Positions 1 to 64,000 of a DNA stretch of 64,000 nt are shown in pieces (the first letter of the stretch is position 1; the number at the start of each line of letters is the position of its first letter). The DNA comes from Calothrix anomala FACHB-343. Its GTDB lineage: Bacteria; Cyanobacteriota; Cyanobacteriia; Cyanobacteriales; Nostocaceae. Both the position numbers and the translations under genes were made by a program. The stretch lies in contig NZ_JACJQG010000007.1 in assembly GCF_014696435.1 (NCBI RefSeq), positions 1 to 64,000 of the forward strand, given 5' to 3'. The notes below the pieces were generated by a model, which was not told where the DNA came from, did no database searches, and was given only the letters and a program-made list of their open reading frames with translations.

Positions 1-1
1 A

Positions 2-118
2 GAGGTTTCAATTTGGGAATGCGATCGCAATCTTAATCAGGTTTGTGTAGATTGGCGTTTTCGTACAGAAGATGCAAGAGTTAAGCTTTCAAAGATTTAT
101 CCAACCCCTCAAAATTAA
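2..118 (+). CDS. C-terminal fragment, possible IS630-type transposase
   Basis: An open frame enters from the left edge and stops at TAA 116-118, giving 38 residues. The tail WRFRTEDARVKLSKIYP resembles the C-terminus of cyanobacterial IS630-like transposases, which often end with a T-x-D-A-R-x-K-L-x-x-L-Y-P pattern. A MITE-like repeat begins 13 bp downstream, which fits a mobile-element remnant. No catalytic residues lie inside the window, so the family call rests on this tail only. It could be another protein with a similar tail. Confidence 0.4.
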   Translation, partial: EVSIWECDRNLNQVCVDWRFRTEDARVKLSKIYPTPQN

Positions 119-130
119 TGGGACAGACCA

Positions 131-238
131 CTAGTAGCGCGTCTAGTCTAATTTGTTGGGTTCAAAAAAATGGAAATGCCATAATTGCGGAATAATATCA
201 TTAATCAACCAAACATTTTAAGATTGCCGCGCTACTAG
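131..238. repeat. MITE-like element, family B, copy 1
   Basis: The element of about 108 bp starts CTAGTAGCGCG and ends with the inverted form GCGCTACTAG. The inner arms also match in inverted form (TTTGTTGGGTT on the left, AACCAAACA on the right). It has no coding capacity. A second copy with the same ends lies at 6881-6991. This looks like a short non-autonomous inverted-repeat element. Confidence 0.6.
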
Positions 239-488
239 CTTCCTTCGCGTACTTCGTGTCTTCGCGGTTCGTTTTTTACCAATCATAATTTACAGCGATT
301 TTCAGGTAAATGAACCACATTTTTTTGTCTCACGCAAAGACGCAAAGACGCAAAGGAAGAAAGAAATACAAATATCAGTTTGTGGTCTAAATACATGAAA
401 ACTGCTGTAATGCGATAAACCAGTTGTGCTTGATTGCATTAATTTTGCTGCGTTGCTAGATTCCCAACTTGTTAAAGAAGTCGGGGAT
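239..488. other. Intergenic DNA with short direct repeats
   Basis: No convincing gene is seen between the MITE-like repeat and the end of the histidine kinase gene. The stretch holds a short heptamer run, GACGCAAAGACGCAAAG near 338-355. Open frames here have no recognisable protein features. Confidence 0.5.
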
Positions 489-1784
489 CTAATTGCCACT
501 AACTGTAATAATAGGGAGTTGAACAGTAACAGTAGTTCCTGTTAATAGCTGAGACTGAATACACAACTTACCATGATGAGCATTCACAATGCGTTTGCTA
601 ATAGCCAAGCCTAATCCAGTACCTTCAGGTTTTGTGGAAAAGAAGGGTTGAGATAGCTTGCAGAGAATTTCTGGAGGAATGGGATTACCGCTATTATTAA
701 CGTTAATGGCGACTGTATCAGTTAAAGAACTATCTATTTCTAATGTCACAATATCGCCGGGTTTCACTGCTTCACAAGCATTGCGAATAATGTTAATGAA
801 AACTTGCTTGAGTTTGTCGCGATCGCCTAAAATTTTCACTGGTGATAATGTCGGTATAAATTCAATTTTTCTATCTAGAGCTTCCGGTATTTCACAAATT
901 GTTAGCAGCAAATCGCCAATGAATTTATTAATCTCTAATTCCCTCAGTTGTAATACTTGCGGCTTGGCATAAAGTAAAATTTCACTTAATAGACGTTCTA
1001 AACGACTAGCTTCGCCGAGTGCTAATTCTAAACGTTCTTGTGCGGCTGTAGTTAAAATAGTTTTTTGAAAATACTTTAATCCCATAATCATCGTAGTTAA
1101 GGGATTGCGAATTTCATGGACAATTATCGAAGAAAATTCCCCAATTGCTGCTAATCTTTCTTGTTCTAATAGCTTGGCTTGGGTTGTACGTAATTCTGCT
1201 GTACGTTTTTCAACTTCATCTGCTAATATTTGATTAAATTGGCATTGTTGCTGATAAAGATGATAGTGATCTATGGCTGTTGCTGCACGTTCAGCAAATA
1301 GTTCGACAATTTGAATTTCATCTTCCGTAAATTTCCTCTTCTGCCGATGAAAAGAGCAAATTGTCCCAAATACTTGACCTTCACAAGTTTGTAATGGTAC
1401 GCCTAAATATGCTCGGTAACCTGATGCTGGTTTACCATATTTTGGGTTAGCAATTGCATCTTCAACGGCTAAGGTACGCTTCATTTCTATGACTGTATTA
1501 GTCAACTGACCATGCAATGCATAAACACGGGGTGCATCTTCGGGAATTTCAATACTACTTGCTAGTATAGTTTCCAATCCTTCTTGGCAATAAGTAACAA
1601 CTGTCCAATCTATTCCTATCAGTTCGCTAACTCCACAGGCGATGTTATGTAAATAAGAATTAAGCTCGCCAGTACGGTAATTTAATGAAGAGAGAAGTTC
1701 TATTATCCGCCGTTCGCGTTGCCATTTGTGCTTGGGGAATAAGATTTGACCATCTTTGGTTTGACTCATGAATGCCTGATGCAT
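489..1784 (-). CDS. GAF-domain sensor histidine kinase
   Basis: This is a soluble two-component sensor kinase of 431 residues. Residues about 40-175 form a GAF-type sensor domain (GYRAYLGVPLQ, then VFGTICSFH). A short coiled stretch follows (VEKRTAELRTTQAKLLEQERL). The HisKA dimerisation helix has phospho-accepting His223 in VHEIRNPLT. The HATPase domain shows the N box (FINIIRNACEA) and the G2 box GTGLGLAISKRI. There is no transmembrane segment and no fused receiver, and no response regulator is adjacent, so its partner is unknown. An internal ATG six codons in (position 1769) has a slightly better upstream AGG and may be the real start. Expression runs leftward as a single gene. Confidence 0.9.
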   Translation of the reverse strand: MHQAFMSQTKDGQILFPKHKWQRERRIIELLSSLNYRTGELNSYLHNIACGVSELIGIDWTVVTYCQEGLETILASSIEIPEDAPRVYALHGQLTNTVIEMKRTLAVEDAIANPKYGKPASGYRAYLGVPLQTCEGQVFGTICSFHRQKRKFTEDEIQIVELFAERAATAIDHYHLYQQQCQFNQILADEVEKRTAELRTTQAKLLEQERLAAIGEFSSIIVHEIRNPLTTMIMGLKYFQKTILTTAAQERLELALGEASRLERLLSEILLYAKPQVLQLRELEINKFIGDLLLTICEIPEALDRKIEFIPTLSPVKILGDRDKLKQVFINIIRNACEAVKPGDIVTLEIDSSLTDTVAINVNNSGNPIPPEILCKLSQPFFSTKPEGTGLGLAISKRIVNAHHGKLCIQSQLLTGTTVTVQLPIITVSGN

Positions 1785-2235
1785 GATTTAGTAAAAAAAT
1801 TCAAAAATTGAATACTAAATTTTCTGTTTTATTGCGCTTCGCGAGTCATTTGTCAGTAGTCAGTAGTCAGTTGTTTTTGGATTAGTTTAATACCCCGTCT
1901 CCTTGTAGGCGATATATATTTCTTTGCCACTGACCACTGACCACTACCACTGACCACTTAGTCTGATAAAAAGATTGTACTAGATATAGGTTTTTTCGTA
2001 TACATTAATCTTGCGAGTTTTTTCTTAAAAAAATCTAAAATTAATTAACAATCGCAGAAAAATTAAATTTTGCTGAGAATTTGCTGAGAAGTTTATTGAG
2101 AAAATATCAGTTTGATTGATGTCAATTTTTAGATAGATATAATTTCCATTGGCATAATTCAAGCAAGAATTAGTTAACAGCGCAGTTCCAGCGCGAAATC
2201 ATCTTGCTAAGTTATCCATTGAGGAATATTAAGTC
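1785..2235. other. Intergenic region between divergent genes
   Basis: The region separates the leftward kinase from the rightward lipoprotein gene and must hold both promoters. It contains heptamer-type repeats of the CAGTAGT and CCACTGA kinds (about 1853-1873 and 1926-1960), followed by AT-rich DNA. No gene is seen. Confidence 0.5.
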
Positions 2236-2748
2236 ATGAAATTAGGAAATTTACTGATACTAACTACTGCGGCTTTAATTGCTGTTGGCTGTGTGGAACA
2301 GTTACCCAAAAATCAAGCTGTTGTAAATGCATCTGTACTACCATCAGTGAATGCTGAAAAACCTGTAAATCAATCGGTAATTGCTCAAAATGTCGCTATT
2401 CAATCAGGAGCATTTATTTCAGGAGAACACAAAACTCAAGGTACAGTCAGGATTACAACGACGGCAGGTAAATCTATTTTAGAGCTTGGGCAATCTTTTA
2501 AAACTTCTACTTCCGGCCCTGATTTAGTGGTAATTTTGCATCGATCCGATAATGTACTTGCTTCAACTCAAGCACCATCTTATCCATTAAATAAGCGTGA
2601 TTATGTGATTCTCGCGCCTTTACAAAAATATAGCGGCAATCAAAGTTATACCATTCCTAATAATATTAATCTGGCTGATTACAAATCTGTGGCTATTTTA
2701 TGTCGCAAGTATAATGCTACTTTTGGCGCTGCAAAGTTGAATAGTTAA
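2236..2748 (+). CDS. DM13-domain lipoprotein
   Basis: The 170-residue protein has a lipoprotein signal peptide: a short charged start, a hydrophobic run and the lipobox AVGC with Cys19 as lipidation site. Residues about 55-168 fit the DM13 domain (SGAFISGEHKTQGTV at its start, a YxIPxNINLADYKSVAILCRKYNATFGAAKL ending read in pieces). DM13 is proposed to be an electron-transfer or redox domain with a conserved cysteine, here in ILCRKY. It is expected to sit anchored in a membrane facing the periplasm. A GAGG Shine-Dalgarno precedes the ATG. The FMN reductase-like gene follows 32 bp later, so the two may be co-transcribed. Confidence 0.8.
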   Translation: MKLGNLLILTTAALIAVGCVEQLPKNQAVVNASVLPSVNAEKPVNQSVIAQNVAIQSGAFISGEHKTQGTVRITTTAGKSILELGQSFKTSTSGPDLVVILHRSDNVLASTQAPSYPLNKRDYVILAPLQKYSGNQSYTIPNNINLADYKSVAILCRKYNATFGAAKLNS

Positions 2749-2780
2749 TTATTAGTTGTAGATTTGGGGAGCGGAATATT

Positions 2781-3494
2781 ATGCTAGATTCATCTTTATT
2801 TATTCCCGTAATTCTGGGTACTCCGCGTAAAGGTCGTCAAAGCGAATATGTAGCCAGATTTTTGGTTGAGCAGATTTCCACACGCGATCGCCTGTATACT
2901 GAATTGATAGATATAAAAAATTTGGCGATCGCCACTGACGATGCTGGCGAATCCGTCAAAGATCCGCAATTTTCTGCCACGATGGAACGTGCAGATGGCT
3001 TAATCATCGTCGCGCCAGAATATAATCACGGTTATCCGGGTATGCTCAAGCATGTACTTGATACTTGTTTAAAAGAATATATCCACAAAGCTGTCGGATT
3101 GTGCGGTGTTTCTGCCGGTTCCTTTGGGGGTACTAGGGTAATTCAAAATCTCTTACCTGTAATGCGGGAATTGGGATTAGTCACGATTTTTTATGACTTG
3201 AATTTTGCTAACGTGCAGCAATTATTTGATGAGTCAGGAAACTTAATTGACAAACCAACTTATATTCGCCGCATGGAAAGATTTATGAATGAGTTGATTT
3301 GGATGTCAACTGTTTTGAAATATGGTAGAGAAAAAGTTAGCTTAGATCAACAAAATAATCATCAAATTAATCTTCATGCAAATAAACCTTGTCCAGAAAT
3401 AGCTACTCGCATGGGTACAGATGCAATGGATACTGTGTTGCAAGTTAGTCTATGTGCTGAAACTGGAAAGGTAGAAGCTACCCCGATGACCTAA
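2781..3494 (+). CDS. NADPH-dependent FMN reductase family protein
   Basis: The 237-residue protein is a flavodoxin-fold oxidoreductase. The start VILGTPRKGRQSEYVARFL is the FMN phosphate-binding loop of the NADPH-dependent FMN reductase family. The middle part has the second family signature, LIIVAPEYNHGYPGMLKHVLD, which contacts the isoalloxazine ring, followed by GVSAGSFGGTR. It probably reduces free or bound flavin, or quinone-like substrates, with NADPH. A GGAG Shine-Dalgarno precedes the ATG. It sits between a DM13 lipoprotein gene and a cupin gene on the same strand with 32 and 49 bp gaps, so a small redox operon is plausible. The natural substrate cannot be read from sequence. Confidence 0.88.
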   Translation: MLDSSLFIPVILGTPRKGRQSEYVARFLVEQISTRDRLYTELIDIKNLAIATDDAGESVKDPQFSATMERADGLIIVAPEYNHGYPGMLKHVLDTCLKEYIHKAVGLCGVSAGSFGGTRVIQNLLPVMRELGLVTIFYDLNFANVQQLFDESGNLIDKPTYIRRMERFMNELIWMSTVLKYGREKVSLDQQNNHQINLHANKPCPEIATRMGTDAMDTVLQVSLCAETGKVEATPMT

Positions 3495-3543
3495 GTGATA
3501 TTTAAATATGATATCGGAAAACGTAGCATAGGAGCGAATAAAA

Positions 3544-4032
3544 ATGACAGCTAATTTACAAGGTATATTGCAGCAACCAGGACAAGGTAATTCATACTGG
3601 GTACTGGGGGATTTGTACACATTTAAAGCAATAGGTGAGAAAACCGATAAAACCTATGCTTTGATGGAAATTCTTATCCAACCACAAGGCGGTGCGCCGC
3701 CTCATATTCATAGTCACGAAAACGAATCTTTTTATATTCAAGAGGGAGAATTGGAATTTCAAATCGGTGAGGAAATAGTAGTAGCAACTCCTGGTACTTT
3801 TCTCCATTCTCCCAAAGGTCAAATGCATAGTTTTATTAATAAAACTGACCAGCCTGTAAAATTGTTATGTTGGGTAACACCTGCTGGTGCAGAAAAATTT
3901 TTCATGGAAATCGGTGTACCAGCAGTAGACATAACTCACTCACCTAAAGTTAGTCCCGCAGATATTGAAAAAGTCATAGCTACTGCGCCCAAATATGGCT
4001 TACAGATTATTCCCCCAAATTCACAAGGATGA
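3544..4032 (+). CDS. Cupin-domain protein
   Basis: This is a single-domain cupin of 162 residues. Motif 1 is GGAPPHIHSHENESFYIQEG, with His-x-His and the later Glu forming a likely metal site. Motif 2 is PGTFLHSPKGQMHSF, with the fourth ligand His. A C-terminal helical tail follows. The family includes dioxygenases, isomerases and non-enzymatic binding proteins, so the activity is not predictable. A GGAG Shine-Dalgarno lies upstream of the ATG. It is the third gene of a same-strand run with the DM13 lipoprotein and FMN reductase-like genes. Confidence 0.85.
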   Translation: MTANLQGILQQPGQGNSYWVLGDLYTFKAIGEKTDKTYALMEILIQPQGGAPPHIHSHENESFYIQEGELEFQIGEEIVVATPGTFLHSPKGQMHSFINKTDQPVKLLCWVTPAGAEKFFMEIGVPAVDITHSPKVSPADIEKVIATAPKYGLQIIPPNSQG

Positions 4033-4123
4033 TTTTAGGGCGAGACAAAGCAAGCTACACAGGTGTATTTATTGGATAGGTATTAATCTTCAATGGCGAT
4101 TCTACATTGTTCTTTCACTTACC

Positions 4124-4206
4124 CGACATACCGCCCGCAGGCTAGAAGCCTGGGGCTATAAATACGAAGCCTGCAAAAGCAGGCTTTGTTCGTATAGCAA
4201 TACCCT
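4124..4206. repeat. Hairpin-rich intergenic repeat
   Basis: The stretch contains several short inverted repeats in a row: GCAGGCTAGAAGCCTG, AAGCCTGCAAAAGCAGGCTT and AATACCCTTCTAGGGTATT. It lies between the convergent cupin and nuclease-like genes. It may serve as a bidirectional terminator, but it looks more like a dispersed cyanobacterial repeat. Confidence 0.5.
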
Positions 4207-4259
4207 TCTAGGGTATTGTGTCAAAGTTAGAATGCTCCCTGTTTATTTGATGTTTTAGT

Positions 4260-4898
4260 TTAGTAATTATTGGTAGAAATTAACTCGCCAAGATGGCGCA
4301 TAATTTTTAAAACATCATCTAACTCACCTGGGTTTAAAATACTAAATTTGCGAGATAATCCATAAATAGGATTTTGTTGTCTCACTAGTTTGAGAAATAT
4401 AAAATCTTCGCCTCCTGTCAAAATACCAAATGAGGGTTTATTTATGTGAGGATTGCAAAGCATGTAAGCAAGTGCTTGGGGTATCCCTAAACCTAAAGAA
4501 AATGTAGTCCGTTTGGCTTCAAGAACCCAAACCCAAAACTGATTTTGTACTACTAAAGCATCAATTCTTCCTTGCAAAACTTCTGCTGCTGTTTCTACTT
4601 CTAGTGTTACCGTTGGTTCAAATCTTGTTTTAAACGGAGCATCGTAAAAACCTGCTATATCTAGTAGTGGAGCTACCATCATCATTTTTACTCCACCTTC
4701 TAACAAAGTTCCTTCATCGAGTTGATAAAAGTAACGAGAACGTATTTTATCTAAAAATATGCGATCGCTCTCACTAATATTTGGCAAATTATCATACCAT
4801 TCCGGAAAGAATTGCTGAGTATCATCACGCTGCAAGTTAAAATTTTCGCGTAAAAATTTGAGTGTGGTTTTTTCAGAAATGGGAATTGTTTGCACCAT
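4260..4898 (-). CDS. Type I restriction R-like PD-(D/E)XK protein
   Basis: The 212-residue protein resembles the short cyanobacterial proteins annotated as restriction endonuclease subunit R. It carries a nuclease-type core: a DALVV strand, then WVWVLEAKRTTFSLGLGIPQALAYML, where Glu-x-Lys is the PD-(D/E)XK signature and the following Gln is typical. It lacks the helicase domains of a full HsdR, and no modification or specificity genes are nearby. It is therefore a stand-alone nuclease-like protein of unknown role. The start codon lies 3 bp from the end of the upstream DUF4336 gene, so the two are probably one transcript. Confidence 0.7.
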   Translation of the reverse strand: MVQTIPISEKTTLKFLRENFNLQRDDTQQFFPEWYDNLPNISESDRIFLDKIRSRYFYQLDEGTLLEGGVKMMMVAPLLDIAGFYDAPFKTRFEPTVTLEVETAAEVLQGRIDALVVQNQFWVWVLEAKRTTFSLGLGIPQALAYMLCNPHINKPSFGILTGGEDFIFLKLVRQQNPIYGLSRKFSILNPGELDDVLKIMRHLGELISTNNY

Positions 4899-4901
4899 AA
4901 T

Positions 4902-6101
4902 TTAAATCTTCTCTTTCGGCGGTGTGGCAATACCACGTTTCAGTAAATCAGCTTCAAGTTCTTGCATAAATTTTAAATCTGCTGCTGGGAGTGTGTGATT
5001 TACAGAAGAATTCTTCTCTAAAAAGGCGAATGCTTGACGGAATTGTTGGGGATTGGTTTTAATTGGCGAGTCAAAATGACAGCTAATAATTTGCTGAAAA
5101 TCCCAACTTGCAACTTTATCAGCCCAGTCTAGTACGGCTTTTGGTGCTTGGGGAAGAATTAGGGTTTGCAGAATTGGCGCAACAAAGGGACGCCCATTAT
5201 TGCTGAGGGCTGCAAATGTTTGTTGCCAATTTTCTTGCCATTTAAAGGGATATAATCCAAAATAAGCTTTTCTGGAGCGATTTGGCGCTTGCAAAATATC
5301 GCGCCACATATCGCCTAAGCCAGTAATTTCTACGGCGCTAGGACGAAAGTATATCGCAAATAAGGAAATCCTCTGCCATCCTTTACGGCGGTTTACGGGA
5401 TTATCGGCGATCGCATCTTGGGCGCTTTCCCTGGCATGGAATAATAAAGGATAGGGATCTAATTGAGCGATCGCAGGCGGTTCTTCAGATATAGAAAGTA
5501 TGGTATCAGTAAGTAATAAAGTGCGCGATCGCTTGTGAAAAATTGCCACTTCGCCAAACGCACCCCTTCCCAAATCGATATCTAACACCGCATAGTCAAA
5601 TTCATCCGCAAAGGGAACTTGGCTGCTATCTTCCGGGATTTCCTGAGTCCGTTTTTGGGGAAAACCCAGCCAGCTTAAGGGTAAATTTAGCGGAAAACTC
5701 CACTGATGAGGCGCAACAAATACCTGTGCTTGGGGAAAGCGTCTTGCAAAAGGCCCCACAAACACTTTATGTTCTAAACCCGAACTTGTGGGAAGTATAA
5801 TGTATTTAATATCACCATGCTTTTCTACCAAATCATTAATTAAACGGATACATTCAGCAGTTGGGGCGACAGGCGCGTAAACCAACAAACCCCCAGCTTC
5901 TAGCTTAACTACAGTCATCCGAATCGGCACAATAGTGTAGAGAATGCCTTGCTGTTGATCGAATGTCCAGATAGTATCTTTTACTACTTCAGTGCGAATT
6001 GTGCGCCGTTTGCTATAGGGGTATAGTGGTACAGTCAGCCAAAACGGCCATGACCAATCTTGCGGATTTGTCTGTAGTTCTTGTGACCCCTGTGCATTCA
6101 T
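4902..6101 (-). CDS. DUF4336 domain protein
   Basis: The 399-residue protein matches the cyanobacterial and plant DUF4336 family: WSWPFWLTVPLYPYSKRRTIRTE near the start (read in pieces), then TIWTFDQQQGILYTIVPIRMTVVKL and YIILPTSSGLEHKVF. Its fold is related to metallo-beta-lactamases, but the classic HxHxDH motif is not evident. The function is unknown. It is followed after 3 bp by the nuclease-like gene. Its upstream region is unusual, with a heptamer run and a 62-bp tandem array of palindromes, so its promoter must lie within or before repetitive DNA. Confidence 0.8.
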   Translation of the reverse strand: MNAQGSQELQTNPQDWSWPFWLTVPLYPYSKRRTIRTEVVKDTIWTFDQQQGILYTIVPIRMTVVKLEAGGLLVYAPVAPTAECIRLINDLVEKHGDIKYIILPTSSGLEHKVFVGPFARRFPQAQVFVAPHQWSFPLNLPLSWLGFPQKRTQEIPEDSSQVPFADEFDYAVLDIDLGRGAFGEVAIFHKRSRTLLLTDTILSISEEPPAIAQLDPYPLLFHARESAQDAIADNPVNRRKGWQRISLFAIYFRPSAVEITGLGDMWRDILQAPNRSRKAYFGLYPFKWQENWQQTFAALSNNGRPFVAPILQTLILPQAPKAVLDWADKVASWDFQQIISCHFDSPIKTNPQQFRQAFAFLEKNSSVNHTLPAADLKFMQELEADLLKRGIATPPKEKI

Positions 6102-6148
6102 AGTTATTTTACCGTTTAATGCTCCTTTTCAATTTCTAGCATTAATAG

Positions 6149-6199
6149 GTTGACTGTTGACTGTTGACTGTTGACTGTTGACTGTTGACTGTTGACTGG
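6149..6199. repeat. Heptameric STRR, unit TTGACTG
   Basis: About seven perfect tandem copies of TTGACTG lie just upstream of the DUF4336 gene. Short tandemly repeated heptamers of this kind are well known in heterocystous cyanobacteria. No function is assigned. Confidence 0.85.
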
Positions 6200-6219
6200 T
6201 CAAAAGATTAAAGGTGTTG

Positions 6220-6490
6220 AATATACTGAAATTAATAAGCAAATTGCGTTATGAGAAGGCAATATCAGCTTTTGCTTGCTAAATATACTGAAATGAGAAC
6301 TCAAACCCCAGTTTGAGAACTCAATATTAACTTTTGAGTGCGGAATACACCGAAATGAGAACTCAAACCCCAGTTTGAGAACTAAATATCAACTTTTGTC
6401 TGCTGAATATACTGAAATGATAACTCAAATCCCAGTTTGAGAACTAAATTTGCAGTTTGAGAACTCAAACCCCAGTTTGAGAACTAAATT
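6220..6490. repeat. 62-bp tandem array containing palindromes
   Basis: The marker AATATACTGAAAT or close variants recurs at 6220, 6282, 6344 and 6406, an exact spacing of 62 bp. Most units contain a near-palindrome GAGAACTCAAA-cccca-TTTGAGAACTC. The later part, to about 6545, has more degenerate copies of the palindrome arm. The units themselves are the repeat and there are no unique spacers, so this is not a CRISPR array. It lies in the upstream region of the leftward DUF4336 gene. Confidence 0.75.
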
Positions 6491-6609
6491 CTGCTAATGA
6501 GTAAACAAATCGCTTGATGAGAAAGCAAACCGTAGTTTGAGAATACTGACAGGTTAGGGAACTCTAAAAAATAAATTATGCCAAATTGTAGGGGCGGCGT
6601 TACCTATTA

Positions 6610-6785
6610 GTGTCAACTTAAGCTAAAAGCCTTTCTCTATCTCGTTTCCAGCCTCCGGCTGGAAATGCGGATTCGTGGGCTGCTGCCTCGTCTTCTGATA
6701 AATTGAGGCAGAGCCTCATAAATCTAAGCTCCCACGCAGAGCATGGGAGCTAGATGGAATGGGGGTTTCGCGTTAAGTTGACACC
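6610..6785. mobile_element. MITE-like element, family A, copy 1
   Basis: The element of about 176 bp has terminal inverted repeats GTGTCAACTTAA and TTAAGTTGACAC. Inside are strong hairpins: CCAGCCTCCGGCTGG, a GAGGCAGAGCCTC arm and GCTCCCACGCAGAGCATGGGAGC read in pieces. It has no reading frame of note. Copies lie at 25884-26060 and 31818-31996. It is flanked by the two arms of a GTAGGGGC...GCCCCTAC palindrome, as if inserted in its centre. Confidence 0.75.
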
Positions 6786-6819
6786 TATGGAGGTAACCCC
6801 GCCCCTACGAGTTGCTGTC

Positions 6820-6883
6820 GTAGGGGCACGGCATCGACAATATTTTGGTACATACAATAATTTTACTGGTGCCGTGCCCCTAC
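6820..6883. repeat. 64-bp palindromic repeat GTAGGGGCACGGCA, copy 1
   Basis: The arms are GTAGGGGCACGGCA and TGCCGTGCCCCTAC around a centre of about 36 bp. The same 64-bp sequence occurs in reverse orientation at 36051-36115 with only a few differences, including the centre. The right end overlaps the left end of the next MITE-like element. Confidence 0.8.
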
Positions 6884-6991
6884 TAGCGCGGCAAGCTTAA
6901 TTTGTTGGGTTGAATAATCAGAGACTATATTTATTATTGGTAGATTTTCTAGATTGTTTGAACCCAACTTTTTAACCTTGTCACGCTACTA
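6881..6991. mobile_element. MITE-like element, family B, copy 2
   Basis: It begins TACTAGCGCGGCAAG and ends CTTGTCACGCTACTA, an inverted match of the ends. The inner arms TTTGTTGGGTTGAA and TTTGAACCCAACTTTT also pair. It is the same family as the repeat at 131-238. The remaining stretch to 7139 contains short dispersed repeats (CGCAGCGTCTCGCAGAGAAG) and no gene. Confidence 0.6.
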
Positions 6992-7139
6992 CGCCTGTTA
7001 GTTGGTCAATTTTTTTAATGAACCGCCTTCTCTTCGAGAGGCTTCCGCCAACGCGCAGCGTCTCGCAGAGAAGACGCCAAGGACGCAGAGAGAAGAAGAA
7101 AAAATAGAAGGAAGTAATGCTTAAATGAACTGTATTGAT

Positions 7140-7844
7140 TTATAACCTACTTTTACTCGGAATTATAATCATTGCAAAATAAGGTACTTCCGCCGGATCG
7201 ACTTCATCTAAGGGTACAATTCTTTGCTGTGCCATTGTCGCCCGTTCAATATATAGCGCCCGCGATGCTAACCCCAATTGATGCAAAATATCCCGCACCT
7301 TTGTAAAATGACGCCCTATTTTCATAATTGCGGCTGCATCGGTGGTTAATAGCTGTGATATTAATTCTTCTGCTGGTAAAGGTGCAGGTAAAACTGTGAG
7401 AACATCGTTGTAGTAGGTAAAAGGCACGCCCAAAGCTACCGGACAAGCCATTAAGGAAGAGACTCCAGGGACTACTTCGGTTTCGTACTTCTCAGATAAA
7501 CGTGTAAATACATACATAAAGGAACCGTAAAAAAACGGATCGCCTTCACACACTACAACCACATCCCGTCCGGCTTCGAGATGTGCTGCAATCGGTTCAA
7601 CTTCCCGATCATAAATTGACTGGGCTTTTTCCGGTTCCAAAGCGCGGGGGAGGTGATACAGTACTTCGATTTGATTTCCGGAAAGATAGGGAGCGATAAT
7701 TTTTCTGGCGATACTTTCTTTATCTGTGGCTGATTGATAAGCGATAACCGGCGCAGCTTGTAATAGCCGTAGCGCTTTCAGAGTCAAGAGTTCTGGATCG
7801 CCAGGCCCTATGCCAACTCCATACAGCCGACCTTTTTTAGACAT
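7140..7844 (-). CDS. cobI: Precorrin-2 C20-methyltransferase
   Basis: CobI methylates precorrin-2 at C20 with S-adenosylmethionine to give precorrin-3A in corrin-ring synthesis. The 234-residue length is normal. Family signatures are GRLYGVGIGPGDPELLTLKA at the start (SAM-binding loop of tetrapyrrole methylases), VVVVCEGDPFFYGSF in the middle and EVVPGVSSLMACPVALGVP. The C-terminus has the expected AAAIMKIGRHF and YIERATM. It is the last gene of a leftward operon cobG-cobH-cobI, only 3 bp after cobH. The riboswitch upstream of cobG probably controls it too. Confidence 0.93.
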   Translation of the reverse strand: MSKKGRLYGVGIGPGDPELLTLKALRLLQAAPVIAYQSATDKESIARKIIAPYLSGNQIEVLYHLPRALEPEKAQSIYDREVEPIAAHLEAGRDVVVVCEGDPFFYGSFMYVFTRLSEKYETEVVPGVSSLMACPVALGVPFTYYNDVLTVLPAPLPAEELISQLLTTDAAAIMKIGRHFTKVRDILHQLGLASRALYIERATMAQQRIVPLDEVDPAEVPYFAMIIIPSKSRL

Positions 7845-7847
7845 ATA

Positions 7848-8474
7848 TTATTCTTCCTCTGTTGCTAAGGCGTTAACTGCGGCGGCGGCGATCGCACTTC
7901 CACCACGCCGACCATGTAATGTTAAAAATGGTACATTCCGGCTATCTTCTGCCAGGGCGGCTTTTGACTCTGCTGCACCCACAAACCCCACAGGAAAACC
8001 CAAGATTACCGCAGGTTTGGGACAACTTTCATCAAGCATTTCCAACAACCGAAATAAAGCAGTAGGCGCATTACCAATGGCTACTACTGAGCCTTCTAGG
8101 TGCTTTTTCCATAACTCCAAAGCCGCCGCCGAGCGCGTAGTACCCATTTTTTGAGCTAATTCTGGAACTTCTGCATCATACAGCGTGCAGATAACTTGAT
8201 TATTCGCAGGTAATCGCTTTCTCGTGATTCCTTCCGCTACCATGCGACAATCACAGAGTATCGGCGCACCATTTGCCAAAGCTACCCGTCCAGCCTGCAC
8301 TGCTGTAGGTGAATATCCCACATCAGAGACAATATCCGTCATTCCACAGGCATGAATTAACCGCACCGTAACCTTTGCTACATCTGGCGGCAATATTTCT
8401 AAATTCGCTTCCGACCGAATGATCGCGAAAGAATTACGATAGATTTCCTTGGCATCTTGGATGTAATCAGGCAT
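7848..8474 (-). CDS. cobH: Precorrin-8X methylmutase
   Basis: CobH (CbiC) moves the C11 methyl group to C12 in precorrin-8X, giving hydrogenobyrinate. The 208-residue length is normal. The active-site His is in VRLIHACGMTDIV. Other family blocks are PTAVQAGRVALANGAPILCD, NAPTALFRLLEML and VGFVGAAESKAAL. The gene lies 56 bp after cobG and 3 bp before cobI on the same strand, so it belongs to the riboswitch-led operon. Confidence 0.94.
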   Translation of the reverse strand: MPDYIQDAKEIYRNSFAIIRSEANLEILPPDVAKVTVRLIHACGMTDIVSDVGYSPTAVQAGRVALANGAPILCDCRMVAEGITRKRLPANNQVICTLYDAEVPELAQKMGTTRSAAALELWKKHLEGSVVAIGNAPTALFRLLEMLDESCPKPAVILGFPVGFVGAAESKAALAEDSRNVPFLTLHGRRGGSAIAAAAVNALATEEE

Positions 8475-8530
8475 TTTGAGGGGCTAGAGGCTAGGGATAG
8501 AATGATAAATAACAATTGTACAGACGCGAT

Positions 8531-10030
8531 TCATCGCGTCTCTATTGTCTCCATCGACCATTGACTCACATCATATCGACGAGCAAATTCTCTAAAGGTC
8601 TCATTCAGGTTCAGGCGTTGGGTTTTATATACTAGCAGTATCTCCTCTATCAAGGCGGGCAATTTGGCAACAGTTACAAATTGATATTCTCGACCAAATT
8701 TTTGCTCTTTGTCGTCCACACATACATATACTCGATAACCCTCGACTGTTTGATTTTCTTCCTCAATGCTGACACCAAGGAGAGTGATATCACTTTGATG
8801 ATGTTGAGCGCAGGATTTATTACAGCCGCTAAAGTGAATGTTTACGGGGCTATCTAAAGCAATATGATTTTTCAGATATTCCGCTAATGTTAAAGCGTCA
8901 CCTTTGGTGTCAGTTGCCGAAGCTGCACATCCTTTCTTGCCAGAACAAGAAACTAATGCAGCGTTAATATTACTGACTGCACAATCTAATCCCAAAGCCT
9001 CAATTTCCCTTTGTACATCAGCGATCGCTATTTGGGGAATATCCGTTAATAGTAAATTTTGCCAAGGTGTGAGGCGAACAGTTCCACTACCGTATTTTTC
9101 GGCTAACTCAGCTAACCCCAATATCTGCATTGTTTCTAATCGACCTAAAGGCAAAACAACGCCAAAATAATATAAATTTGGCTGACGCTGGGGATGAATG
9201 CCAATATGGTGATAATTTATTGCTGTTTTCTCAATTGATATCTCGATTTCGCGAGTAGATAAGGAAAAATCTAAACGCTGCTGGACTTGTTGCAGATAAT
9301 TTTCCCAGCCGATATTGTTTAATAACTCTCGCAGACGCAGTTTGTATTTAGTACTAGGCTGAATATGAGCTAGGTAAACCTCAGCTAAGGCGACTAAAAC
9401 AGGCAAACATTGTTCTGGTGTAACAATAATTCCTGTATCTTGGGCTGGTTTACCTTTTGCGCCGATACTCAAACCAAGACGGAAGTAAACCTGATTCTCT
9501 ACTAACACAGCCGCGAAAACGATATCATTAATGCGATCGCTTACCGAAACAATTCCCCCGCCATCAAAGCAAACGCTAAATTTAGCAGATAGTCCTGATA
9601 GTTGGGTATTAGCTGTGATGTAATTATCCCAAGCTGTTACCAAAGGACGAGTATCAATCAATTCTTGGGGATCGATACCAGCCGTAGGACTGGTCATAAT
9701 ATTGCGGATTTGATCTACAGTTGTGTTACTACAACCTAAACCTAAAGCTTGGAGACGCTGTAATACTTCAGCATCGATCCCCTGATGGATTTCCCGCACT
9801 TGTAAGTTAGCGCGATTTGTCACATCAATATAACCACCGCCATATTGTTGAGCTATCTCTGCGATCGCGCGACATTGTTGACTAGTTAAAATGCCACCAG
9901 GTATTCTAATGCGAGATAATATACCATCTTGAGCAGGGGTGGCGTAAAACAAGCCAGGACATTTAGTAAACCCAGACGATAACAAGACTAGAACTCCTTC
10001 CCTGTGCAACGCAGGGATGTAGATTACCAC
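8531..10030 (-). CDS. cobG: Precorrin-3B synthase CobG
   Basis: CobG uses O2 to hydroxylate precorrin-3A to precorrin-3B, the oxygen-dependent entry to ring contraction. It is related to nitrite and sulfite reductases. Two ferredoxin-like halves are visible (IPGGILTSQQCRAIAEIA early, LPLGRLETMQILGLAELA later). The 4Fe-4S cluster ligands are C-x5-C in CSGKKGC and C-x3-C in CNKSC. The 499-residue form starts at a GTG; a TTG at 9985 has the strong GGAAGGAG Shine-Dalgarno 8 nt upstream and fits the usual N-terminus (SGFTKCPGLFYATPAQDG), so the real start may be 9985. It heads the cobG-cobH-cobI operon. Presence of CobG points to the aerobic ring-contraction step. Confidence 0.9.
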   Translation of the reverse strand: MVIYIPALHREGVLVLLSSGFTKCPGLFYATPAQDGILSRIRIPGGILTSQQCRAIAEIAQQYGGGYIDVTNRANLQVREIHQGIDAEVLQRLQALGLGCSNTTVDQIRNIMTSPTAGIDPQELIDTRPLVTAWDNYITANTQLSGLSAKFSVCFDGGGIVSVSDRINDIVFAAVLVENQVYFRLGLSIGAKGKPAQDTGIIVTPEQCLPVLVALAEVYLAHIQPSTKYKLRLRELLNNIGWENYLQQVQQRLDFSLSTREIEISIEKTAINYHHIGIHPQRQPNLYYFGVVLPLGRLETMQILGLAELAEKYGSGTVRLTPWQNLLLTDIPQIAIADVQREIEALGLDCAVSNINAALVSCSGKKGCAASATDTKGDALTLAEYLKNHIALDSPVNIHFSGCNKSCAQHHQSDITLLGVSIEEENQTVEGYRVYVCVDDKEQKFGREYQFVTVAKLPALIEEILLVYKTQRLNLNETFREFARRYDVSQWSMETIETR

Positions 10031-10042
10031 TGTTCTTTAACA

Positions 10043-10240
10043 GCTTGAAAGTTGGCATTCTGACTTACTCAATTTTGGATTTTGGATATTGAATTTTGGA
10101 TAATTCGCTGACTCCTGATTTATCTGAGTCACGGGTTGCTAACATAATCCCGACCATCAAAATTGCTATCTAAAATCTAAAACTGCTTTACAGCTGCGGC
10201 ACAGTCCCGGAATTTCACCGGCGTTTCCCAACCCCAAGCT
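10043..10240 (-). promoter_or_regulatory. Cobalamin riboswitch
   Basis: On the minus strand the conserved core reads GGGAA, then GCCGGTGAAATTCCGGGAC, TGTGCCGCAGCTGTAA, and after a variable arm AAGTCAGAATGCCAAC, a B12-box variant. The outer segments CTTGGGGTTGG and CCAACTTTCAAG can pair to close the structure. It ends about 15-60 nt before the candidate cobG starts, the right place to control translation or transcription. Known function of the class: binding adenosylcobalamin-type ligands represses downstream genes. A hairpin CTGTTAAAGAACAG follows immediately and could be part of the expression platform. Confidence 0.92.
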
Positions 10241-10429
10241 TTAGTAATTTAGCATGAGTAGGGAGTGAGAATTAGCGCTGCTTTATATTTTTCATTAACT
10301 GGTTAAGATTTCTTTAACCAAGCTATACATAACGAAATCCAGTCTGGATATACCTTGCAGCCATGCAACTGTTAAACCTAAAATTAGATTCCTGATATGA
10401 AGAAGGCATAACTTAATTACAATTGTTTG

Positions 10430-11641
10430 ATGATAGATAAATGGCTGGCGATTGTTGGTATTGGTGAAGATGGGTTAGCGGGGTTAAGCGCGATCGCTCG
10501 TTCTTTAGTAGATCGTGCAGAAATTATCGTCGGTGGCGATCGCCATTTGGCTATGCTTTCTAGTCAGGATCAACGCCCAAAAATTACCTGGGCTTCCCCC
10601 ATTAGCGCCTCAATTGCAGAAATTATCCAACATCGCGGTAAAGCTGTATGTGTTCTAGCCAGTGGCGATCCCATGTGTTACGGCATTGGTGTCACTTTAA
10701 CACGACAAATTCCCCTATCTGAAATTACAATTATTCCTGCACCTTCAGCGTTTAGTCTCGCTTGTGCCAGGCTAGGATGGTCTTTAATGGAAGTAGAAAC
10801 TTTAAGCTTGTGCGGTCGTCCAGCTGCGCTGATTCAAGCTTACATTTATCCTGGGGCGCGACTACTAATTTTAAGCGCTAACCAAGACACACCCGCAACT
10901 GTGGCGCAAATTTTGACACAGCGAGGCTATGGTAACAGTAAAATTACGGTCTTGGAACGGATGGGTGGAACCCAGGAACGGATGAGAGAAAGTACTGCTG
11001 CTACTTGGAATGAAACAGATATCGCCGCTTTAAATGCGATCGCAGTAGATTGTATTGCCGATTCTGGGGTAGTCTCTTTACCCAGAGTACCAGGATTACC
11101 AGATAACGCCTATCACCACGATGGACAATTAACTAAACACGAAGTCAGAGCGATTACCCTAGCTACTTTAGCACCTACACCAGGACAATTATTATGGGAT
11201 GTGGGCGCTGGTTGTGGTTCCATTTCTATAGAATGGATGCGCAGCGATCCGCGCTGTCAAGCGATCGCTATTGAACAAAACTCTACGAGATTGGGCTACA
11301 TTGCTGATAATGCAGCCGCTTTAGGCGTACCCAATCTGCAAATTATTGCGGGAAAAGCACCAAATCCTCTCAAAGATTTACCCCAACCCGATGCAATTTT
11401 TATCGGCGGTGGTGTTACAGCCGATGGGTTATTTGATATTTGTTGGTCAGCACTCAAACCAGGTGGTAAATTAGTTGCCAATGTCGTCACCATTGAAGGC
11501 GAACAAACATTATTTAAATGGTATGAACAAGTCGGGGGAAATTTTACCCGCATCGCCATCCAACGCGCCGAACCTATTGGTAAATTTTTAGGATGGCGGG
11601 CGATGGCTCCGGTAACACAGTGGGTAGCGCAAAAGTTATAA
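10430..11641 (+). CDS. cobL: Precorrin-6Y C5,15-methyltransferase, decarboxylating
   Basis: CobL methylates precorrin-6B at C5 and C15 and decarboxylates it to precorrin-8X. It is a fusion of CbiE (residues about 1-200: LAIVGIGEDGLAGLS, VCVLASGDPMCYGIG) and CbiT (about 215-400: the SAM motif LLWDVGAGCGSISIEW). Total length about 403 is typical. I chose ATG 10430; a TTG one codon earlier is also possible. Neither has a clear Shine-Dalgarno. It is divergent from cobG across about 400 bp holding the riboswitch, which faces the other way. Confidence 0.93.
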   Translation: MIDKWLAIVGIGEDGLAGLSAIARSLVDRAEIIVGGDRHLAMLSSQDQRPKITWASPISASIAEIIQHRGKAVCVLASGDPMCYGIGVTLTRQIPLSEITIIPAPSAFSLACARLGWSLMEVETLSLCGRPAALIQAYIYPGARLLILSANQDTPATVAQILTQRGYGNSKITVLERMGGTQERMRESTAATWNETDIAALNAIAVDCIADSGVVSLPRVPGLPDNAYHHDGQLTKHEVRAITLATLAPTPGQLLWDVGAGCGSISIEWMRSDPRCQAIAIEQNSTRLGYIADNAAALGVPNLQIIAGKAPNPLKDLPQPDAIFIGGGVTADGLFDICWSALKPGGKLVANVVTIEGEQTLFKWYEQVGGNFTRIAIQRAEPIGKFLGWRAMAPVTQWVAQKL

Positions 11642-11697
11642 ATTTTCTTAACTTTCTTGATTTTAATTAATACAAAATCTTGAAATTAATTTATCTA

Positions 11698-12414
11698 CTA
11701 CACAATATTGCTTGCTAATCTGGTTATAAATTCTATATGCTCTGGCGAATTTAATCCAGCTTGTAAAACAGCCATTACTTGAGACATATCTCCCGCCATT
11801 AATGCGGAAACTGCTAACCATAAACCAGGCATTACTTGACTTTGTAAAATTCCCTCTGCATTTGGTTCCAAGGGTACATATTCACTTTCATTTAACGCGA
11901 ACCAATCCAACCTATTTTCTAACATCTGCCAAACAATATATTCTTGAATACCATTACGCCGATAAGCCTTTTTCTTATCGTGTAAATCATAAGCTGCACT
12001 ACTGGCAGCAATTTCTATAACTAATTCTGGTGCGCCTTCTATATAATCATCTGTTGTTAGCCGCGATTTTCCCCCCAAACTTGGTTCAATTAATAAAACT
12101 GCATCTGGTTGCGGTTCATTATCTTGATCTAGCCTTACTGTTGGTTCAATTCCTAACTTAATACCTGGAGTTGAAATTTGGTAAGTTCCTAACCAAATAA
12201 CAATCTTGCCATGTGGTTCTGCATGACTTTGAAAACGTAGAGGTGATGCCAAGTAGACTACTCCTTCAATTAATTCAGCTTTCTTGTGTTTGGGCATAGC
12301 TTGATAGCGACGTTCAAATTCATAGCGCGACAATCTATCACCGCTTTCCAAATGTGGAATTAAAGCTGGAGTTTGATTAATATCTGGTTGCTGTGGTTGT
12401 TTCTGTGTCACCAT
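11698..12414 (-). CDS. Uma2 family (DUF820) putative endonuclease
   Basis: The 238-residue protein belongs to the Uma2 family, greatly expanded in cyanobacteria, with a PD-(D/E)XK-like fold. Visible blocks are MPKHKKAELIEGVVYLASP, PDAVLLIEP, GAPELVIEIAASSAAYD and KKKAYRRNGIQEYIVW, the usual Asp, Glu and Lys positions. Compared with the second Uma2 in the window it has an N-terminal extension of about 35 residues. It sits convergently between cobL and cobK and is unlikely to belong to the cobalamin pathway. The biological role of Uma2 proteins is not established. Confidence 0.9.
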   Translation of the reverse strand: MVTQKQPQQPDINQTPALIPHLESGDRLSRYEFERRYQAMPKHKKAELIEGVVYLASPLRFQSHAEPHGKIVIWLGTYQISTPGIKLGIEPTVRLDQDNEPQPDAVLLIEPSLGGKSRLTTDDYIEGAPELVIEIAASSAAYDLHDKKKAYRRNGIQEYIVWQMLENRLDWFALNESEYVPLEPNAEGILQSQVMPGLWLAVSALMAGDMSQVMAVLQAGLNSPEHIEFITRLASNIV

Positions 12415-12490
12415 ATAGCATTACTCCAGTATTGTGAATACTTTTATTTTAAATGAGCATCCTTGTTTATATAGGATTACGAATTACGAA

Positions 12491-13231
12491 TTACGAATTA
12501 TCGATTAACCAAGTTATGGCATCTTCAATATTATTAACTTGCTCTCCTGGCGGTACTGCAGGACGGTTTACCATCACGACTGTTACCCCTAGTTCTCGCG
12601 CGGCGATAATTTTGGCATAAGTCGCATTACCACCACTATTTTTGCTGACAATAGTATCGATTTGGTGCTGAATCAAGATTTCTCGCTCATTCTCTAAGGT
12701 AAAGGGGCCGCGATCGCACAATATTAAACCAGGTGGTACCAAGGTATCAGGGCTAGGCGGATCTATCACTCGCATTAAAAACCAAATATTATCTAGATAG
12801 GCAAAAGCGCTAATTTCTTGCCTACCAACGGTTAAAAATACTCTTTTTGCTTGATTTTCTAAAGCTGCGGCGGCATCTGTAATATTATCAACTTCAATCC
12901 AGCGATCGCCTTTTTGCTTTTCCCAAGCCGGACGATTAAACAGCAATCGGGGAATACCAACTTCTGCCGCCGCCGCCGCCGCATTCCAAGACATTTGATT
13001 AGCAAAGGGATGGGTAGCATCGATGACAAAATCAATCCTCATCTCTTGTAAATAGCTAACCAACCCCGCCACCCCACCAAATCCGCCAATACGCACGTTA
13101 CCAGCCGGGATTGAGGGCTGACGAGTACGACCGGCTAAAGATGCGATCGCCTCAATTCCTGGAATCCCATTGACTCTCGCAGCTAATTCTGCTGCATCAC
13201 CCGTTCCCCCCAAAATCAAAACATGTTTCAC
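12491..13231 (-). CDS. cobK: Precorrin-6A reductase
   Basis: CobK (CbiJ) reduces precorrin-6A to precorrin-6B with NADPH, the step before CobL. The 246-residue protein has the N-terminal nucleotide-binding loop MKHVLILGGTGDAAELAARV, then FVIDATHPFANQMSWNAAAA and the C-terminal IVSKNSGGNATYAKIIAARE signature. It lies near the cobG-H-I and cobL genes but is a separate leftward unit; the preceding 170 bp hold heptamer repeats and no riboswitch was seen. Confidence 0.93.
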   Translation of the reverse strand: MKHVLILGGTGDAAELAARVNGIPGIEAIASLAGRTRQPSIPAGNVRIGGFGGVAGLVSYLQEMRIDFVIDATHPFANQMSWNAAAAAAEVGIPRLLFNRPAWEKQKGDRWIEVDNITDAAAALENQAKRVFLTVGRQEISAFAYLDNIWFLMRVIDPPSPDTLVPPGLILCDRGPFTLENEREILIQHQIDTIVSKNSGGNATYAKIIAARELGVTVVMVNRPAVPPGEQVNNIEDAITWLIDNS

Positions 13232-13234
13232 GAT

Positions 13235-13310
13235 AGATAGTTAGTGGTCAGTGGTCAATGGTCAGTGGTCAATAGTCAATGGTCAATAGTCAATGGTCAT
13301 TTGTTATTAT
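13235..13310. repeat. Heptamer-type repeats (GGTCAGT, GGTCAAT)
   Basis: Imperfect tandem copies of AGTGGTC and AATGGTC units fill the gap upstream of cobK. This is the same class of short tandem repeats as at 6149 and 33994. Confidence 0.7.
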
Positions 13311-13402
13311 TCCCCCTTCCCTTGTCACGCCACTTGCTACAACGCGGGGAACCCGCGCAACGCAGTGGCTCCCCCTTGTCTCCCTTGTCCTCCTTCCCTC
13401 CC

Positions 13403-13828
13403 CTAGCCCCTAGCCCCTGAAATCGGCGGAATCTTGGCTAAAATCCCCTTTTTCAGCGCTTCCGGTCTTTCCGACCAAGGCAGTATTCCATCATTTTTAT
13501 CGTAGTATTTATTAGCACATTCTAATACCGCAGAAGCACTTTCATCAACTGCTAAATCGCCAAACAGATACGTAATTTTACCTTGGGCAGCAAAAGCAAC
13601 TACGCAAGAACGGTTACAAGCACTCATGCATTCTACTGGCTGAATCGCAAATTTTTCTCGTAATTCCCAGTCTTGTGCTAATAATTGCAGTTTTTTCAGG
13701 AATTTTTCGCCCCCACTTTCGCCTATACGTTTGCCATCTTGCCAAACGCTGGCACAGGTCTTGCAAACAAATAGAGTATGAGACGATACATCAGAGTTAC
13801 TATTTAGAGCATTATCGACAGCAGTCAT
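13403..13828 (-). CDS. DUF1636 cysteine-rich ferredoxin-like protein
   Basis: The 141-residue protein has a thioredoxin-like 2Fe-2S ferredoxin pattern: LFVCKTCASVW near residue 20, then VECMSACNRSCVVAF in the middle, giving C-x2-C and C-x3-C-x3-C spacing. This matches DUF1636, a family often found beside cobalamin or metal-related genes. It may act as a redox or metal-binding partner for corrin synthesis, but that is inferred from position only. It lies leftward, about 170 bp upstream of cobK. Confidence 0.8.
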   Translation of the reverse strand: MTAVDNALNSNSDVSSHTLFVCKTCASVWQDGKRIGESGGEKFLKKLQLLAQDWELREKFAIQPVECMSACNRSCVVAFAAQGKITYLFGDLAVDESASAVLECANKYYDKNDGILPWSERPEALKKGILAKIPPISGARG

Positions 13829-14053
13829 CCGTACCTCGTGGTGTATACAAAAAATAATTAAAAATCCGTAGAAATGGCGGGGAACTGGAACAACAACACA
13901 CGGAAAATAATCTAGGACAACTGACTAATGATAGATGTCCTTACGTCAGAAATAAAATTTAGTAATTTTCCGCAATTTTCACCAGGACGAAGTTATCTAT
14001 CATTGTTTAATCTTTAACTAGACAGCGACCAAGCTCCTATAGTATTTGTTCCT

Positions 14054-14233
14054 ATGGCTCCCAAACATCAAAAAATTAAATTCCCTCTGTGGCATTATCT
14101 CAATCAGCCTTTATTTAGCCGTGAAAGTAGATTAATCTGGAATCCTCGGACTTTCGCTTCAATCTGGCGAATTCAGCTTTTAGAACGGTGTTGGACGAAA
14201 GAATGTGATGCTAAGGGGCCGCAACAGCATTAA
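14054..14233 (+). CDS. Small basic, tryptophan-rich protein (59 residues)
   Basis: The frame starts at ATG 14054 and stops at TAA 14231-14233. The product begins MAPKHQKIKFPLWHYLNQPL and contains four Trp and many basic residues, including LIWNPRTFASIWRIQLLERC. It has no signal peptide. A rho-independent terminator lies directly downstream on the same strand (14261-14287), which supports a real transcript. I do not recognise a family. No ideal Shine-Dalgarno is visible before the ATG. Confidence 0.6.
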   Translation: MAPKHQKIKFPLWHYLNQPLFSRESRLIWNPRTFASIWRIQLLERCWTKECDAKGPQQH

Positions 14234-14257
14234 ATTATTATTAATGACTCGTGAAAA

Positions 14258-15553
14258 CTAAGCCTCGTCTAGAGTACGAGGCTTTTTGCCATCCAGTAAA
14301 GCGCTGACTGTCATGTCTCCCATGACATTAATTGCAGTCCGACAACGATCTAAAAACCAATCGACTGTGACTAATAAGGCAATATATTGGGTAGGCAAGC
14401 CCACCGAAGTAAAAACTAAGGTCATTGTCACTAGTCCCGCATTGGGAATTCCGGCTGCGCCAACCGAGGCAAAAATAGAGGTAAGCACAACTATTAATTG
14501 CTGTCCTAAATCTAAATGTTGCCCGATAACTTGAGAAATATATAATGCAGACATTGCCTCATAAAGGGCTGTCCCATCATTATTAAAATTGGCTCCAACT
14601 AGCGCCCCTAAAGAAGCTGAGGATTCTCTTAAACCGATTTTTGTTTGCAATACCTCAAAGGTAATTGGCATTGTCACTGTTGAAGAAGATGTGGAAAAAG
14701 CAGTCATAAAAGCATCGGAACCACCCATTAAAAATCTGATGGGATTTACCCAAGAACCGAATTGTACTCTAGTGAGATAGTAACAAGCTTGTAAAGCTAG
14801 GGCGACGAGGACGGCGATAATAAAGGCTGCTAGGGATTGGAAGGGCGCAAAACCTTTTTCCGCAACAGTTTTCGCTACAATACCAAATACGGCTAAAGGA
14901 ACTAAGGCGATAACCCAGTTGAGAATGCGGATTACTGCTTCAAATAAAATAGCGATGACATCTTCTATTGGTTGGTAAGCATTTTTCCCTTGGGCAATTT
15001 GTTCTGATTTTAAGGCTCGGAGGACAATGCCAAAGGAAAGGGCAATAACTATTAGTTGAATAACGTTATTATCGACTAGTGGCTTGAGGATGGCATCAGG
15101 TACAGCATCTTTGAATAAACCCCAAGGATCGAGACTGTGACTGGCTACTGCTTCTGCGTTTGTTGGGGCGGCTAAAGTTCCCCAGCTACCAGGGTGCAAA
15201 ACGTTGGCTACTAGCAACCCAATGAGAATGGCGACGGTGGTATTGGTTAACAGAAGAACTGCTAACCTTCTCCCAGCCGTACCGGGAATGGTGGTAGTCA
15301 TGAAGGTGTGCAGTACGGCTACCAAAATTAAAGGTGTAGCTAGGGCGCGTAGGGCTTTAAGTACTAATTCGGCGGGAATTGCTAGGTTAGCGATGAATGT
15401 AGCGTTTTCTGGGCTGGGATTACCTCCACCAAGGGCGATTCCTAAGCTGACAGCAAGTAATAAGGCGATCGCAATTTGTAATGTCAGAGGGATACGCAGC
15501 CACCAAGGACGGGTTTTCGTTTCCAGCGAAGTTATGGTATCTGGTTCACTCAT
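14258..15553 (-). CDS. Dicarboxylate/amino acid:cation symporter
   Basis: The 431-residue membrane protein belongs to the DAACS (SLC1/GltP) family, which imports glutamate, aspartate or C4-dicarboxylates with H+ or Na+. It starts with a cytoplasmic segment and then has about eight hydrophobic helices (LTLQIAIALLLAVSLGIAL is the first). Family motifs are the serine-rich hairpin DAFMTAFSTSSSTVTMPITF, then NNDGTALYEAMSALYISQ and the second hairpin FASVGAAGIPNAGLVTM. The substrate cannot be fixed from sequence. It is transcribed toward the small 59-residue gene and away from dnaE. Confidence 0.92.
   Translation of the reverse strand: MSEPDTITSLETKTRPWWLRIPLTLQIAIALLLAVSLGIALGGGNPSPENATFIANLAIPAELVLKALRALATPLILVAVLHTFMTTTIPGTAGRRLAVLLLTNTTVAILIGLLVANVLHPGSWGTLAAPTNAEAVASHSLDPWGLFKDAVPDAILKPLVDNNVIQLIVIALSFGIVLRALKSEQIAQGKNAYQPIEDVIAILFEAVIRILNWVIALVPLAVFGIVAKTVAEKGFAPFQSLAAFIIAVLVALALQACYYLTRVQFGSWVNPIRFLMGGSDAFMTAFSTSSSTVTMPITFEVLQTKIGLRESSASLGALVGANFNNDGTALYEAMSALYISQVIGQHLDLGQQLIVVLTSIFASVGAAGIPNAGLVTMTLVFTSVGLPTQYIALLVTVDWFLDRCRTAINVMGDMTVSALLDGKKPRTLDEA
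14261..14287 (+). terminator. Rho-independent terminator of the 59-residue ORF
   Basis: The stem AGCCTCGT pairs with ACGAGGCT around a 7-nt loop and is followed by TTTTT. It overlaps the last codons of the convergent symporter gene. It is correctly placed for the small upstream ORF on the plus strand. Confidence 0.7.
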
Positions 15554-15728
15554 GTCTCAATAGGGGCTAAATCAACGGCTGTATTTATTTAAACATCTGT
15601 TGCGGAAGTGAAAATTACGCAAACGAGTTAATGTAAGATCCCGTTGCTTTCTTTGCAAAATCCTGCTCAAAGGGGTAAGTCACGGTTAAGCCTCAAGAGC
15701 TATCGTTGGTATGTGGTTGGAGATTAAT

Positions 15729-18700
15729 ATGTCCTTTGTCCCTTTGCATATTCACAGTGACTACAGCTTGCTTGATGGGGCGAGTCAGTTACCAGAGTTG
15801 GTAGATAGAGCGATCGCTTTGGGGATGAAAGCGATCGCCCTTACCGATCACGGCGTCATGTACGGTGCGGTAGAACTGATCAAAACTTGCCGCAGTAAGA
15901 ACATTAAGCCAATTCTTGGCAACGAAATGTACATCATTAATGGCGATATTGAAAAGCAAGAACGCCGCCCCCGTTATCATCAAATTGTCTTAGCTAAAAA
16001 TACCAAAGGCTACAAAAATTTAGTCAAATTAACTACTATTTCCCATCTCAAAGGTGTACAAGGAAAAGGTATTTTTTCTCGTCCTTGCATCAATAAGGAA
16101 TTATTAAAAGAATATCATGAAGGATTGATAGTTACTAGTGCATGTTTGGGCGGAGAAATTCCCCAAGCAATTCTCAGTGGCAGACCAGATGCAGCCCGTA
16201 AAGTTGCTCAATGGTATAAAGATGTTTTTGGTGATGACTATTATTTAGAAATTCAAGACCACGGTTCTCAAGAAGATAGAATCGTCAATGTTGAAGTTAT
16301 TAAAATTGCTAAAGAATTAAGCATTAAATTTGTTGCTACCAATGATTCTCATTACATTTCTTGCTTTGATGTCGAAGCCCACGATGCTTTGCTTTGCATT
16401 CAAACAGGCAAGCTAATTAGTGAAGATAATCGAATGCGTTATAGCGGCACAGAATATCTCAAATCTGCCGAAGAAATGAAGCTGCTATTTCGCGATCATT
16501 TACCCGATGATGTCATTGCCGAAGCTATCGCCACTACCGAAGAAGTAGCCGATAAAGTCGAGCCTTACCAAATTATGGGTGAGCCGCGAATCCCCAACTA
16601 TCCCATACCATCAGGACATACAGCCGATACTTATGTAGAAGAAGTAGCTTGGCAAGGATTATTAGAAAGATTAAATCGTAAATCTCGTAATGAAGTAGAC
16701 CGAGTATATAAAGAACGGCTGGAATATGAATTAAAAATGCTCCAGCAAATGGGATTTTCTACTTACTTTTTAGTAGTTTGGGATTACATCAAATTTGCTA
16801 GAGATAACAACATTCCTGTTGGCCCTGGAAGAGGATGTGTCTTAGCAGATACTAAAGTCATGCTGGCAAGTGGCGAACAAGTTAATATTAAAGATGTGCA
16901 AATTGGCCAACAGGTAATTACTCATCTTGGTAACATTTTACCTGTTACTAATAAACATGAATATCCCTGTGATGAAGAAATCGTTAAAATTGAGGTTGCT
17001 AATGAAGAACTATATTTAACTAAAGACCATAAAATTTGGGCAGTAAAAACTGATGAATGTACGGTAATGGGCGTTAAACAAGCCAATGTTTGTAAACCTA
17101 GCTGTACTAGATATTGTTCTGTAAAACCCTATCAAAATTACCAATTAAAATGGATAGAAGCAGGAAAATTACGCAAAAATGATTTTGTTGTCTTTCCTAG
17201 AGTGCAATCTGCTGAAGAAGAAATTGTCTTCGATCTGTTAGATTTTGTAGAATCTAAATCTTATTTAAAATTTGATCGAGAATTTATTTGGTATGAAATT
17301 GGTACAAATCATTTAATTACCAAGAAAATTCCTAGATACATATTATTTAACGCAGATCTCGCCAAAATTCTTGGTTATTATATTGCCGAAGGCTGGTCAA
17401 GATTGGGAGAAAGAGAATGTGCTATTGGGTTTGGTTTACACAAAGATGAGATAAATTATGCCGAGGAAATTTGCCATCTCATCAATCAAGTTTTTGGCTT
17501 AGAGAGTAAAATAGTTCCTCATCCAGAAAAGAAATCTCTCCAAGTTATCAGCTATTCGCGAATAGTGGGAGAATTTTTAGCTAATTTGTGCGGTAAAGGA
17601 GCGAACCATAAGCATATACCCACTGATATTATTACCAAAGGTAAATCTGAATATACCAGAATTTTAATTGCTTATCTGTTTCGCGGAGATGGGCATCCTG
17701 GCACAAAAGATAAAACTATCAATCTCAAATATACAACTACTTCTAGTAACCTCGCTTCACAATTAAGGCTACTACTAGCGCGTTTTGGCTACTGGGCATC
17801 TATTATTAAAAGGCCAAAACAAAAAGTCAATTGGTCTCCAGAATATTCTGTAAAGCTAGCAGGAAAACAGCTACTTGATTGGAATAGTGATTTTATGGAT
17901 TTTCCCATAGGAGTGAAAATTCAAAAATTCTATCGAAATGATAGTTTTTATGTAGATGAGAATTATATTTATCTCAAAATTAGAGATAAAAAAACATTAA
18001 ACTATAACGGTTATGTCTACGACATTAGCGTTCCTGGAGACACTTCCTATATAGGAAACTCAATTGCTATTCATAATTCTGCGGCGGGTTCTTTAGTCGC
18101 TTATGCGATGCGGATTACTAACATTGACCCCGTACATCATGGGCTACTATTTGAGCGTTTTTTGAACCCAGAACGGAAATCAATGCCTGATATTGATACG
18201 GATTTCTGCATTGAAAAACGCGATCAAGTCATAGATTATGTTACAGAAAAATATGGCGCTGACCGTGTAGCGCAAATTATTACCTTTAACCGTTTGACTT
18301 CCAAATCAGTATTAAAAGATGTCGCTAGAGTATTAAATATACCCTATGGCGAATCAGATAAAATGGCAAAAATGATTCCGGTGGTGCGGGGTAAACCAAC
18401 TAAGTTAAAAGTGATGATTTCTGATGAAACCCCAGAACCAGAATTTAAAGCCAGATATGATAATGAACCCCATGTGCGCCATTGGGTTGATATGGCGATG
18501 CGCATTGAAGGAACTAACAAAACCTTTGGCGTTCACGCAGCAGGTGTAGTCATTTCCGCCGATCCCTTAGATGAAATTGTCCCGTTACAAAGAAATAACG
18601 ATGGTTCCGTAATTACCCAATATTTCATGGAAGATTTGGAATCAATGGGATTGTTAAAAATGGACTTTTTGGGGTTACGGAATTTAACTTTAATTCAAAA

Positions 18701-19604
18701 AACTTTAGATTTAATTGAAGAAAATAAAGGGTATCGGGTTGATCCAGATGAAATTACTGGGCAAGAAAGAAAAGCGCAAAAAATATTAGCTAAAGGCGAA
18801 CATACCACTTTACCTAAAGATGTAAAAAAGGCTTATGATTTATTAGAAGCTGGGGAATTAGAAGGAGTATTTCAGTTAGAATCTTCAGGGATGAAGCAGA
18901 TAGTTAGAGATTTAAAACCTTCTAATATTGAAGATATTTCCTCAATTTTAGCACTTTATCGCCCAGGCCCTTTAGATGCAGGATTGATTCCTAAGTTTAT
19001 TAACCGCAAACATGGCCGGGAAGAAATCGATTATGAAACGGAAATTTTAGAGCCAATATTAAATGAAACCTATGGAATCATGGTGTATCAAGAGCAAATT
19101 ATGAAAATTGCTCAAGATATGGCTGGATATTCCCTGGGCCAAGCTGACTTATTGCGTCGCGCGATGGGTAAAAAGAAAGTTTCCGAGATGCAAAAGCAGC
19201 AAGAAAAGTTTATTGATGGTGCGACTAAAAACGGCGTGAAAAAGCAAGTAGCTGAAAAGTTATTTGACGATATGTTGAAGTTTGCCGAATATTGTTTAAG
19301 CTACGATACACCAGTTTTAACAGTAGAATATGGCTTAATTTCCATTGGGGAAATTGTCGAGAAACAATTGGCATGTAGCATATATAGTGTTAATAAAAAT
19401 GGCAATGTTTATACTCAACCTGTAGCACAGTGGCATAATCGCGGTCAACAAGAAGTATTTGAATATTGTTTAGAAGATGGTTCGATAATTCGGGCGACAA
19501 AAGACCATAAATTTATGACTACTGATGGAGAAATGTTAGCGATTGATGAAATTTTTGAAAAAGAATTGGATTTGTTACAGGTTCAGCAATTACCAGAATG
19601 TTAA
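15729..19604 (+). CDS. dnaE: DNA polymerase III alpha subunit, N-terminal part, with two inteins
   Basis: This gene encodes the N-terminal portion of the replicative polymerase. The PHP domain opens with [16 protein letters not shown] and [10 protein letters not shown]. The catalytic palm shows GPGRG, SAAGS and [14 protein letters not shown] large insert of 414 residues lies between GPGRG and SAAGS and has all intein features (see 16836-18077). The reading frame ends 103 residues into a second intein that begins after KFAEY, the split-DnaE intein site of cyanobacteria. The host sequence therefore ends at FAEY and must be joined by protein trans-splicing to a DnaE-C product encoded elsewhere; none is present in this window. 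I chose ATG 15729, with TGGAG 6 nt or more upstream, rather than ATG 15711. Confidence 0.95.
16836..18077 (+). other. Cis-splicing DnaE intein with LAGLIDADG homing endonuclease
   Basis: The insert of 414 residues starts with Cys ([15 protein letters not shown], block A) and ends IHN followed by Ser of the host ([13 protein letters not shown]). Block B is [10 protein letters not shown] with the conserved His. Two dodecapeptide LAGLIDADG-type motifs are visible: [12 protein letters not shown] and [13 protein letters not shown], so a DOD homing endonuclease is embedded. Block F is [15 protein letters not shown]. The insertion site interrupts the highly conserved polymerase loop GPGRG|SAAGS. Acidic residues remain in both dodecapeptides (Glu and Asp), so the endonuclease may be active. 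Confidence 0.94.
19293..19601 (+). other. Split DnaE intein, N-terminal half
   Basis: The last 103 residues begin [14 protein letters not shown], directly after the host residues KFAEY. They carry block B ([13 protein letters not shown]) and end with [13 protein letters not shown]. The length and sequence closely match the known N-half of the trans-splicing DnaE intein of Nostoc-type cyanobacteria, about 102 residues. The C-half of about 36 residues should be fused to the front of DnaE-C elsewhere in the genome. Confidence 0.96.
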
Positions 19605-19962
19605 TTTTTGTCGGCTTGAGTGCTTTATCGGATTTTATATTAGGTAAATGGCACGAAAGCGCCATTAAACCGGAGAATTAACAATGCTGGGGCGTGCCCT
19701 GAGCGAAGTAGAAGGGCACGAGCATAATTAATACAATAGTTTATAGAAATATTTCACTGAATTTTCTCGTATTTTAGAAAAGCATTGGCGTATCCCGTCG
19801 TAGATATCGCCTTTTTTACTCAAAGTTAGCGTTAAAAACCTAAAACTGTGTAGGTTGGGTTGAGGAACGTAGACGCGGAGCGGCTTCCCGCAGGGTAACC
19901 CAACATTTTCGCCGCTTCGAGTCTAGAACATGACGGTTGAGGTTTAAAACGAGAATGTTCCT

Positions 19963-20130
19963 GTTTTGAAGGCGAAGTTTCATATTCCAAACGAGAACGT
20001 TGGTGTTCGGAAGGCGAAGTTTCATGTTCCGAACGAGAATGTTCCTGTTCGGAAGGCGAAGTTTCATGTTCCGAACGAGAATGTTCCTGTTCCAAACGAA
20101 AACTTTCCTGTTCTCAACGAGAATGTTCTC
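19963..20130. repeat. 42-bp minisatellite
   Basis: Units starting GTTCGGAAGGCGAAGTTTC recur at 20005 and 20047, with a diverged unit at 19963 and degenerate continuation after 20089. The spacing is exactly 42 bp, so several frames stay open on both strands and give repetitive artificial-looking proteins. The rest of 19605-20208 holds short dispersed repeats (GTAGGTTGGGTTGAGGAACG and a GGGCGTGCCCT palindrome) and no gene. Confidence 0.8.
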
Positions 20131-20208
20131 GTTTGCAAGGCGAAATGAGGAGATAATTGCCCCAACTTTCAGGTTATTTTAAGGATTATGGGGCAATTAT
20201 CCGTAAAT

Positions 20209-20475
20209 TTACTGCTCTGCTTGTTCTATTATCTTTAATAGTTTTTCTTTAGTTTGCTTGGCGAATTGAATGCTGGTGATAGTAGCCAGTGCGCCACCTC
20301 CTGCTGCGAGGCTGGCTTCGGATACTTTGTTGAAATACAGCAAACCTACACCGCCTAAAGTCATCATGGCAGAAGCGGCGGTGACACTCAAAGCTAAATT
20401 GAAGGTTAACTTTGCTTGTCTTAATAGTTCTTGCATAAATTCTGCTTTTAAATTTTGATGATTATGATTTTGCAT
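20209..20475 (-). CDS. Small two-TM protein, TRADD-N-associated TM type
   Basis: The 88-residue protein has an N-terminal polar segment (MQNHNHQNLKAEF), two hydrophobic helices (about residues 25-48, LALSVTAASAMMTLGGVGLL, and about 56-72, LAAGGGALATITSIQF) and a basic/acidic tail. This pattern matches the small cyanobacterial two-TM proteins described next to or fused with TRADD-N and STAND conflict proteins. Here it is divergent from an HTH-STAND ATPase gene across 212 bp. It could be a membrane effector or anchor of that system; this is inferred from architecture and position only. Confidence 0.6.
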   Translation of the reverse strand: MQNHNHQNLKAEFMQELLRQAKLTFNLALSVTAASAMMTLGGVGLLYFNKVSEASLAAGGGALATITSIQFAKQTKEKLLKIIEQAEQ

Positions 20476-20687
20476 TTTTAGACTCCTGAATATTTCTTGC
20501 TAGGATTTGTATATGGGTATCCTAATCAAGAAAATTTAGGTATTCCAGGGCAAATAGATTCAATTAATCTTGATTATCTGCCCTCTAATTTAGGGCAATT
20601 AGGGTTACTTGCAAAACCTCTCTGCCCTATACAGTAAAATTTAATATTGTTTATCCTTTTATTAGTTTTATTTCTATTTAAAAATTT

Positions 20688-22067
20688 ATGATGCTTGATT
20701 CCAATAAAGTAAAGGCTAGTGAAGAGGGTAAAACTCGGCTCAGAGAAGCCATGAAGCAAGCAAAATTGACTCAAGAAGAATTAGCAGAACAAGCTAAAGT
20801 AAGTGTTGACACTATTAAACGGCTGCTTGGTACTAAACCTGCGCCTAATGGAGTCGAAAGATGGAATGTGAAGAATATTGCGAAAGTTTTAAACATTAGC
20901 CCGTTAGATATAATTCACCATCAAGACTGGAATCAACACCTGCAATTACCACAAGAATTTGAACCGCTAATTAAAGAAAAGATTCGCTCGTTTTGTGGGC
21001 GAGCATTTGTATTTAAAGAGTTTGCAGATTTTCTCAAAAAATATCCCAAGGGGTATTTTACCGTAATCGGTGATGCTGGGATGGGGAAAAGTGCTATAGC
21101 AGCCAAGTATGTTTACGATCGTCAGGCAATTTGTTATTTTAATGTCTTGCAAGATGGGCGTAATCGCCCGGAGTTATTTCTTAAAAGCATTCGTCAACAG
21201 CTAATTAATCGCTACCAGTTAGAAAATGCTGAGAATGATGATTTATCAGCTTTGTTAGTTAAAGCTAGTAGCAAAATTCCTGATGGTGAAAACTTGGTGA
21301 TTGTGGTTGATGCTTTGGATGAAGTAGAACAAGAACCAGGCGGAGAAAATATTTTATATTTGCCTAAGACTCTACCAGATAAAGTTTATTTTTTGCTGAC
21401 GAGGCGGCGCTATGAACCCAGTAAAAAGCGTTTATATACTGAAGGTGTCGAACAAGTAGAGTTAGATTTAACAGCAAGTCAGTATATTGAATTCAGTCGT
21501 GATGATATTCAAGAATATATTCGCTTCATTCTCAACCATGATAAAGAGTGGAAAGATGGTTTGAGGAAGTGGATGCAAGAACGAAATATTGCTGATAAAA
21601 CTTTTATTGAGCAGGTGGCAGAGAAAAGTGAAAATAACTTTATGTATCTGCGCTATGTTTTACCAGCCATTGCGCGGGGTTTTTATAATGACTTGAGTTT
21701 AACGCAATTACCAGATGGTCTTCAGCAATATTATCAAACCCACTGGGCAAGGATGGGGATGAATAAGAAAGATGAAGAGATTAAAGTAATTATTTTGTTT
21801 ATTTTAGTGGAGATTGGCACGCCCATACCTTGTGAAATGATTGCTAAGATTGCTGGTAAAGAGGAGTTTGAGGTGCAAAAAGTTTTAGATGACTGGGTAG
21901 AGTATTTGAAAAAACAGAATATAGAAGGAGATGATTGTTACAGCATCTATCACGCCAGTTTTTTAGATTTTCTCCAAGCGCAAAGAGCATTGCAAGCCAA
22001 GCGACAGCTATTTACAGAGGTGAATCAACGAATTGTTGATTATTGGGATAGGATTATGCAAAATTAG
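20688..22067 (+). CDS. HTH-STAND (NACHT-like) ATPase lacking its sensor domain
   Basis: The 459-residue protein has an N-terminal Cro/CI-type helix-turn-helix (residues about 16-75: LTQEELAEQAKVSVDTIKRL), then a STAND NTPase. Walker A is GDAGMGKSA (128-136) and Walker B is LVIVVDALDEVEQ. YLPKTLPDKVYFLLTRR is the sensor-type strand after it. A winged-helix part follows, and the protein ends right after CYSIYHASFLDFLQAQRAL. In related cyanobacterial STAND proteins this point is followed by an alpha-helical linker and WD40 repeats; here these are in the next gene, 134 bp downstream. STAND proteins act as ligand-triggered switches in conflict, apoptosis-like or signalling systems. Confidence 0.85.
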   Translation: MMLDSNKVKASEEGKTRLREAMKQAKLTQEELAEQAKVSVDTIKRLLGTKPAPNGVERWNVKNIAKVLNISPLDIIHHQDWNQHLQLPQEFEPLIKEKIRSFCGRAFVFKEFADFLKKYPKGYFTVIGDAGMGKSAIAAKYVYDRQAICYFNVLQDGRNRPELFLKSIRQQLINRYQLENAENDDLSALLVKASSKIPDGENLVIVVDALDEVEQEPGGENILYLPKTLPDKVYFLLTRRRYEPSKKRLYTEGVEQVELDLTASQYIEFSRDDIQEYIRFILNHDKEWKDGLRKWMQERNIADKTFIEQVAEKSENNFMYLRYVLPAIARGFYNDLSLTQLPDGLQQYYQTHWARMGMNKKDEEIKVIILFILVEIGTPIPCEMIAKIAGKEEFEVQKVLDDWVEYLKKQNIEGDDCYSIYHASFLDFLQAQRALQAKRQLFTEVNQRIVDYWDRIMQN

Positions 22068-22201
22068 TCAGATGTAGGGTGTGTTATGCCGCAGGCTAAC
22101 GCACCTTAATTCTTTTTTGGTCATTAGCGTTAGGAAAAAAGTTGTTGGTTGTTGGGTTTCGTTCCTCAACCCAACCTACAGATTGAAAAATATAAAATGA
22201 A

Positions 22202-23908
22202 ATGGTCGAAACAACTAATAAATCTTTATCTAAAAAGTCTTACATTCCCAAAGCTTATCTGGGCAGGTATCCTTATAATCTGATCAACTCTGGAAATTTC
22301 GAGAAGTATTACCAAACCCTGACTGATTTTGATTTCATTTATGCCAAACTTAATCACCCTGAGTTTGGAGTGCAATCGTTAATTGAAGATTATGATTTGA
22401 TTGATAATGCTGAAACCTGTGAGAAATTCAAAACTCTGAAATTGCTTCAAGACGCATTAAGACTATCAGCCCATGTTTTAGTAACAGATAAGCAGCAATT
22501 AGCGAGTCAATTGCACGGCAGGTTACTACATAAGAAAATGCCAAAGGATATTCAGGCATTATTGAGACAAATTCAGCAACAGACAACTACCCCTTGGCTG
22601 TGTCCCGTAACCCCAAGCTTAACGCCACCAGGGGGAAGCTTAATCCGCACCCTCAGTGGTCATCGTAACTCAGTAAATGCGATCGCCGTTACTGCCGATG
22701 GTCAACGGGTGATTTCTGCTTCCCTTGACAACACCCTCAAAGTCTGGAATCTGCAAACAGGAGCAGAACTGTTCACCCTCATGGGTCATAGTGACGATGT
22801 AAATGCGATCGCCCTTACCCCCAATGGCAAACAGGTGATTTCCGCATCTGATGACAAAACCCTCAAAGTCTGGAATCTGGAGACAGGGAAAGAACTGTTC
22901 ACCCTCAGAGGTCATAGTGACTGGGTAAATGCGATCGCCCTTACCCCCGATGGCCAACAGGTGATTTCCGCATCCCGTGACTCTACCCTCAAAGTCTGGA
23001 ATCTGGAGACAGGGAAAGAACTGTTCACCCTCAGAGGTCATAGTGACTGGGTAAATGCGATCGCCCTTACCCCCAATGGCCAACAGGTGATTTCCGCATC
23101 TGATGACAACACCCTCAAAGTCTGGAATCTGAACACAGGGAAAGAACTGTTCACCTTCAGAGGTCATAGTTCCGTTGTAAATGCGATCGCCCTTACCCCC
23201 AATGGCCAACAGGTGATTTCCGCATCCCGTGACTCTACCCTCAAAGTCTGGAATCTGCAAACAGGAGCAGAACTGTTCACCCTCAGTGGTCATAGTTCCG
23301 TTGTAAATGCGATCGCCCTTACCCCCAATGGCCAACAGGTGATTTCCGCATCTGATGACAACACCCTCAAAGTCTGGAATCTGAATATAGTGAAAGAACT
23401 GTTCACCTTCAGAGGTCATAGTGACATTGTAAATGCGATCGCCCTTACCCCCAATGGCAAACAGATGATTTCCGTATCCCATGACAACACCCTCAAAGTC
23501 TGGAATCTGGACACAGGGAAAGAACAGTTCACCCTCAGAGGTCATAGTAACTCGGTAAATGCGATCGCCCTTACCCCCAATGGCCAACAGGTGATTTCCG
23601 CATCCCATGACAACACCCTCAAAGTCTGGAATCTGGACACAGGGAAAGAACAGTTCACCCTCAGAGGTCATAGTAACTCGGTAAATGCGATCGCCGTTAC
23701 TGCCGATGGTCAACGGGTGATTTCTGGTTCCCGTGACAACACCCTCAAAGTCTGGAATCTGAAGACAAGGAAGGTAATTGCCACTTTTACAGGCGATTAT
23801 CCCATTTTGTGCTGTGCAGTTGCACCCAATGGCGTGACAATTGTGGCGGGGGATTCTTCAGGAATGGTGCATTTTTTGCAGGTTGAAAACACAGAGAATA
23901 ATTCGTAA
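22202..23908 (+). CDS. WD40-repeat protein, separated sensor half of a STAND protein
   Basis: The 568-residue protein starts with about 150 residues of alpha-helical linker (LTDFDFIYAKLNHPEFG, LRLSAHVLVTDKQQLASQLH, PSLTPPGGSLIRTL) of the kind that joins NACHT and WD40 parts in single-chain cyanobacterial STAND proteins. Nine near-identical 42-residue WD40 units follow (residues 154-531), each with VNAIA...DxTLKVWNL, then one degenerate unit, enough for a beta-propeller. The previous gene encodes the matching HTH-ATPase half. The 134-bp gap contains two short dispersed repeats (GTAGGGTGTGTTATGCCG and GTTGGGTTTCGTTCCTCAAC). No strong Shine-Dalgarno is visible. The two halves probably still interact. 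Confidence 0.85.
   Translation: MVETTNKSLSKKSYIPKAYLGRYPYNLINSGNFEKYYQTLTDFDFIYAKLNHPEFGVQSLIEDYDLIDNAETCEKFKTLKLLQDALRLSAHVLVTDKQQLASQLHGRLLHKKMPKDIQALLRQIQQQTTTPWLCPVTPSLTPPGGSLIRTLSGHRNSVNAIAVTADGQRVISASLDNTLKVWNLQTGAELFTLMGHSDDVNAIALTPNGKQVISASDDKTLKVWNLETGKELFTLRGHSDWVNAIALTPDGQQVISASRDSTLKVWNLETGKELFTLRGHSDWVNAIALTPNGQQVISASDDNTLKVWNLNTGKELFTFRGHSSVVNAIALTPNGQQVISASRDSTLKVWNLQTGAELFTLSGHSSVVNAIALTPNGQQVISASDDNTLKVWNLNIVKELFTFRGHSDIVNAIALTPNGKQMISVSHDNTLKVWNLDTGKEQFTLRGHSNSVNAIALTPNGQQVISASHDNTLKVWNLDTGKEQFTLRGHSNSVNAIAVTADGQRVISGSRDNTLKVWNLKTRKVIATFTGDYPILCCAVAPNGVTIVAGDSSGMVHFLQVENTENNS
22661..23794 (+). repeat. Nine tandem 126-bp WD40-coding repeats
   Basis: Nine in-frame DNA units of exactly 126 bp carry very few differences. 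Each unit contains a HIP1 site (GCGATCGC) at the same place, in the VNAIA codons. Variation is concentrated at a few codons: the pair after His-Ser (DD, DW, SV, DI, NS), the residue in SAS(L/D/R/H)D and LE/LN/LQ/LD in the last strand. High DNA identity implies recent duplication or gene conversion. Confidence 0.92.
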
Positions 23909-23949
23909 TTCGTAATTCGTAATTCGTAATTGAGAAACTACACAATATA

Positions 23950-24513
23950 CTAGTGACTGAGAATTTCGTTGACGCTAATATTTACATCGGGGAAACTTGG
24001 AATTGATAAAGTTTGACCGCTAGCGAACTTTTGCATAAACTGATATCCTGCGGCGGTGGGTTGTTGATAAACTTCGACAATTTGCTTGTTAATATCTACT
24101 AACCAAACTTCAATTATGTTTGCTTCTGCATATAAAGGAATTTTCTGTTCTCGGTCATACTCAATAGTTGAATCAGCTACTTCAATTAATAAAAAAATAT
24201 CCTGGGGTTGGGGGTGAGCAGTGGCGTAAAAATCATCACGGGGTTTAAGTAAGGCTACATCTGGCTGAGGTTGTGAGTTATCGTTTAGTTCCACAGGGTC
24301 TTGAATAGCAATGAGAACCCTATCCCTTAACTTAGTAGACAAGAGTTTGTTTAAGCATTTCACACAAGCAGCGTGTTTAGTTCCAATAGGCGACATCTCA
24401 ATAATTTCTCCCCGTATCAATTCCACTCGGTCATCTTCTGTGAGAATACCTGACTCAAGCATTTTATGATATTGCTCAACTGTGAATTTCCGTCTTAATA
24501 ACTGCACAGTCAT
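23950..24513 (-). CDS. Uma2 family (DUF820) putative endonuclease
   Basis: This is a canonical Uma2 protein of 187 residues, using ATG 24513, which has GGAGG 5 nt upstream. Blocks are RRKFTVEQYHKMLESGIL, DDRVELIRGEIIEMSPIG, PQPDVALLKPRDDFY, DIFLLIEVADSTIEYDRE and KIPLYAEANIIEVWLVD, with the Asp, Glu and Lys of the PD-(D/E)XK-like fold. It sits between the WD40 gene and the second STAND ATPase gene but on the opposite strand. Uma2 genes are abundant and often lie in variable regions. Confidence 0.93.
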   Translation of the reverse strand: MTVQLLRRKFTVEQYHKMLESGILTEDDRVELIRGEIIEMSPIGTKHAACVKCLNKLLSTKLRDRVLIAIQDPVELNDNSQPQPDVALLKPRDDFYATAHPQPQDIFLLIEVADSTIEYDREQKIPLYAEANIIEVWLVDINKQIVEVYQQPTAAGYQFMQKFASGQTLSIPSFPDVNISVNEILSH

Positions 24514-24558
24514 GACTACCTCCACTGTTGCCTCATCTTATAATTATTCCTCACAATT

Positions 24559-25668
24559 ATGAATTCACCACCCAAACCACCTACTACCATCAATTCCAGA
24601 GGACATCCCCCAGAGTTTGAGCAAATTATTCAAGCCAAAAGCCATAATTTTATCGGTCGTGAATTTGTATTTACAGCGATTGATGAATTTATTAAGCGTT
24701 ATCGCCGGGGTTACTTCACCATCACAGGCGCACCCGGTAGCGGTAAAAGTGCAATTCTCGCCAAATATGCAACAGATAATCCTCATGTTGTCTATTACAA
24801 CGTTGAAGTTGAGGGTAAAAATCGCGCTGAGGAATTTATTAACAATATTTGCACTCAACTTATAGAGATTTTTGCTATTGATAATTTACCTGTAGAGACA
24901 TTCCAGCTAACATCTCTACATCAATTAATCCAAAAAATCAGCGATGAGTTAGCACCTGAGCAAAAATTAATCATTACTATTGATGGCTTAGACCGCATTG
25001 ACCGTAGTAATCAATCTCCTGGGACAAATTTATTTTATCTTCCCCGATATCTGCCAGATAAAGTTTATTTCCTCCTCACCCGCCGACCTTTTTTAAAAGA
25101 GAAATCGGGTTTATTAATAGAAACACCATTCCAAACTCTAAATTTAGCCGAATACCCCGCAGAAAATCAGCAAGATATCCAAAGATATATTCAACAATTT
25201 ACCCTTCGGCTACGCTCAGGGTTAAATCATGAATATATACAAGCTTGGTTAAATCATCAGCATATCAACGAGCAAGAATTATGTAATATTCTGGCTACTA
25301 AATCGGCAAATAATTTTATGTATATTAGCCAAGTTTTAACTGCTATGGCTGAAGGTTTTGATGCAGAATCTTTTGATTTAAATCAACTGCCAACAGGTTT
25401 AGAAACATATTATCAACAGCATTGGCAACAAATGAAGGCTGCAAATCAAGATGAGGAATTGAGCCAAGCTGTGTTGAATATTTTAGTTAAACAACAGCAG
25501 CCGCTATCTGTAGCAGCCATTGCTGAATTAATTAATGCGGATGAATTTGATATTGAGGAAGTGTTAGAAAGTTGGTTTGAGTTTTTAATTCAAGAAGATA
25601 TTGCCGGGGAAGAATATTATAGTTTTTATCATCATAGTTTCCGGGAATGGTTGGCAAATAAAGTTTAA
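24559..25668 (+). CDS. Second STAND (NACHT-like) ATPase, no HTH and no sensor
   Basis: The 369-residue protein is a paralogue of the ATPase at 20688-22067. It has the same lead-in (FIGREFVFTAIDEFIKRYRR), Walker A GAPGSGKSA, Walker B LIITIDGLDRID, and NLFYLPRYLPDKVYFLLTRR. It lacks the N-terminal helix-turn-helix and stops after EYYSFYHHSFREWLANKV, at the same domain boundary as the first ATPase. No WD40 or TPR gene follows; the next 430 bp are repeats. It may work with the nearby WD40 protein, or be a truncated relic that keeps an intact NTPase core. Confidence 0.82.
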   Translation: MNSPPKPPTTINSRGHPPEFEQIIQAKSHNFIGREFVFTAIDEFIKRYRRGYFTITGAPGSGKSAILAKYATDNPHVVYYNVEVEGKNRAEEFINNICTQLIEIFAIDNLPVETFQLTSLHQLIQKISDELAPEQKLIITIDGLDRIDRSNQSPGTNLFYLPRYLPDKVYFLLTRRPFLKEKSGLLIETPFQTLNLAEYPAENQQDIQRYIQQFTLRLRSGLNHEYIQAWLNHQHINEQELCNILATKSANNFMYISQVLTAMAEGFDAESFDLNQLPTGLETYYQQHWQQMKAANQDEELSQAVLNILVKQQQPLSVAAIAELINADEFDIEEVLESWFEFLIQEDIAGEEYYSFYHHSFREWLANKV

Positions 25669-25727
25669 ATTGTGTTGGCGATACATCAATATATATTCTA
25701 CTCGGATTTCTCACCACACCTCGAATG

Positions 25728-25830
25728 GAGGAGTAATGAGTAGTGAGTAAGGAGTAATGAGTAATGAGTAAGAATGCGCCTGTTGCTCTCTTACTTATTA
25801 CTCATTACCCATTACTTATTACTCATCATC
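25728..25830. repeat. Heptamer-type repeats (GAGTAAT units)
   Basis: Imperfect copies of GAGTAAT and its inverse ATTACTC line up in this gap, forming a loose inverted pair around 25730-25770 and 25790-25825. They belong to the STRR class. Confidence 0.6.
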
Positions 25831-25883
25831 AAACGCTTCATAAGCTTGTGAGAAATGCGGGTCTAGAGGGCATGGTAGTGCCC

Positions 25884-26060
25884 ATTGGTGTTAACTTAAG
25901 CTCAAAACCTTTCTCTATCTCGTTTCCAGCCTCCGGCTGGAAATGCGTATTGCGAGGCTCCGCCTCTCAAGCTGATAAATTGAGGCGGAGCCTCAGGATC
26001 ATCGCTCCCACGCAGAGCATGGGAGCCAGTCAGGATAAGGGTTTTGCGTTAAGTTGATAC
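25884..26060. mobile_element. MITE-like element, family A, copy 2
   Basis: The ends are GGTGTTAACTTAAGC and CGTTAAGTTGATAC, slightly diverged from copy 1. The internal hairpins CCAGCCTCCGGCTGG and GAGGCTCCGCCTC are present. It is flanked by a split palindrome (GGGCATGGTAGTGCCCA on the left, TGGGCAGTGCCATGCCCC on the right). Confidence 0.75.
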
Positions 26061-26103
26061 AGGTGGGCAGTGCCATGCCCCTACAAATTGGTATAAAATT
26101 CTC

Positions 26104-27453
26104 ATGACAACTTTTAACTTAGATACCCTAACTGCGGCTTTTGCAGATATCGAAATCATCACCGATACCGCCCAAATTGCTAAATTATCCCAGGATTATC
26201 ACACTTTTAGCCCGGTTCTCGTCCCTAAATTAGCCGGGAAAGTGGGGGATATTGTCGTGCGTCCCGCCAATGAAGCGGAAGTGATTAAGGTGGCTGCAAC
26301 CTGTGCTAAACACCGCATCCCTGTGACTGTGCGGGGTGCGGGTACGGGGAATTATGGACAATGCGTACCCCTACATGGTGGTGTCATCCTGGATATGACG
26401 AAAATGAATGAAGTTCTCTGGCTAAAACCAGCAGTAGTGCGGGTGGAAGCTGGGGTAAAATTGGCAGCTTTGGATAAAAAAGCGCGGGAAATTGGCTGGG
26501 AAATTAGAATGGCTCCTTCTACCTACCGTACAGCTACCCTGGGCGGCTTTATTGCTGGGGGTAGTGGGGGGATTGGTTCAATTCAATATGGTTTATTAGG
26601 CGATCGCGGTAATATTATCGGACTGCGAGTGGTAACTTTAGAAGAGGAACCCCAGATTATTGAGTTACGCGGCGATGATGTCCAAAAAGTCAATCATGCA
26701 TGGGGTATCAATGGCATTATCACCCAAGTTGAACTGCCCTTAGCCCCTGCTTATCCTTGGGCGGAAGTAATTGTTACCTTTGACGATTTCATGGAAGCGG
26801 CTAAATTTGGCTATGCTTTGGGTAATGCTGATGGCATGATGAAAAAATTAATTACTGTGTTTGCATCTCCAATTCCCGAATATTTTCAAGCTTTACAGCA
26901 ATATATCAGCCCAGGGAAACAAGCAGTATTTTTAATTATCGCCGAGCCAAGTCTGGAATTTTTACCCGGATTAGTGCAACAATACGGCGGGGAAATTACT
27001 TACCAAAAGCTAGCACAGGATACAGGTAAAGGCATAAATTTAGCGGAATTTACCTGGAATCACACCACCTTACACGCCCGCACTGTCGATACTTCCATTA
27101 CTTATTTGCAAAGCCTGTTTCCCCCAGATTCGCAGTTGCAATTAGTCGAGCAGATGTATCATCACTTTGGGGATGAAGTCATAATGCATTTAGAATTTTT
27201 CCGTGTCAGGGGTGCAGTAATAGCCTGTGGTTTACAACTCGTGCGTTACACCACAGAAGCACGCCTCAATGAGATTATCCAATATCACGAAGCCCAAGGA
27301 ATTGCGATCGCCAATCCCCATACATACATCATCGAAGACGGCGGTAGAAAAGTCATTGACCCCGAACAGTTAAAATTTAAAGAAATGGTTGACCCTTATG
27401 GATTGATGAATCCCGGTAAGAGCAAAGTTTTAGAATTCAAAGTTTCCCAATAA
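26104..27453 (+). CDS. FAD-binding oxidoreductase, GlcD-like
   Basis: The 449-residue protein belongs to the FAD-linked oxidase family (GlcD/vanillyl-alcohol-oxidase type). The FAD domain shows GDIVVRPANEAEVIKVA, VTVRGAGTGNYGQ and GGFIAGGSGGIGSIQYG (residues about 150-170). The C-terminal part has GGRKVIDPEQLKFKEMVDPYGLMNPGK, typical of the family (read in pieces). It probably oxidises a 2-hydroxy acid or a similar substrate; the electron acceptor and substrate are not evident. It starts at ATG 26104, right after repeat DNA, and stands alone. Confidence 0.88.
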   Translation: MTTFNLDTLTAAFADIEIITDTAQIAKLSQDYHTFSPVLVPKLAGKVGDIVVRPANEAEVIKVAATCAKHRIPVTVRGAGTGNYGQCVPLHGGVILDMTKMNEVLWLKPAVVRVEAGVKLAALDKKAREIGWEIRMAPSTYRTATLGGFIAGGSGGIGSIQYGLLGDRGNIIGLRVVTLEEEPQIIELRGDDVQKVNHAWGINGIITQVELPLAPAYPWAEVIVTFDDFMEAAKFGYALGNADGMMKKLITVFASPIPEYFQALQQYISPGKQAVFLIIAEPSLEFLPGLVQQYGGEITYQKLAQDTGKGINLAEFTWNHTTLHARTVDTSITYLQSLFPPDSQLQLVEQMYHHFGDEVIMHLEFFRVRGAVIACGLQLVRYTTEARLNEIIQYHEAQGIAIANPHTYIIEDGGRKVIDPEQLKFKEMVDPYGLMNPGKSKVLEFKVSQ

Positions 27454-27545
27454 TGGGCAGGGGGCAGGGGGCAGGGGGCAGGGGGCAGGGAGCAGGGAGC
27501 AGGGGGACAAGGAAGACAAGGGGGACAAGGAGGATTAATGATAAT
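27454..27545. repeat. G-rich tandem repeat (GGGGGCA)
   Basis: Copies of GGGGGCA and GGGAGCA run from about 27456 to 27512, followed by GGGACAAGGA units. The gap up to 27738 also has a pair of inverted AGACGCGAT/ATCGCGTCT arms near 27550-27595. No gene is seen. Confidence 0.75.
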
Positions 27546-27738
27546 TGTACAGACGCGATGAATCGCGTCTCTAACCTATTCATCGCGTCTCTGATCATTG
27601 ATTAATAATTTTTACACGCTTTATAGCTTTCTAAAGCCATAGCTACTTGCTGGACTGGGTTAAAATTGCGAAAATTTCTGTAACTGGAACATTGCCTGTT
27701 GTAGCAATTTCTAAAAACCTAGTTTATCTCTCAGCGCC

Positions 27739-29436
27739 ATGCAAGTATTTTGCACTAAAAATCACGTAAATAATGGCAGTAACCGTTTTTGCACTCACTG
27801 CGGTGAACCTTTACCTCTACCTGTCGGGCAGCTTGTGGATAAGCGCTACAAAATTATACGTCAATTAGGGCAAGGCGGTTTTGGGCGGACTTACTTGGCT
27901 GAGGATAAAAATCAAGCAAATAAACAATGCGTACTTAAGGAATTTGCGCCACAAGTTCAAGATCCCCAGGATTTACAAAAAGCGAAGGAGTTATTTGAAC
28001 GAGAAGCCAAGACTTTAAAAAAACTCCAGCATCCGCAAATCCCCAAATTTCACGCTTCCCTACAAGAGAAATTAGGGGGTAAAGATTTCTTCTTTTTAGT
28101 CCAAGATTATATAGATGGTGATAATTACCGCCAGTTGTTAGAACAGCGTCAAAGTCAAAAGCAGACTTTTAGCGAAGAAGAAGTCTTAACTTTATTAGAA
28201 AAAATCTTACCGGTGCTGGCTTACCTCCATTCTCAAGATGTAGTTCACCGCGATATCTCCCCCGATAACTTGATTTGGCGACGTTCTGATAGTCTCCCGG
28301 TGTTGATTGACTTTGGCGGTGTGAAGCAGTTACCGGCTTCTCAAGGTTTTTGGTTTACTCAGTTGGCGGTACATAATACTTTGTTGGGGAAAACAGGCTA
28401 TGCTCCCGAAGAACAGTTACGCCAAGGTAAAGTTTATTTTAGTAGCGATTTATATTCTCTGGCGGTGACAGCTTTGGTGCTGTTGACAGGGAAGGAACCA
28501 CAAGCGCTGTATGACAGTTATCAAGGAATTTGGCTGTGGGGAAAAGAAATTAAAGTCAGTCCGAAATTAGAAGCTGTCTTTAAAAAGATGTTGGCATATC
28601 AACCGAATGCACGTTATCAAAATGCTAATCAAGTTTTAAAAGATTTACCAACAAAAGGCGCAACAGTAGCGGCTAAACCCCAGAATCCGCAAATTACTAA
28701 ACTGAAAACAATGATTGTCGCCCCTGGGGGTAAACAAACACGACAAGTTATCAGTAAAATTCACCAGAAAACACAATTAATCGCTAATAAAATGCCGCTT
28801 CCTGTGTGGATGCGTCCGTTTGCGGTGAGTATGCTGGGAACATCGGTAATCGTTTTAATTGTTGCGGGGAGTTTTGCAGCCGTTAACGCCATTATTCGCG
28901 GCGTATCGTCAATTTCCTTACCCACACTGCCCACAGTTTCCAATCCTATTGGTAAACCAGGTAACGATAAACCAAATCAACAACCAGGGCGTCTCAGTCA
29001 AATTCTCAGTCGTCGTCAACAACTGGAAATTCCCGAAGCATATTTCATCCGCATGGTAGATAATTTGTTTTACGCCCAAAAGCCAGAATTACAAAGACGC
29101 GCCCTCACCGGGAAATCAGAAGATGCACCATTACGGGATGAATGGGCTGGTATTGCCGAAAACTTGTTACAAAAACTGGAACAGGCTCAACTCAGTCCCG
29201 CAGCTCGTCGTAAACTAGGAAGCTACTCGCAAAAAGATTTCGACAGATGGAGGGAACAAGCAAAAGCTGGGCAGTTCGGTGATTATACGCTAAAAGAATT
29301 AACAAAAGATACTAATACACAATTCGATCGCTTGTTTCCCGGAAAACAAGGCGAAAGAAGCAACCTGCAAACTTATGGTCAAATTTGGTATGCGATCGCA
29401 GCCGATCGCGTCAGTAAGGTACAATCTGGCAATTGA
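27739..29436 (+). CDS. Membrane-anchored Ser/Thr protein kinase (4-Cys N-terminus)
   Basis: The 565-residue protein begins with a zinc-ribbon-like stretch (one Cys at 5, then CTHCG at 18-22). The Hanks-type kinase domain spans about 35-310: glycine loop GQGGFG (44-49), Lys67 in VLKEF, catalytic loop HRDISPDNL (170-178) and DFG (191-193). The usual catalytic-loop Lys (HRDxKxxN) is Ser. One transmembrane segment lies near 355-385 (MLGTSVIVLIVAGSFAAVNA). The C-terminal domain of about 150 residues (RRQQLEIPEAYFIRMVD to the end) is shared with the next kinase. It is probably a sensory kinase; its targets are unknown. Confidence 0.9.
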   Translation: MQVFCTKNHVNNGSNRFCTHCGEPLPLPVGQLVDKRYKIIRQLGQGGFGRTYLAEDKNQANKQCVLKEFAPQVQDPQDLQKAKELFEREAKTLKKLQHPQIPKFHASLQEKLGGKDFFFLVQDYIDGDNYRQLLEQRQSQKQTFSEEEVLTLLEKILPVLAYLHSQDVVHRDISPDNLIWRRSDSLPVLIDFGGVKQLPASQGFWFTQLAVHNTLLGKTGYAPEEQLRQGKVYFSSDLYSLAVTALVLLTGKEPQALYDSYQGIWLWGKEIKVSPKLEAVFKKMLAYQPNARYQNANQVLKDLPTKGATVAAKPQNPQITKLKTMIVAPGGKQTRQVISKIHQKTQLIANKMPLPVWMRPFAVSMLGTSVIVLIVAGSFAAVNAIIRGVSSISLPTLPTVSNPIGKPGNDKPNQQPGRLSQILSRRQQLEIPEAYFIRMVDNLFYAQKPELQRRALTGKSEDAPLRDEWAGIAENLLQKLEQAQLSPAARRKLGSYSQKDFDRWREQAKAGQFGDYTLKELTKDTNTQFDRLFPGKQGERSNLQTYGQIWYAIAADRVSKVQSGN

Positions 29437-29585
29437 TGAAGCAGGGGGGCAGGGAGCAGGGAGCAGGGGGACAAGGAGGACAAGGAGGACAAGGGAGATT
29501 ACTGACTACTGACTACTGACTATTGACTATTGACTATTGACCATTGACCATTGACAAATGACTATTGACTATTGACTAAATTAAT
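29436..29585. repeat. Heptamer-type repeats between the kinase genes
   Basis: The gap between the two kinase genes is filled with GGGGGCAGGGAGCA-type units and then TGACTAC and TGACTAT heptamers. It separates the two paralogous genes. Confidence 0.75.
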
Positions 29586-31781
29586 ATGCCTTTTTCTTAT
29601 TGCTCCCAAGGACATGAAAATCCCGCAGGTAGTCGGTTTTGCTTGACTTGCGGTGAGAAACTATCAGATACACCTATAAATTACAATATTCAAGCTGGAC
29701 AAGTTTTAGGCGATCGCTATTTAATTGTCCGTCAAATTGGTCAAGGTGGTTTTGGACGGACTTATTTAGCGGAAGATATCAACCGTTTCCGCGAACTTTG
29801 TGTATTAAAGGAATTTTCCCCCCAGGTACAAACGGCTTACGTTTTACAAAAGGCGGAGGAATTATTTCAACGGGAAGCTAGCGTTCTCTACCAACTGCAA
29901 CATCCCCAAATTCCCCGATTTCGCGAAAATTTCCGTATAAATTTAGCAGGTAAGGAATATTTATTTTTAGTTCAAGATTATGTCGAAGGACAAGCTTATA
30001 ATTCTTTATTAAATAATCGCCTCAAGCAAAATATGCGGTTTACAGAGGCGGAAATTAGACAGTTATTACAGCAAATTCTCCCAGTTTTAGAATATATCCA
30101 CGCTTTAGGCGTAATTCATCGCGATATTTCCCCCGATAATTTAATTCTGCGTCAAGCGGATCAATTACCAGTATTAATTGATTTTGGCGGTGTAAAACAA
30201 GTTGTAGCTGCGGTGGCTTCCCAATATTATCAGCCTGGGGTTGTGGCTTCGCCGCCAGCCGCCACTTTACTAGGTAAGGTGGGATTTGCACCACCAGAAC
30301 AAATGCAAACTGGTTTGGTATCTCCCCACAGCGATTTATATGCTTTAGCGGCTACCATGTTAGTTTTACTGACAGGAAAACAGCCCCAGGAATTAATTGA
30401 TACCTATAGTCTAGATTGGCAATGGCAAAGAGAAGTTAGCCTGAGTCCGAGTTTGGCAGAGTTACTCAATAAAATGTTATCGCCAAGACCAGGCGATCGC
30501 TATCAATCGGCGCGTCAAGTTCTCGAATTACTCAACCAACCCCAGGGACTCAGCTACATACCCACCCAACCACCTACCCAAGCACCACCACCAGCACCAA
30601 TTCCTCAACCCCATCAGCCCACAACAGCAACGGAGACTATAGCGATATCTTCTCCCCGTTATCCAACTCCCTCGGTTCCTGTGGCTTCTCCTCCTCCCCC
30701 ACCAGGAGATTCTTGGACATCAACCAAAACTTTGCTGGTAGGTTTAGCAACAGCAGGAGTTGTAGGTTTAGGTGTGTGGGGAATTAGTAAGGTAATTAAC
30801 CCCGGCGATCCTGGTGGTGGGGGAATTTCCGCTTCACCGACACCAACAGCGACTAATAACCCTCCGCAATATTCCCCAGAAGAACAAGCACGCAAAGATA
30901 AATTGCGCGATCGCCGTCAGCAGTTGGGTATAGATAATGACTTTTTTGTAAAATTAGTTAATCAACTGTTTTGGGAGAAAAACCCCAGTTTAACAGGACG
31001 AACTTTAAGCGATCGCCCGGAAGATGAAAGTTTACGAGCAGAATGGGATAAACTCGCAGGGGATATATTAACTAAACTCGCACCACTGAGTAACAAAGCC
31101 CGCCAACAACTAAGTACATATACCACAGCAGAACGCGATCGCTGGAAAGTTGCAGTTAACCAAATTAATGTCGGTAGTCGTTCTTTATACGATTTAGGCG
31201 ATGCAGCCTTTTTCGCCACTTTCCCCACCCAACGCGGTAAAGAATTTATCGATCAACCCACAGGACAAGTATGGTACGCCTTTGTGAGTGATAAACTCAA
31301 CGCCATCTTAGCGAATAGCGCCTTTGGTAAAATCACCTTTGATGCAGGAAGCACAAGTAAAACAGTTAGCGGTAAGCTCAGTGCAACTAACGGTAAAGTA
31401 TTTATCGCTGATTTGGCGAAAGAGCAAGCATTAGAAGTGAATCTCAAAGCCAATAATAAAGTTTTGCTATCAATTTATTCCCCTTCTGGGAAAATCGCTT
31501 TTTTAGAAGATTCCACTAAACGCACTTTATCAACCACCTTACCCGAAGCTGGATTTTATGAATTTGTGGTTGTAAATACCGCATCCTCACCAGCCGATTA
31601 TCAGCTGACTATCAACGCCGAATCGCCTACACCCATACCATCGCCAACGCCAACTGTAACGGAAACACCCACACCATCACCATCCCCTACAGCCACACCA
31701 TCACCATCACCCACACCATCACCGACTGTTACCCCTTCACCAACACCAACACCATCACCTACAGCCACGCCATCACCCTAA
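29586..31781 (+). CDS. Ser/Thr protein kinase with C-terminal extension
   Basis: The 731-residue protein is a paralogue of the upstream kinase. It has a Cys-rich start (Cys6, CLTCG), the kinase domain (GQGGFG at 52-57, Lys75 in VLKEF, HRDISPDNL, DFGGVKQ), then a Pro-rich linker (TQPPTQAPPPAPIPQP) and a transmembrane segment (TLLVGLATAGVVGLGVWGI). The shared kinase-associated domain follows (RRQQLGIDNDFFVKLVNQLF, read as one block of 20). Beyond it is a beta-rich domain of about 100 residues (FGKITFDAGSTSKTVSG, FYEFVVVNTASSPADYQLTI) that resembles a pre-peptidase C-terminal fold, and a (S/T)P-repeat tail. The pair looks like a tandem duplication. Confidence 0.9.
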   Translation: MPFSYCSQGHENPAGSRFCLTCGEKLSDTPINYNIQAGQVLGDRYLIVRQIGQGGFGRTYLAEDINRFRELCVLKEFSPQVQTAYVLQKAEELFQREASVLYQLQHPQIPRFRENFRINLAGKEYLFLVQDYVEGQAYNSLLNNRLKQNMRFTEAEIRQLLQQILPVLEYIHALGVIHRDISPDNLILRQADQLPVLIDFGGVKQVVAAVASQYYQPGVVASPPAATLLGKVGFAPPEQMQTGLVSPHSDLYALAATMLVLLTGKQPQELIDTYSLDWQWQREVSLSPSLAELLNKMLSPRPGDRYQSARQVLELLNQPQGLSYIPTQPPTQAPPPAPIPQPHQPTTATETIAISSPRYPTPSVPVASPPPPPGDSWTSTKTLLVGLATAGVVGLGVWGISKVINPGDPGGGGISASPTPTATNNPPQYSPEEQARKDKLRDRRQQLGIDNDFFVKLVNQLFWEKNPSLTGRTLSDRPEDESLRAEWDKLAGDILTKLAPLSNKARQQLSTYTTAERDRWKVAVNQINVGSRSLYDLGDAAFFATFPTQRGKEFIDQPTGQVWYAFVSDKLNAILANSAFGKITFDAGSTSKTVSGKLSATNGKVFIADLAKEQALEVNLKANNKVLLSIYSPSGKIAFLEDSTKRTLSTTLPEAGFYEFVVVNTASSPADYQLTINAESPTPIPSPTPTVTETPTPSPSPTATPSPSPTPSPTVTPSPTPTPSPTATPSP

Positions 31782-31817
31782 TATTATCAATTTACCCGTA
31801 GGGGCGGGGTCTCCCCC

Positions 31818-31996
31818 ATTGGTGTCAACTTAAGCTCAGAACCCTTCTCTATCTCGTTTCCAGCCTCCGGCTGGAAATGCGTATTGCGAGGCTCCGCCTC
31901 GTCTTCTAATAAATTGAGGCAGAGCCTCATAAATCTCAGCTCCCACGCAGAGCATGGGAGCTAGATGGAATGGGGGTTTTACGTTAAGTTGACACG
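31818..31996. mobile_element. MITE-like element, family A, copy 3
   Basis: The ends are GGTGTCAACTTAAGCTC and ACGTTAAGTTGACAC. The internal hairpins are the same as in copies 1 and 2. It splits a palindrome (GTAGGGGCGGGGTCTCCCC on the left, GGTCTCCCCGCCCC on the right). The rest of 31782-32174 is non-coding and must hold the murJ promoter. Confidence 0.78.
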
Positions 31997-32174
31997 TATG
32001 GGTCTCCCCGCCCCGCTCCCCGCCGCGCACCACCCCGACAATTTGGGATAAATTATGTTTGATGGAAAAATCAGAAATTAAAAATACCAATGATGAAAAA
32101 TTGCCTGACACCATCTACAATTTCAGGTTAATGTTTTCAGATATCGACTCAGCAAGAGTTTTCAGGTATTATTC

Positions 32175-33779
32175 GTGACAAAACAAGACCAAAAACCCTC
32201 TCGTTCTTTCGCTGGAATTGCTGGCATTGTTGCCATTGCTACCTTAATTAGTAAAATATTCGGTTTAATCAGACAGCAAGCGATCGCTGCGGCTTTTGGT
32301 GTGGGTGCTGCTGCTACTGCTTATAGTTATGCCTATATTATTCCAGGGTTTTTATTAATTTTACTCGGTGGTGTTAACGGGCCGTTACATAGTGCCATTG
32401 TCAGTGTTTTAGCTAAACGCAAGCAAGAAGAAGCTGCGCCTTTGGTGGAAACAGTAACAACCTTTGTGGGTGGCATATTATTAATAGTCACATTTGCCCA
32501 GATTTTCTTTGCAGATGAGCTAGTTGATGTCATTGGACATGGTTTGGATGGAACAACCAGAGCGATCGCTATCCAACAAATCCAAATTATGGCACCAATG
32601 GCTTTATTTGCTGGCTTTATCGGTATTGGCTTTGGGACTCTCAACGCTGCGAATCAATATTGGCTGCTTTCCCTTAGCCCTTTACTATCTAGCATTACCG
32701 TTGTTATTGGTATCGCCATCTTAGCCGTGCAATATGGCAAAGATATTATTCTCCCACAATATGCTTACGTCGGCGGTATGGTGTTAGCTTGGGGAACCTT
32801 AGCCGGCGCAATTCTGCAATGGGTAGTACAGTTAGTTGTACAGTGGCGCTTAGGATTAGGAACATTAAAGCTGCGATTTGATTTTAAATCCCCTGGAGTT
32901 CAAGAAGTCATTAAAATTATGACACCGGCGACAATTTCCTCCGGAATGATGCCGATTAATTTTGCTACCGCCCTTTACTTTGCTAGCCCTATCCCCGGTG
33001 CTGCGGCTGGTTTTAATTATGCCAACCTCCTAGTGCAAACACCTCTAGGGATTATTTCTAACATTATTTTGTTACCATTATTACCAATATTTGCCAAGCT
33101 TGCCGCCCCAGAAAACTGGCCGGACTTGAAATTACGCATTCGCCAAGGATTGTTACTTACCGCCTTTACCATGTTACCTTTAGGCGCACTCATGGTAGTT
33201 CTATCCGTGCCCATTGTGCAAATAGTTTATGAACGGGGTGCTTTTAAACAAGATGCAACAGAGTTGGTTTCTTCCTTGCTAATTGCTTATGGTATTGGCA
33301 TGTTTGCCTATTTAGGGCGTGATGTATTAGTCCGAGTATTTTATGCTTTAGGCGATGGACAAACACCATTTCGCATTAGTACCTTTAATATTTTCCTCAA
33401 CGCCTTACTAGATTGGTTATTAGTGCAACCTTTTGGCGCACCTGGTTTAGTCTTAGCTACCGTAGGCGTCAATTGTAGTTCCATGTTAATGCTGTTATGG
33501 ATACTCAATCGCAAAATTGACGGCTTACCTTGGCGCGAATGGAGTATACCCATCATCGGCTTAACTGCTGGGAGCATTGTTTCTGGGGTAGCTAGCTATG
33601 GTGCTTTAGTCGCTTGTCAGCAGGTATTTAAATCCACAAATTTAGTCATTCTCCTCATTGAAGTATCTATTGCTGGCTTAGTAGGAATTGCTGTATTTGC
33701 TGTCTTTGTTACATGGCTAAAGATACCAGAGGTGAATAGTTTTGTAGTACGTATGCGTCAGAGATTTTTGAAAAAATAA
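32175..33779 (+). CDS. murJ: Lipid II flippase MurJ
   Basis: MurJ moves lipid-linked peptidoglycan precursors across the cytoplasmic membrane. The 534-residue protein has about 14 hydrophobic segments. Family features are the N-terminal IATLISKIFGLIRQQAIAAAFG, the conserved Arg and Gly positions there, PINFATALYFASPIPGAAAGF, and LIAYGIGMFAYLGRDVLVRVFYALGDGQTPF (read in pieces). The start is GTG 32175. It is monocistronic by position; the gene before it is a kinase and the next gene starts 380 bp later. Confidence 0.92.
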   Translation: MTKQDQKPSRSFAGIAGIVAIATLISKIFGLIRQQAIAAAFGVGAAATAYSYAYIIPGFLLILLGGVNGPLHSAIVSVLAKRKQEEAAPLVETVTTFVGGILLIVTFAQIFFADELVDVIGHGLDGTTRAIAIQQIQIMAPMALFAGFIGIGFGTLNAANQYWLLSLSPLLSSITVVIGIAILAVQYGKDIILPQYAYVGGMVLAWGTLAGAILQWVVQLVVQWRLGLGTLKLRFDFKSPGVQEVIKIMTPATISSGMMPINFATALYFASPIPGAAAGFNYANLLVQTPLGIISNIILLPLLPIFAKLAAPENWPDLKLRIRQGLLLTAFTMLPLGALMVVLSVPIVQIVYERGAFKQDATELVSSLLIAYGIGMFAYLGRDVLVRVFYALGDGQTPFRISTFNIFLNALLDWLLVQPFGAPGLVLATVGVNCSSMLMLLWILNRKIDGLPWREWSIPIIGLTAGSIVSGVASYGALVACQQVFKSTNLVILLIEVSIAGLVGIAVFAVFVTWLKIPEVNSFVVRMRQRFLKK

Positions 33780-33993
33780 GCAATTTACACTGATTTTCAG
33801 CTAAATTCACGCCTCAGCCAAGGGCACAATATGATTGTGTCCTTTTGTGTAAGCTATAAAAAACACAACACAAAGTTCTGCTGTAAGTAGGCAATTGTAA
33901 TTATGTAACGAAACCCAACATTTATAGCTGCAGCCAGATAGATTAGGACATCAAGCTAAGATAAAACCCTGACAATACAAGGCTTTTAACTCT

Positions 33994-34106
33994 GTCAACA
34001 GTCAACAGTCAACAGTCAACAGTCAACAGTCAACAATCAACAGTCAACAATCAACAGTCAACAGTCAACAGTCAACAGTCAACAGTCAACAGTCAACAGT
34101 CAACAG
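33994..34106. repeat. Heptameric STRR, unit GTCAACA
   Basis: About 16 tandem copies of GTCAACA, with a few AATCAACA variants, form the longest pure heptamer run in the window. The remaining gap 33780-33993 shows no gene. Confidence 0.9.
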
Positions 34107-34162
34107 CTATTAGAGAATAAAAACGATATACTACTTTTGTATTTTTATTATTAAAGGTAATC

Positions 34163-35737
34163 ATGGGAGATTTGAATGCAAGCTTTGATATTGTGGATAA
34201 TCAAACAAATAACATAACAACAGAATCAGAGCTAGAAGATATTCCAAATCATCACTCGCAAAACATAAATTTAGGCACAATTAAACCATCAGGAGATTTA
34301 TATCATCTGCAACCACCAATTTCTCAGCTACGGAACTTTCTTGAACCTTACGAATCGTTGATAAAAAATTTAATTCAACAATTCACTAACTTAGTTAAAG
34401 AAAGATTAACTGTAGATTACCAGACTATTAATCATTATATTTTAAATATTATTAGACAAACTTCAGAGGCTGACTTAGTATTTATTCTGGGTAGCGATCG
34501 CGCAGATAATTTATATATTAAATCTCATAGCAACCTGGGGCAAGATATCGACCAAAACTTTTATTTTAATACCTTAAATACACATATTTTACCTACAGTT
34601 TCTCAGGTAGCAATTTTTAACCCTGCTTATCATGGAATCTATAGATTGCATGAAGATACAAATGGTGAAAGAAAAGCTTTTGTCTTTATCCCTTTAAAAG
34701 GATTACCACAAGCTGAGGTGATTGTGGTTTGTGGTATTCCCCAAGATTCCTATCTCTTAGGTGATATCTATGGCAGGATATTATCTAGCTTTTATCAGGC
34801 TGTTCAGAAATTCTCCCATAGTCCAGCCTTAGTAGAAGCTGTAATTCTCGATGATTTAAAGAAAGACTTTGGCTTTATCGCCGCACATTTATATGAACGC
34901 AGATTTCAGCTATTTTGCGATCGCCTGCAAAAGATGATAGTTTATTTTGAACCAGTGCTGCATTTAGATCCTGACGAACTATTTATCAGTAGCTGGGAAG
35001 CCTTAGCCAGAGATCCCGATACTTTAACTGCACCTGTAGATTTATTTCAAGCTGCGGAAATGTGGGGAACGAGATTTATCGTTGAACTCGATCAATATTT
35101 TCTCAGAACTGCTACTTCTAGTTATCAAGAAGCGAGAAAACAATCTAAACAAAACAGATCTAAAGATATAGTACCCTTATCAGTTAACGTTTATCCTGAA
35201 TCTTTAATTAGAACTGCCTATTTTGAAACAGTACGCCAAGTACTACAAGAAAAAACTATTACTTCAAGAAATCTCATATTAGAAATTTCCGAAAAAACAG
35301 AATTACCCCAATTTAACGAAGGGGTACAATTAAAATCGCCCTTAACATTTTTTAAGAAAAAATTACTGGAATATGTAAGTCAATTACAAATTAGATTTGC
35401 CATTGATGATTTTGGTGTCGGTTATGCTTCCGTCACTCGTTTAGCCGGTTTAAACCCATCCCATGTGAAAATAGACCGCAATATTTTGTATCATCAACCA
35501 AGCGATATTATCATTCGCTTTGTCCATGAATTAGTCAGTGCAAATAATCTCAATCCATCAAATGTGATTGTTGAAGGGGTAGATGAAACTACCCCCATGA
35601 GCTTATATCATCTGCATAAAATCGGCGTTAAATATATTCAAGGACATATTGTTGCTAAACCCAGTCCCGATATTTATCGCCTCAGTAAAGAAAAGTATGA
35701 TGATTTACGCAGATTGATTTTAGAAAAGCCCCATTAA
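34163..35737 (+). CDS. EAL-domain protein (putative c-di-GMP phosphodiesterase)
   Basis: The 524-residue protein has an N-terminal part with GAF-like features (residues about 75-220: LTVDYQTINHYILNIIRQTS, VIVVCGIPQDS). The EAL domain lies at about 280-515: PLSVNVYPESLIRTAYFETV, LILEISEKTEL (EAL motif appears as EIS), IDDFGVGYASVTRL with the metal-binding Asp pair, HVKIDRNIL with the catalytic Lys, IVEGVDET, and YIQGHIVAKPS. The metal and base residues look intact, so activity is likely but the EAL triplet itself is changed. There is no GGDEF domain and no membrane segment. A long heptamer run lies just upstream. Confidence 0.82.
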   Translation: MGDLNASFDIVDNQTNNITTESELEDIPNHHSQNINLGTIKPSGDLYHLQPPISQLRNFLEPYESLIKNLIQQFTNLVKERLTVDYQTINHYILNIIRQTSEADLVFILGSDRADNLYIKSHSNLGQDIDQNFYFNTLNTHILPTVSQVAIFNPAYHGIYRLHEDTNGERKAFVFIPLKGLPQAEVIVVCGIPQDSYLLGDIYGRILSSFYQAVQKFSHSPALVEAVILDDLKKDFGFIAAHLYERRFQLFCDRLQKMIVYFEPVLHLDPDELFISSWEALARDPDTLTAPVDLFQAAEMWGTRFIVELDQYFLRTATSSYQEARKQSKQNRSKDIVPLSVNVYPESLIRTAYFETVRQVLQEKTITSRNLILEISEKTELPQFNEGVQLKSPLTFFKKKLLEYVSQLQIRFAIDDFGVGYASVTRLAGLNPSHVKIDRNILYHQPSDIIIRFVHELVSANNLNPSNVIVEGVDETTPMSLYHLHKIGVKYIQGHIVAKPSPDIYRLSKEKYDDLRRLILEKPH

Positions 35738-35798
35738 CAATTAGTAATTTGTAAGTAAGTCGGCGCTAATATTTCCAACTATGTTAAGAAATTTAAAT

Positions 35799-35876
35799 GT
35801 AGGGTGTGTTGTCGCGCAGCGCAACGCACCTTCAACAATTCAAGGTGCGTTAGCCTACGGCATAACACACCCTACA
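35799..35876. repeat. Inverted repeat TAGGGTGTGTT
   Basis: The arms TAGGGTGTGTTGTCGCGCAG and CTACGGCATAACACACCCTA, with inner GCAACGCACCTT and AAGGTGCGTTAG, form a long hairpin. Single or related copies occur at 22075-22109 and 54314-54392. It is a dispersed repeat. Confidence 0.75.
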
Positions 35877-36050
35877 GTTAATTTATATTTCTTCACATAC
35901 ATTGAATTTTTCTCACCGACTTACTTAGTTACTAATTCGTAATTAAGTTACGGATGGGGATTTAGACCGCACCCGTAACGTTACAACTTATAGAAGTGCG
36001 GCGTTCCACCTCGGTTTACAGCAGTTTTCACCTATTTGAACCACATCTGT

Positions 36051-36115
36051 CGTAGGGGCACGGCACCAGTAAAATTATTGTATGTACCAAAAGATTTTCG
36101 ATGCCGTGCCCCTAC
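36051..36115. repeat. 64-bp palindromic repeat GTAGGGGCACGGCA, copy 2
   Basis: This is the same 64-bp element as at 6820-6883 but in the opposite orientation, including the non-palindromic centre (GTAAAATTATTGTATGTACC). Confidence 0.8.
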
Positions 36116-36196
36116 AGTGTGGTCTATTTACCTGAAAATAGCTGTAATTACGAATTACGAATTACGAATTAGTAATTATGTTGAGAACCTTTAAAG

Positions 36197-36520
36197 TTAA
36201 GGATGATCGATTGCTTTCACTTTAACGGTTGTCAAAGCATAGTTGTCTCCATTGTGAGATTTAACTTTTACCTTAACTTTATCCCAATCTGCATATGACA
36301 CAGAAACATTAGCTACAGGGTCATAGCCAATCGCTAAAGATGTTCCTTCAGCTTTTCCTATCGTAACTTTAGGTTGATTTTTGATATTAACACGTGTCCC
36401 AGTTTCGGCTAAACCTTCAGCGCCGCTAGCTGATGCATTAGCAGTGACTCCCAATAAAGCACCACCTACGATCATCTCAGGTTTGATATTTTCTAAGTAA
36501 GATAAATCTGCAATATTCAT
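36197..36520 (-). CDS. Double-glycine-leader small protein 1
   Basis: The 107-residue protein starts at ATG 36520, with AAAGGTG upstream; a GTG three codons earlier is less likely. Its N-terminus is MNIADLSYLENIKPEMIVGG, a leader type shared with the proteins at 38222-38536 and 39748-40095: M-x-I-x-D-L-x-Y-(L/I)-E followed by a Gly-Gly. The rest (about 85 residues) is rich in Ala, Gly, Val and Lys and looks beta-prone (VKVKVKSHNGDNYALTTVKV). GG leaders are normally cleaved and exported by peptidase-containing ABC transporters; none is in the window. I do not recognise a named family. Confidence 0.75.
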   Translation of the reverse strand: MNIADLSYLENIKPEMIVGGALLGVTANASASGAEGLAETGTRVNIKNQPKVTIGKAEGTSLAIGYDPVANVSVSYADWDKVKVKVKSHNGDNYALTTVKVKAIDHP

Positions 36521-36822
36521 GATAATCACCTTTTTAGAAATGTTTTTCTAAGAAAGACTTGCTTGATGTGAAAAGTTAATTAATTTGAATTGGAAGAGCG
36601 ATCGCTAAATATGTAAGTTAGGTTGAGGAATAAAACTCAACCTACTGGACTGACATAACTAAAATAGTGCACTAGATGTAGGTTGGGTTGAGGCTTTGCG
36701 AAACCCAACATGAATTTCAGAAACTCAACATAGATGCTGGTGTTGGGTTTCCTTACGTCAACCCAACCTACATTTTTTTGCAACATTTTAGCCTTGCCAC
36801 GCCACTACGGATATTCTGATTA

Positions 36823-37737
36823 TTAAACAGCAATCAGATCTGCGCCCGACAGCCTCGATACACCATTTAAAATAGCAACTACGTCACTAGTACCACTAGC
36901 TAAGTCTGCGACAAGTAATATATCAGTACGACCATCACCAACAAAATTTCCAGTCAGGGGTCGATAGCTTGCCCCAGAACTAAAGTTTATTTGAAGCTTA
37001 TCAATACCAGACACAAAGTCAAAAATCAGAGCGTAGTCATCAGCTCCGGCGGTAGTATAAAACACACTACCTGCATTACCCAGCACAAATATATCTTGAG
37101 TATTATCATTAACGTTTGTCACATTGCCAAAATCGTCAACTGTACCGCCGCCATATAGGTTATCTATCTCAAAGATTCCGACGCCTCCGCCAAATCCACT
37201 GAGAACATCACTGCCGGCACCACCAACAAGGTAATCTCTAAAAAATCCAGCTTCATCATCTTCAACAGCACCGTTGGTACCGCCACTTAAATTATCATTG
37301 CCATCACCGCCAAACAGTACATCGCTACCAGCACTACCAATTAGGTTGTCAATACCGCCATCACCAAATAGAAGGTCGTTGCCTAGACTCCCATCAAGAA
37401 AGTCATTGCCCGCGCCCCCATAGACAATATCGTCACCTAAATCACCAAATAGTCTATCGTTACCAGCGTCTCCAAAAAGTACATCGCTGCCAACACCGCC
37501 AAACAGTTGATCGTTGCCATTACCGCCAATCAGCAAGTCGTTACCGAAGTCACCATACAAATTATCATTGCCGTTGCTGCCGTCGAGGGTATCATCACCA
37601 AGGCCACCAAATAAATTGTCTCGACCATTTCCGCCAGTCAAATTATCGTTGCCACCTTGCCCTAGTATGGTGTAATTCAAACTAGATCCCCGAAAACTTA
37701 AGACATCAGCATTATTAGTTCCTAAGATACTAGGCAT
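36823..37737 (-). CDS. RTX (hemolysin-type calcium-binding) repeat protein
   Basis: The 304-residue protein is mostly RTX nonapeptides (GGxGxDxLx): from residue about 27 to 155 there are some fourteen units such as GGNGNDQLFGGVGSDVLFG. Such repeats fold as a parallel beta-roll binding Ca2+ and are secreted by type I systems through a C-terminal signal. The C-terminal 130 residues (ALIFDFVSGIDKLQINF, VVAILNGVSRLSGADLIAV) are typical of short cyanobacterial RTX proteins. No enzymatic domain is present, so it may be an extracellular or surface-layer protein. It lies between two GG-leader peptide genes on the same strand. Confidence 0.9.
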   Translation of the reverse strand: MPSILGTNNADVLSFRGSSLNYTILGQGGNDNLTGGNGRDNLFGGLGDDTLDGSNGNDNLYGDFGNDLLIGGNGNDQLFGGVGSDVLFGDAGNDRLFGDLGDDIVYGGAGNDFLDGSLGNDLLFGDGGIDNLIGSAGSDVLFGGDGNDNLSGGTNGAVEDDEAGFFRDYLVGGAGSDVLSGFGGGVGIFEIDNLYGGGTVDDFGNVTNVNDNTQDIFVLGNAGSVFYTTAGADDYALIFDFVSGIDKLQINFSSGASYRPLTGNFVGDGRTDILLVADLASGTSDVVAILNGVSRLSGADLIAV

Positions 37738-38052
37738 ATTTTTTATCTCCTAAACTGTTAGATTCAAATTGTTTAAATACAAACTATGCACAGGCGAAAA
37801 TATCAAAGTATTAAATTTTCATATCAACGATAAAAGAAGAAATAATTTTTCTATCCAAGTCGATAAAATACCGCCTGAAATTGTTATTTGATATGCATAT
37901 TTAAATACTTAAAATTTAGGGCTAAGTTTTATTTTTTAATTAAATAGCACCTAATAAATTCCAGTTTATCACAGCAGATAAAATAAAAAACATTTTCAAT
38001 TTAAATTAATTAACACAAATAATATATGCGTGTTTTTTTAGTATAATCGTGA

Positions 38053-38086
38053 TTTTAAGAGAGGCAAGCGATTGCCTCTCTTAAAA
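38053..38086 (-). terminator. Strong palindromic terminator
   Basis: TTTTAAGAGAGGCA and TGCCTCTCTTAAAA pair perfectly around AGCGAT, giving a T-tract on both strands. It lies downstream of the leftward GG-leader gene and could also insulate the RTX gene. The rest of 37738-38221 is AT-rich and without a gene. Confidence 0.8.
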
Positions 38087-38221
38087 ATTTGTAGAGATAT
38101 TGTTACTAAATTTCAGCTTTGATAAATCTGCTTGAGATTTGAGTAACACTTAAATAAATTGTCCGTCAAGTTGCTATTTCGCAATAGTCGAAATCAATGT
38201 ACTTCACTGACAATTTATTTC

Positions 38222-38536
38222 TTAGTAACGGCGACCTTTTTCGATAGCAGCTACAGATTGAGAGATAGCAGAGGTGGTGTAACCAGCAGAATCAACTTGA
38301 GCATTGGTTAAGGTGCTGGAGAAGCCTGCGCCACCACCGTAGGTATCAGCAGTAGCAGTTGCTTGAGCAACATAACCTTCTAATTTGAGGTCTGTATCAA
38401 GCTTGGTAACAATTGTTTCTTTGATTACTTTCTTAACATCAGCTCTTAATTTGTAAGAGGTGTTGGTGTTATCACCACGTCCACCAAATACTTCTTCAGT
38501 TGCAGATTCAATGTAGGTTAAGTCGTTGATATTCAT
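38222..38536 (-). CDS. Double-glycine-leader small protein 2
   Basis: The 104-residue protein starts at ATG 38536, with AGGAG 7 nt upstream, rather than 14 codons earlier. The N-terminus MNINDLTYIESATEEVFGGR matches the leader of the two neighbours and ends in Gly-Gly. The mature part is rich in Thr, Ala, Ser and Gly (YGGGAGFSSTLTNAQVDS) and has no Cys. It could be an exported peptide or bacteriocin-like or signalling product; there is no direct evidence. Two palindromes GCCA-N3-TGGC lie 94-134 bp upstream of its start, in promoter position. A strong terminator follows at 38053. Confidence 0.78.
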   Translation of the reverse strand: MNINDLTYIESATEEVFGGRGDNTNTSYKLRADVKKVIKETIVTKLDTDLKLEGYVAQATATADTYGGGAGFSSTLTNAQVDSAGYTTSAISQSVAAIEKGRRY

Positions 38537-38629
38537 TGCTTTTCTCCTGAGATTTGTTTGTCTGTTTGTTGGAATCAACTCTGTTTGAGTTGTTGATATT
38601 AATATAGCTAAGTAAATTCTGCTTGTATC

Positions 38630-38670
38630 GCCAAATTGGCTGTAAATATGATTTTTCTAGCCAACTTGGC
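38630..38670 (-). promoter_or_regulatory. Paired palindromes GCCA-N3-TGGC
   Basis: GCCAAATTGGC (38630-38640) and GCCAACTTGGC (38660-38670) lie 30 bp apart, about three helical turns on one DNA face. They are 94-134 bp upstream of the GG-leader gene start at 38536. They look like operator half-sites for a dimeric regulator, which is not identified. Confidence 0.45.
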
Positions 38671-38941
38671 TAAGGAATTATTTTTTGTCTTGCCATCAAT
38701 CTACTAACCATAATTTAAAAATGAAAAAGCACCCAGATTTATGTTTTAAACCGGGTGATATCCTCAAAAAGTAATAGTTATGTAATTTATAAATCGTTTT
38801 CAAGCCAGAAAGCTCTTCAAAGACTACTGACTCTAATCGCGATAATTTGCATTATTTTAGATGCATAAGCTAAAAAATGATTAGAGACAAAGATTAAATA
38901 ACTGTCATTTGTCAACCATTTAGTTTATGCAACTTGAGAGA

Positions 38942-38985
38942 ATTCTAACTAATTTCCTCACAGATGAGGAGCCATTTTGGCTTCA
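38942..38985 (-). promoter_or_regulatory. Conserved upstream module with GCCATTTTGGC, copy 1
   Basis: ATTCTAACTAATTTC, 14 variable bases, then GCCATTTTGGCT. The same arrangement with the same spacing occurs at 40402-40442, upstream of the other GG-leader gene. This copy is about 410 bp upstream of the gene start at 38536. Confidence 0.45.
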
Positions 38986-39039
38986 TTTTTAGAGAAAGGG
39001 CATTAGAGGATGTTTTAAAAGTCCTTTCGTGGATAGCAA

Positions 39040-39122
39040 AAAGTTTTAAATCCCCCTAAATCCCCCTTCAAAAGGGGTACTTTGAGAAGTTTCCCCCCTT
39101 TTTAAGGGGGTAGGGGGGATCA
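39040..39122. repeat. Dispersed C/G-rich repeat (AAATCCCCCT type)
   Basis: AAATCCCCCTAAATCCCCCTT is followed by TTCAAAAGGGG and later CCCCCTTTTTAAGGGGG. This is a common cyanobacterial intergenic repeat with hairpin potential. It lies between the two conserved upstream modules. Confidence 0.6.
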
Positions 39123-39194
39123 ATCAGTGTCTAAAATCATAGCTACAAACTTTTCAAATAACCTCTTAGGTGTAGGTTAAGGAGCCTCATCACC

Positions 39195-39355
39195 TGTATC
39201 AACTTAACGCGAAACTCTTTTACCGCAAGGAATTGAAGTTCCTTGCTAATAGTAAAAGTCATCTTTAGATGACTAAATATCCTCAAAATCTTGAGTCTAC
39301 TTCAGTAGACTTGGGCTTTAGCCCTTGGAATTAATTCCCAGGCGGGCGACAAAGC
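39195..39355. repeat. Train of small hairpins with family-A-like end
   Basis: After GTATCAACTTAACGCG, an end like that of the family A element, there is a chain of perfect short hairpins: GCAAGGAATTGAAGTTCCTTGC (in two halves), AGTCATCTTTAGATGACT, AAGTCTACTTCAGTAGACTT, GGGCTTTAGCCC and GGAATTAATTCC. Later arms GTAGTGCGAGCGTCTCGCTC and GCGAGCAAGATGCTCGCACT pair across 39375-39533. No supported gene lies between 38990 and 39747. Confidence 0.6.
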
Positions 39356-39747
39356 TAAGACTGAGGCTATTTGTAGTGCGAGCGTCTCGCTCGCTAATGT
39401 TACAGCGAATTGCAAGTTGGTGAGGTACAGATAATCGTTGATTGTAGGGGCATTGGCACTGCCATGCCCCCAAGCGCGTACCTCATTTACCTGAAATATG
39501 CTGTAAAAAGCGAGCAAGATGCTCGCACTACGGAATATGGGTAATTTATTTTTTGTAAGTCCCATATTTTGTGTGAAATCGACTAATGGTAGCATCCTGG
39601 GAAACTTGAGAGTCTCGAATGAGTAACCAGACAAAATTAATTACAGTCATTGCGAACAAAGCGAACTAACCTCAAGCTGTGTGATTGCTTCAGCTAAATT
39701 CTACTTCCCTATATTCGCCGCAGACATTGGTAATTAATTTTGTTTAA

Positions 39748-40095
39748 TTATCTAGCATCAATGAATCTTTTTGCTGCTAACAATCTGGACTTGAGGACTG
39801 ATGATACATCTGTGGCTATTTTAATAAAGCCTTTAACCACAGTTGGTTTAGCTAAAGCAGCTAGAGTCTTGGTGAAATTTAAGCGTTGTGTCCAAATAGA
39901 TGTGCCAACTCCTGTACTAGGAGTAATAGTATTACCTCTAATTGTACTCACCCCATTGACTGTAATTACACCGTTACCACTGATGCGGAAACTTATAGCT
40001 ACACTGTTACTCGCACTGGAATCTGTGCCTCTACCTCCAAAAACAACTACATCGTCAGAAATAGGCTCTAAATACTCTAAATCATTAATTTTCAT
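39748..40095 (-). CDS. Double-glycine-leader small protein 3
   Basis: The 115-residue protein has the leader MKINDLEYLEPISDDVVVFG followed by Gly-Arg-Gly, close to that of protein 2 (VFGGRG in both). After the GG there is a Ser/Thr/Val-rich beta-prone stretch (VAISFRISGNGVITVNGVST), then a basic helical tail (VLKSRLLAAKRFIDAR). There is no Cys and no membrane segment. GGAG lies 11 nt before the ATG. A conserved module with palindrome GCCATTTTGGC lies about 310 bp upstream. It is probably an exported small protein of the same locus; the function is unknown. Confidence 0.72.
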   Translation of the reverse strand: MKINDLEYLEPISDDVVVFGGRGTDSSASNSVAISFRISGNGVITVNGVSTIRGNTITPSTGVGTSIWTQRLNFTKTLAALAKPTVVKGFIKIATDVSSVLKSRLLAAKRFIDAR

Positions 40096-40401
40096 GCTCT
40101 TGAATTCTCCAATTCATACATTGTGGAGCATCTATATTAGTTCTGACTTTAATAGTTAATAATTCACAAATATCGAGATTTGTGAAAACAACGGAATATA
40201 AAAAAATTAGATAATATTTAAACAACTAAGTAATTCGGTAATTGCACCTAACTATTTTAAAAACCTAAATAGACTATAAACCTTACACAACTCAAAAAAT
40301 AATTAAGCCATATTGAGATAAAATCTCTACGGCTAATTATAGATATATTGAGTAAATTTTAGGTGTTGATACTTTTCTCTTAACTCATCAACTCTTGTGA
40401 A

Positions 40402-40442
40402 ATTCTAGCTAATTTCACGATCATTTTGGTGCCATTTTGGCT
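40402..40442 (-). promoter_or_regulatory. Conserved upstream module with GCCATTTTGGC, copy 2
   Basis: ATTCTAGCTAATTTC, 14 bases, then GCCATTTTGGCT, matching copy 1 at 38942-38985 without gaps. It lies about 310 bp upstream of the GG-leader gene starting at 40095. Confidence 0.45.
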
Positions 40443-41140
40443 AACTTTTTTTAATTCCGAGAGATTTTAATCAGTCAGAAGTTGGCAAACAGAAGGTGGG
40501 TATGATTAAGAAATTGAGGGTATTTGTTCAGCTTATTCCACTATGAAACGAGATAAAGGGATGAGTTTTATGTTTATGACGCTTAACTGTTAACTGTATA
40601 TATAGGTGCGTAACAGCTTAACAAGATTAACCATCAATCTCTGCAAAAGTTCGCAGCAGTTATACCAATTCACGAACTTATTGATACAAATCACTTCCTC
40701 TGCTCCCTCTGCTTTTGGGGTTTCCTTCCTCAACCCACAACTCAACCTATATCTGCTCTTCCAACCAGTATTAGATGTAATTTCGAGACTTGTATGCACA
40801 CCTTAGCTTTTATGGTTGGGATGATCTGAACGCGATCGCCTACTAGCCGCAGCAATAGAAATTTTTTTTATACTGTATACTTAGCCTAGCTTACGGTCTA
40901 CTGGGTCTTAGTAAACACTACCTATGATGAATCGATTGTAACTAGTGTCAGTTGATAAAGTGTCACTCACCACATTACTGCAATTATTCTAGAAGAGATA
41001 TCCTTAGTTAGTGCAAGGAGTGATACCACTTCACAATATGTTTGTCACCAGTTATCTTCGTAATGCTCCTCCTTCAGGGGTTATTGCGGGTTTCAGATGT
41101 TGCATCAAACAAGTGGATTGGTATAAAGTTATACGAAGGG
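40443..41140. other. Long intergenic region before lpxD
   Basis: No convincing gene is seen in about 1.2 kb between the conserved module and lpxD. Short frames at 40590-40806 on both strands overlap each other and have no family features. The stretch 40900-41140 is unlike the repeats around it and ends at a terminator, so a non-coding RNA is possible but unproven. Confidence 0.4.
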
Positions 41141-41175
41141 GCGCTTGGGTGAGCAAAACTCTCAGGCGCTTTTTC
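41141..41175 (+). terminator. Rho-independent terminator in an intergenic region
   Basis: GCGCTTGGGTGAG can pair with CTCTCAGGCGC (with G-T pairs) around AAAA, followed by TTTTT. No protein gene precedes it on the plus strand for about 1 kb, so it may end an unannotated RNA. Confidence 0.55.
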
Positions 41176-41670
41176 GTGTATAAATAAAAAAAATTTGGCT
41201 CTAAGTCAGCATAGGTAAGTTTTTAAAAGCACATATTTGGGTAGAATGATGGATTTTTAATCTACTCCTAAAGATTGATGATCTTCAATGCCATGACAAA
41301 CTCCCGTCTAGTAATTATCACGGGGGTGATGGAAATAAGTGCATAGAAGCAGTCTCGATGAAAATTTTTTCATCGCCATGTATGAAAGGGAACGGAAGGG
41401 GGACAAGGGAGAAATAACTCTTTTAAGTCAATCACGAGAAAATCTCACAAACCAAGCATGAAAATTTCTCTCCCCTCATCTATCACCTAGCCCCTAGCCC
41501 CTAGTTTCTAGAAAAAACTATTGAAAATTTACCAATTATGGGCGAAAACTCGTTCCCTGTTTTCTGTGAGTAAATAACAAGCGCTGGAAAATTAGGTATA
41601 AATCATGAACATCTGACTGACAAAGAGCGACAATTATCTTGCCTTTGTAGATGACTCATGAAAAAATCAC

Positions 41671-42714
41671 ATGAAATTCAGCGAAATTGTCAGCAGACTT
41701 GGGGATATTGTTACCGATAGCAGTCTTAGCGCCAACGAAAACCACGATCCAGAGATTACAGGGTTAGCAGCCATTGATGAAGCGACTACTGGTAATCTTA
41801 GCTATATAGAAGGGACGAAATTTGCTTCTTGGGTGGGTAAAACTAATGCAAGTGCGTTGATTTTACCGCAGGACGAAAAATTACAGACACAAGCCCAAGA
41901 ACGAAATATTGTTTGGGTAGCTACCAAAGAACCACGCTTATTATTTGCAAAAGCGATCGCACTTTTTTATCAACCGTACCGCCCCAGCCCGGAAATTCAT
42001 CCTACAGCTGTAATTCACCCTACCGCAGAAATTGGTAGCGATGTATATATTGGCCCCCATGTAGTGATTCAACCCCGGGTAAAAGTAGGTAATGGGGCGA
42101 TTATTCATCCAAATGTCGTCATTTATCCAGATGTGACTATTGGCGATCGCACTACTTTACATGCTAACTGTACCATTCACGAACGCAGCCAAATCGGGGC
42201 AGATTGCGTGATTCATAGTGGCGTGGTGATTGGTGCAGAAGGTTTTGGTTTTGTGCCTACCCGTACAGGCTGGGTGAAAATGGAACAATCCGGTTACACA
42301 GTTTTAGAAGACAGAGTAGAAGTTGGCTCTAACAGCGCCATTGACAGACCGGCTGTAGGGGAAACGCGAGTCGGTCGAGACACAGTTATTGATAACTTAG
42401 TGCAAATTGGACATGGTTGTAAAATTGGCTTTGGTTGCGCGATCGCGGGACAAGCTGGAATGGCTGGCGGTGTGGAAATTGGTAACCGGGTAATTTTGGC
42501 GGGACAAACGGGAATCGCCAATCAAGTAAAAATTGGTGATGGTGCGATCGCATCGGCGCAAGCGGGAATTCATAACGATGTCGCACCAGGAGAAATTGTT
42601 TCTGGTACTCCTGCTATTCCCCACAAGCTATATCTTAAAGCATGTGCAATTTATAACCGTCTGCCCGAAATTTATAAATTGGTAAAACAATTCCAACGCC
42701 AAGAACCCAAGTGA
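41671..42714 (+). CDS. lpxD: UDP-3-O-acylglucosamine N-acyltransferase
   Basis: LpxD adds the second 3-hydroxyacyl chain to UDP-acylglucosamine in lipid A synthesis. The 347-residue protein has the N-terminal uridine-binding domain (about 1-105: ITGLAAIDEATTGNLSYIEG) and a left-handed beta-helix of hexapeptide repeats (IHPTAVIHPTAEIGSDVYIG, VVIYPDVTIGDRTTL, AIAGQAGMAGGVEIGNRVIL). The catalytic His is expected in VQIGHGCKIG or the preceding strand. A C-terminal helix binds acyl carrier protein. It stands alone here; acpP lies 3 kb downstream. Confidence 0.94.
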   Translation: MKFSEIVSRLGDIVTDSSLSANENHDPEITGLAAIDEATTGNLSYIEGTKFASWVGKTNASALILPQDEKLQTQAQERNIVWVATKEPRLLFAKAIALFYQPYRPSPEIHPTAVIHPTAEIGSDVYIGPHVVIQPRVKVGNGAIIHPNVVIYPDVTIGDRTTLHANCTIHERSQIGADCVIHSGVVIGAEGFGFVPTRTGWVKMEQSGYTVLEDRVEVGSNSAIDRPAVGETRVGRDTVIDNLVQIGHGCKIGFGCAIAGQAGMAGGVEIGNRVILAGQTGIANQVKIGDGAIASAQAGIHNDVAPGEIVSGTPAIPHKLYLKACAIYNRLPEIYKLVKQFQRQEPK

Positions 42715-42924
42715 GAACTTAACTTTCTGGGAAGCACTACAACTCTAAGTAGGGTTTCCCCTAATAACTAAATTTGGGGTTTCAGCCAATATATAGACAT
42801 AGGCAATCGAGCAAAGCCGAAGTAAATAAATAATTCTCAGTTCTGCAATCTTTTTCCTTGTCACTTACTAATTACTTAACCAAATTTAGTTATTATCACT
42901 GTTCTTTTGGAGGTAAATCAAGTT

Positions 42925-43428
42925 ATGGCATTAATACGTTGGCAACCCTTCTCTGAAATGGAAACTCTGCGCCGTCAAATGGATAAAATGTTTGACGAAC
43001 TAGCAGGAGCTAACTCGCAAATTACCCAAGCTTGGACACCAGCAATTGAACTACAAGATACCACCGAAAGCATAATTTTACGCGCCGAAATTCCTGGTAT
43101 TGAAGGCAAAGACTTGGATGTTCATGTCACCAGAGAAGCAGTTTCTATTGCTGGTGAAACTCGCCAAGAAAGCAAACAGCAAGAAGGAAGTTTCTTCCGT
43201 TCCGAATTCCGCTATGGTAAGTTTCAAAGAATTGTGAATCTACCTGCGCCCATCCAAAACGATCGCGTACAAGCCGAATTTAAAAATGGCATTTTGACAT
43301 TAACTCTACCGAAAGTAGAAGAAGTCAAAAAGAAAGTAGTCAAGATTAATTTAGGGGAAAGCCAAGGCGCGATTGCTCCGGCTGAGTCACCAGCTACAGG
43401 TGATGTTTGGGCTGATAGTAATTCGTAA
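42925..43428 (+). CDS. Hsp20/alpha-crystallin small heat-shock protein
   Basis: The protein of about 167 residues is an ATP-independent chaperone that holds unfolding proteins. It begins MALIRWQPFSEMETLRRQMD, and ATG 42925 is preceded by TTGGAGG, so I prefer it to the start six codons earlier. The alpha-crystallin domain (about 43-140) shows IELQDTTESIILRAEIPGIE, VSIAGETRQES and FRSEFRYGKFQRIVNLP, ending with the conserved FKNGILTLTLPK. The C-terminal tail lacks a clear I-x-I except VVKINL. A hairpin that may be a terminator follows. Confidence 0.94.
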   Translation: MALIRWQPFSEMETLRRQMDKMFDELAGANSQITQAWTPAIELQDTTESIILRAEIPGIEGKDLDVHVTREAVSIAGETRQESKQQEGSFFRSEFRYGKFQRIVNLPAPIQNDRVQAEFKNGILTLTLPKVEEVKKKVVKINLGESQGAIAPAESPATGDVWADSNS

Positions 43429-43450
43429 TTCATAATTAAGCAGTAATCAT

Positions 43451-43480
43451 AACCCCAATCTGTTTAAACAAGTTGGGGTT
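43451..43480 (+). terminator. Possible terminator of the small heat-shock gene
   Basis: AACCCCAA and TTGGGGTT pair around TCTGTTTAAACAAG, followed by the weak T-tract ATTTCAATTT. Confidence 0.5.
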
Positions 43481-43708
43481 ATTTCAATTTATTTTAAATA
43501 ACTTTCAAAAAACATGCAGAGTAACCCATACATAAATTTTAAACTTACAACCTAGTTTAGCAAATCAAACCTTTTATATGATAGTTAATATCTTAAAATT
43601 ATGGAAAAATTATAAAGTAATTTTAACATCATTACTTTTGCTAATGCTTCAATAATATTGAATTAATATATCAAATTACCTTCATAAAATAGTAAATTTA
43701 TTGTTAGC

Positions 43709-44223
43709 TTACAAATCACAATTCCATATTTCGGGAAGATTTGTATTGCATACAGCACATAAGAAAAAATCATCCTTAACTATATTTATTTGACCACAGG
43801 CAGGACATAAGCGAAAAATAAACTCAGTCGTAAAATTACCTGGATGAAGAAATGAAAGTTCATTAAGAGCATTTTCAACTTGAGTCCAAGATTCTGGCTC
43901 AGGACAATAGCCTGTTGATTGATTTGTAATTTCAACCACTTCAATGCTCTTTTTAGTAGGAAGAAAAAAAATTCTCCAGCTGACAGTACAGGCTCACCAC
44001 CAGCACAAGCTATATGCTCAGAGTGACGATCTGCAACACGAAGATGACCTTCAGAATCAACTACAAAAGTTGCTGGAATTAGTCCCCAAGCGTTTGCTCT
44101 TTGCACTGTATAGACTATCCAATTTTTTAAATCATTCATTGATAATATACAAACTCCCACTGGATAATCAGCAACAGCAAGTCGAATACTCTCAGAACCT
44201 ATATATTTATATAATTTTGCCAT
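43709..44223 (-). pseudogene. Hypothetical protein gene broken by a homopolymer frameshift
   Basis: Two overlapping frames on the minus strand read as one protein if a single base is added to a run of eight T (minus strand) at about 43963-43970. The first part starts MAKLYKYIGSESIRLAVADY (ATG 44223) and runs to AGGEPVLSAGEFFF. The second continues in the other frame with LPTKKSIEVVEITNQS and a zinc-ribbon-like end: CPACGQ and CAVCN, with two C-x2-C pairs. Continued in its own frame the first part turns into atypical sequence. It may be a decayed gene, a phase-variable gene, or a sequencing error. I do not recognise the family. Confidence 0.6.
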
Positions 44224-44373
44224 TTTTACAACCCTGCTCAAAAATAGTAATCTAGAATTACAAAACTAAATTTTATATCAAATAAGCTTTAATGTTCACA
44301 ATTGATTTTATTAAGAAATATCCAAGAAACTTTATTATGCTTCTTTAGTAATTATAGTCTTGACAAGAAATTT

Positions 44374-44400
44374 AAAAAAAATCATTTAGTAAATGATTTT
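44374..44400 (-). terminator. AT-rich hairpin after the HdrB-like gene
   Basis: On the minus strand AAATCATTT pairs with AAATGATTT around ACT and is followed by a T run. It lies about 100 bp past the stop codon. The stem is weak. Confidence 0.35.
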
Positions 44401-44503
44401 AATTTTTAATAGAATTGTTAGTATAGCTAGGGTAGAAAATGTTCAGCATCAATGTTTTAACTGAAATTACCCACCCTACCTTGAATTTCTCCTTTGTAAA
44501 TCC

Positions 44504-45433
44504 TTAAAATCCTAATTTTTCTAACACTGGTTTGGTCGAAACAATGTGACGTTCTAAACCCAATTCTGCTGGACTAACGCCTAAAGCCAAAGCAATTAAC
44601 TGGGGTAAATGTAACACCGGCAGACCCAGTTTCTTTTCAATGACCTTTTCTACCTCTGGCTGACGGGAATCTAAATTGAGATGACACAAAGGACAAGGGG
44701 TAACTAAACAATCAGCACCAGCAGCTATCGCATCTTGAATTTGCTTACCCGCCATCTGAAAAGATTCTGTAGTCGCGTAACTAGAAAGAGGCCAACCACA
44801 GCATTGAGTCCGACCTCGATAATAAATTGGTTCTGCACCAACTGCACGGAAAACATTTTCCATTGCTTCAGGGCCGTAAGGGTCGTCATAGGGCAGAGAT
44901 TTTTGGGCGCGTAGTAGGTAACAACCATAAAACGCCGCACATTTTAATCCACTTAGCTTGCGGGTAACTCGTTGAGTAATTTCTTCTAAACCATAATCCT
45001 GTACCAAAGCATAAAGCAGATGTTTAACTTCGGTACTGCCGCGATAAGGTAAACAGCCTTCTTTAGCCAGCAAACCATTTACTTGCTGAATGTATTCTGG
45101 TTTTTTTGTTTGACATTCTTTGAGACGTTCATCGACATGACCGATGACACCTTGACAAGTGCTGCAATGGGTAAGTAAAGGTAAATTTAACTCTTCTGCT
45201 AAAGCAATATTCCGGGCATTTACTGTATCTTCTAACAGTTGGGAATCTTCCTTAAAAGTACCAGAACCACAGCAGGCAGCTTTTTTCAGTTCAATCAGTT
45301 GAATCCCTAGTGCTTGGGTTAAGGCTTGAGTTGATTGGTAAAGTTCCCGACAAGCACCTTGCGCCACACAACCAGGAAAGTAAGCGTATCTTAGTGTTTG
45401 AGATAGCATAGAACTATATTGGCCTGAGAGCAT
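44504..45433 (-). CDS. HdrB-like heterodisulfide reductase subunit B family protein
   Basis: The protein of up to 309 residues is built of two cysteine-rich CCG domains: YFPGCVAQGACREL with KKAACCGSGTFKED and THCSTCQGV, then AAFYGCYLLRAQ with RTQCCGWPLSSY and CPLCHLNL. These domains bind [4Fe-4S]-type clusters in HdrB, where they reduce disulfides; in cyanobacteria homologues are linked to CoB-CoM-type heterodisulfide or succinate dehydrogenase-like subunits, not to methanogenesis. The exact role is unknown. An ATG eight codons in (45409) gives the more usual start MLSQTLRYAYFPGC. No HdrA or HdrC partner is near. Confidence 0.87.
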   Translation of the reverse strand: MLSGQYSSMLSQTLRYAYFPGCVAQGACRELYQSTQALTQALGIQLIELKKAACCGSGTFKEDSQLLEDTVNARNIALAEELNLPLLTHCSTCQGVIGHVDERLKECQTKKPEYIQQVNGLLAKEGCLPYRGSTEVKHLLYALVQDYGLEEITQRVTRKLSGLKCAAFYGCYLLRAQKSLPYDDPYGPEAMENVFRAVGAEPIYYRGRTQCCGWPLSSYATTESFQMAGKQIQDAIAAGADCLVTPCPLCHLNLDSRQPEVEKVIEKKLGLPVLHLPQLIALALGVSPAELGLERHIVSTKPVLEKLGF

Positions 45434-45709
45434 CAGCTCTCAACAATAAATTATTGATCTTCCCTTGCCAGTGTAGCTTGCAAGGCTATGTATCCGAGTT
45501 TGGACATTGTAAAAAAAATCAGTAAGAATTGCAAAAAAGACACATGTTGACAGCCTATGCAATCGTATAGCGCCGCCCATAAATGATATTGCCAGAAAAT
45601 TCTCGGACAGTATACGGGCGATCGCGCTTTCCGATAAGATGTATATGCTCAAAACAATGTCGCCTATTTAAAGAGCAGATCATAGCAACTGGTTAAGGAA
45701 TTTATATCT

Positions 45710-45964
45710 ATGAGCACAGAAGCGGAAGTGTTTGACAAAGTTAAGACAGTGGTAGTCGATCAATTGGGTGTTGAGCCTGAGAAGGTCACACCAGGAGCCA
45801 CTTTTATTGACGATTTAGGCGCTGATTCCCTAGATATTGTGGAATTGGTAATGGCTTTTGAAGAAGAATTTGATATTGAAATTCCTGATGAAAAGGCTGA
45901 AAAGATTTTAACGGTTGAAGATGCAGTGAAGCATATCATGGGAGAAACTGCTACATCTGCCTGA
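45710..45964 (+). CDS. acpP: Acyl carrier protein
   Basis: ACP carries growing acyl chains in type II fatty-acid synthesis and lipid A synthesis. The 84-residue acidic protein has the phosphopantetheine site Ser40 in [19 protein letters not shown]. The helices around it match the family. It is followed 133 bp later by fabF on the same strand, the usual cyanobacterial order, so co-expression is likely. AAGGA lies a short distance before the ATG. Confidence 0.97.
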
Positions 45965-46097
45965 AAAGCAATTGGGGATCGAGCATTAGGGATTGGGGAT
46001 CGGGAAAAACTCCATTCCCTAGTTCCTAGCCCCTAACCCCTATTCTCTATTCACTAGTCACCTTTTTTGCTGCTTTCTCGCCACCTTTAACTGAGTC

Positions 46098-47345
46098 ATG
46101 ACAGATTATAAACGTAAACGCGTTGTGGTAACTGGTGTGGGCGCGATTACACCAATTGGCAATACACCAGAAGATTATTGGGAAGGATTGTTGAGTGGTC
46201 GTAATGGCATTGACTACATCACTTCTTTTGATGCATCTAAGCATGATTGCTGCATTGCTGGTGAGGTCAAAAACTTCGATCCACATGCGTATTTGGATCG
46301 CAAAGAAGCCAAGCGCATGGATCGATTCTCCCAATTTGGGGTTGCGGCTGCAAAACAAGCTGTAGCTGACGCGCGTTTAGAAATTAATGAACTGAATGCC
46401 GAACAAGTTGGTATCATTATTGGTTCTGGCATTGGTGGATTGAAGGTTTTAGAAGACCAGCAAACAGTGTATCTAAATCGCGGCCCCGATCGCTGTAGTC
46501 CGTTCATGATCCCAATGATGATCGCCAATATGGCAGCCGGATTAACAGCCATTCATACGGGAGCTAAAGGCCCCAATTCCTGCTCTGTAACCGCTTGTGC
46601 AGCTGGTTCTAATGCCATCGGAGATGCTTTTCGCCAAATTCAATGGGGTTATGCCAAAGCCATGATTTGCGGCGGGTGCGAAGCAGCGATTACGCCCTTA
46701 GGTATAGCGGGATTTGCGGCTGCTAGGGCACTTTCGACGCGCAATGACCCGGCTAACGCTTGCCGTCCCTTTGACCGCGATCGCGATGGATTTGTCATGG
46801 GTGAAGGTGCGGGAATTTTGCTGCTAGAAGAACTAGAACACGCCTTAAATCGCGGCGCTCGCATTTATGCCGAAATGGTCGGTTATGGGATGACCTGTGA
46901 TGCATATCACATGACCTCCCCTGTCCCTGGTGGGTTGGGAGCAGCCAGAGCCATAGAACTAGCGCTGAAAGATGGGGGACTCACCCCAGAAATGGTGAAC
47001 TATATCAATGCTCATGGCACTAGTACCCCAGCAAATGATTCCACAGAAACGGCGGCAATGAAAAAAGCCTTGGGCGACCATGCTCATAACATAGCCGTTA
47101 GCTCTACCAAATCGATGACAGGTCATCTTTTGGGAGGTTCTGGCGGTATTGAAGCCGTAGCTACAGTACTGGCGGTGGCTAACGATCGAGTTCCACCAAC
47201 AATTAATTTAGAAAATCCCGATCCAGAGTGCGATCTGGATTATATTGCCCACAAGAGCCGCGCTCAACAAGTTAATGTGGCATTATCTAATTCTTTTGGG
47301 TTTGGCGGTCACAATGTCACCCTAGCCTTTAAGAAATACGTCTAA
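46098..47345 (+). CDS. fabF: Beta-ketoacyl-ACP synthase II
   Basis: FabF condenses acyl-ACP with malonyl-ACP in fatty-acid elongation. The 415-residue protein has the thiolase fold and the Cys-His-His triad: Cys167 in SVTACAAGSNAIG, His in YINAHGTSTPANDSTE and His in SSTKSMTGHLLGG. The N-terminus KRVVVTGVGAITPIGNTPED is typical. It follows acpP and precedes tkt, with a clear terminator in between. Confidence 0.97.
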   Translation: MTDYKRKRVVVTGVGAITPIGNTPEDYWEGLLSGRNGIDYITSFDASKHDCCIAGEVKNFDPHAYLDRKEAKRMDRFSQFGVAAAKQAVADARLEINELNAEQVGIIIGSGIGGLKVLEDQQTVYLNRGPDRCSPFMIPMMIANMAAGLTAIHTGAKGPNSCSVTACAAGSNAIGDAFRQIQWGYAKAMICGGCEAAITPLGIAGFAAARALSTRNDPANACRPFDRDRDGFVMGEGAGILLLEELEHALNRGARIYAEMVGYGMTCDAYHMTSPVPGGLGAARAIELALKDGGLTPEMVNYINAHGTSTPANDSTETAAMKKALGDHAHNIAVSSTKSMTGHLLGGSGGIEAVATVLAVANDRVPPTINLENPDPECDLDYIAHKSRAQQVNVALSNSFGFGGHNVTLAFKKYV

Positions 47346-47582
47346 AATTCCCGCAAATATCAAGCGATCGCATTGGCGAAAGTTGGTGCTAAAAGTATCA
47401 TCAACATCATTTCCAACTAAATGCAGGGTTCAAAACAACCCAATTATTAGCTGGATTTATCACCGCCATCATCAAAAATCCCGCTTGTCCATCAACAATT
47501 GGCAGTGGGATGATAAAGATAGGGGGAATGTAAAAACAAGGCAATCATGGGGGAACAATCCCCGCCCCGGTTTGGAAAAATA

Positions 47583-47612
47583 GCTTGTCCGGGAATCGGA
47601 CAAGGCTTTTTT
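47583..47612 (+). terminator. Rho-independent terminator after fabF
   Basis: CTTGTCCG and CGGACAAG form a perfect stem around GGAAT, followed by GCTTTTTT. It lies 240 bp after fabF and 65 bp before tkt. The rest of 47346-47676 shows no gene. Confidence 0.85.
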
Positions 47613-47676
47613 CGCTTTTGCCTCCCCGGTAAATGAGCTACCAAGAGTGCTAACCCGTCGTTAAAAACAAGAGATT

Positions 47677-49689
47677 ATGGCTGTTGCAACCCAATCCCTC
47701 GAAGAATTATCTATTAACTCGATTCGCTTTTTGGCTATTGATGCCGTAGAAAAAGCAAAATCGGGACACCCAGGGCTGCCGATGGGCGCTGCTCCAATGG
47801 CTTTTGTACTATGGGATCGCTTTATGCGGTTTAACCCCAAAAATCCCCAGTGGTTTAACCGCGATCGCTTTATCCTATCTGCTGGACATGGCTCCATGTT
47901 ACAGTATGCCCTGCTGTACTTATTTGGTTACGACAGCGTCACCATTGAGGACATCAAGCAATTCCGGCAGTGGGAATCGAAAACCCCCGGACACCCGGAA
48001 AACTTCGTAACTCCTGGTGTAGAAGTTACTACCGGGCCGCTAGGTCAAGGCATTGCCAATGGCGTCGGTTTAGCGATCGCTGAAGCCCACCTAGCAGCTA
48101 AATATAACAAGCCCGATGCCAATATTGTTGACCATTACACCTATGTGATTTTAGGTGATGGTTGTAACATGGAAGGTGTTTCCGGTGAAGCTGCTTCCTT
48201 TGCAGGGCACTTGGGATTAGGTAAACTCATCGCTTTGTATGACGACAACCACATCTCTATTGATGGTTCTACAGATGTTGCCTTCACCGAAGATGTGTCA
48301 AAGCGCTTTGAAGCTTACGGTTGGCACGTTCTTCATGTTAAAGAAGGTAACACTGACCTAGAAGCGATCGCCAAAGCCATCGAAGAAGCAAAATCAGTGA
48401 CTGACAAGCCTTCGATGATTAAAGTCACCACCACCATCGGTTACGGTTCTCCCAACAAAGCCAACACTGCTGGCGTTCACGGTGCTGCTTTAGGTGCAGA
48501 AGAAATCGCTCTTACTCGGAAAAATTTAGGTTGGGAATACGAACCTTTTGTAGTTCCCCAAGACGCTCTCAACCACACCCGCAAAGCAGTTGAGCGTGGT
48601 GCAGCCTACGAAGCTGAGTGGAATAAAGCTTTTGCTGATTACAAAGCTAAATATCCCCAAGAAGCTGCTGAATTTGAGCGCTACCTCAGTGGTAAATTGC
48701 CTGATGGTTGGGATAAAGTACTCCCCACCTACACCCCCGAAGACAAAGCATTACCCACCCGCAAACACTCAGAAACCTGCTTAAACAAACTAGCAGCAGT
48801 TTTACCAGAGTTAATTGGTGGTTCCGCCGACTTAACCCACTCCAACTTAACCGAACTCAAAGGTAAAGGCGATTTCCAAAAAGGACAATACCAAAACCCC
48901 AACATCCACTATGGTGTTCGTGAGCATGGTATGGGTGCAATTGTCAATGGTATCGCCTTGCACAATTCCGGTTTAATTCCTTACGGCGCGACCTTCTTAA
49001 TCTTCTCCGATTACATGCGGGCACCAATCCGCTTATCTGCTTTGTCCCAAGCCGGTAGTATTTGGGTAATGACTCACGACTCCATTGGTCAAGGTGAAGA
49101 CGGCCCCACCCACCAACCAGTAGAAACCCTGGCTTCCCTGCGTGCTATTCCTAACCTCACAGTTATTCGCCCCGCAGACGGAACCGAAACTTCTGGTGCA
49201 TACAAAGTAGCAATTGAAAGAGCAAAGGCAAATGCTCCTACTTTGTTAGCATTTACCCGTCAAAATGTCCCCAATTTGGCAGGTTCATCAATTGAAGGTG
49301 TTACCAAGGGTGGATATGTACTAGTAGATAGCGAAGGTACACCAGATCTCATCATCATTGCTACTGGTTCCGAAGTCAGCCTCGCCGTTACTGCTGCTGA
49401 AAAGCTAACAGCCGAAGGTAAGAAAGTTCGTGTAGTCTCTCTACCTGCTTGGGATTTGTTTGAAGCACAAGATGCAGCTTACAAAGAATCTGTTCTTCCC
49501 AAAGCTGTTACCAAGCGCTTGGCTGTAGAAGCTGGTTCTAGCTTCGGCTGGCACAAGTATGTTGGTACCGAAGGCGATATTATCAGCATCGATCGCTTTG
49601 GTGCTTCTGCCCCAGGCAACGTTTGTTTAGAGAAATTTGGCTTTAGTGTTGATAATGTTTTAGCTCAAGCAAAAGCATTACTCGGTTAA
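47677..49689 (+). CDS. tkt: Transketolase
   Basis: Transketolase transfers two-carbon ketol units in the Calvin cycle and pentose phosphate pathway with thiamine diphosphate. The 670-residue protein has the N-terminal ThDP domain ([75 protein letters not shown]), the pyrimidine-binding domain ([32 protein letters not shown]) and a C-terminal domain ([16 protein letters not shown]). All expected His residues are present. It is single, between the fabF terminator and its own terminator. Confidence 0.97.
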
Positions 49690-49720
49690 TTAGCAACAGA
49701 ATATTCTCTTAATTTCTTGA

Positions 49721-49747
49721 GGTGGGCATCTCGCCCGCCTTTTTTTT
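49721..49747 (+). terminator. Rho-independent terminator after tkt
   Basis: GGTGGGC pairs with GCCCGCC around ATCTC, followed by eight T. It lies about 30 bp after the stop codon. The remaining DNA to 50119 holds no visible gene. Confidence 0.85.
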
Positions 49748-50119
49748 ACGCTAATGAATTAAAATCAAGATTCATTAAATTTAAAACTCTGCAAATGTAG
49801 GTGTTTGCAGTTCAGTTGCGGACAAATACATCTCCAAAACTGGATTAAGATTGCTAACTTTTTCTCAACCACCCAAGGATAATTAAGAAAAAGATCATAG
49901 CCCTCAGATATGCCGTTTGTTTTGCCTGTTCCAGCAAGCTGGAGATGTTAAACAAAGGACATACTCAAGTTAGGGAGCCTTGCATTTGTTCTAGCTTCTT
50001 TACTGTGACTAATAGACATCACTATGTAATGGCTATGAGTTAGCACCAACATCACAGAGTTTTATATCAAGTAATATGGTCTACCTTAAAAGGGTAGTGT
50101 CTTTTAACCCGGACAGGGT

Positions 50120-50192
50120 TGGGGCAGAAGGTGGATTTGAACCACCGGTCTTTGGAACCTAAATCCAACGAGCTACCACTGCTCTATTCCGC
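50120..50192 (-). tRNA. Atypical tRNA-like gene, anticodon loop UUUAGGU (UAG)
   Basis: The minus-strand cloverleaf has D arm GAGC-AGUGGUA-GCUC, anticodon stem UUGGA/UCCAA with loop UUUAGGU (anticodon UAG, nominally Leu), T arm GGUGG-UUCAAAU-CCACC, and encoded CCA. It is odd: the acceptor stem has only six good pairs (GCGGAA/UUCUGC), and there is no long variable arm, which a leucine tRNA should have. It is the last of three tRNA-like units in a row and is followed by the spacer ACCCTGTCCGGGTT. Confidence 0.6.
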
Positions 50193-50221
50193 AATTTGTC
50201 GTCCTTTTACCCGGACAGGGT

Positions 50222-50296
50222 TGGTTGAAAGTACAGGAATCGAACCTGCAACATATCGATTATGAGTCGATCGCTCTACCAGTGAGCTAACTTTCG
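50222..50296 (-). tRNA. tRNA-Met-like gene (CAT)
   Basis: The minus-strand cloverleaf has D arm GCUC-ACUGGUA-GAGC, anticodon stem AUCGA/UCGAU with loop CUCAUAA (CAU), T arm GCAGG-UUCGAUU-CCUGU and encoded CCA after discriminator A. The acceptor CGAAAGU/ACUUUCA pairs at six positions, and position 1:72 is a C-A mismatch as in initiator tRNAs. It lacks the three G-C pairs of an initiator anticodon stem, so it is more likely an elongator or a cryptic tRNA. The next tRNA-like gene ends only 3 nt before it begins. Confidence 0.7.
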
Positions 50297-50299
50297 GGA

Positions 50300-50368
50300 G
50301 TTTGATGTAGGACTCGAACCTACGCCCAACCGAACCTGCGGCTTGCTCTACCACTGAGCTAATCAAAC
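50300..50368 (-). tRNA. tRNA-like gene with 6-nt anticodon loop, identity unclear
   Basis: Acceptor GUUUGAU/AUCAAAC, D arm GCUC-AGUGGUA-GAGC and T arm GUAGG-UUCGAGU-CCUAC are perfect. The anticodon arm is abnormal: AGCCG/CGGUU leaves a six-base loop CAGGUU without the invariant U33, or a four-pair stem with an eight-base loop. The amino acid identity cannot be assigned (the triplet CAG or AGG is in the loop). No CCA is encoded; the 3' end abuts the Met-like tRNA. It may be non-functional or a specialised tRNA-like RNA. Confidence 0.55.
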
Positions 50369-50710
50369 GACGGATAAGTAACGCATTAATCTGCGGTATA
50401 CGCTCAATCCAGAGGTTGGCGCACCAGTCGGGTATACTGAACCCAAACTATAGCTATATTTATGTATTACTATTCCACTACTTAATGTAACACAAACCGA
50501 TAATTTTAGCTGGCTGTTACTCAAGAAAATTAGCAGATGCGAAATGCTACCCATAAAAATGGATAGCAAACTATAGTGTTCTTTAGCTAGAAGGTCAGGC
50601 GATCAATCACACAACGAGGGCATGAAAACATCTCTTCCCTAGCCCCTAGTCCCTAACCTCTAGCCCCTTGATTGAGCCAGGATGAGCGCTAACCCACCCA
50701 GCTACATGAA
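50369..50710. other. Intergenic DNA between the tRNA-like cluster and nifH
   Basis: No protein gene is seen. The stretch 50385-50450 contains a partly self-complementary segment (GCGGTATACGCTC, GGGTATACTGAACCC) that could be a further decayed structured RNA. This is too uncertain to call. A CCCTAGCCCCTAGTCCCTA repeat lies at about 50638-50665. Confidence 0.3.
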
Positions 50711-51613
<903 letters not shown>

Positions 51614-51765
51614 CTAGAAGTAATTGGTTGATGGGACTAAAAGTTTACCTGGGCTTAACCCTTGGTAGCGTTGGCACATAGTATTGGCCAAAAAACACAC
51701 CGGGCAAAAACAGTAATAGGTTGCATAGATGAGGATGTAATTTGTGTTTTAGGAGTATTGCAAAG

Positions 51766-52111
51766 ATGACTCTTAAGCAATGGCGCTCAGATATATTTGC
51801 GAGGATTTTTTCTCAGCAGAACTTTGGCACTAGCATTGTCAGTAGTTGTAGCTAAATCTCCATCGGTTGCTCAAGCCTTCAGAGTTTTGACAGTAGCAAT
51901 TTCGACCTTTACAGGATTTTGCCCTGCACCCAACCAACCAAAGTTGCAGTTTACTCTTAATGGTGGCAACAAATCTGAGAATATTGCTAATACTATCGTT
52001 GCTCGATTTACTATCCTTAAATATCGAGCGATCGCGTTTTAGTATTTCTGCCAGTTATTCCTAAAAAATTACTTCATCCTCTGGCTATTAATGCAGATCG
52101 ATAACACCTTA
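51766..52111 (+). pseudogene. Possible decayed gene for a secreted protein
   Basis: A frame from ATG 51766 (MTLKQWRSDIFARIF) passes, by a shift in a T-run near 51805, into a second frame with a signal-peptide-like segment (RTLALALSVVVAKSPSVAQA) and then FRVLTVAISTFTGFCPAPNQ. A further shift near 52040 gives VFLPVIPKKLLHPLAINADR and a stop. Each piece looks protein-like but no single frame covers it. A substrate-binding-type origin is possible but not shown. Confidence 0.3.
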
Positions 52112-53185
52112 ATTACAAAGTAAATCTCTGCATTATCAACCTGTAACACTATGGTCTTGGCAGTGTATTGGTAAATTTTGACAATCTAGTTAAATTCCTG
52201 AATTATATGAAACGGTATCTACTTTGTCGGAGTTTTTATTTTCCGCATCAGCATCTGCTAGAACAGAGTTATGGCAATAAAACAAAGTGAATATTGCTTT
52301 TTCTCAGTTTAGTAACCGTTCTAAATTATTTGGGATTGCCAGTATGCACTCAGAGTCTTTCTTTCTCCCCAGACTCGCAGAGTAATTGGTTTTGGCAGTT
52401 TAATTAACTAGTATAGCCAAAGATTACTGGCTATCATCTAAGCAAGCTATATTTGACTTCAAGCCTATACTAAGGTGATTGTCTTGCTTATCTGGCTTTT
52501 GTTTATCGTTACTAAAAGGCATAACGATATTGAAGCGGACTTACCAGAGCAAAAGGACTTTATCGAGTTCCCTCAATATTGTCTTGAAGTCTTTTTGCAT
52601 TCTTACTTTTTGATTCCTGTTTTTAGATTAACACAGATTTCCTGATTATTTCTTTTTAAGCAAATTATTTTTCTCTTTGTCAATATATTGCTTTTTATTT
52701 GTGTCACTATTGCTCATGCCCAACTTATTTATATTCTATTAACAGGTTTTCTAGATATAAAATATATAATCTGAATTTAGCAATTTTTATGCAGTAAATA
52801 TTTGAATATTGCACCCAATCTTAGCGCAACATCTAGGCAATTGGTTATGTATAATACATTTTTTGTGCGGGGGCTATATAGTTCAGTTGATAAGATTGAC
52901 TCAAAAATTGAGCTATAGAGAGAGAACTTACTTTGGTAAAATATGCAACTTAAACTTTATCAATATATTCTGTAGAGAAACTGAATATCGTGTTAAGGTT
53001 AAAGATGAGAATCAAACTCGGACACAAATTTTGTTTTAAATTAAAAATTGACTGCTTTAAATTCCTCATCATCAAGAATATGCCATACCAGGAAGATGAG
53101 GAAAATATGATTGTTGGTTTATTTAACCGAAAAATTCGACAAATTCAAGATTATTTTTAGTTAATGATGTGATGTCATCTATATT
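52112..53185. other. Long AT-rich non-coding region
   Basis: About 1.07 kb without a supported gene. Short frames (for example near 52809-53039) have no family features or ribosome-binding sites. No repeats of the kinds seen elsewhere are obvious. Together with 51602-51765 it may hold the nifH control region; no clear NtcA box was found by eye. Confidence 0.4.
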
Positions 53186-53602
53186 ATGGAAGCTAAAAAA
53201 TACAAAGTTGATTACAAATTTCATTCAATTCATATTGAGGAAGAATCATTAAGCAGAAAAGCTTATTATTATAAAATTTCTGGTGAGTTATGTCATAATA
53301 GCGGTTTTGTAAATTCAATTGCTGAGGCGGAACAGGAAGCAAAAGCAAAGATTGATGAAAAGTTTCATCTCATAGAAAAAAAAGCTGCATTACATCGATA
53401 TTGTGTGATGCGCGATTTTGAAAGTTTTATTGAGTTATTAAACCAACAACAAAAAATACCCCAAGAGATAGCTTATCAAGTCGCTTCTAATCTAACCTTA
53501 GCTTCAACTTTAAAATCTTTTAGTAAAGAATCACCAAGTGCTGATACCAATAAATCAGTAGAGGTTAATGGAGAGATTAGCATAGATAATTTACAACAAT
53601 AA
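53186..53602 (+). CDS. Hypothetical protein
   Basis: The 138-residue hydrophilic protein has a Lys/Tyr-rich N-terminal half (MEAKKYKVDYKFHSIHIEEE, RKAYYYKISGELCHNSGFVN), a central predicted helix (IAEAEQEAKAKIDEKFHLIE) and a polar acidic tail. There is no signal peptide, membrane segment or recognised domain. It is isolated between non-coding DNA and a convergent hypothetical gene, with a CAGTTGT repeat just after its stop. Composition looks like a genuine protein. Confidence 0.55.
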   Translation: MEAKKYKVDYKFHSIHIEEESLSRKAYYYKISGELCHNSGFVNSIAEAEQEAKAKIDEKFHLIEKKAALHRYCVMRDFESFIELLNQQQKIPQEIAYQVASNLTLASTLKSFSKESPSADTNKSVEVNGEISIDNLQQ

Positions 53603-53694
53603 TCAGTTGTCAGTTGTCAGTTGTCATTGGTAAGGGTTTTAGCGGTCTTTATATTTCTTTACATAATTTGATTTTTTGATGCCGACTTACTTAA

Positions 53695-54204
53695 CTAAAA
53701 TGTTGGTTGCATCATTTTTGTTAAAAGGCGAGCTTCGTGAGTCCATAGATTATTGCATAACCCGACATCTGGTATTTGAAACTCTAATGGGTGGGGTGGT
53801 GACTGTAACATTGAAGGTAAAACTTGATTTTGGGCTTCAACTAAGCTAACTATCCAAGGAAGAAAATCTAAAATTTCTCTTGGTAATACCGTTAGCTCAA
53901 AGTTCCATAACAGATTAAGTCCTCGGGATTTCTGCCACTTTTTTCCCATCATGAATTGCAGAGCGCTTTTATTAATAGCTAATCGCAAAATGAACGGGGA
54001 TAATGGATTAAATTCATCTGGTGCGGTATAAGCGTATATATTTACATAATTCAGTTGTTGTCTATTATCCATCCAAGAGGCAATAGGAGAATTACTACTA
54101 TAGGATGTACTACTGATGCTGACTGATGTTTTCATTGCAGCAGCAAACAGAGAGTAAAATTCACGCCTGATTTCGCTAACAATGTGTTTGGCTTCTGGGG
54201 TCAT
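53695..54204 (-). CDS. Hypothetical protein
   Basis: The 169-residue soluble protein starts MTPEAKHIVSEIRREFYSLF. It includes FILRLAINKSALQFMMGKKW and ELTVLPREILDFLPWIVSLV, suggesting a mixed alpha/beta fold. There is no signal peptide or known motif. Codon use and length suggest a real gene. It is convergent with the 138-residue hypothetical gene and has no partner on its strand. Confidence 0.6.
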   Translation of the reverse strand: MTPEAKHIVSEIRREFYSLFAAAMKTSVSISSTSYSSNSPIASWMDNRQQLNYVNIYAYTAPDEFNPLSPFILRLAINKSALQFMMGKKWQKSRGLNLLWNFELTVLPREILDFLPWIVSLVEAQNQVLPSMLQSPPHPLEFQIPDVGLCNNLWTHEARLLTKMMQPTF

Positions 54205-54517
54205 GGTTAGTACATCTAATTGTTATTTAGATTGTATAGGATTCATATTTGATTTTTGAACAAATACGTAGGGGAGCCAGTCGTATGGGCGGGTTTCCCG
54301 ACTTAAGCGAACTGGCGTTGTGTTGTCGCGCAGCGCAACGCACCAAATCTCATAATACGGTGCGTTACACTTCGTGATAACGCACCCTACATATACTTAG
54401 ATTTTTTCAGAAATAAAATCGGATTCCTATATATATAAGATGGTTTTGAAGGTGGATAAAATTATGTGTAAGTGTCTCCCAAAAAATGGGAGAATGGCGA
54501 ATATGCTGAAAAACAAG
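54205..54517. repeat. Gap with TAGGGTGTGTT-type inverted repeat
   Basis: GTTGTCGCGCAGCGCAACGC (54317-54340) and GGTGCGTTACACTTCGTGAT with ACGCACCCTAC (54358-54392) form a hairpin like the one at 35799-35876. No gene is seen. Confidence 0.6.
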
Positions 54518-54850
54518 TTAAAGGAGTTTCTCAACTGCGTTGCTAAATTGCTCGTAAGGAGAAACGCCAACAATAGTTTCTACTAACTCCCCATCTTTAA
54601 AAATTAAAACTGCGGGAATACTGCGAAGACCAAATTGTTTGAATAAAGGTTTGTTGTTATCCACATCTACTTTAACAACTTTGGCACGATCTTTATATTC
54701 TTGGGCGAGTTGTTCCATTAATGGAGCAACCAGACGACAAGGGCCACACCAAGTAGCTGTAAAGTCAACTACAACAATTTTCTCATTACCTAAAAGTACC
54801 TCAAATTCCTCTCCTTGAATATAAGAAACGAGTTCAGTGTTAGTAGACAT
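54518..54850 (-). CDS. trxA: Thioredoxin
   Basis: The 110-residue thioredoxin has the active site TWCGPCR (Cys35, Cys38), the cis-Pro loop RSIPAVLIFKDGE and the usual fold. It reduces protein disulfides using ferredoxin- or NADPH-thioredoxin reductase. Compared with the major m-type it has a more acidic N-terminus (MSTNTELVSYIQGEEFEVLL), so it may be a minor isoform. It is a single leftward gene. Confidence 0.95.
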   Translation of the reverse strand: MSTNTELVSYIQGEEFEVLLGNEKIVVVDFTATWCGPCRLVAPLMEQLAQEYKDRAKVVKVDVDNNKPLFKQFGLRSIPAVLIFKDGELVETIVGVSPYEQFSNAVEKLL

Positions 54851-55005
54851 TTTTTAATTCCCCCGGATTAAACTAAAATTTCAAAAAATTTTGGCCATAT
54901 CATAGCCAATGAATATTCAATATCTTACCGATAAATGGATACAAAAATTTTCATCAATTCAAGGTGATGAAGAATTGCTAGCTATATAGAGCTAAAATTA
55001 TTGAG

Positions 55006-55035
55006 AAAAAAGGCTCAAGCAGAAATGCCTGAGCC
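55006..55035 (-). terminator. Rho-independent terminator after the RRM gene
   Basis: On the minus strand GGCTCAGGCA pairs with TGCTTGAGCC around TTTC, followed by six T. It lies about 45 bp after the stop of the RRM gene. Confidence 0.88.
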
Positions 55036-55077
55036 GCATAACACATCAAGTTAATTAATTACTTAAATTACTGTATT

Positions 55078-55380
55078 TTAGTAACGGTTCCGTGCGCCAT
55101 AATTGCCACGATTACCGCCAAATGAACCGCCTCTATCTTCTTTGGGTTTAGCCTTATTTACTTTTAAGTCTCTTCCCATCCACTCTGCACCATCAAGGGC
55201 TTCAATGGCTGCAGTTTCTTCAGCATCGGTACCCATTTCAACAAAACCAAAGCCGCGCAGACGACCTGTTTCTCTATCAGTAGGTAGCTGAACACGTCTT
55301 ACAGAACCATATTCTGCAAATACGGCATTCAAACTAGCTTCTGTAACTTCGTAGGAAAGATTGCCTATATAAACTGACAT
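55078..55380 (-). CDS. rbp: RRM RNA-binding protein, glycine-rich tail
   Basis: The 100-residue protein is of the cyanobacterial Rbp family. RNP2 is VYIGNLSY (3-10) and RNP1 is RGFGFVEM. The single RRM spans about 2-80, followed by a short Gly/Arg/Asn tail (GGSFGGNRGNYGARNRY). These proteins bind RNA and several are cold-induced. The 5' region contains TAGAGATTTAGATTTCGGAG, a motif also found ahead of the small gene at 56351-56548. A strong terminator follows. Confidence 0.95.
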   Translation of the reverse strand: MSVYIGNLSYEVTEASLNAVFAEYGSVRRVQLPTDRETGRLRGFGFVEMGTDAEETAAIEALDGAEWMGRDLKVNKAKPKEDRGGSFGGNRGNYGARNRY

Positions 55381-55556
55381 AGATTGTCTCCGAAATTGTA
55401 AATGTGTAGAGATTTAGATTTCGGAGAAAAGTTTGTAAATACCAAAAACAAAAAGCCTGTCAATACTAAAAACAAAAGCTGTTAACCGAATTAATTTCTC
55501 AATTTTTATTATGACACACAAATTAGGTTTTAGGTAAACAATGGCAAAAAATAATA

Positions 55557-55766
55557 TTAGCTGACTAATTCAACTAAAGCTTCTCCCTGAAACCTAACGA
55601 CGCATGAGACTAAGCAGCCGCGATAATGTTCAGATGTAAATACTGAGAGTGTGATATTACTCTGGCCTGAATCTAAAATTTGCTTTACCTTACAGATTTG
55701 CCGTTTATTTTTGCAGTAGGCAATGATGCGATCGCCTGCTTTGACATCCAGTGCTTTAATTTTCAA
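55557..55766 (-). CDS. Small conserved-looking hypothetical protein
   Basis: The 69-residue protein, MKIKALDVKAGDRIIAYCKN at the start, has alternating hydrophobic and polar residues (CKVKQI, ITLSVFT, CLVSCVVRF) that suggest a small beta-barrel of SH3 or KOW type. GGAG lies upstream of the ATG. It may bind nucleic acid, as similar short barrels do; there is no direct evidence. It lies leftward, upstream of the RRM gene by about 180 bp. Confidence 0.6.
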   Translation of the reverse strand: MKIKALDVKAGDRIIAYCKNKRQICKVKQILDSGQSNITLSVFTSEHYRGCLVSCVVRFQGEALVELVS

Positions 55767-56350
55767 TTTCTCCTCACTCCTACAGTAATAGATCTAAACC
55801 GTTAAATCTATTGTTTTTTGATCTAATTTTTTTGGCGTTACTTGTGAAGTCTATTGCATCAATTTTTTACTAAATTTTTCACTATTTTCATAGTAACATG
55901 ATTTTAAATTTGCAGCTTATACTCATTAAGATATAGATATATTCATAGAGGGCATGGCACTGCCATGCCCCTACCATCTGTCGCCTTCTTTTTTAAATTG
56001 GTAGAAGAAAATTAAAAACCAATACCGTTCAGTTAGCGTCAAAAATCTTAAACCACGTAGGTTGGGTTGAGGAACAAAACCCAACATTTTCGGCGATTTG
56101 TTGGGTTTCACTTCGTTCAAACGCCAGTTGCTACAACGGGGGGAACCCCCCTTCGGGTTCGCCAGTCGCCTGCGGAGGGAAACCCTCCCGCAGCGCTGGT
56201 CTCACCGCAACGCACTGGCTCCCCAACCTACATTTATCCTTAACTGAACCGTATTGAATTAAAAACTAAAAGAATAGGTAGATTGCAGAAATCAGTAAAA
56301 TTGAAATTTTCGCCAATTATTACTAAATTATCTATTTTTGGGGTTTTAAG
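55767..56350. other. Intergenic region with dispersed repeats
   Basis: The region holds the palindrome GGGCATGGCACTGCCATGCCCC (two halves, 55950-55973) and GTAGGTTGGGTTGAGGAAC repeats at about 56058-56105 with further CAACGCACTGGCTCCCC arms to 56225. No gene is seen. Confidence 0.6.
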
Positions 56351-56548
56351 TTAACTGGAGGTAGCAGCAAGTTGTAGTTGCACCCACAATTCTTTTTTCC
56401 ACTTCAGCGTTAAAATTTTTGGATCTGTAATTCCCAAGGCTTTTAAGCAATTAGTTATGTCTTTTTTGCTTAATGAGTTTGGTTGGACTTCTGAAGCAAT
56501 AAAGCGAGCAAAAGTAGGTGAGACAAATGTAGGTATTTGTAAATTCAT
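56351..56548 (-). CDS. Small hypothetical protein
   Basis: The 65-residue protein begins MNLQIPTFVSPTFARFIASE and is mainly helical (KKDITNCLKALGITDPKILT, WKKELWVQLQLAA). GGAGG lies just upstream of the ATG, which supports expression. Its leader shares the TAGAGATTTAGAT motif with the RRM gene. No family was recognised. Confidence 0.6.
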   Translation of the reverse strand: MNLQIPTFVSPTFARFIASEVQPNSLSKKDITNCLKALGITDPKILTLKWKKELWVQLQLAATSS

Positions 56549-56917
56549 CTAGTCCTCCCAAATCTAATAGATTGTAGAGATTTAGATCCGGAAAGGTGTT
56601 ATGAGCTGATTCACGTAGCCGAAAATATTTCTCATTGCTCTAAACATAACACTTGAATCTGTAATGAGATTTAGGCAAGGCTAGAGGTTGTAATAAACAT
56701 CGGTACATATCTTTGTACGCTTTGCTAGCAGATGATTGTGGCTATCAATCTCATCTGAAAAAGTTAATTATTATCTAGGGAATATTGGCTCTAACTGGCG
56801 TTGCGTAATACAAATATAACGCAATATTAGGATTTTATTTATATTACACAAACTACAAAAAAGATTTTTCTTTATAGAACTTTGCATTTCTTGATATTTT
56901 TCTCTGGACTTAGAGAT
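56549..56917. other. Intergenic region between small ORF and hybrid kinase
   Basis: It contains the leader motif GTAGAGATTTAGATCCGGA (56574-56592) and AT-rich DNA. No gene, terminator or repeat family was recognised. Confidence 0.4.
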
Positions 56918-59900
56918 CTATACACCAGTCTGAATTACTCGAACAACAGCTTCTAACAATACTTCTGGCTCCACTGGCTTAGGTAGATGCAGTTGAAACC
57001 CAGCAGATAAAGCTTGATTGCGATCGCACTCGCTAGCGTAAGCAGTTAGCGCAATGGCAGGAATTGTCCCTCCTTGGGCTGGCGAAAGTTTTCGTAATTG
57101 TCTGATTAGCATATAGCCATCCATTTCTGGCATACCAATATCACACAGGAGTAGATCTGGGAGGAATTGCGGCAAAATATTTAATGCTTCGGCGGCGGAA
57201 GTAGCAACGGTGACATCTGCACCATGCTGGGTGAGAATAAATTCTGCTAAATTACCCATATCAGCTTCATCGTCTACAACCAAAATCCGCAAGCCTGTTA
57301 AATTTACAGATAAGCGGGAAGGTTGATTGTCTGGAGATGATTCCGGCTCAATGCTGGTTGCTGGTAACAAAACTGTAAATGTTGCGCCTAAACCCTCGCC
57401 TTGACTTTGGGCTTCTACCGTACCCCCATGTAGCTCAACAATTTGACGAACGATCGCCAAACCTAACCCCAATCCCCCAAATCTACGAGTTGTACTGCTA
57501 TCGGCTTGGCGAAAATACTCAAATACATGAGGTAGAAAGTCAGCATTGATACCTTTACCATTATCAATGACTTGAATTTGCACTTGGTTACCGATTTCTG
57601 CTAACTTCACTTCTACTCGTCCGCCTTCTGGTGTAAATTTAATGGCATTGGAGAGTAAATTCCAGAAGACTTGTTGCAAGCGATTGGCGTCGCCAAATAC
57701 GGTTTGCTTGCCTGGTTGGAAAATTGTTTGAATTTGAATAGATTTGCTATTGGCGGCTAACTGTACTGTTTCTATCGCGCCGGCAATCACTTCGATGAGG
57801 TTGACTGGCGCAGTCTGAAGACTGAGTTTACCCCGTAACATCCGGGAAATATCGAGCAAATCTTCAATCAGTTGGGCTTGGAGTTTGGCGTTGCGCTCGA
57901 TTGTTTCTAAGGCTTGCTGGGCTTTTGTGGGGGTTAATTTTTGCGTTTGCAGTAACTTTGTCCAGCCTAAAATTGGATTGAGGGGCGATCGCAATTCGTG
58001 AGATAGTACTGCGAGAAACTCATCTTTTACTCGGTTGGCTTGTTCCGCCTCAGCTCTTGCTTGACGTTCGGCTTCATATAACTGAGCGCGGGAAATGGCT
58101 TGAGCGCATTGACGACTAATTGCCAAAATAAATTCGCGATCGTCTGCGGTGAGTTGTTTATACTCTGGGAAATTCAGCGACATTCCACCCACCGATCTAC
58201 CTTCAGCCACTAGGGGTAGGGACATCCAGGCACTATTATCATATTTGCTGTAATTTTCTGCTAAATGAGGATAGCGGCTAACTCTTTCGGCTACGGTTTC
58301 CATCCACACTGGCTCTCTAGTTCGGATAGCTTCGGCTAAGGGAACAGGAGTATTAATGGAAAATCGCCGCCAAGATTCTGACAAGTCACTTTCATGACTG
58401 ACAGCTTTGACAAGTTCTAGCTCGGTGCCATCATCGCTGACTAGTACCACCATTGCCGAGGTAGCTTTTAATACAGCCATGCTTTGTTCTACAATTACCT
58501 CCACCACTTGCAAAGGAGTCAGGGATTGAGACAGGGCGGCTGTCACTGTTTGCAAGCAGGCAGTGCGATCTGCGGCGGTTTCGGCTGCTTGTCTGGCTTG
58601 TTGAGCTTGTTGATAAAGACGGGCATTATCAATAGCGATCGCAGCTCGTCGCGCTAAATCTTCGGCTAAATTCAAATCTTTTCGGCTGTAATGACGCTGA
58701 GATTCGGTAAATACAAAGGAAATACTGCCAAAAACTTTTTCTTGCGCTTTTAAAGGTGCAATAATGCAGGATTTTAAGCCTAATCCGCGTAAGAGTTCTA
58801 AATATTCAGGATCGGCAATAGCCGCAGTTAACTGTTCATCGGTAATTTGGGTAACAATTTCACTGTTTCCAGTTTGCATTACCTGAGAAATACCATAGCA
58901 ATCATCCAATTTTCGCGGATAGCGTTGAGCTAATTCCCAGCCCAAGTGCTGCTTTTGCGGATCGATATGGGCAACGGCGACAAGGTTGATGCTGTTATCT
59001 TCATTGAGTAAATCGACACTACACCAATCGGCAAAGTAGGGTACAGCTAAATCGGCAACGCTTTGCAGGGTTTGTTGGTAATCTAAGGAAGAAGCCAACA
59101 CTGCACTTACTTCGGCTAAAAAAGCTGACTGTTGTTGGGCGGCTTCGGCGGCGGCGCGGGCTACTTGTTCCCTTACTAGTTGTACTCGTTTTTCTTCAGC
59201 TTGTTGGCGATCGCGTAACGCTGCTTGCTGCTCGGTAATATCAAAAAATGAGGCGACAACGGCGTAAGGCTGATTGCTATTTATAGGGAATAGGGGGCGG
59301 GTATTGATGGAAATCCAGGTTAAACTGGCGTCTGGTTTGTGAATACCCATGATGACATTGGTTTGTGGCTCTCCAGTACGCAAAGTTACCATTGATGGAT
59401 GCAATTCGCCAGGGAAAGGGGAACCATCTTCATAAACAGCCCGCCAGCGCGGATCGAGAGATGTACGCCCCATTATTTGATCGGCTGTTAAGCCTAAAAT
59501 TTTCTCTGCACTGGGATTACAGGTAAAAATTTCTCCATCAGCGTACTGTAAGACAATGCCTTCAGCCGCCGCTTCAATCACCGAACGATAACGCTCTTGG
59601 GATTCTTGCAGGGCTGCTTCTACCTGCTGACGTTCGGTAATATCGGTAATAGCAGTAATAACGCTGATAATTTCGCCAGCAGCATTAAATAAAGGTGAAG
59701 CATTAATTGATAAAATAGAAACTGTACCATCGGCATGGGCGATCGCGTGTTCCACTCCATACACAGCTTCCCCAGTCTGCATCACCTGTACAAAAGGTAG
59801 TTCAGCTTCGGGAAAAGGTTGCCCTTCGACAGTGGTAATTGACCAAGATGGATCGTTATATACTCGTTCTGTAATCCCACTATTAGTTAATTTTAAGATT

Positions 59901-60715
59901 TGCTCGGCGGCTCGATTAGCAGCGATAATTTGTCCGGCAAGATTGATAATAACAATACCATCAGGAATTGTCTGAAAAATACTCGATAACCTAGCTTCAC
60001 TCTCGCGCAGAGCATTTTCTATCTGTTTGCGCTCGGTGATATCGTGCATTACTACCACTGCACCTTGTTTTTCACCTTGCAAATTAGCGATCGCTTGCCC
60101 ATTTGCTGATAAAATTCGCACTAATCCCTGCTGAGGTGCGATCGTCATTTCCACATTTTCCACCCGTTCGCCCTGTAAGGCGCGAAATAGGGGAATATCC
60201 GCCGTATTCATCGGTGTTTTACCATCAGGCAAATACAAATCGTAATATTCTGCCCATTGCTCCGGTAGTATGGGTTGTACAGGTAATCCGTGAAATAATC
60301 GCGCTGCTTGATTAAATAACTTTAATTGCCCATTGGCATCGCAAGCCACAATTCCGGCTTGAATATTATCTAACAAGACATTAAGAAAATCTTGCTCTTT
60401 GCGTAGCTTTGTTTCTAATTGTTTCCTGTCTGTAATATCTAAAAAATAAGCTAATAAACCATGAGGAATCGGTACCAACCGCACCGTTAACCATCGATTT
60501 AATGGGGGATAAAACTCATCAAACTCAACAGGTAATTGTTGGTTAATTGCTTGCTGAGAGTATTGAAACAAATCACTCGTAGCATCAACAGCAAATACAT
60601 CCCATAATATTTTGCCTAATAGAAGCTCTCGCTGGATGCCCAAAAGCGCTGCAACTTGATTATTAACCGAGGTGACAAGCCACGAGCTGTTGATTTCAAT
60701 TAACGCCTCAGCCAT
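56918..60715 (-). CDS. Multi-PAS/GAF hybrid histidine kinase
   Basis: The 1265-residue hybrid sensor kinase has at least four PAS domains (first at the N-terminus, then EKILKLTNSG, ITDITERQQVEAALQESQER and IMGRTSLDPRWRAVYEDGSP regions, each preceded by linker helices). Two GAF domains follow (QSVADLAVPYFADWCSVDLL and VIVEQSMAVLKATSAMVVLV). HisKA has the phospho-accepting His in LSHELRSPLNPILGW; HATPase has FWNLLSNAIKFTPEGG and GLGLGLAIVRQIVELHGG. The C-terminal receiver has VVDDEADMG and the acceptor Asp in LLLCDIGMPEMDG. It is soluble. The PAS domain seems to begin upstream of ATG 60715: the frame stays open, and a CTG at 60806-60808 follows AAAGGAGG, so the true start may be 31 codons earlier. 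Confidence 0.9.
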   Translation of the reverse strand: MAEALIEINSSWLVTSVNNQVAALLGIQRELLLGKILWDVFAVDATSDLFQYSQQAINQQLPVEFDEFYPPLNRWLTVRLVPIPHGLLAYFLDITDRKQLETKLRKEQDFLNVLLDNIQAGIVACDANGQLKLFNQAARLFHGLPVQPILPEQWAEYYDLYLPDGKTPMNTADIPLFRALQGERVENVEMTIAPQQGLVRILSANGQAIANLQGEKQGAVVVMHDITERKQIENALRESEARLSSIFQTIPDGIVIINLAGQIIAANRAAEQILKLTNSGITERVYNDPSWSITTVEGQPFPEAELPFVQVMQTGEAVYGVEHAIAHADGTVSILSINASPLFNAAGEIISVITAITDITERQQVEAALQESQERYRSVIEAAAEGIVLQYADGEIFTCNPSAEKILGLTADQIMGRTSLDPRWRAVYEDGSPFPGELHPSMVTLRTGEPQTNVIMGIHKPDASLTWISINTRPLFPINSNQPYAVVASFFDITEQQAALRDRQQAEEKRVQLVREQVARAAAEAAQQQSAFLAEVSAVLASSLDYQQTLQSVADLAVPYFADWCSVDLLNEDNSINLVAVAHIDPQKQHLGWELAQRYPRKLDDCYGISQVMQTGNSEIVTQITDEQLTAAIADPEYLELLRGLGLKSCIIAPLKAQEKVFGSISFVFTESQRHYSRKDLNLAEDLARRAAIAIDNARLYQQAQQARQAAETAADRTACLQTVTAALSQSLTPLQVVEVIVEQSMAVLKATSAMVVLVSDDGTELELVKAVSHESDLSESWRRFSINTPVPLAEAIRTREPVWMETVAERVSRYPHLAENYSKYDNSAWMSLPLVAEGRSVGGMSLNFPEYKQLTADDREFILAISRQCAQAISRAQLYEAERQARAEAEQANRVKDEFLAVLSHELRSPLNPILGWTKLLQTQKLTPTKAQQALETIERNAKLQAQLIEDLLDISRMLRGKLSLQTAPVNLIEVIAGAIETVQLAANSKSIQIQTIFQPGKQTVFGDANRLQQVFWNLLSNAIKFTPEGGRVEVKLAEIGNQVQIQVIDNGKGINADFLPHVFEYFRQADSSTTRRFGGLGLGLAIVRQIVELHGGTVEAQSQGEGLGATFTVLLPATSIEPESSPDNQPSRLSVNLTGLRILVVDDEADMGNLAEFILTQHGADVTVATSAAEALNILPQFLPDLLLCDIGMPEMDGYMLIRQLRKLSPAQGGTIPAIALTAYASECDRNQALSAGFQLHLPKPVEPEVLLEAVVRVIQTGV

Positions 60716-61047
60716 GTTGTCAACAATTGCTTGGAAGCGTTCTGCAGCAGGTAGATCGTTGGAAAACTGTTCTGGAGAATTGAATATTTCTGGGCGATCG
60801 CTGTTCAGATGAGCCTCCTTTACCCCGGCAATACTGTCACCAACCGAAAATAATCTAGCCTAGCACTAAATGCCCAATGGTTGATCTGAGCTTTTCTGAT
60901 TCTACAAGTTTCAGTAAATCGGCGTTAAAAATTATCTTATTACAAGGCAGAGAGCAGGGGACAAGGGAGACAATTGTACAGACAAGGGCGATCGCGTCTT
61001 TAACAAATGACTATTGACTATTGACTATTGACTACTGACTTAAAAAC

Positions 61048-62214
61048 CTAAAATGCATAATAATATGCAGGGTAGGCGCAATTTTTGACAGCCTGAAGTA
61101 AAGGATCGGGAGTTTCTGCTTCAGGTAGCCAGCCGGCTGCTAAATCCCAAATAATGATACCGCCTAAACTATTTTTCTGGACATAATTAATCTTTACCTG
61201 TACCGATTTCTCATCTTCATAAGAAATAAAACTATCAGTAGCAGAACCCAATGTATCAATTTTTAAATAGGCAGATTGGGCGGTTTCATCCCAATGATAA
61301 ACCTGCTTTTTGTAATAGCGATGAATAATATCAAAATATGGAATTGAAGCTAATGTAGGTATTTGGGTTTTGTCCCATTTCTGTAATGGCTCAAATACGC
61401 CACCCCATTTTTTACCCTCAAAATCAATTCCAATTCCTAACTTACTGGCGGCTACACCTGCATTGATAAAAGCTTTGACGAACCCATCAGCAGAAGGCAA
61501 AAGTTGACCAGTTATAGGAAGTGTGTGCCCGCCATCATACAGTGGTGCATTGTGCCAAGTAATCCAACCTAGAGAATTTTCTGCTAATTGATATGTTGTG
61601 ATATTGATTTGCGCGAATAGATGTTGCAATTTAGCAAATAGCTCTGGGCGATTTTTGACAGCCGCAGTTAATATTGGCTGGGGAGTAATGGCGCTTAATT
61701 TCTCAGTCAAAAGATGAATGAAAGCAGTATATTGGGCTTCATCCTCTTCTGTGAGATATTCCCAATGAATATCAATGCCATCGTATTGTTCGCCATCATA
61801 GCCTCTACCATCGTTGGTTAAAAATTTGACCAAATTAGTTGTAAAGGCGTCAAGATTTTCTGGGTTGGTAGCGGCTCTAAATCTATTGTTGATATTTGTC
61901 GCCCCATTTATTGCTGCTTTTTCATGGGAAGCGATCGCAAACAGAACTTTTGTACCAGATGCATGGGCTGCTTTCAACAAAGCTGCTGAGTTTTCTGGAG
62001 TAATTTGATTAGTCTCAAAATCCAAATCGGCGGGAGCGAAAATTGCATTTTGTTGTTTAGCACCAGGTTTAACAGCAAAATGAACGATTGTAGTTACAGC
62101 ACTGTAATCAATTTCTTCCGGGCGTAAATAATCTTGTCGCCAACCGGGATAATAAGCGCTAGTCCATCCCAAAATGCATTGATTATTGACTGGGAAACTA
62201 TCAAGTGTTCTCAT
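61048..62214 (-). CDS. GH18 family glycosyl hydrolase (chitinase-like)
   Basis: The protein of about 388 residues has the TIM-barrel of glycosyl hydrolase family 18: ILGWTSAYYPGWRQDYLRPE early, VTTIVHFAVKPG, VLFAIASHE, the catalytic strand YDGIDIHWEYL, and a final YVQKNSLGGIIIWDLAAGW. The catalytic Glu of DxxDxDxE is present, but the Asp two residues before it is His (DGIDIHWE), which may lower or change activity. There is no signal peptide. I chose ATG 62214 with AGAGG upstream; a TTG at 62235 is possible. It may be a lectin-like or lichenase/chitinase relative. Confidence 0.85.
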   Translation of the reverse strand: MRTLDSFPVNNQCILGWTSAYYPGWRQDYLRPEEIDYSAVTTIVHFAVKPGAKQQNAIFAPADLDFETNQITPENSAALLKAAHASGTKVLFAIASHEKAAINGATNINNRFRAATNPENLDAFTTNLVKFLTNDGRGYDGEQYDGIDIHWEYLTEEDEAQYTAFIHLLTEKLSAITPQPILTAAVKNRPELFAKLQHLFAQINITTYQLAENSLGWITWHNAPLYDGGHTLPITGQLLPSADGFVKAFINAGVAASKLGIGIDFEGKKWGGVFEPLQKWDKTQIPTLASIPYFDIIHRYYKKQVYHWDETAQSAYLKIDTLGSATDSFISYEDEKSVQVKINYVQKNSLGGIIIWDLAAGWLPEAETPDPLLQAVKNCAYPAYYYAF

Positions 62215-62341
62215 ATAGCCTCTGTAACCTAACAATTTAGCGATCGCGATGAAGTATCAGCACAAACTACTCTACAAAGGGTGTTTGTATAATTCCGGTT
62301 AGGTTAGGTGGAAGGAAATACAGAAGTTTAACTTGAAAATA

Positions 62342-62391
62342 GCGTTGACGGTTGACGGTTGACGGTTGACGGTTGACGGTTGACGGTTGAC
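62342..62391. repeat. Heptameric STRR, unit GTTGACG
   Basis: Six to seven tandem copies of GTTGACG lie between the GH18 and fructokinase genes. Another heptamer run, TGACTAT, lies at about 61007-61040. Confidence 0.9.
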
Positions 62392-62521
62392 TCTTAAGAT
62401 AAATTTTCATGTTTGGTAGTGAGATTTTATAGCGATCGACTCGCGTGATTAGATCCCCGATTTCTTGAAGAAGTCGGGGATCTAGGAATTTAGCAAAATT
62501 AAGGCGATGAACTATGAGCCG

Positions 62522-63499
62522 CTAAATTTGATGAGAAGCCAGAAAAGCTTCGACTTCCGCAGCCGTGGGTTGAGAAGCGATCGCACCTGGTTTAATTGTA
62601 GTTAGGGCACCTACAGCGCTCGCATAAGTCACAATAGTTTTTGCTGTTTCCCCATTAGCTAAGTTTTTGATCCCATACTGTAATAGTTGATGGATAAACC
62701 CGGCTAAAAAGCTATCTCCTGCGCCTGTTGTATCCACCACAGGTATAGAAAATGAGGGGAGTTTACCTTCATTTTCCACCAAGCAATAGGCGCAACCGTT
62801 TTCCCCATCTGTCACTAGCACTCCTTCCAGAGAATCGACTCGGTATGTAATTGCACCAGGATCGCTAGTATCAAAGAGCCATTCAGCTTCTTCCTTAGAT
62901 AATTTGACAAAATCGACTCGTTTGAGTATTTCTTCAATTTTTTGCCGCGCAATTTGATGATCGTGCCAAAATACAGGACGCCAATTCACATCCAGCAAAA
63001 TCTTTAAATCGTAATATTCTGCTAATTCCAGAGCGCGATGAATGGCTTTTTCACTATCTGGATAAGCTAATTCCAAAGTACCTAAAACCAAAAAATCTGC
63101 TTCTTGAAATAAAGATTTCGGCAATTTTTCTGCTATTAGGTGCGTATCAGCAAATTCGGTGGTATCATACTTGCCAAATCCGGCAAAAGTGCGATCGCCT
63201 GCCAAATCCCTAGTTACATAAACTTGTCTGGTTGGGGCAGTTGGATGGCGCTGTACCCCTATTGTATCTACACCTAGTTCTTGTAACAGGTCTACCAATT
63301 TATTACCTGGTTCATCTTCACCAACAGCTCCGATAAAACCCGCTGGTGTCCCCAGCTTCACTAAAGCACAAGCCACGTTTGCTGGCGCTCCTCCTGGGTA
63401 AGGAGTCCAAGACTGAACCTCTTCTAGCTTTAGCCCCAATTGATCGGCTAAACAATCAAACAAAATTTCACCGAGACATAAAACGCGGGGATTGCTCAT
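62522..63499 (-). CDS. PfkB family carbohydrate kinase (fructokinase-like)
   Basis: The 325-residue ribokinase-family sugar kinase starts RVLCLGEILFDCLAD. Family signature 1 is GGAPANVACALVKLGTPAGF and signature 2 is VVDTTGAGDSFLAGF, whose Asp is the catalytic base. QVYVTRDLAGDRTFAGFG is the fructokinase-type substrate lid. It probably phosphorylates fructose to fructose 6-phosphate with ATP in sucrose catabolism, but other sugars are possible. It is a single leftward gene. Confidence 0.92.
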   Translation of the reverse strand: MSNPRVLCLGEILFDCLADQLGLKLEEVQSWTPYPGGAPANVACALVKLGTPAGFIGAVGEDEPGNKLVDLLQELGVDTIGVQRHPTAPTRQVYVTRDLAGDRTFAGFGKYDTTEFADTHLIAEKLPKSLFQEADFLVLGTLELAYPDSEKAIHRALELAEYYDLKILLDVNWRPVFWHDHQIARQKIEEILKRVDFVKLSKEEAEWLFDTSDPGAITYRVDSLEGVLVTDGENGCAYCLVENEGKLPSFSIPVVDTTGAGDSFLAGFIHQLLQYGIKNLANGETAKTIVTYASAVGALTTIKPGAIASQPTAAEVEAFLASHQI

Positions 63500-63852
63500 T
63501 TCATTTTAGAGTTTCGATTTGGGAGGAAGATTTTCCAGTATAAAATCTACAATAATCTTTGCTTTATGTCGCCAGTCCTTCATAGAATGAAATAGCAATT
63601 TTTGCTACTAATCTTAGGGTGTAAATGTTTTGCTCCCACATTTTATTGCATCGGTAAAAAGGCTGACTTTATATATTGAATGGTAGTATTTATTACTGGC
63701 ATTTTTTCAATTTCATGACTATGAGGCAAAAATAAACAAAAAATAATGGCAATTATCATGCTAACAGCGCGGAAAATGCCTGCCTAGAGAAGAATCTTCT
63801 AGAATTAGAGAGAGTGATTAAGTACATATACCAAGGGAGGATAGAATAAGTC
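63500..63852. other. Intergenic region between divergent genes
   Basis: The region separates the fructokinase-like gene from the rightward regulator gene and must hold both promoters. No further gene or repeat is seen. Confidence 0.5.
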
Positions 63853-64000
63853 ATGGCTGCTGGCGAGTCTGTGACCCCTGTTAGTCTGTCAGACAGAGAA
63901 CTGCAAATTATCGACTTAGTGGCCGCTGGCTTAACTAACCAAGAGATTGCAGGAAAACTGGAAATTAGCAAACGCACAGTTGATAACCATATCAGCAATA
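63853..64000 (+). CDS. LuxR-type HTH regulator, N-terminal part (cut by the window)
   Basis: The frame starts at ATG 63853, preceded by GGGAGG, and runs off the right edge after 49 codons. It reads MAAGESVTPVSLSDRELQII and then AAGLTNQEIAGKLEISKRTV, a LuxR/FixJ-type helix-turn-helix placed right at the N-terminus with no receiver domain before it. The short form resembles PedR-like cyanobacterial regulators that respond to photosynthetic electron transport. Assignment beyond LuxR-type HTH is inference, since the rest is outside the window. Confidence 0.85.
   Translation, partial: MAAGESVTPVSLSDRELQIIDLVAAGLTNQEIAGKLEISKRTVDNHISN

Follow-up and report, generated by a model that had tools for sequence, protein, structure and literature searches.

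Double-glycine precursors and an RTX protein of Calothrix anomala FACHB-343 as a probable detached cargo set of a HetC-like exporter

A locus of the filamentous cyanobacterium Calothrix anomala FACHB-343 encoding three small double-glycine proteins and one RTX protein is, on balance, probably a set of export cargo detached from its type I/PCAT system, whose products would be surface or matrix proteins. It was studied within a window of 64,000 nucleotides, the whole stretch of DNA that was analyzed. Four features read in the sequences carry this interpretation: the leader common to the small proteins, the linkage of such genes to exporters in related genomes, the intact catalytic motif of three of the organism's own exporters and a promoter module. 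From these features we infer that the precursors are cleaved and exported.

Results

Layout of the locus

Four open reading frames were confirmed on the minus strand, encoding small proteins of 107, 104 and 115 aa and an RTX protein of 304 aa. The first precursor, P0001 (36197..36520), begins with the leader MNIADLSYLENIKPEMIVGG (36461..36520), supported by the leader pattern search and by a structure model; its ATG at 36520 was judged a more likely start than the GTG at 36529 given in the list of open reading frames. The pattern search also supported the leader MNINDLTYIESATEEVFGG (38480..38536) of P0002 (38222..38536) and the 21-aa leader MKINDLEYLEPISDDVVVFGG (40033..40095) of P0003 (39748..40095), which precedes a core of 94 aa. 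The RTX protein (36823..37737), composed of repeats and a C-terminal part, carries no double-glycine leader. P0001 lies in a 758-bp stretch (35876..36633) that is missing from the collinear locus of Calothrix brevissima NIES-22 (G001). Promoter-like sites across the locus numbered 16, against 14.5 in shuffled sequences, and terminator-like sites 5, against 2.9.

A leader confined to the window within its own genome

The three small proteins share the leader M-x-I-x-D-L-x-Y-(L/I)-E-x7-9-GG. When a degenerate DNA pattern of this leader was run through the genome, exactly three matches with zero mismatches were obtained, all inside the window, and none in the reversed control. In the 218 genomes of the family, own genome included, 116 matches were found in 70 genomes against 8 control matches (totals summed by hand from per-genome rows). 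The uniqueness in the own genome and the 116 matches against 8 rule out a chance likeness of the three N-termini, and the common double-glycine leader proposed by the first-pass annotation is upheld. Among 147 distinct leader peptides, the median identity over 1,500 random pairs was 58% for the leader and 23% for the core. The residue at position -4 was I, V or L in 144 of the 147, a set in which GG, GS or GA after the leader was a precondition of the search expression; in P0001, P0002 and P0003 the leader closes with GG.

The first-pass annotation had found nothing named that matches this leader, and that part does not stand. As far as the available text of two papers goes, the motif is the KIxDLxYLEx10GG published for HetP-type precursors (PMC3140520; PMC4558948), and the kind of protein is already known. 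The central part of the motif is present in P0001, P0002 and P0003 and the initial K in P0003 only, while the spacer to GG has 8, 7 and 9 residues, respectively, instead of 10. Searches of NCBIfam and Pfam at E 1 gave no match of the three proteins to an NHLP or Nif11 (N11P) leader model, and 25 P0002-class members matched no curated leader model at E 0.01, the three single-member matches being unrelated; an NHLP, Nif11 or other named bacteriocin leader was thus ruled out. Likewise, none of the three proteins had any NCBIfam match at E 1, the HetP domain (NF037966) included, against 8.8e-33 for the HetP protein encoded in the C79 operon described below.

Exporter operons in related genomes and in the own genome

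The co-occurrence with C39-peptidase ABC exporters and HlyD, suggested beforehand as a check, was found in relatives. Near such peptides lies a conserved operon encoding an exporter of ~1,025 aa (cNMP-binding, C39-peptidase and ABC parts), HlyD and a SurA-like protein. In 61 loci of other genomes, 60 of them carrying the strict leader, a long-type C39 exporter was present in 47 and the full set of exporter, HlyD and SurA-like protein in 42; the exporter was missing from 14, some of them short contigs, and this was counted against the cargo reading. A series of 32 named loci, overlapping partly in genomes with the 61, contained 22 that exceed 15 kb, and all three operon parts were found in 21 of these 22, as were RTX genes in 21. 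The exporter lay within the stretch for 44 of 48 P0002-class genes and 15 of 19 P0001-class genes, always on the same strand (44/44 and 15/15). In three sister genomes, G003, G004 and G008, the P0001-class gene was located 4-5 kb downstream of the SurA-like gene of the operon, also on the same strand.

No C39 exporter was found on the window's own contig, nor in the corresponding stretch of G001, and this too was counted against the cargo reading. The exporter operons of the own genome are on other contigs: a complete one (C56), a second (C78) and a HetC-like operon with HetP (C79). In three exporters of the own genome, the C39, ABC and cNMP domains are present and the peptidase motif DCG...HY is intact, as are Walker A and LSGGQ. 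Two further exporters, C124 and C5, lack the DCG motif in the C39-like region.

The RTX protein and its possible exporters

The RTX protein, of a calcium-binding type, matched PF00353 (HemolysinCabind) with an E-value of 7.2e-30 in five stretches; its description as an RTX protein among the peptides, on their strand, was accurate, and its closest relatives were mostly in exporter loci. Relatives of its C-terminus were detected in 7 other genomes (59 searched, own included). One is in G001, those of G009, G013, G018 and G019 lie at exporter loci, and two are weak. RTX genes were present at 29 of the 42 loci with exporter, HlyD and SurA-like protein, and all those counted (53 by hand) were on the exporter strand. 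The RTX count excluded proteins whose likeness, at 27-30% identity and with under three repeat motifs, is confined to the front part of a cluster RTX protein; several of these (L114, L115, L116 and L135) are encoded opposite to the exporter and were counted against the cargo reading. No published description of an RTX partnership with such leader peptides was found in the literature searched.

Exporters without the DCG motif are the usual type for RTX cargo in type I secretion. C124, which has a SurA-like gene at a distance of about 0.6 kb, and C5 could carry the RTX protein instead, which was counted against the best reading; the double-glycine peptides would then be PCAT cargo and the leaderless RTX protein a mere neighbor leaving by a separate exporter. 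This alternative is a serious one, which we judge rather less probable than not. Against it, no second ABC exporter was found within any of the 29 exporter stretches bearing RTX genes, whose counted RTX genes keep to one strand, and the RTX subfamily of the window recurs at exporter loci. Furthermore, the C56 exporter scored best against the HlyB model TIGR01846, at 658.9 bits, below the cut-off of 725.55. Linkage in relatives suggests that the RTX protein may be exported together with the double-glycine cargo.

Cores of the three precursors

As anticipated, the C-terminal parts differ and P0001, P0002 and P0003 contain no Cys. Clustering of the collected peptides placed their cores in different clusters, P0002 in the largest (69 of 147) and P0001 in one of 22, and both cores were found again in other genomes. 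A good match to the P0003 core was limited to the own genome and G001 among the 218 family genomes; a relative in G178 (E 8.2e-4, 27% identity, three internal stops) was taken as chance. The cores measure 85-94 aa in the window and 44-120 aa over the collected set.

In the structure model of P0001, the leader was disordered (residues 1-6 and 8-19 with pLDDT <50) and the core confident (block means 89-96), so that a leader forming part of a conserved folded domain, which would have spoken against the first-pass annotation, was not seen for P0001. The P0001 core is predicted to be an all-beta folded protein; it had no significant match among solved folds, from which a new fold is not implied. 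The model of P0002 was poor (mean pLDDT 53.5) and unfit for a fold search.

These properties bear on the idea that the peptides are antimicrobial weapons, bacteriocin- or microcin-like, using the same export machinery, which we consider improbable but worth keeping in view. Such loci were so classed in the available parts of PMC3140520 and PMC4558948, the cores are hypervariable, with P0002 strongly divergent between two sister genomes at a dN/dS of about 1, and other exporter loci of the genus encode short double-glycine peptides, some with Cys. The P0003 core, with a net charge of +10 and a weak helical tendency, suits a membrane-active peptide better and was counted against the matrix cargo reading. 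Nevertheless, the median net charge of the two large clusters was -1 and 0, Ser, Ala, Thr, Val, Gly and Asn abound in the cores while Cys occurs in 5 of 147, and the P0001 core is all-beta by prediction. Over the peptides, the charge and helix signs of bacteriocins were mixed.

A promoter module upstream of P0002

A -10-like box, TATATT (38601..38606, minus strand), belongs to the presumed promoter of P0002 and has a similar position in other genera, as judged by eye. The palindrome GCCA-N3-TGGC (38630..38640), a candidate operator, is located just upstream of it, with a second palindrome, AGCCAACTTGGCT (38660..38670), and a third, AGCCATTTTGGCT (38971..38981), also upstream of P0002; another precedes P0003 (40431..40441). 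The 5' UTR of P0002 contains the hairpin CAACTC-AAACA-GAGTTG (38576..38592, minus strand), whose stem is nearly invariant; four sequences gave z-scores of -1.5 to -3.3. The varying loop length would favor an RNA hairpin over a fixed DNA dyad. The hairpin matched no Rfam family, and the sole Rfam match, mir-660 at 39050-39120, was far under the gathering score and away from the hairpin.

A search for palindrome plus hairpin, ignoring coding sequence, returned 26 places, 16 of which precede leader-peptide genes; nine of these 16 had been used to draw the pattern and one more (G087) was known beforehand, so the search was not fully independent. The six further leader genes, not examined before, were recognized by eye in G092, G106, G107, G119, G183 and G213. 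Apart from these ten, the module places comprised 6 preceding leader genes and 10 with no leader gene behind them; the reversed control gave 13, and this was counted against the cargo reading. The hairpin was present in 4 of 68 P0002-class genes, the majority having no module, and this was counted against the cargo reading.

Since GCCA-N3-TGGC is common to P0002 and the C79 operon, the cargo and its unlinked exporter may be co-regulated. The same palindrome was observed 168-359 bp upstream of HlyD in 5/5 loci with a HetC-like exporter and HlyD (L082, L098, L100, L105 and L107). As a general exporter signal it was ruled out, with only 5 of 49 exporter genes having it within 700 bp upstream. A helix-turn-helix gene by the C56 exporter was dropped as regulator of the module, a relative being upstream of 1 of 49 exporters, a count whose distance rule missed a similar frame overlapping the C78 exporter. 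No published description of the promoter module was found in the literature searched.

Discussion

The first-pass annotation held for the double-glycine leader family, the exporter and HlyD in relatives and the RTX linkage, and failed in its lack of a named match; neither the exporter's absence from the contig nor the promoter module was visible to it. In the mechanism that we propose, the common N-terminal leader (I-x-D-L-x-Y-L-E, short spacer, GG) would serve as docking and cleavage tag of the three precursors. They would be received by a peptidase-containing ABC exporter that is HetC-like, belongs to the long type of cyanobacteria and works with HlyD and a SurA-like protein; cleavage behind GG would fall to its C39 domain, and the cores would be passed outside the cell. 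The RTX protein would be a second cargo of the same kind of locus, and the palindrome common to P0002 and the C79 operon might keep cargo and unlinked exporter co-regulated. The products would act extracellularly; the EbfG proteins of Synechococcus elongatus, taken as an analogy, make a role at the surface or in the matrix the most likely one.

A wider model is more tentative, and we regard it as possible but doubtful: one C39-active, HlyB-like exporter would handle both cleaved double-glycine and RTX cargo, HetC-type exporters would read I-x-D-L-x-Y-L-E as a docking code, HetP would be partner or substrate of HetC via its tail, and the window peptides would be freely distributed cargo whose expression a palindromic operator, common to both, would coordinate with that of an exporter far away.

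Several known systems resemble the locus, as described in the available parts of the papers cited. The HetP-type precursors (Wang et al., 2011, PMC3140520; PMC4558948) share I-x-D-L-x-Y-L-E, a short spacer and GG, together with neighboring machinery of the same class (long-type C39 exporter, HlyD, SurA); the motif lies in the C-terminal tail of the HetP proteins examined, whereas in the window it is N-terminal in small proteins without a HetP domain. Cyanobacterial bacteriocin cluster groups I and II (Wang et al., 2011) likewise combine CAP_ED/cNMP-binding, C39 and ABC exporter parts with HlyD and a SurA-like protein, but the present locus has RTX cargo, whereas the word RTX has 0 occurrences in the text of PMC3140520, and cargo and exporter are unlinked in the own genome. 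In Synechococcus elongatus PCC 7942, secretion of the small double-glycine proteins EbfG1-4 is aided by the C39 transporter PteB; EbfG4 locates to the cell surface and the matrix, and EbfG1-3 form amyloid (PMC4997328; PMC9981879). The likeness of this set to ours is one of description, to which the predicted beta structure of P0001 may be added. The 2016 paper (PMC4997328) reports that mature EbfG lack homologs in other cyanobacteria, and no RTX partner is mentioned in the available text. HetC (PMC10986499) has the same exporter order of cNMP-binding, C39 peptidase and ABC parts, and the C79 exporter adjoins a HetP gene, but the C79 operon includes HlyD, whereas a gene for a membrane fusion protein is absent from the neighborhood of hetC according to that paper. 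As in RTX proteins of HlyB/HlyD type I systems, PF00353 repeats are followed by a C-terminal part; in contrast, the window RTX protein sits among double-glycine cargo, and the three own exporters with the DCG motif retain the peptidase Cys.

The HetC-like exporters and the presence of the motif in HetP tails also raise the idea of signaling peptides that serve cell-cell communication or the patterning of the filament, a role proposed for the HetC substrate, which is still unknown according to the available text of PMC10986499. We consider it unlikely: the cores are long for peptide signals, near-identical tandem copies occur at some loci (L087), and the strict leader is present in 2 of 9 genomes of the genus, although a P0001 relative was found in three more. 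That the motif is a docking tag, not always cut, recruiting proteins to the exporter seems equally unlikely. In its favor, some HetP tails retain K-I-K-D-L-A-Y-L-E with no GG after it (for example the own-genome C124 copy, L216); against it, the small proteins almost always keep I, V or L at -4 before the GG, GS or GA required by the search.

With the locus read as detached export cargo, a little-used published motif is now tied to a large protein family, probably exported, and to its exporter operon, and RTX proteins are added as likely co-cargo of that operon. The promoter module locates further cargo genes from nothing but DNA and hints at a possible control of cargo away from the exporter, from which it is set apart here and which it adjoins in many related genomes. 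Finally, the HetP tails that share the motif offer a direct test, relevant to heterocyst development, of what HetC recognizes.

Leader Peptides of the Window

Between 35500 and 41000, the window contained the small minus-strand genes described in the first-pass annotation, P0001 (36197–36520, 107 aa), P0002 (38222–38536, 104 aa) and P0003 (39748–40095, 115 aa), with the claimed RTX gene (36823–37737, minus strand, 304 aa) among them. The leaders of the three small proteins were MNIADLSYLENIKPEMIVGG, MNINDLTYIESATEEVFGG and MKINDLEYLEPISDDVVVFGG, and the cores that follow the GG were indeed free of Cys, as had been stated. P0001–P0003 gave no Pfam match above the cut-off and no NCBIfam match at E 1; the RTX protein matched PF00353 (7.2e-30) and, on inspection of its sequence, carried no double-glycine leader. 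The intergenic gaps calculated from the coordinates were wide (1,211, 484, and 302 bp) and, therefore, the four genes do not form a tight operon. A sub-threshold Rfam match to mir-660 located between P0003 and P0002 (39050–39120) was taken as spurious.

Searched as degenerate DNA, the pattern M-x-I-x-D-(L/F)-x-Y-(L/I/M/F)-(E/D) had three exact matches in the whole genome of C. anomala, all of them in the window; with up to two mismatches, matches (43) and control (40) were alike. The same pattern, with E as the last residue, was searched in 218 family genomes including our own, and 70 were positive, with 116 matches versus 8 in the reversed control (our count). Within the genus, this strict leader was present in two of nine genomes, C. 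anomala and its sister C. brevissima NIES-22. Three further genus genomes (G003, G004, and G008) had a relative of P0001 and also exporter-linked P0002-like peptides, whose leader is the variant MIISDLNLLE.

The 147 distinct peptides gathered from fetched loci have a nearly invariant leader. Apart from D, which was demanded by the search expression, I was kept in 146, L in 134, Y in 124 and E in 138; the leader ended in GG (118), GS (18) or GA (11), and position -4 was I, V or L in 144. The median identity of random pairs was 58% in the leader versus 23% in the core. P0002 fell in a core cluster of 69 peptides, P0001 in one of 22, and P0003 in a pair formed with the sister genome; further core types were Ser-rich, FCE-type and YGKD-repeat. 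Two cores (L125 9822 and L129 9909) consisted of a tandem repeat of about GYGKDWGK, with no exporter within the stretch. When used as queries against the 218 genomes, P0001 had matches in 24, our own included, and P0003 only in the sister genome, apart from a weak match interrupted by three stops. The P0002 class also had relatives outside Nostocales, in Microseira, a Pseudanabaenaceae MAG, and Xenococcaceae and Pleurocapsa MAGs, and none of the curated models tested covered the 25 members of this class examined. Taken as a whole, P0001–P0003 are very probably double-glycine export precursors.

Divergence From the Sister Genome

Apart from small gaps, the window and the C. brevissima genome (G001) were collinear between the EAL gene and about 41,387, but for the 758 bp with P0001 (35876–36633), which were replaced by about 10 bp in G001. 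P0003 is constrained (dN/dS 0.29) and the RTX gene less so (0.48), the flanking EAL gene having a value of 0.23. P0002 kept 18 of 19 leader residues and only 49% of the core, its dN/dS was near 1 and its silent divergence (0.43) was roughly threefold that of P0003 (0.15) and the RTX gene (0.14), which suggests that its core was exchanged or is changing fast. P0003 showed the opposite trend, with leader and core 76 and 95% identical, respectively.

Exporter Operons in Relatives and in C. anomala

A conserved operon adjoins the peptide genes in relatives, and codes for an exporter (about 1,025 aa; the main type, with cNMP-binding, C39 peptidase and ABC regions), HlyD (about 515 aa) and a SurA-like protein (about 260 aa), followed by the peptide genes and often by RTX genes. 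The co-occurring C39-peptidase ABC transporters and HlyD partners that the first-pass annotation had suggested looking for were thus found: a long-type exporter was present in 47 of 61 loci fetched from other genomes, 42 with the main type as part of the set with HlyD and SurA-like genes and five with the HetC-like type only, these loci being our own selection from the 116 matches (L090 lacking the strict leader) and mutually related, so that the counts are not independent. The remaining 14 had no exporter in the stretch, some of them lying on short contigs. Among loci of the named set longer than 15 kb (ten shorter ones being excluded), the exporter, HlyD and a SurA-like gene occurred together in 21 of 22, and only the island of the sister genome did not have all three. 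In three genomes (L097, L145, and L147), the exporter was split into two adjacent frames by a frameshift in the gene or the assembly.

The genome of C. anomala had ten C39 matches, none on the contig of the window, so that the cargo in the window is separated from its exporter. A complete main-type operon was located on contig C56 and a second one on C78. On C79, genes for HlyD, HetP and a SurA-like protein accompanied a HetC-like exporter. In the domain scan, these three exporters showed cNMP-binding, C39, ABC transmembrane and ABC ATPase domains, and the Cys and His motif of the peptidase as well as the ATPase motifs are intact in all of them. The C56 SurA-like protein had relatives in nine of nine genus genomes and scored 60.9 bits against TIGR04500 (putative peptide maturation protein), below the cut-off of 180. 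Small double-glycine peptides of other leader types lie beside the main-type operons (C56, L092:14842–15060, minus strand; C78, L234:510–662, plus strand), with leaders MSRITISDLAID... and MANITIQNLD.... In L238, L241, and L242 of genus genomes, short double-glycine peptides (MANIKVNDLLNLNL...), most of them with Cys, form arrays next to SurA-like genes. Export of P0001–P0003 by a long-type C39 exporter is likely.

The RTX Protein as Possible Co-Cargo

Counting only RTX genes with three or more repeat motifs, these were present in 29 of the 42 main-type loci and in none of the five HetC-like-only loci. All the counted genes (53, our count) lay on the exporter strand, and no second ABC exporter was found in the 29 loci. 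Proteins resembling only the front of a cluster RTX protein (27–30% identity) were not counted, and several of them were on the strand opposite the exporter (L114, L115, L116, and L135). The last 97 residues of the window RTX protein had matches in eight of 59 genomes: our own, the sister genome, four in fetched exporter loci (G009, G013, G018, and G019) and two weak. A 2,481-aa RTX gene lies upstream of the C78 operon on the same strand (L091:12027–19472, minus strand), and the best NCBIfam match of the C56 exporter, under the cut-off, was HlyB, which is an RTX exporter. Exporters at C124 and C5, with a C39-like region that has no DCG motif, count against a C39-active exporter as the only one for RTX proteins. 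We lean slightly toward the RTX protein being co-cargo of the long-type C39 exporter. An association of RTX with double-glycine peptide loci was not found in the accessible text of the literature searched.

A Putative Promoter Module

GCCA-N3-TGGC palindromes were found upstream of P0002 (three) and P0003 (one). The longer AGCCA-N3-TGGCT occurred at 11 places in the genome versus three control matches per strand: two upstream of P0002, one upstream of the HlyD gene of the HetC-like operon on C79, a perfect one on C24 (G000:C24:63814–63826, L253) flanked by the gene of a short-type C39 exporter and one weakly similar to HlyD, and seven elsewhere, several within genes. All five of the fetched loci in which a HetC-like exporter occurs together with its HlyD had a palindrome 168–359 bp upstream of HlyD. 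The presumed P0002 promoter is ordered as proximal palindrome, GATACA, TATATT box and hairpin (CAACTC-AAACA-GAGTTG), the latter starting 40–61 nt upstream of the start codon where it is present. The hairpin preceded 9 of 146 leader-peptide genes versus 1 of 608 other genes of at least 150 aa in the fetched loci (shuffle mean 0.16).

The palindrome plus hairpin occurred at 26 places in the 218 genomes. A leader-peptide gene, judged by eye, followed at 16, of which nine were genes from which the pattern was drawn and one (G087) had been seen previously; the other six (G092, G106, G107, G119, G183, and G213) were new to the analysis, and four of these genes had escaped the strict leader pattern. 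The ten places without a leader gene are in line with the 13 reversed-control matches (our count). The module was not found in the accessible parts of the literature searched. Co-regulation with the C79 operon is conceivable, and proposed tentatively.

Discussion

The small double-glycine proteins EbfG1–4 enable biofilm formation in Synechococcus elongatus, EbfG4 being located on the surface of the cells and within the matrix and EbfG1–3 forming amyloid (PMC4997328, PMC9981879). The main core clusters studied here are near neutral and rich in Ser, Ala, Thr, Val, Gly and Asn, P0001 is beta in the predicted structure, and RTX genes often accompany these peptides; therefore, a matrix or surface role is the reading we favor, with about even confidence. 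P0003, with a net charge of +10, may be an exception.

Wang et al. (2011; PMC3140520) defined groups of exporter loci and reported the motif KIxDLxYLEx10GG in HetP proteins; among the matches listed in our search for the motif strings, it appeared only there and in PMC4558948. Some peptides of the window type may be among the 150 "other" precursors of Wang et al. HetP homologs were found in 20 of 25 genomes (L193–L221). The motif with GG was present in the tails of eight of ten HetP proteins of exporter loci (by eye; L082, L098, L100, L105, L107, and L134–L136) and in eight of the 29 homologs listed (strict expression); some keep it without GG, such as the C124 copy of C. anomala (L216), and some lack it. 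The tail string, I-K/N/H-D-L-x-Y-L-E followed by GG, is the same as that of the peptide leaders, and this motif common to HetP tails and peptide leaders bears on the question of the HetC substrate.
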